A stretch of DNA of 11,329 nucleotides. Origin: Nitrospirota bacterium. Its GTDB lineage: Bacteria; Nitrospirota; Thermodesulfovibrionia; Thermodesulfovibrionales; JdFR-88. How positions within the stretch are numbered: the first letter of the stretch is position 1; each line of letters starts with the position of its first letter. The notes beneath the pieces were generated by a model, which was given only the letters and a program-made list of their open reading frames with translations, did no database searches and was not told where the DNA came from. The stretch spans positions 1 through 11,329 of the forward strand of contig JAKAMR010000080.1 in the NCBI GenBank assembly GCA_021812785.1, in the 5' to 3' direction. The translations under genes were made by a program, and so were the position numbers. Shown here in pieces: positions 1-11,329 of this stretch.

Positions 1-1
1 C

Positions 2-247
2 TTCGGCCTGCAGAGGCTCACCGATGAACAGGCAAGTGACTTCTATGAGATCATTATCGAGCGATACGGAAGGGCAGCCACGGTGATTACCAGCAACCGC
101 GACGTACAAGAATGGATGGCGCTTTTTGACGATCCTATCATTGCCAACTCAGCCCTTGACCGCCTCGCCCACAATGCCCACCAACTGGTCATAGAGGGCG
201 AAAGCTACCGCAAGAGAAAAGAGCCCCGCCGGAGGAAAAAAGCATAG
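2..247 (+). CDS. istB: IS21-family helper ATPase IstB, C-terminal part (5' end outside window)
   Basis: This is the last 81 codons of an IstB-like AAA+ ATPase, the helper that works with the IstA transposase in IS21-family transposition. The reading frame is open from the window edge and stops at TAG 245-247. Visible family hallmarks are the sensor-type segment VITSNRDVQEW, the DDP..ANSALDRLAHNAH stretch, and the closing IEGESYRKRK with its conserved arginine region, followed by a basic tail. The ATP-binding Walker motifs and the istA gene would lie upstream and are not visible. About 50 bases after the stop come the terminal repeats of the element, as expected because istB is the last gene of IS21 elements. 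Nothing in the visible part suggests decay, but whether the whole element is intact cannot be judged. Confidence 0.9.
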   Translation, partial: FGLQRLTDEQASDFYEIIIERYGRAATVITSNRDVQEWMALFDDPIIANSALDRLAHNAHQLVIEGESYRKRKEPRRRKKA

Positions 248-301
248 GGTTTGATTAACCACCGTCGGCTATGGTAAAAAATCCAGGATAGGATGCTGCA
301 C

Positions 302-353
302 CTGGGTCAATGGGGGTGAAAACCAAGTGGGTCAATGGTGCTGAAAAATGACA
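302..353 (+). mobile_element. Right terminal end of the IS21-family element with paired repeats
   Basis: Two similar copies follow istB: CTGGGTCAATGGGGGTGAAAA at about 302-322 and GTGGGTCAATGGTGCTGAAAA at about 327-347, offset by 26 bases. IS21-family ends are known to carry multiple short repeats that bind the transposase, and the elements end in CA. Here the second repeat runs into TGACA, so the terminus is placed at about 353. The left end is outside the window, so the inverted partner and target duplication cannot be checked. Confidence 0.7.
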
Positions 354-684
354 CTTGATTTTAGCATTCTTATGCTTTTTATCGAAAGCGCTGTGGCAAA
401 AGGTACCGCCTAACCACAATTGCAGTGGGTTGGTCTAGATTGCGAGAAGATATATTCATTCAGAAACCCACGCAGGCTTCTGACTCCGGAACTATCATAT
501 AACGCCCCGTAACCCGCGCCGGAACTCGGCCCTTAAGAAGTTGCGGTTACTGGACGAAGCCTGTTGCGTGTCCCTCCCAGGAAATGCAATTATAGAGACA
601 GATATGCAGGTGCTATGAGGGAGTGGAAATAACACCTGCCAAGGTTAGCAAGGCAAAAAATCGAGGGATACGCCCATAAATGTC
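354..684. other. Gene-free spacer between IS21 end and arfB
   Basis: No convincing gene is seen on either strand. The minus strand has a stretch of about 40 codons without a stop around 410-530, but it has no start, no recognisable motif and a length expected by chance. No tRNA, terminator or CRISPR-like repeat was found. The DNA is more A+T-rich than the hopanoid genes further right, and with the flanking IS this suggests an accessory or rearranged junction. Confidence 0.5.
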
Positions 685-1104
685 ATGATATCAGTCACCA
701 CCGGCATTGCCATAAACGAAGACGAGCTTGAGCTGCACTTTATTCGTGCATCAGGTCCCGGTGGTCAAAACGTCAATAAGGTCTCTTCTGCTGTGCAGCT
801 CCGCTTTGATGTAGCGCATTCACGATCGCTCCCGGCAGAGGTGCTGCAGCGCTTAATGATAGTGGCAGCAAGTCGAATAACCAAAGATGGCGTGCTGGTA
901 ATTGAGGCCAGTCAATTCCGCACGCAGGAGCGTAACAGGGAGGCTGCGGTTAATCGTCTGGTAGAACTTCTTAAAAAAGCTTGTCAACGGCCAAAACCCC
1001 GAAGGAAAACCGCGCCAACCAAGGCGTCACAGGAACGCAGGCTTGAGGGAAAACGCAGGCGCAGTGCGGCTATACGCTTGCGCATTCCTCCTGACAGTGA
1101 ATAA
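685..1104 (+). CDS. arfB: Peptidyl-tRNA hydrolase ArfB (YaeJ), ribosome rescue factor
   Basis: ArfB enters ribosomes stalled on truncated mRNA and hydrolyses the peptidyl-tRNA, rescuing them independently of tmRNA. The 139-residue length matches the family, about 140 residues in E. coli. The catalytic loop GPGGQNVNKVSS places the GGQ motif at residues 26-28. After the compact release-factor domain (about 1-98) comes a strongly basic tail (about 99-133, rich in Lys/Arg) that in this family is disordered in solution and lies in the empty mRNA channel of the ribosome. The tail length separates it from true release factors, which also carry codon-recognition domains. The start at 685 is preceded by only a weak GAGGG at 663-667. 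A three-codon ATG-TCA-TGA at 680-688 overlaps the start, so reinitiation is possible. No operon partner is visible; the gene stands alone next to the IS21 end. Confidence 0.93.
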   Translation: MISVTTGIAINEDELELHFIRASGPGGQNVNKVSSAVQLRFDVAHSRSLPAEVLQRLMIVAASRITKDGVLVIEASQFRTQERNREAAVNRLVELLKKACQRPKPRRKTAPTKASQERRLEGKRRRSAAIRLRIPPDSE

Positions 1105-1538
1105 ACTTACCCTTGCAGTTGCATGATTCAGGTTCCCGCAAACCATGCAGGCTCACCAGACGCCCAGTCTCCGCTTCTTCAAAATCCTCCGCTGCGAACC
1201 GTCCCCATTCATTGACAAACTTGGCGACCAGGCAGTTATATTGTTTTCGGTGTTGCCAGGAAATATTTCACATAAACTGTTTAGTGGACTATGTCATGGC
1301 GCTCGGATTATTATGAGGCCGGCAATAGGCTTCTCAAAGCTGAAGCCCGAAAGGAGTTTTTTAATTTGAATGGAAAGCGAATATCCGAAGGTCAAGGGAC
1401 CGGATTACAAAATATGCCGGCTTTTTCGTTGAACAATTGAACAGTCGGGCCAAAAAAACTATTTAAAATCGGGAAGTTTGAATTTTAAGCTTGAACAGAA
1501 AAACACAAAAAACAAAAGTTGTGGGAAAATAAAAAACC
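1105..1538. other. Spacer between arfB and tlyA; possible gene remnant on minus strand
   Basis: The plus-strand ORFs here lack recognisable features. On the minus strand the frame 1267 down to 1070 is open for 65 codons without an ATG, and reads protein-like in the middle (NEWGRFAAEDFEEAETGRL); it could be the end of a decayed gene, but I cannot name it. Two weak terminator-like structures follow arfB: GGCTTC/GAAGCC at 1328-1347 with a T-run at 1357-1362, and a short CCGG/CCGG stem before TTTTT at 1422-1426. TTGAACA occurs three times (1429, 1437, 1491). The copy at 1437 followed 17 bases later by TATTTA (1460-1465) could be a weak tlyA promoter. Confidence 0.35.
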
Positions 1539-2279
1539 TTGAAAAAGAAAAAAAGACTGGACATGCTTGTTCTGGAGCGCGGGCTTGCGGAGACCAGGCA
1601 AAAGGCGGCCGCGCTTATTCTAAGCGGCATGGTCTATGTTGACGGCGTTCCCGCCACCAAGGCCGGGGAGGCGGTCGATGAGGCGGCGTCGATAGAGGTC
1701 CGCGGCGGCCTGCAATATGCAAGCAGGGGAGCGCTTAAGCTGGAGGGCGCGGTAAAAGCCTTTGACGTGAGCTTCCAGGGGAAGACCGTTATGGATGTGG
1801 GGGTCTCAACCGGGGGCTTTACGGACTACATGCTGCGGATGGGCGCAAGCAGGGTTTACGCGGTGGATGTGGGCTACGGGCAGCTCTATTACAAGCTGCG
1901 GGAAGACAACAGGGTTTTACTTTTTGAAAAAACCAATATAAGACACATGGACAGGAGCGCCATCCCGGAGGAGATAGACCTTGCAACGATAGATGTGTCT
2001 TTCATCTCGCTTAAGCTGGTGCTGCCCAGGGTGGTGGAGTTTTTAAAAAAGGGCGGCGAGATACTTGCGCTTGTAAAACCGCAGTTCGAGGTTGGCAAGG
2101 GTGAGGTGGAGAAAGGCGGGGTGGTGAGGGATGAGGCCAAAAGAAAAGCGGCCGTGCGATCCGTGATAACGGCTGCCGGGGCACTGGGGCTTTCCGTCAT
2201 GGGACAGTATGAATGCGCTGTCCGCGGGCAGAAAAAAGGGAACATAGAATATTTTGTATATATGCGGAAGGTCTCATAA
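1539..2279 (+). CDS. tlyA: TlyA family rRNA (cytidine-2'-O)-methyltransferase
   Basis: TlyA proteins methylate ribose 2'-OH of cytidines in 16S and/or 23S rRNA using S-adenosylmethionine; some are also called hemolysin A for historical reasons. The N-terminal S4 RNA-binding domain (about 6-65) begins KKRLDMLVLERGLAETRQKA. The FtsJ-like methyltransferase fold follows, with the SAM loop MDVGVSTGGFTD at 85-96 and AVDVGYGQL at 108-116. The expected catalytic K-D-K-E set can be read as K67 (GALKLEG), D152 (TIDVSFISLK), K180 (LVKPQFEVGKGEVE) and E237 (GNIEYFV). Length 246 is typical of the family. The TTG start is preferred over ATG 1563 because the S4 domain needs these first residues; GGGA at 1523-1526 is a weak ribosome site. 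The next gene begins 2 bases after the stop, so the two are probably cotranscribed. Confidence 0.93.
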   Translation: MKKKKRLDMLVLERGLAETRQKAAALILSGMVYVDGVPATKAGEAVDEAASIEVRGGLQYASRGALKLEGAVKAFDVSFQGKTVMDVGVSTGGFTDYMLRMGASRVYAVDVGYGQLYYKLREDNRVLLFEKTNIRHMDRSAIPEEIDLATIDVSFISLKLVLPRVVEFLKKGGEILALVKPQFEVGKGEVEKGGVVRDEAKRKAAVRSVITAAGALGLSVMGQYECAVRGQKKGNIEYFVYMRKVS

Positions 2280-2281
2280 GA

Positions 2282-2974
2282 ATGGCTGAACAGGAAAATC
2301 CGGCATTTGACATCGAAAGGCTTTCGTCCGACGCCATGGAGGTGCTCCTTGACGAAGCCGAAGACGGGGAAATGTTCGAGGAGGCATTGCGCCTGAACGG
2401 AGACAACCCGGGGATATTAAAGCTCCTTTGCATCCACCCTGCCACTCCCCCCGCTGTAAGGGCCGAGGCCGCGCGGGCCCTTGGCATGTCCCCGGAAAAG
2501 GCCGCGCATTTGCCTGGAACAAAAAAATCTGATCAGGCGGAAGATGCCAAGCGGGAAAGCCTGGCCAAAAAGATCCGGGGCCTCAGCGCCGGTGAGAAGT
2601 TGCGGATATCGATGAAGGCGGGCAGGGAGGCTCGCACCGTGCTGCTTAAAGACTCAAACAAACAGGTGGTCCTGGGAGTCATCGCGAACCCGAAAATTAC
2701 TATCTCCGAAGTGGAACTGGTGGCCCGTACGCGGTCCATGCCCGAGGAGGTCCTCAGGGAGATAGCAAAGAACAAGGAATGGGTAAAAAACTATTCGGTC
2801 ATCTATGGTCTGGCGTCAAACGCGAAGACCCCTCCGGCTGTTACAGTGGGTTTTCTCCCGTGGATAAAATCAAAGGATCTGCACCTTCTCCTCAAAAATA
2901 AGGACGTGCCGGATGCGGTGCGCACCGCGGCAAGACGGTTTGCTGAAATGAGGGCGAAAAAACAACAGTCCTGA
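2282..2974 (+). CDS. HEAT/LRV-like helical repeat protein of unknown function
   Basis: The product is 230 residues, soluble and highly charged, with no signal peptide or membrane segment. The C-terminal half (about 103-222) consists of short paired helices resembling HEAT or leucine-rich-variant repeats: LLKDSNKQVVLGVIANPKI, then VARTRSMPEEVLREIAKNKE, then GLASNAKTPPAVTVGFLPW, then LLKNKDVPDAVRTAARRF. Each contains an N/D plus proline pattern before a helix. A further unit, LKLLCIHPATPPAVRAEAARAL, occurs at about 46-67. I recall similar uncharacterised proteins in Geobacter-like and related bacteria, but no function is known to me. The frame is open further upstream to 2213 inside tlyA. ATG 2282 is chosen because GGAAGG at about 2265-2270 lies at a plausible distance and because it follows the tlyA stop directly. 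Coupling to tlyA hints at a ribosome or translation role, but this is only guilt by association. Confidence 0.8.
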   Translation: MAEQENPAFDIERLSSDAMEVLLDEAEDGEMFEEALRLNGDNPGILKLLCIHPATPPAVRAEAARALGMSPEKAAHLPGTKKSDQAEDAKRESLAKKIRGLSAGEKLRISMKAGREARTVLLKDSNKQVVLGVIANPKITISEVELVARTRSMPEEVLREIAKNKEWVKNYSVIYGLASNAKTPPAVTVGFLPWIKSKDLHLLLKNKDVPDAVRTAARRFAEMRAKKQQS

Positions 2975-2982
2975 TTGTGAAA

Positions 2983-3019
2983 ACCCCTGAATTCTAAATA
3001 TAATTGACTTTCAAGGGGT
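2983..3019 (+). other. Imperfect inverted repeat between the HEAT-like gene and shc
   Basis: ACCCC-TGAA at 2983-2991 can pair with TTCAAGGGGT at 3010-3019 with one bulged base, leaving an A+T-rich loop. There is no T-run after the right arm, so it does not look like a standard intrinsic terminator. Its right arm fills the spacer of the candidate shc promoter, so it could instead be an operator or a leader structure. Confidence 0.35.
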
Positions 3020-3032
3020 CGTCTGATATGTT
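3004..3032 (+). promoter_or_regulatory. Candidate sigma-70-type promoter of shc
   Basis: TTGACT at 3004-3009 and TATGTT at 3027-3032 are separated by exactly 17 bases. They match the -35 and -10 consensus at 5 and 4 of 6 positions. Transcription would begin near 3039, about 30 bases before the shc ATG. If so, the two ATG triplets at 3028 and 3033 would not be in the mRNA, which conflicts with the leader ORF described next; only one of the two models can hold for this transcript. Confidence 0.45.
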
Positions 3033-3071
3033 ATGGCTAAGCCAGAAACGGCCACTTTCGTAAAAAAATGA
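3033..3071 (+). CDS. Possible 12-codon leader ORF overlapping the shc start
   Basis: ATG at 3033 opens a frame encoding MAKPETATFVKK and stopping at TGA 3069-3071, so its stop shares ATGA (3068-3071) with the shc start. shc itself has no Shine-Dalgarno sequence: the bases before its ATG are a run of A. This suggests that shc may be translated by reinitiation after the leader. AAGGGG at 3013-3018 is a possible ribosome site, though better spaced for ATG 3028 than for 3033. A short ORF of this kind can arise by chance and no coding bias can be measured. Confidence 0.3.
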   Translation: MAKPETATFVKK

Positions 3072-5059
3072 AAATAAAAAAACGCAGCACTCTTACAGAC
3101 AATTCTGTACTTTTGCACTCCGGGTTCAAGGGGGAGCTGAAACCATTTCCCAAGGCGCCGGACCTGGCCATGGAAGTGGAAAGCGCAATAAAAAAGACGC
3201 AGTCTTTTTTCCTCGCGGACCAGCACGAAGACGGGTACTGGTGGTATGAGCTGGAAGCGAATGCCACCATCACCGCCGAATATCTAATGCTGCTGCATTT
3301 TTTAGGTTTAGAGGACCGCCGCAGGGACAAAATGATAGCCTCTTACCTCCTGGACAAGCAGAGGACGGACGGCACGTGGCCTATACATTGGGGCGGTCCG
3401 GGAGACCTCAACTGCACCATAGAAGCATATTTCGCCCTGAAGCTTGCCGGGTTGGGCGCCGATGCGCCGCCTCTCCGGAGGGCGAGGGAATTCATCCTGG
3501 CGCATGGAGGGGCAGCGGCTTCGAGGGTTTTTACCAGGATATTTCTGGCGCTGTTCGGACAGGTGGGCTGGCGGGACCTGCCTTCGATGCCTGTGGAGAT
3601 AATGCTTTTGCCCCCCAGGTTCCCCTTCAGCGTTTACAGCTTTTCAAGCTGGGCCCGCTCCACATTTGTGCCGCTTTCAATAATCCTGGAGATGAGGCCG
3701 GTGGTGGAACCGCCGGAGAGCGCCCGCATAGATGAGCTTTTCCTCAGGGGCGGCAAGGGCTACAGCCCCGGAAGGGATCGCCTGCTTCACACAGCGATCA
3801 AAAAGTTCTTCTGCATGGTCGACAGGACCATGAAAGGCCTGGAGAGGTTCCCGCTCAGACCACTTAAATCAAGGGGGTTACGGGCTGCCGAAAAGTGGGT
3901 GCTCGAACACCAGGAGGAAACAGGAGACTGGGGCGGCATACAGCCTGCCATGGTGAATTCCATCCTGGCGCTTTCCGCCCTTGGGCACGGCGTGGAAAGC
4001 CCGCCTTTGCGGAAGGGGCTGGAGGCATTGAGCCGCTTTGCAATAGAGCAGGATGACGGGCTGGTGCTCCAGTCCTGCATCTCCCCGGTGTGGGACACCG
4101 CTCTTACGTCGATAGCGCTTGCCACATCAGGGGTCCCCAGGGAGCATCCGGCCCTGGTAAAGGGCTGCCAATGGCTGGAATCAAAGCAGATAGACAGGAA
4201 AGGCGACTGGAGCATAAAAAAGCCGGACCTTGAACCGGGCGGCTGGGCGTTCGAGTTTGAGAACAGCTGGTATCCCGACGTTGATGATACGGCGGTGGTC
4301 CTTATGTTCCTTGGCAACTATGCGCACAAGGAACATACAAAAAAGAAGATAGAAAAGGGCGTAGGATGGGTGCTCGGCATGCAGGGCAGCGACGGCGGCT
4401 GGGGGGCCTTCGATGCCGATAATGATCTTGAGGTCCTGAACCAGATACCTTTTGGCGACCTGGAGGCCATGACAGACCCTTCCACCGCGGACGTTACGGG
4501 GAGGGTTCTGGAGATGCTTGGCATCAACGGGTTCAGCATCTCGGACCAAAGGGTGCAGCGGGCCATTGAGTTCATCCGCAAGACCCAGGAAGAGGACGGC
4601 TCGTTCTGGGGCAGGTGGGGCGTCAATTATATTTACGGCACATGGTCTGTCATCATGGGCCTTGCCTCCATCGGGGAAGACCTTTCAAAACCGTACGTGC
4701 GCAAGGCCGTCAGATGGCTGAAAAATTTCCAGAACCTGGATGGCGGATGGGGAGAGCGCTGCGAGTCCTACGGGGATTGCAGGCTGAAAGGGCACGGCGC
4801 AAGCACACCCTCCCAAACGGCATGGGCCATACTGGCCCTGGTGGCGGCCGGCGAGGCCGGGTCCGTGGAAGCCGAAAGGGGCGTACGCTATCTTCTTGAA
4901 ACGCAGAACGCGGACGGCACCTGGGACGAAGAAGAGTTCACGGGCACGGGTTTCCCCAAATATTTCATGATACGTTATCATAATTACAGGAACTGCTTTC
5001 CGCTCATGGCCCTTGGCAGGTTTTTTGAGGCTAAAAAGAACAGGGCAAAAAAGGTATAG
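3068..5059 (+). CDS. shc: Squalene-hopene cyclase
   Basis: Shc is a monotopic membrane enzyme that cyclises squalene to hopene and diplopterol, the committed step of hopanoid synthesis. The catalytic acid motif DVDDTA begins at D404 (D404, D406, D407), as in classic bacterial cyclases. QW repeats that brace the alpha-barrels are seen at about 52-58 (QHEDGYW), 98-104 (QRTDGTW), 282-288 (QEETGDW), 439-445 (QGSDGGW), 507-514 (QEEDGSFW), 555-561 (QNLDGGW) and 613-619 (QNADGTW). Other conserved stretches are LPPRFPFSVYSFSSWAR near 181-197 and GTGFPKYFMIRYHNYR near 626-641. Length 663 is normal for the family. The DxDDTA form and QxxDGxW density favour squalene over oxidosqualene as substrate. No Shine-Dalgarno is present; the start is supported by the stop at 3038 in the same frame. 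hpnA begins 130 bases downstream, after an unusual repeat leader. Confidence 0.97.
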   Translation: MKIKKRSTLTDNSVLLHSGFKGELKPFPKAPDLAMEVESAIKKTQSFFLADQHEDGYWWYELEANATITAEYLMLLHFLGLEDRRRDKMIASYLLDKQRTDGTWPIHWGGPGDLNCTIEAYFALKLAGLGADAPPLRRAREFILAHGGAAASRVFTRIFLALFGQVGWRDLPSMPVEIMLLPPRFPFSVYSFSSWARSTFVPLSIILEMRPVVEPPESARIDELFLRGGKGYSPGRDRLLHTAIKKFFCMVDRTMKGLERFPLRPLKSRGLRAAEKWVLEHQEETGDWGGIQPAMVNSILALSALGHGVESPPLRKGLEALSRFAIEQDDGLVLQSCISPVWDTALTSIALATSGVPREHPALVKGCQWLESKQIDRKGDWSIKKPDLEPGGWAFEFENSWYPDVDDTAVVLMFLGNYAHKEHTKKKIEKGVGWVLGMQGSDGGWGAFDADNDLEVLNQIPFGDLEAMTDPSTADVTGRVLEMLGINGFSISDQRVQRAIEFIRKTQEEDGSFWGRWGVNYIYGTWSVIMGLASIGEDLSKPYVRKAVRWLKNFQNLDGGWGERCESYGDCRLKGHGASTPSQTAWAILALVAAGEAGSVEAERGVRYLLETQNADGTWDEEEFTGTGFPKYFMIRYHNYRNCFPLMALGRFFEAKKNRAKKV

Positions 5060-5084
5060 ACCGGGGGCCCGTTTTTCTCTTCGT

Positions 5085-5193
5085 ATGAAAGCGATGGTAA
5101 TCTTTATTTTGATGAAAGTTTTGGCAATCTCAATATGAAGGCATCGGTAACAGTTTTATTTTTATTATGAAAGTATCAATAATTTTATTATGA
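5085..5193 (+). promoter_or_regulatory. Relay of three overlapping mini-ORFs leading into hpnA
   Basis: Three short ORFs are linked end to end by ATGA overlaps. ORF1 at 5085-5138 has 17 codons, with an internal in-frame ATG at 5112. ORF2 at 5135-5170 has 11 codons. ORF3 at 5167-5193 has 8 codons and its TGA overlaps the hpnA ATG at 5190. Each handover moves to the next frame by the same step. Neither hpnA nor the mini-ORFs have a good Shine-Dalgarno; the nearest purine run is GGGGG at 5063-5067. Ribosomes could reach hpnA by stepwise termination and reinitiation, or the repeats may be non-functional debris. Translation of the peptides is not shown by sequence alone. Confidence 0.5.
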
Positions 5194-5206
5194 AAGTATT
5201 GGTAAC
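5085..5206 (+). repeat. Five degenerate tandem copies of the hpnA initiation region
   Basis: Copies begin at ATG 5085, 5112, 5135, 5167 and 5190, with periods of 27, 23, 32 and 23 bases. Each reads ATGAARG followed by a degenerate TGGTAA-like core and then a T-rich tail. The fifth copy is the true hpnA start. The last two are the closest: TTTTATTATGAAAGTAT occurs exactly at 5160-5176 and again at 5183-5199. Read from each ATG the copies give MKAMVIF, MKVLAIS, MKASVTV, MKVSIIL and MKVLVTG, all resembling the start of the HpnA Rossmann fold. This looks like repeated tandem duplication of the 5' end followed by drift. Confidence 0.75.
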
Positions 5207-6230
5207 CGGGGCCACCGGTTTTGTAGGGTTCCATGTGGCCGTGAAACTTGCAGGCAGGGGCGATGATGTCCGCGCGCTTGTCCGGGATGAAAAAGCCGCC
5301 CCAGAGCTTTCCAGGCTTGGGGTCGAGATGATAAAAGGCGATGTAAGGGATTTTGGTTCCGTTTCAGGGGCCGCGAGGGGCTGCGAGGAAATCTATCATC
5401 TTGCGGCTGACTACAGGCTGTGGGTGCCGGATCCCGCCCAAATGTATGGGACGAACGTGGCCGGCACGGTCAACGTGATGCGCGCTGCCATGGAGTCCGG
5501 GGCCGGAAGGATAGTCTATACCAGCACCGTGGGAGCGCTTGCCCCATCCAAAAAAAACGGGCCGCCCTCAACAGAAGACACCCCCGTAAGCCTCACGGAC
5601 ATGACCGGCCATTATAAGAGGTCCAAGTTCCTGGCTGAGCGGGAAGTGGAAAAGTTTTTTGCTCAAAAAGGTCTGCCTGTAGTGATCGTAAACCCGTCCA
5701 CTCCCATAGGCGCCATGGACAGGAAACCTACCCCGACCGGGGCGATGATCGTTAGCTTCCTTAACGGGAAGGTGCCGGCATATCTGGACACCGGGCTTAA
5801 TTTCGTGAACGTTGAGGACGTGGCGGAGGGGCATCTGCTGGCCGCGCGCTACGGTAAGCCCGGCGGAAAATACATCCTGGGCGGACATAACATGACGCTT
5901 AAGGATTTTTACCTGGAGCTCTCCGCGGTTTCGGGTATAAAGGCCCCCTCCGTAAAACTTCCTTACCTGCCCGTGCTTGCCGCCGCATACGTGAGCGAAG
6001 GTTTTTCACGGTTTTTCCTTTTTGGGAAAAAGCCCCCCGCCATACCCCTTACGGGGGTGAAGATGGCCGGGAAATACATGTTTTATGATTCCGCCAAGGC
6101 GCAAAGAGAGCTCGGGATGCCGGTTACGCCGGTAAGAGAGGCGGTCCGGCAGGCTGCGGAATGGTTTGCCGCGAATGGCTACGTGAGCTCAGGAAAGACA
6201 AGAAAGATAGGAGCAGCAATTTGCATATGA
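5190..6230 (+). CDS. hpnA: Hopanoid-associated NAD-dependent epimerase/reductase HpnA
   Basis: HpnA is an extended short-chain dehydrogenase/reductase found in hopanoid gene clusters; a sugar epimerase or reductase role on the hopanoid side chain is proposed, but its exact reaction is not settled. The Rossmann nucleotide loop GATGFVG lies at residues 7-13. D51-V52 (KGDVRD) and LAADYRLW near 71-78 are typical of the family. The active-site serine/threonine is in TSTVG (111-115), and the catalytic pair is Y142 and K146 (HYKRSK). NPSTPIGAMDRKPTPTG at 168-184 is a segment I associate with HpnA-type proteins. At 346 residues it is near full length. The start is fixed by the first Rossmann strand MKVLVTG. 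There is no Shine-Dalgarno, and the upstream region carries the repeated initiation sites. Its stop overlaps the next gene by ATGA at 6227-6230, so translation coupling to the DUF116 gene is likely. Confidence 0.93.
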   Translation: MKVLVTGATGFVGFHVAVKLAGRGDDVRALVRDEKAAPELSRLGVEMIKGDVRDFGSVSGAARGCEEIYHLAADYRLWVPDPAQMYGTNVAGTVNVMRAAMESGAGRIVYTSTVGALAPSKKNGPPSTEDTPVSLTDMTGHYKRSKFLAEREVEKFFAQKGLPVVIVNPSTPIGAMDRKPTPTGAMIVSFLNGKVPAYLDTGLNFVNVEDVAEGHLLAARYGKPGGKYILGGHNMTLKDFYLELSAVSGIKAPSVKLPYLPVLAAAYVSEGFSRFFLFGKKPPAIPLTGVKMAGKYMFYDSAKAQRELGMPVTPVREAVRQAAEWFAANGYVSSGKTRKIGAAICI

Positions 6231-7021
6231 AAGACAGAAAGCTCGGAGACGAATGGTCCGGGTGGGACGGCGAACTGGACCAGCGGGATGTAAAAGTGGA
6301 CGAGGCCCCGCGGACTTTCATCGTGTTGGCCGTAGTGATGATAATACTGTTTGTGGTCCTGTCCTTTATAGGGCTGTATATGATCCAGCCCAGGCTTGCA
6401 CAGTTCAACCCGTCTGCACCGGGATTCGTGGAGACCCTGCTGATAGCTGCCGCTATTGCCTTTACCCTGGCCGGCAGCGTCTGGTGTTTTGCGCTTGCGA
6501 GGTGGAGAAAGCCGATCTTCCCCAGTAAATGGGTGGAGAAGTACGTGCTTTTCCTCCTGCCTAAAACCGTGTGGCTGGGCTCCAAGCTGGGCATCAGCAG
6601 GGACAGGGTGGGCAATTCGTTCATCAAGGCCCATAACAGCCTGATAAGGTCATATGCCGGGAAGTTCAGCCCCGAAAGGCCGCTTATACTTCTGCCCCGC
6701 TGCCTGAAGGCGGAAGTGAGGAAGGAGATACTCTCCATCGCGGGCGAAGGCCTGTTCAAGGTCGTCACCGCAGTGGGGGGGGAGGAGGCAAGGAGGGCAA
6801 TAGAGGAATACAGGCCCACCTTCATTCTTGCCGTGGCCTGTGAGAGGGACCTTATGAGCGGCATGAAGGACGTGGCGGAGAAGGTGCCCGTGCTGGCTAT
6901 CCCGAACGTGCGGCCGGAAGGGCCCTGCAAGAATACCAGCGTGCAGATGGACGAGTTCAGGGAAGCTGTAATATTCATCAAGGAGGAGCTGAGGAAGATC
7001 TCAGAAAACAGCGGCCATTAA
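6227..7021 (+). CDS. Membrane-anchored DUF116 family protein in hopanoid operon
   Basis: This protein has 264 residues. Two membrane segments lie at about 30-52 and 68-90, after a short charged N-terminus. The cytosolic part has the DUF116 pattern: ILLPRCLKAE (C159), TAVGGEEARRAIEEYRP, LAVACERDLMSG (C205) and IPNVRPEGPCKNTSV (C234). Three cysteines in this arrangement could hold a metal or Fe-S centre, but the family's reaction is unknown to me. The additional clustered cysteines (CxxC type) that I remember in many DUF116 proteins after the first motif are absent here. The start at 6227 is chosen over earlier codons in the same frame because it gives the ATGA overlap with hpnA and has GGAG about 11 bases upstream. 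hpnH follows within 5 bases, so a role in hopanoid side-chain chemistry is inferred from position only. Confidence 0.85.
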   Translation: MKDRKLGDEWSGWDGELDQRDVKVDEAPRTFIVLAVVMIILFVVLSFIGLYMIQPRLAQFNPSAPGFVETLLIAAAIAFTLAGSVWCFALARWRKPIFPSKWVEKYVLFLLPKTVWLGSKLGISRDRVGNSFIKAHNSLIRSYAGKFSPERPLILLPRCLKAEVRKEILSIAGEGLFKVVTAVGGEEARRAIEEYRPTFILAVACERDLMSGMKDVAEKVPVLAIPNVRPEGPCKNTSVQMDEFREAVIFIKEELRKISENSGH

Positions 7022-7025
7022 AATC

Positions 7026-8066
7026 GTGGAAAATAAAAAAAACAAAACAAAAAATAAAACGCGTTTTCAACCAGGGCTTTACAAGACCCTTACATGGCAT
7101 TTCATAAAAAACACCCTTACGGGGAAAAAGCGGTTCCCTCTTGTGCTGATGCTTGAGCCGACCCACCGCTGCAACTTGGCTTGCATGGGATGCGACAGGA
7201 TAAGAACGGCGGCGGAGGGCGACCTGCCTGTGTCCGCATGCCTGGAGGCCGCAAGGGAATGCGGGGCCCCGGTGGTCGCGATAACCGGCGGCGAGCCCAT
7301 GATCTATAAGTACTTGCAGCCGCTTGTTAAAGGCCTGCTCAGTGAAGGCAAGTACATATACCTCTGCACAAACGGGGTGCTCGCGCAGGAATTCATAGAA
7401 AGTTTCACCCCACACCCCGCGCTTACCCTCAATTTCCATCTGGACGGACTGGACACCACGCATGACAAGATCACAGGTCTGCCCGGTTCCTTCAACAAGG
7501 CGGTGGAGTCCATACGGAAGGCAAAGGCAAAGGGGTTCAGGGTGAGCACGAATACCACCGTTTATAAGGCGTCCGACCCCGGAGAGCTTGAGGGTCTTTT
7601 TGATCTCCTTTATTCTTCCAGTGTGGACGGGATGCTCATTTCCCCGGCCTTCGCCTATCAGAGTGTTGAGGACAACATATTTTTCAACCGTGGGGAGATA
7701 AACGAGAAATTCACCCGGATGTCGGGTTTCCTTAAAAAGTACCCGCTCATAAACACCCCCACATACATGGATTTCCTGTGCGGCAGGAGGCAGATGCGCT
7801 GCACCCCATGGGGCAATCCCACTTATAATCCGCTTGGGTGGAAGTCGCCGTGCTACCTGGTTACGGACAGTTATTTCCCCTCCTATGCCCGCATGATGAA
7901 GGAGACCAATTGGAGCCTCTATGAGGATGGGAAAGACCCCCGCTGCGCAAACTGCATGGTGCACGGGGGGTACGAGACCACGGTCATGAGGATGGCCTTC
8001 ACCAACCCGCTTGAAGGGCTGAGGCTGGCCTTCTGGAATTTCGGCTCCAACAACAAAAAACGCTGA
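7026..8066 (+). CDS. hpnH: Radical SAM adenosylhopane synthase HpnH
   Basis: HpnH uses a [4Fe-4S] cluster and SAM to add a 5'-deoxyadenosyl group to hopene, giving adenosylhopane, the precursor of all C35 hopanoids. The radical SAM motif CNLACMGC supplies C49, C53 and C56. AITGGEPMIY at 85-94 is the GGE SAM-binding segment. LCTNG contains C114, likely the family cysteine that quenches the product radical. HLDGLDTTHDKITG near 137-150 and SPAFAYQSVEDN are typical of HpnH. The C-terminal cysteine-bearing region (GRRQMRCTPWGNP, SPCYLVTD, CANCMVHGG) matches the DUF3463 tail of the family. Usual members have CxGCGKI after the motif, whereas this one has CMGCDRI. The GTG start gives the expected N-terminal length, but no good ribosome site is visible. 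A single TGA and three codons separate it from the next gene, which is in the same frame. Confidence 0.95.
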   Translation: MENKKNKTKNKTRFQPGLYKTLTWHFIKNTLTGKKRFPLVLMLEPTHRCNLACMGCDRIRTAAEGDLPVSACLEAARECGAPVVAITGGEPMIYKYLQPLVKGLLSEGKYIYLCTNGVLAQEFIESFTPHPALTLNFHLDGLDTTHDKITGLPGSFNKAVESIRKAKAKGFRVSTNTTVYKASDPGELEGLFDLLYSSSVDGMLISPAFAYQSVEDNIFFNRGEINEKFTRMSGFLKKYPLINTPTYMDFLCGRRQMRCTPWGNPTYNPLGWKSPCYLVTDSYFPSYARMMKETNWSLYEDGKDPRCANCMVHGGYETTVMRMAFTNPLEGLRLAFWNFGSNNKKR

Positions 8067-8075
8067 GAGCGCGTT

Positions 8076-9029
8076 TTGCCCGTGGGCCACTTCATTCACC
8101 TGCTTTTAGGCACCATCGCCTTAAGGCCCTATGTTTTCCTTTTCTTCCTGGCTTATCTTTTCGGCTGTTCGGCGCAGTTCGGTTATAAAAGGGCCCTGCT
8201 TTTTTCGGTCGCGGGGTATCTGATAGCGTGGGGCTCCGAGGTTTCCTCCATACACAACGGGTTTCCCTACGGTGCCTATTACTATATACAAAATACAGCC
8301 GGACGGGAGCTTTGGGTAAAAGGGGTTCCTCTCATGGATTCGGCAAGCTACGTCTTTCTGGCTTATGCCAGTTATTCGACCGCCCTCCTTGCGGTCTCGC
8401 CCCTTTTGCGCCGGCCGTCCAGCCGCCGTTTTTTTAAGTTTCCCTTTTTTGGGGATACATTTTTATTGGATACATGGGAAACAAGGGCGCTGGTTTCAAC
8501 AAGGGTCCTTGCCGCGCTTCTTTTTGTCTGCCTGGATATCGTGATAGACCCGGTGGCGCTCCGCGGCGACAGGTGGTTTCTGGGTAAGATATACGGCTAC
8601 AGAAGCGAGGGGGACTATTTTGGCATTCCGCTTTCGAATTTCATTGGATGGGCCATAGTGGGCTACCTGATGGTCTGGGCCTTTCAGTGGATAGACCGCC
8701 TGCTTGTGCGGTCTTTTCCTTTTGCTTTTGGCCGTGATCATTACGGGCGGGGGCTCCCGTGGAGGTTTGCTGTGGGCCCTGCGTTGTATGCCTCCGTGGT
8801 CCTTTTCAATATGTCAGTTACGTTTTACATAGGGGAAAGCAATATCGGCCTGGCGGACGCATTCATCATGCTCCCGCTTGCCGTGCTTTTTTTACTGATA
8901 ACAAGGCTGCAGATCAGAAACTCGGATGAAACAGCCATCACACGGCACCTGGAGGATTTCCCGGATTCTTTCTCGCTCAAGGAAGGTGGGGGGAAAAAAC
9001 TTCTCACAAAGACATTAAAAATTCCTTAA
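8076..9029 (+). CDS. CruF-like integral membrane protein (carotenoid biosynthesis DUF422 family)
   Basis: This 317-residue protein has about seven hydrophobic membrane segments. It carries the signature of the carotenoid_synth/DUF422 family, whose CruF members hydrate the terminal double bond of linear carotenoids. Visible motifs are AWGSEVSSIHNGFPYGAYYY (51-70, with E55), GVPLMDSASYVFLAY (83-97), CLDIVIDPVAL (152-162, with D154 and D158) and YFGIPLSNFIGW (181-192). The acidic residues inside membrane helices are candidate catalytic groups. No carotenoid genes such as crtB, crtI or cruA are in the window; the neighbours are hpnH and hpnG. A hydratase acting on hopene or another polyprenoid is therefore possible, but unproven. 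TTG 8076 gives a 9-base gap after hpnH, and GTG 8082 is an alternative start. The 3' end overlaps the convergent hpnG gene by 26 bases. Confidence 0.85.
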   Translation: MPVGHFIHLLLGTIALRPYVFLFFLAYLFGCSAQFGYKRALLFSVAGYLIAWGSEVSSIHNGFPYGAYYYIQNTAGRELWVKGVPLMDSASYVFLAYASYSTALLAVSPLLRRPSSRRFFKFPFFGDTFLLDTWETRALVSTRVLAALLFVCLDIVIDPVALRGDRWFLGKIYGYRSEGDYFGIPLSNFIGWAIVGYLMVWAFQWIDRLLVRSFPFAFGRDHYGRGLPWRFAVGPALYASVVLFNMSVTFYIGESNIGLADAFIMLPLAVLFLLITRLQIRNSDETAITRHLEDFPDSFSLKEGGGKKLLTKTLKIP

Positions 9030-9747
9030 GGGCTGAGGCCAGGGCCCTTGCCGCTTTATCCGAACTTCTCCCGAATTTTATGGCCCTGGGGATGAGGTGC
9101 GGATTGGAAGCAAAGCGCCCTGCCGCCAGGCGGATGCTTATTTGTCCTTTAGTGTCTGCGATATCCATCGGGGAAATCCCTATCTCCTCATCGGCCCTGT
9201 CCGTTATCGAGCGCAAAGCTAAAAACTCCGCCCCGCTTTTCAAGGCGGCCCCGGCCACAGGGAAGGTCTCCATGTCGCAAACGGGATATTGAAGCCCCGC
9301 AGCCGGTGAATCTTTCAAGGCGGGCTTCTCAATCCATTCCGAAAGGGTTACGATGGAGCCCCGCTTTGCGCTTTTCCCTTTCGATACTACCGCAAAAAAG
9401 TCCTTGAAGCGCGGCCCGCAAAGCCCGATACTGTCTGGGGTTGTTGGGCTGCCGGGGGGCTTTGGATGAAGGAATGCCGTTTCCGGGCATATCAACTCTC
9501 CGTATTCGGCTCCCTCGTAAAGCGCTCCGGCAAAACCCGCAGATATAACGAGCGAGGGTCTGTGCACCAGAAGGGCGCTGGCTGTGCGGACTGTGGCGTT
9601 TGCCACCCCCATGCCTGTCAAAACGATGGCTGCCTCAGTCTTCCCGGATCTGGCCAGCCAGTCGCCCTCTCCACCTGAGCGTGCGCCCAGCTCCTTTACC
9701 AGATATTTTATCTCCTGTTTCAGCGCAGCCAGGATAAGTATTTTCAA
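9004..9747 (-). CDS. hpnG: Adenosylhopane nucleosidase/phosphorylase HpnG
   Basis: HpnG belongs to the purine nucleoside phosphorylase/MTA-SAH nucleosidase superfamily and removes adenine from adenosylhopane to yield (phospho)ribosylhopane. The protein has about 247 residues. Motifs are LILAALKQEIKYL at the N-terminus, TGMGVANA (44-51), SAGFAGAL (69-76), the substrate-binding CDMETFPVA (157-165), and LRSITDRADEEIG (178-190), which carries the likely catalytic Asp. I prefer TTG 9747, which places KILILAAL directly at the start and has GAAAGG 9 bases upstream; ATG 9786 or TTG 9795 would add residues without family character. A 6-codon ORF (MKGIRL, ATG at 9764) ends in a TGA that overlaps this TTG. 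The gene runs against the rest of the cluster, converges on the CruF-like gene with a 26-base overlap, and diverges from hpnI. Confidence 0.9.
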   Translation of the reverse strand: MKILILAALKQEIKYLVKELGARSGGEGDWLARSGKTEAAIVLTGMGVANATVRTASALLVHRPSLVISAGFAGALYEGAEYGELICPETAFLHPKPPGSPTTPDSIGLCGPRFKDFFAVVSKGKSAKRGSIVTLSEWIEKPALKDSPAAGLQYPVCDMETFPVAGAALKSGAEFLALRSITDRADEEIGISPMDIADTKGQISIRLAAGRFASNPHLIPRAIKFGRSSDKAARALASALKEFLMSL

Positions 9748-9861
9748 AGCCGGATGCCTTTCATAAAAATAGTTGCCTGACGGCATTAAAACCAATCTTA
9801 TCCTAATTCTTCCCGGTATTTTTTGCTACAGATTCGCCTCTGAATAAAGTAATGTAAAAAC

Positions 9862-11064
9862 ATGCGCACGGTTTCGGAAGCACTTTATATAGCGTGTTTC
9901 ATTCTAGCCGCCGGAGGCGGGCTTTATACCCTTTTTTCCATTTTTTGCGTCCTAATGGCCGGGGTAAACCATAAGTCCTCTGAATCGTCTCCTGAACGGG
10001 GTTTTCCCCCTGTCTCTATTTTAAAGCCCCTGCGGGGCGCTGACTACCGCCTCAAGGAGAACCTGGCCGGCTTCTGCCGCCAGGACTATCCGGATTACGA
10101 AGTCCTGCTTGGGTTAAGGAGCACGAAAGACGGCGCTTACGGCGCTGCCCTGGAAATAGAGCGGATGTTCCCGGAGAAGGTGCGGCTGGTAGTTGGACAT
10201 GGGGACCTGGGGGCCAACCGGAAGGTCTCTAACCTTTACCGGCTTTCGCAAAGCGCAAAACATGATCTTGTTGCGGTAAGCGACAGTGATATGAAGGTGG
10301 ATGGTGGCTACCTTAAAACGATCGTCTCCGAGTACATGGAAAATGAGAATACCGGCCTCGTAACATCCCTCTACAGGATAACGGAACCTGTTTCCGTGGG
10401 CGCGGCTTTTGAGTCCCTCAGCATAGCCCTGGATTTTATCCCGTCCGTGCTCGTGGCGAAGGTGGTTGAGCGCAAAATATCTTTTGGTCTCGGGGCATCC
10501 ATGCTTTTTTCAAGGGAAAGGTTTGAGGAGACGGGAGGGTTCAGGGCCATAGCGGATCACCTTGCAGATGATTACCAGGTGGGGCACAGGCTATACGGGA
10601 AGGGATATGAAGTGGTCCTTTCAAAGTACGTAATGGAGGATATGGAAGGCCCAATGCGGTTTTTGGACTACCTGCTGCACCAGTTGAGATGGGCAAGGAC
10701 GTACAGGGCTTCAAGGCCCAAGGGCTATATAGGCTATGGGATAACCCATTTTTTTGCCTACTGCTTTTTTCTCTCTGTCTTTTGGCCGGGAGCACTGACC
10801 TTTTCGGCCCTTGCCCTTTCGTTTTTTCTGCGTGCCCTGGGCGGGTTTGCCGTAAACAGGCGGTTCATTGGCCGGACGGGATGGGGCCGGTGGCTTTTTC
10901 TTCTGCCAGCGAAGGACATGCTGTCTTTTGGCATCTGGCTTTTGAGTTTTGCCGGCAGGCAGGTGGCATGGAGGGGGGACATTTACAGGGTCACCAGAAC
11001 CGGGGAGTTGCGCAAAATGGATAGCGAGCGTAACCCGGAGGGCAAGCGAGGCGAATCCGGTTAA
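9862..11064 (+). CDS. hpnI: Hopanoid biosynthesis family 2 glycosyltransferase HpnI
   Basis: HpnI is a membrane glycosyltransferase related to ceramide glucosyltransferase; in characterised systems it adds N-acetylglucosamine from UDP-GlcNAc to bacteriohopanetetrol, after which HpnK and HpnJ make the cyclitol ether. Membrane segments are at about 8-33, 296-322 and 346-366. Catalytic elements are PVSILKPLRGAD (50-61), the DxD-type SDSD (140-143), FGLGASMLFSRE (208-219), ADDYQVGHRL with the acceptor Asp pair D236/D237, and HQLRWARTYR carrying the QLRW box at 274-277. The final 20 residues are polar (SERNPEGKRGESG) and extend past the fold. Neither hpnJ nor hpnK is present in the window, so the end product cannot be deduced. 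There is no clear ribosome site. A weak promoter (TTGCTA 9823-9828, TAAAGT 9845-9850) would give an almost leaderless mRNA. Confidence 0.92.
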   Translation: MRTVSEALYIACFILAAGGGLYTLFSIFCVLMAGVNHKSSESSPERGFPPVSILKPLRGADYRLKENLAGFCRQDYPDYEVLLGLRSTKDGAYGAALEIERMFPEKVRLVVGHGDLGANRKVSNLYRLSQSAKHDLVAVSDSDMKVDGGYLKTIVSEYMENENTGLVTSLYRITEPVSVGAAFESLSIALDFIPSVLVAKVVERKISFGLGASMLFSRERFEETGGFRAIADHLADDYQVGHRLYGKGYEVVLSKYVMEDMEGPMRFLDYLLHQLRWARTYRASRPKGYIGYGITHFFAYCFFLSVFWPGALTFSALALSFFLRALGGFAVNRRFIGRTGWGRWLFLLPAKDMLSFGIWLLSFAGRQVAWRGDIYRVTRTGELRKMDSERNPEGKRGESG

Positions 11065-11086
11065 ATCGGAGTAATCCCTGCATTCG

Positions 11087-11101
11087 ATGCCCGAAGGGCA
11101 T
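11087..11101 (+). other. Perfect hairpin after hpnI, without T-run
   Basis: ATGCCC-GAA-GGGCAT forms a 6-base-pair stem with a GAA loop 22 bases after the hpnI stop. It is followed by AAAAA rather than T, so it is not a standard intrinsic terminator on the plus strand; on the minus strand no T-run follows either. It may stabilise the 3' end of the hpnI mRNA or belong to a small repeat. Confidence 0.4.
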
Positions 11102-11125
11102 AAAAATGGATAAAACAGAAAATTC

Positions 11126-11153
11126 TTGATGCTTCTTAATAGTCTGGTAATAT
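11126..11153 (+). promoter_or_regulatory. Candidate promoter of the last, partial gene
   Basis: TTGATG at 11126-11131 and TAATAT at 11148-11153 are 16 bases apart, and TGG directly before the -10 box makes it an extended -10 type. Each box matches consensus at about 4 of 6 positions. It is well placed for the gene starting at 11177 and implies that this gene is transcribed separately from hpnI. Confidence 0.35.
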
Positions 11154-11176
11154 TTTTTCAATAGGAATAATATATT

Positions 11177-11329
11177 ATGTTACAAATGACCTCGTTAGAG
11201 CATATCCTTGAGAGGATTGAGGCTAAAAAAGCCGATTACGAGGCCTACAATTTCACCTATGCGGAAAGCACAGCCTTCAAGACTTTTTTCGATCTTGCCC
11301 AGGAATATGATTATTTTGAGGATTTTTAC
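11177..11329 (+). CDS. Unidentified gene, 5' part only (cut by window end)
   Basis: The first 51 codons are visible and open to the window edge. The product starts MLQMTSLEHILERIEAKKAD and continues with a Tyr/Phe-rich acidic stretch (YEAYNFTYAE, then FKTFFDLAQEYDYFEDFY). It has no signal peptide or membrane segment so far, and the start is predicted alpha-helical. AGGA at about 11163-11166 is a suitable ribosome site for ATG 11177; ATG 11186 is an alternative start. I do not recognise the family from this part. The candidate promoter before it and the 112-base gap from hpnI suggest a separate transcription unit. Confidence 0.7.
   Translation, partial: MLQMTSLEHILERIEAKKADYEAYNFTYAESTAFKTFFDLAQEYDYFEDFY

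Follow-up and report, generated by a model that had tools for sequence, protein, structure and literature searches.

Duplicated hpnA starts form a genus-limited array between shc and hpnA in a Nitrospirota bacterium, most likely by stepwise duplication

Introduction

Stop/start overlaps between neighbouring genes are very common. The separation of an overlapped pair without silencing of the second gene is, in our judgement, rarely visible. The shc and hpnA genes of a Nitrospirota bacterium raise this question, as here they are separated by a spacer of 130 nt (32% G+C) that, as read from the sequence, holds four diverged copies of the hpnA start, the fifth being hpnA itself. How did the array arise, and can its short frames carry coupling across the gap? 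The system offers a concrete test of the latter. Across related genera, the two genes overlap directly, are bridged by a detached tail ORF or are separated by an increasing number of copied starts, and the series shows a tightly linked pair drifting apart. The array is real and limited to one genus. Stepwise duplication with frame-tolerant decay appears to be its most likely origin, and a functional relay of ribosomes along it is a testable possibility. For the wording searched (duplicated starts, minicistrons), no description of such an array was found in the open-licence full texts searched.

Results

The array in the window

The window is the whole stretch of DNA analysed, 11,329 nucleotides. 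The features of the locus are listed in Table 1, together with the junctions of the related genus g3. A profile search aligns position 1 of TIGR03466 to residue 1 of hpnA, and copy 5, at 5190, is likely the working start.

Table 1. Parts of the shc–hpnA locus in the window and the shc–hpnA junctions of genus g3 (sequences L014, L015 and L016)
Sequence	Feature	Positions	Strand	Remarks
Window	shc, squalene-hopene cyclase	3068–5059	+	TIGR01507, 817.2 bits (cutoff 431.1); upstream partner; stop TAG 5057–5059
Window	gap, shc stop to copy 1	5060–5084	+	GGGGG, then a pyrimidine-rich stretch; like the shc–hpnA junction of genus g3
Window	mini-ORF 1	5085–5138	+	17 codons, MKAMVIFILMKVLAISI; contains copies 1 (5085) and 2 (5112); TGA overlaps ATG 5135
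Window	mini-ORF 2	5135–5170	+	11 codons, MKASVTVLFLL; copy 3; TGA overlaps ATG 5167
Window	mini-ORF 3	5167–5193	+	8 codons, MKVSIILL; copy 4; TGA overlaps hpnA ATG
Window	hpnA, hopanoid-associated sugar epimerase	5190–6230	+	copy 5; TIGR03466, 434.7 bits (cutoff 367.65)
L014	g3 junction	1481–1503		sequence reading
L015	g3 junction		reverse	sequence reading
L016	g3 junction	101–120		sequence reading

An earlier, sequence-only reading had described ATG codons at 5085, 5112, 5135, 5167 and 5190, each followed by a similar core. Direct reading yields the same five codons and one more in-frame ATG at 5094. The similar core is seen in general, the exception being the copy at 5167, where the TGG core is lost (ATGAAAGTATCAATAAT). 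The perfect 17-base repeat noted in the same reading, TTTTATTATGAAAGTAT, is indeed exact and begins at 5160 and 5183 (5160–5176 is identical to 5183–5199). The three mini-ORFs, with the lengths given earlier, are present as well, and the TGA of each lies inside the next ATGA, the last ATGA being the hpnA start. The reading had also found no Shine-Dalgarno sequence for hpnA, and we see none before 5190; moreover, none of GGAG, GAGG and AGGA is found by sequence reading shortly before 5085, 5112, 5135, 5167 or 5190.

Copies 1 to 4 agree with the initial 16 nt of hpnA at 13, 14, 13 and 13 positions, respectively, and the successive spacings between the five copies are 27, 23, 32 and 23 nt. ATGAARG stands four times in the spacer, and none of 5000 dinucleotide shuffles has as many. 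For similarity to the hpnA start, the four best matches sum to 53, against a maximum of 42 among 5000 shuffles, and the longest exact repeat is 17 bases, the maximum among 2000 shuffles being 13. The units stand head-to-tail and are alike beyond chance, as tandem duplications are. The array goes unreported by Tandem Repeats Finder, presumably owing to the divergence of the copies and their uneven spacing.

Confinement to the locus

The degenerate pattern ATGAARGYNNYRGYAAY has five exact matches in four whole genomes of the genus (76–100% complete), every one at hpnA. Given this confinement of the exact pattern to one locus in the four genomes, a dispersed element was rejected. In a sample of 358,608 bases of the window genome, four upstream copies are found at hpnA alone among 291 starts; gene 1539, whose TTG start lies in a poly-A stretch, has two upstream matches of 12/16, and three genes have one each. 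A chain of three links occurs in one of the 85 tandem pairs of the sample, namely shc–hpnA, and in none of the other 84. The gene caller used for the sample was a simple script, and these control counts are rough because its starts are approximate.

The shc–hpnA distance in related genomes

The hpnA gene was matched at E <= 1e-60 in 27 of the 176 genomes of the order, and shc is directly upstream in all 27. This survey takes as the hpnA start the position that aligns with residue 1 of the window protein. Between the shc stop and this start, 14 genomes have a distance of −4 and three of −1, so that 17 of the 27 pairs overlap; single genomes show +3, +6 and +12, and all three genomes of genus g3 have 14–17 nt. 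Long spacers (49, 77, 108 and 130 nt) are found only in the four genomes of genus g1, to which the window belongs. Its relatives there are Nitrospirae metagenome-assembled genomes, L002, L003 and L004, evidently the same as L011, L012 and L013, as the spacers are equal. In L004 the residue-aligned distance is 61 nt and the actual ATG stands at 49.

One further genome of the class has shc and hpnA at −1. Outside the class, 19 stretches were examined, from a fraction of the many hpnA-bearing genomes of the phylum, and shc was found in none of them within about 450–720 nt before hpnA. With 17 of the 27 order genomes and the one class genome showing it, the overlapping pair appears to be the ancestral state. 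The window pair itself has neither the 4-nt nor the 1-nt overlap, being 130 nt apart; the only overlap with hpnA is that of mini-ORF 3. By hpnA identity the nearest other genus is g3 (69–72%), and on this ground we take it to be the probable sister genus of g1.

The junction in genus g3

In each of the three g3 genomes, an ATG immediately follows the shc stop and opens a frame of five to six codons (MGVFFR, MGVFFV, MGFYS), whose TGA overlaps the ATG or TTG of hpnA (ATGA or TTGA; read by eye). This mini-ORF shares the frame of shc, as would be expected if shc formerly extended to a 4-nt overlap and then acquired an earlier stop. The 3-nt difference in length between the three junctions preserves the frame. 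For comparison, four of the 32 tandem pairs with gaps of 8–40 nt in the window genome sample are loosely bridged, one of them from an ATG.

Comparison of the copies within genus g1

Alignment of the related spacers and counting of their repeat units, as the earlier reading had proposed, gave about two, three, three (perhaps four) and five copies for the spacers of 49, 77, 108 and 130 nt, respectively. Hence the number of units, as counted in these alignments, appears to differ between related genomes, again as in tandem duplications. The proposal of a slippage-prone tuner with a variable copy number applies here to differences between species. There is good support for the proposal that the units are relics of duplicated 5' ends: the position of copy 1 is homologous to the hpnA start in g3, and the four species differ in copy number.

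The distance from the shc stop to copy 1 is 25 nt in the window, 26 in L002 and 23 in L004. Window copy 1 agrees with L002 copy 1 at 23 of 27 positions, and at 18 of 27 both with L004 copy 1 and with the hpnA start of L015 from g3. The L015 start is matched at 17 of 27 positions by L004 copy 1, at 14 by L002 copy 1 and at 10–16 by the later copies. The leader ttcttcgt/ttcttcgc is common to window copy 1, L004 copy 1 and the L015 hpnA start, the window and L015 having the same form, ttcttcgt. Alignments of the post-stop segment to the g3 junctions clearly beat shuffles for L004 and the window; for the latter, the number of 2000 shuffles reaching the score is 6 against L015, 12 against L014 and 6 against L016. 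They are weak for L002 (161, 73 and 46 of 2000), and L003 has no match to L015 (1785 of 2000) and a modest one to L014 and L016 (32 and 33 of 2000). Based on the leader, the copy-1 matches and these alignments, copy 1 is therefore most likely the old start, which is clear for the window and L004, and a later copy serves as the start today.

The spacer alignments of the window with L002 and with L004 are each reached by none of 1000 shuffles. With L002, the alignment runs unbroken through copies 1 and 2 (score 76, the maximum among 1000 shuffles being 44). Further, copy 2 is identical at 20 of 27 positions between L002 and L003. Therefore some of the duplications are older than these species. 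The alignment of L003 with the window is marginal (3 of 1000 shuffles reach it), that of L002 with L004 is weak (40 of 1000), and L003 copy 1 is doubtful, with at most 12 of 27 positions matching any other unit. In L004, copy 2 resembles copy 1 little (15 of 27) because of a 4-codon insert at the real start. Conservation does not extend to single upstream ATGs, as copy 1 has ACG in L002 and copy 3 has ATT in L003.

The 11 closest HpnA proteins, among the 120 listed of 1424 found, begin with MK or MR followed by (V/A)LVTG, the one similar to L004 beginning with MKAKTKKLVTG. None of these 11 carries an N-terminal fusion produced by in-frame duplication, and this candidate was rejected. One protein, P0001, is 98% identical and is known as protein only.

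Proposed origin of the array

Based on these comparisons, the 5' end of hpnA was probably duplicated in tandem step by step, the upstream copies decaying and the relay of mini-ORFs being mainly a by-product. Ancestrally, the stop of shc would have overlapped the start of hpnA directly. The frame relations suggest that the end of shc moved about 20 nt earlier in the common ancestor of g1 and g3, and this may have been an insertion rather than a shortening of shc. The segment from the pyrimidine-rich leader to approximately codon 6 of hpnA would then have been duplicated several times in g1, by slippage or unequal recombination. The furthest-downstream copy would have stayed attached to the body of the gene as the working start, with the upstream copies decaying through point changes and small indels.

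The reading frame could act as a filter. A duplication whose length is 2 mod 3 would let the upstream frame end within the next start and leave hpnA undisturbed; with any other length, the upstream frame may overrun hpnA in a different phase, and such duplications may be eliminated. Three of the four window spacings are 2 mod 3, too few to prove such a filter. The visible relay would be mainly a by-product because the duplicated start begins with ATGA and is then filtered by frame; as every copy begins with ATGA, the links come partly free.

Replication slippage yields short tandem duplications. Like these, the array consists of imperfect head-to-tail units, their number differs between species, and the last pair shares an exact 17-mer. 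Unlike them, the window unit spans a gene start, the spacings are uneven (23–32 nt), and one locus only is involved.

Possible relay of ribosomes to hpnA

A reading that concerns function, and can be combined with an origin by duplication, is that of a working relay, akin to the stepwise reinitiation proposed in the earlier reading. Ribosomes entering at an upstream ATG would terminate in the next ATGA, reinitiate and be passed on to hpnA, so that coupling would survive the longer spacer, as in a natural chain of minicistrons. We consider this possible but unlikely. In its favour, an ATG mini-ORF ends at the hpnA start in all four g1 species (ATGA in the window and L004, TAATG in L003, and TAAgATG, with a 1-nt gap, in L002), and such a mini-ORF is present in only seven of the 84 other tandem pairs of the genome sample, with gaps of 40–250 nt. 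The short g3 frame starting directly at the shc stop and ending at ATGA or TTGA points in the same direction, and the relay is more credible there because entry is immediate. The chain stays closed despite the ATGs lost in L002 and L003. Under random frames, closure without overrun has a probability of 0.20 for the window, 0.51 for L002, 0.22 for L003 and 0.32 for L004; the product for independent species, about 0.007, overstates the significance because the four share ancestry.

However, a single link arises in 21% of plain shuffles of the window spacer and in 5%, 13% and 5% of those for L002, L003 and L004; at least three links are seen in 0.06% of the window shuffles. Moreover, the L002 link counts only after a 1-nt gap is allowed, which was post hoc, and L002 has no links under the first rule. 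That rule required the stop to touch or overlap the start; the chain survey then allowed a gap of up to 3 nt, and the random-frame and pair surveys a gap of up to 1 nt, the rule having been widened after L002 was seen. None of the upstream ATGs in the four g1 species overruns hpnA, and the comparison of 0 of 9 at hpnA with 20 of 121 in controls is based on too few cases to tell. The closed frames hint at selection on frame; given ATGA-bearing repeats, they would be only modestly unlikely by chance.

Entry from shc is another difficulty, as is the lack of a Shine-Dalgarno sequence at any window link. The available part of a reporter study (PMC10666635) reports that coupling falls steeply with distance in native pairs of Haloferax volcanii and E. 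coli, being nearly gone at 22–23 nt in the former and cut by 80–90% or abolished at 38 nt in the latter. The distance from the shc stop to the first ATG is 25 nt in the window, 35 in L002, 55 in L003 and 23 in L004, where by that account coupling is largely lost. The internal links would satisfy the reported coupling distance, and entry from shc (23–55 nt) would be poor. On the other hand, the same part of the study gives the last 15 nt of the upstream gene as enough for coupling in two E. coli pairs, and such a short upstream stretch is consistent with a relay.

An extended form, doubtful as well and if anything slightly more so, is a ribosome conveyor. Once the two genes had moved apart, the copied ATGA starts would have been kept in frame so as to hand ribosomes from stop to start along several minicistrons to hpnA, their number setting the HpnA:Shc ratio, with the g3 ORF as the simplest stage.

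RNA structure and other functional readings

As far as the available part of a review (PMC12548453) goes, ribosome scanning and RNA unfolding are both live models of coupling. Applied to the window, the second model would have a ribosome on shc melt a long-range stem between the first bases after shc and hpnA codons 6–11, which otherwise buries the hpnA start of the window. The predicted fold from the end of shc to hpnA +36 has a z-score of −3.34, with none of 200 shuffles equally stable (a slightly shorter piece has −2.68, with 2 of 200); 9.99 pairs are expected between the first 15 nt after shc and hpnA +12 to +36, and the start region is 15% unpaired. However, the expected pairs in relatives are 0.27 for L002, 0.53 for L003, 0.07 for L004, 1.78 for L014 and 1.99 for L015, and the respective z-scores are −0.44, −0.24, +1.74, −1.22 and −1.27, so we regard this reading as improbable. 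The predicted stem, which is GC-rich and long-range, lies within 5060–5220 and is absent from the five relatives folded; we treat it as a predicted feature of the window genome only.

An open, unstructured AT-rich start was also considered as a general reason for the spacer and was rejected: in the window, about 85% of 293 starts are less structured than that of hpnA, the corresponding values being 41% for L002, 76% for L003 and 17% for L004.

An attenuation leader, a promoter or a protein-binding array is a very improbable reading. It could draw on the several short hydrophobic peptides, the AT-rich repeats and one terminator-like site on the other strand (5070–5058, 0.3 expected). But the window has no Rfam match at gathering scores, the one promoter-like site compares with 1.1 expected and is on the other strand, the spacing is irregular, the motif has no dispersed copies, and the peptides differ between species (read by eye). 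Finally, chance resemblance in AT-rich sequence, which might appeal to MK starts being common and ATGA being automatic after ATG-AAA, has a practically negligible probability, as none of 5000 shuffles reaches the repeat scores and the window shares the similarity with L002 and L004.

Relation to known systems

In a bicistronic design, the leader ORF has its own Shine-Dalgarno sequence and contains that of the gene. Neither is present in the window. A short ORF overlapping the gene start, as in a minicistron, is found in the window, L003 and L004, with a 1-nt gap in L002. Bicistronic designs of this kind are used in expression vectors (PMC5995908). The likeness is in a short leader ORF before a gene, with its stop at the gene start; the difference is that the window array is natural, consists of several such ORFs in series, lacks Shine-Dalgarno sequences, and has mini-ORFs predicted from sequence.

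Another close parallel is that of stop/start-overlap pairs with termination-reinitiation, as presented in the available parts of PMC6728339 and PMC10666635. Such pairs have ATGA or TAATG junctions between co-directed genes, like the overlapping shc–hpnA pairs in the order. Unlike them, the window overlaps join three short frames copied from the start of the downstream gene itself, after a gap of 25 nt.

Other junctions in the same genome

Downstream of the array, the TGA of hpnA overlaps the ATG of the next gene predicted by the gene caller (ATGA, 6227–6230), and the junction looks like a direct −4 overlap. This gene (6227–7021) lies between hpnA and hpnH (7026–8066); a longer ORF, 6161–7021, has no NCBIfam match at E 0.001. 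Downstream of hpnH, an HpnI-like glycosyltransferase (9862–11064) scores 294.6 bits, slightly below the NCBIfam cutoff of 310. Elsewhere in the genome, gaps with a bridging mini-ORF are seen in L041 and L053 (reverse strand), and two-link chains in L043 (reverse strand) and L037, the L037 gap carrying repeated segments.
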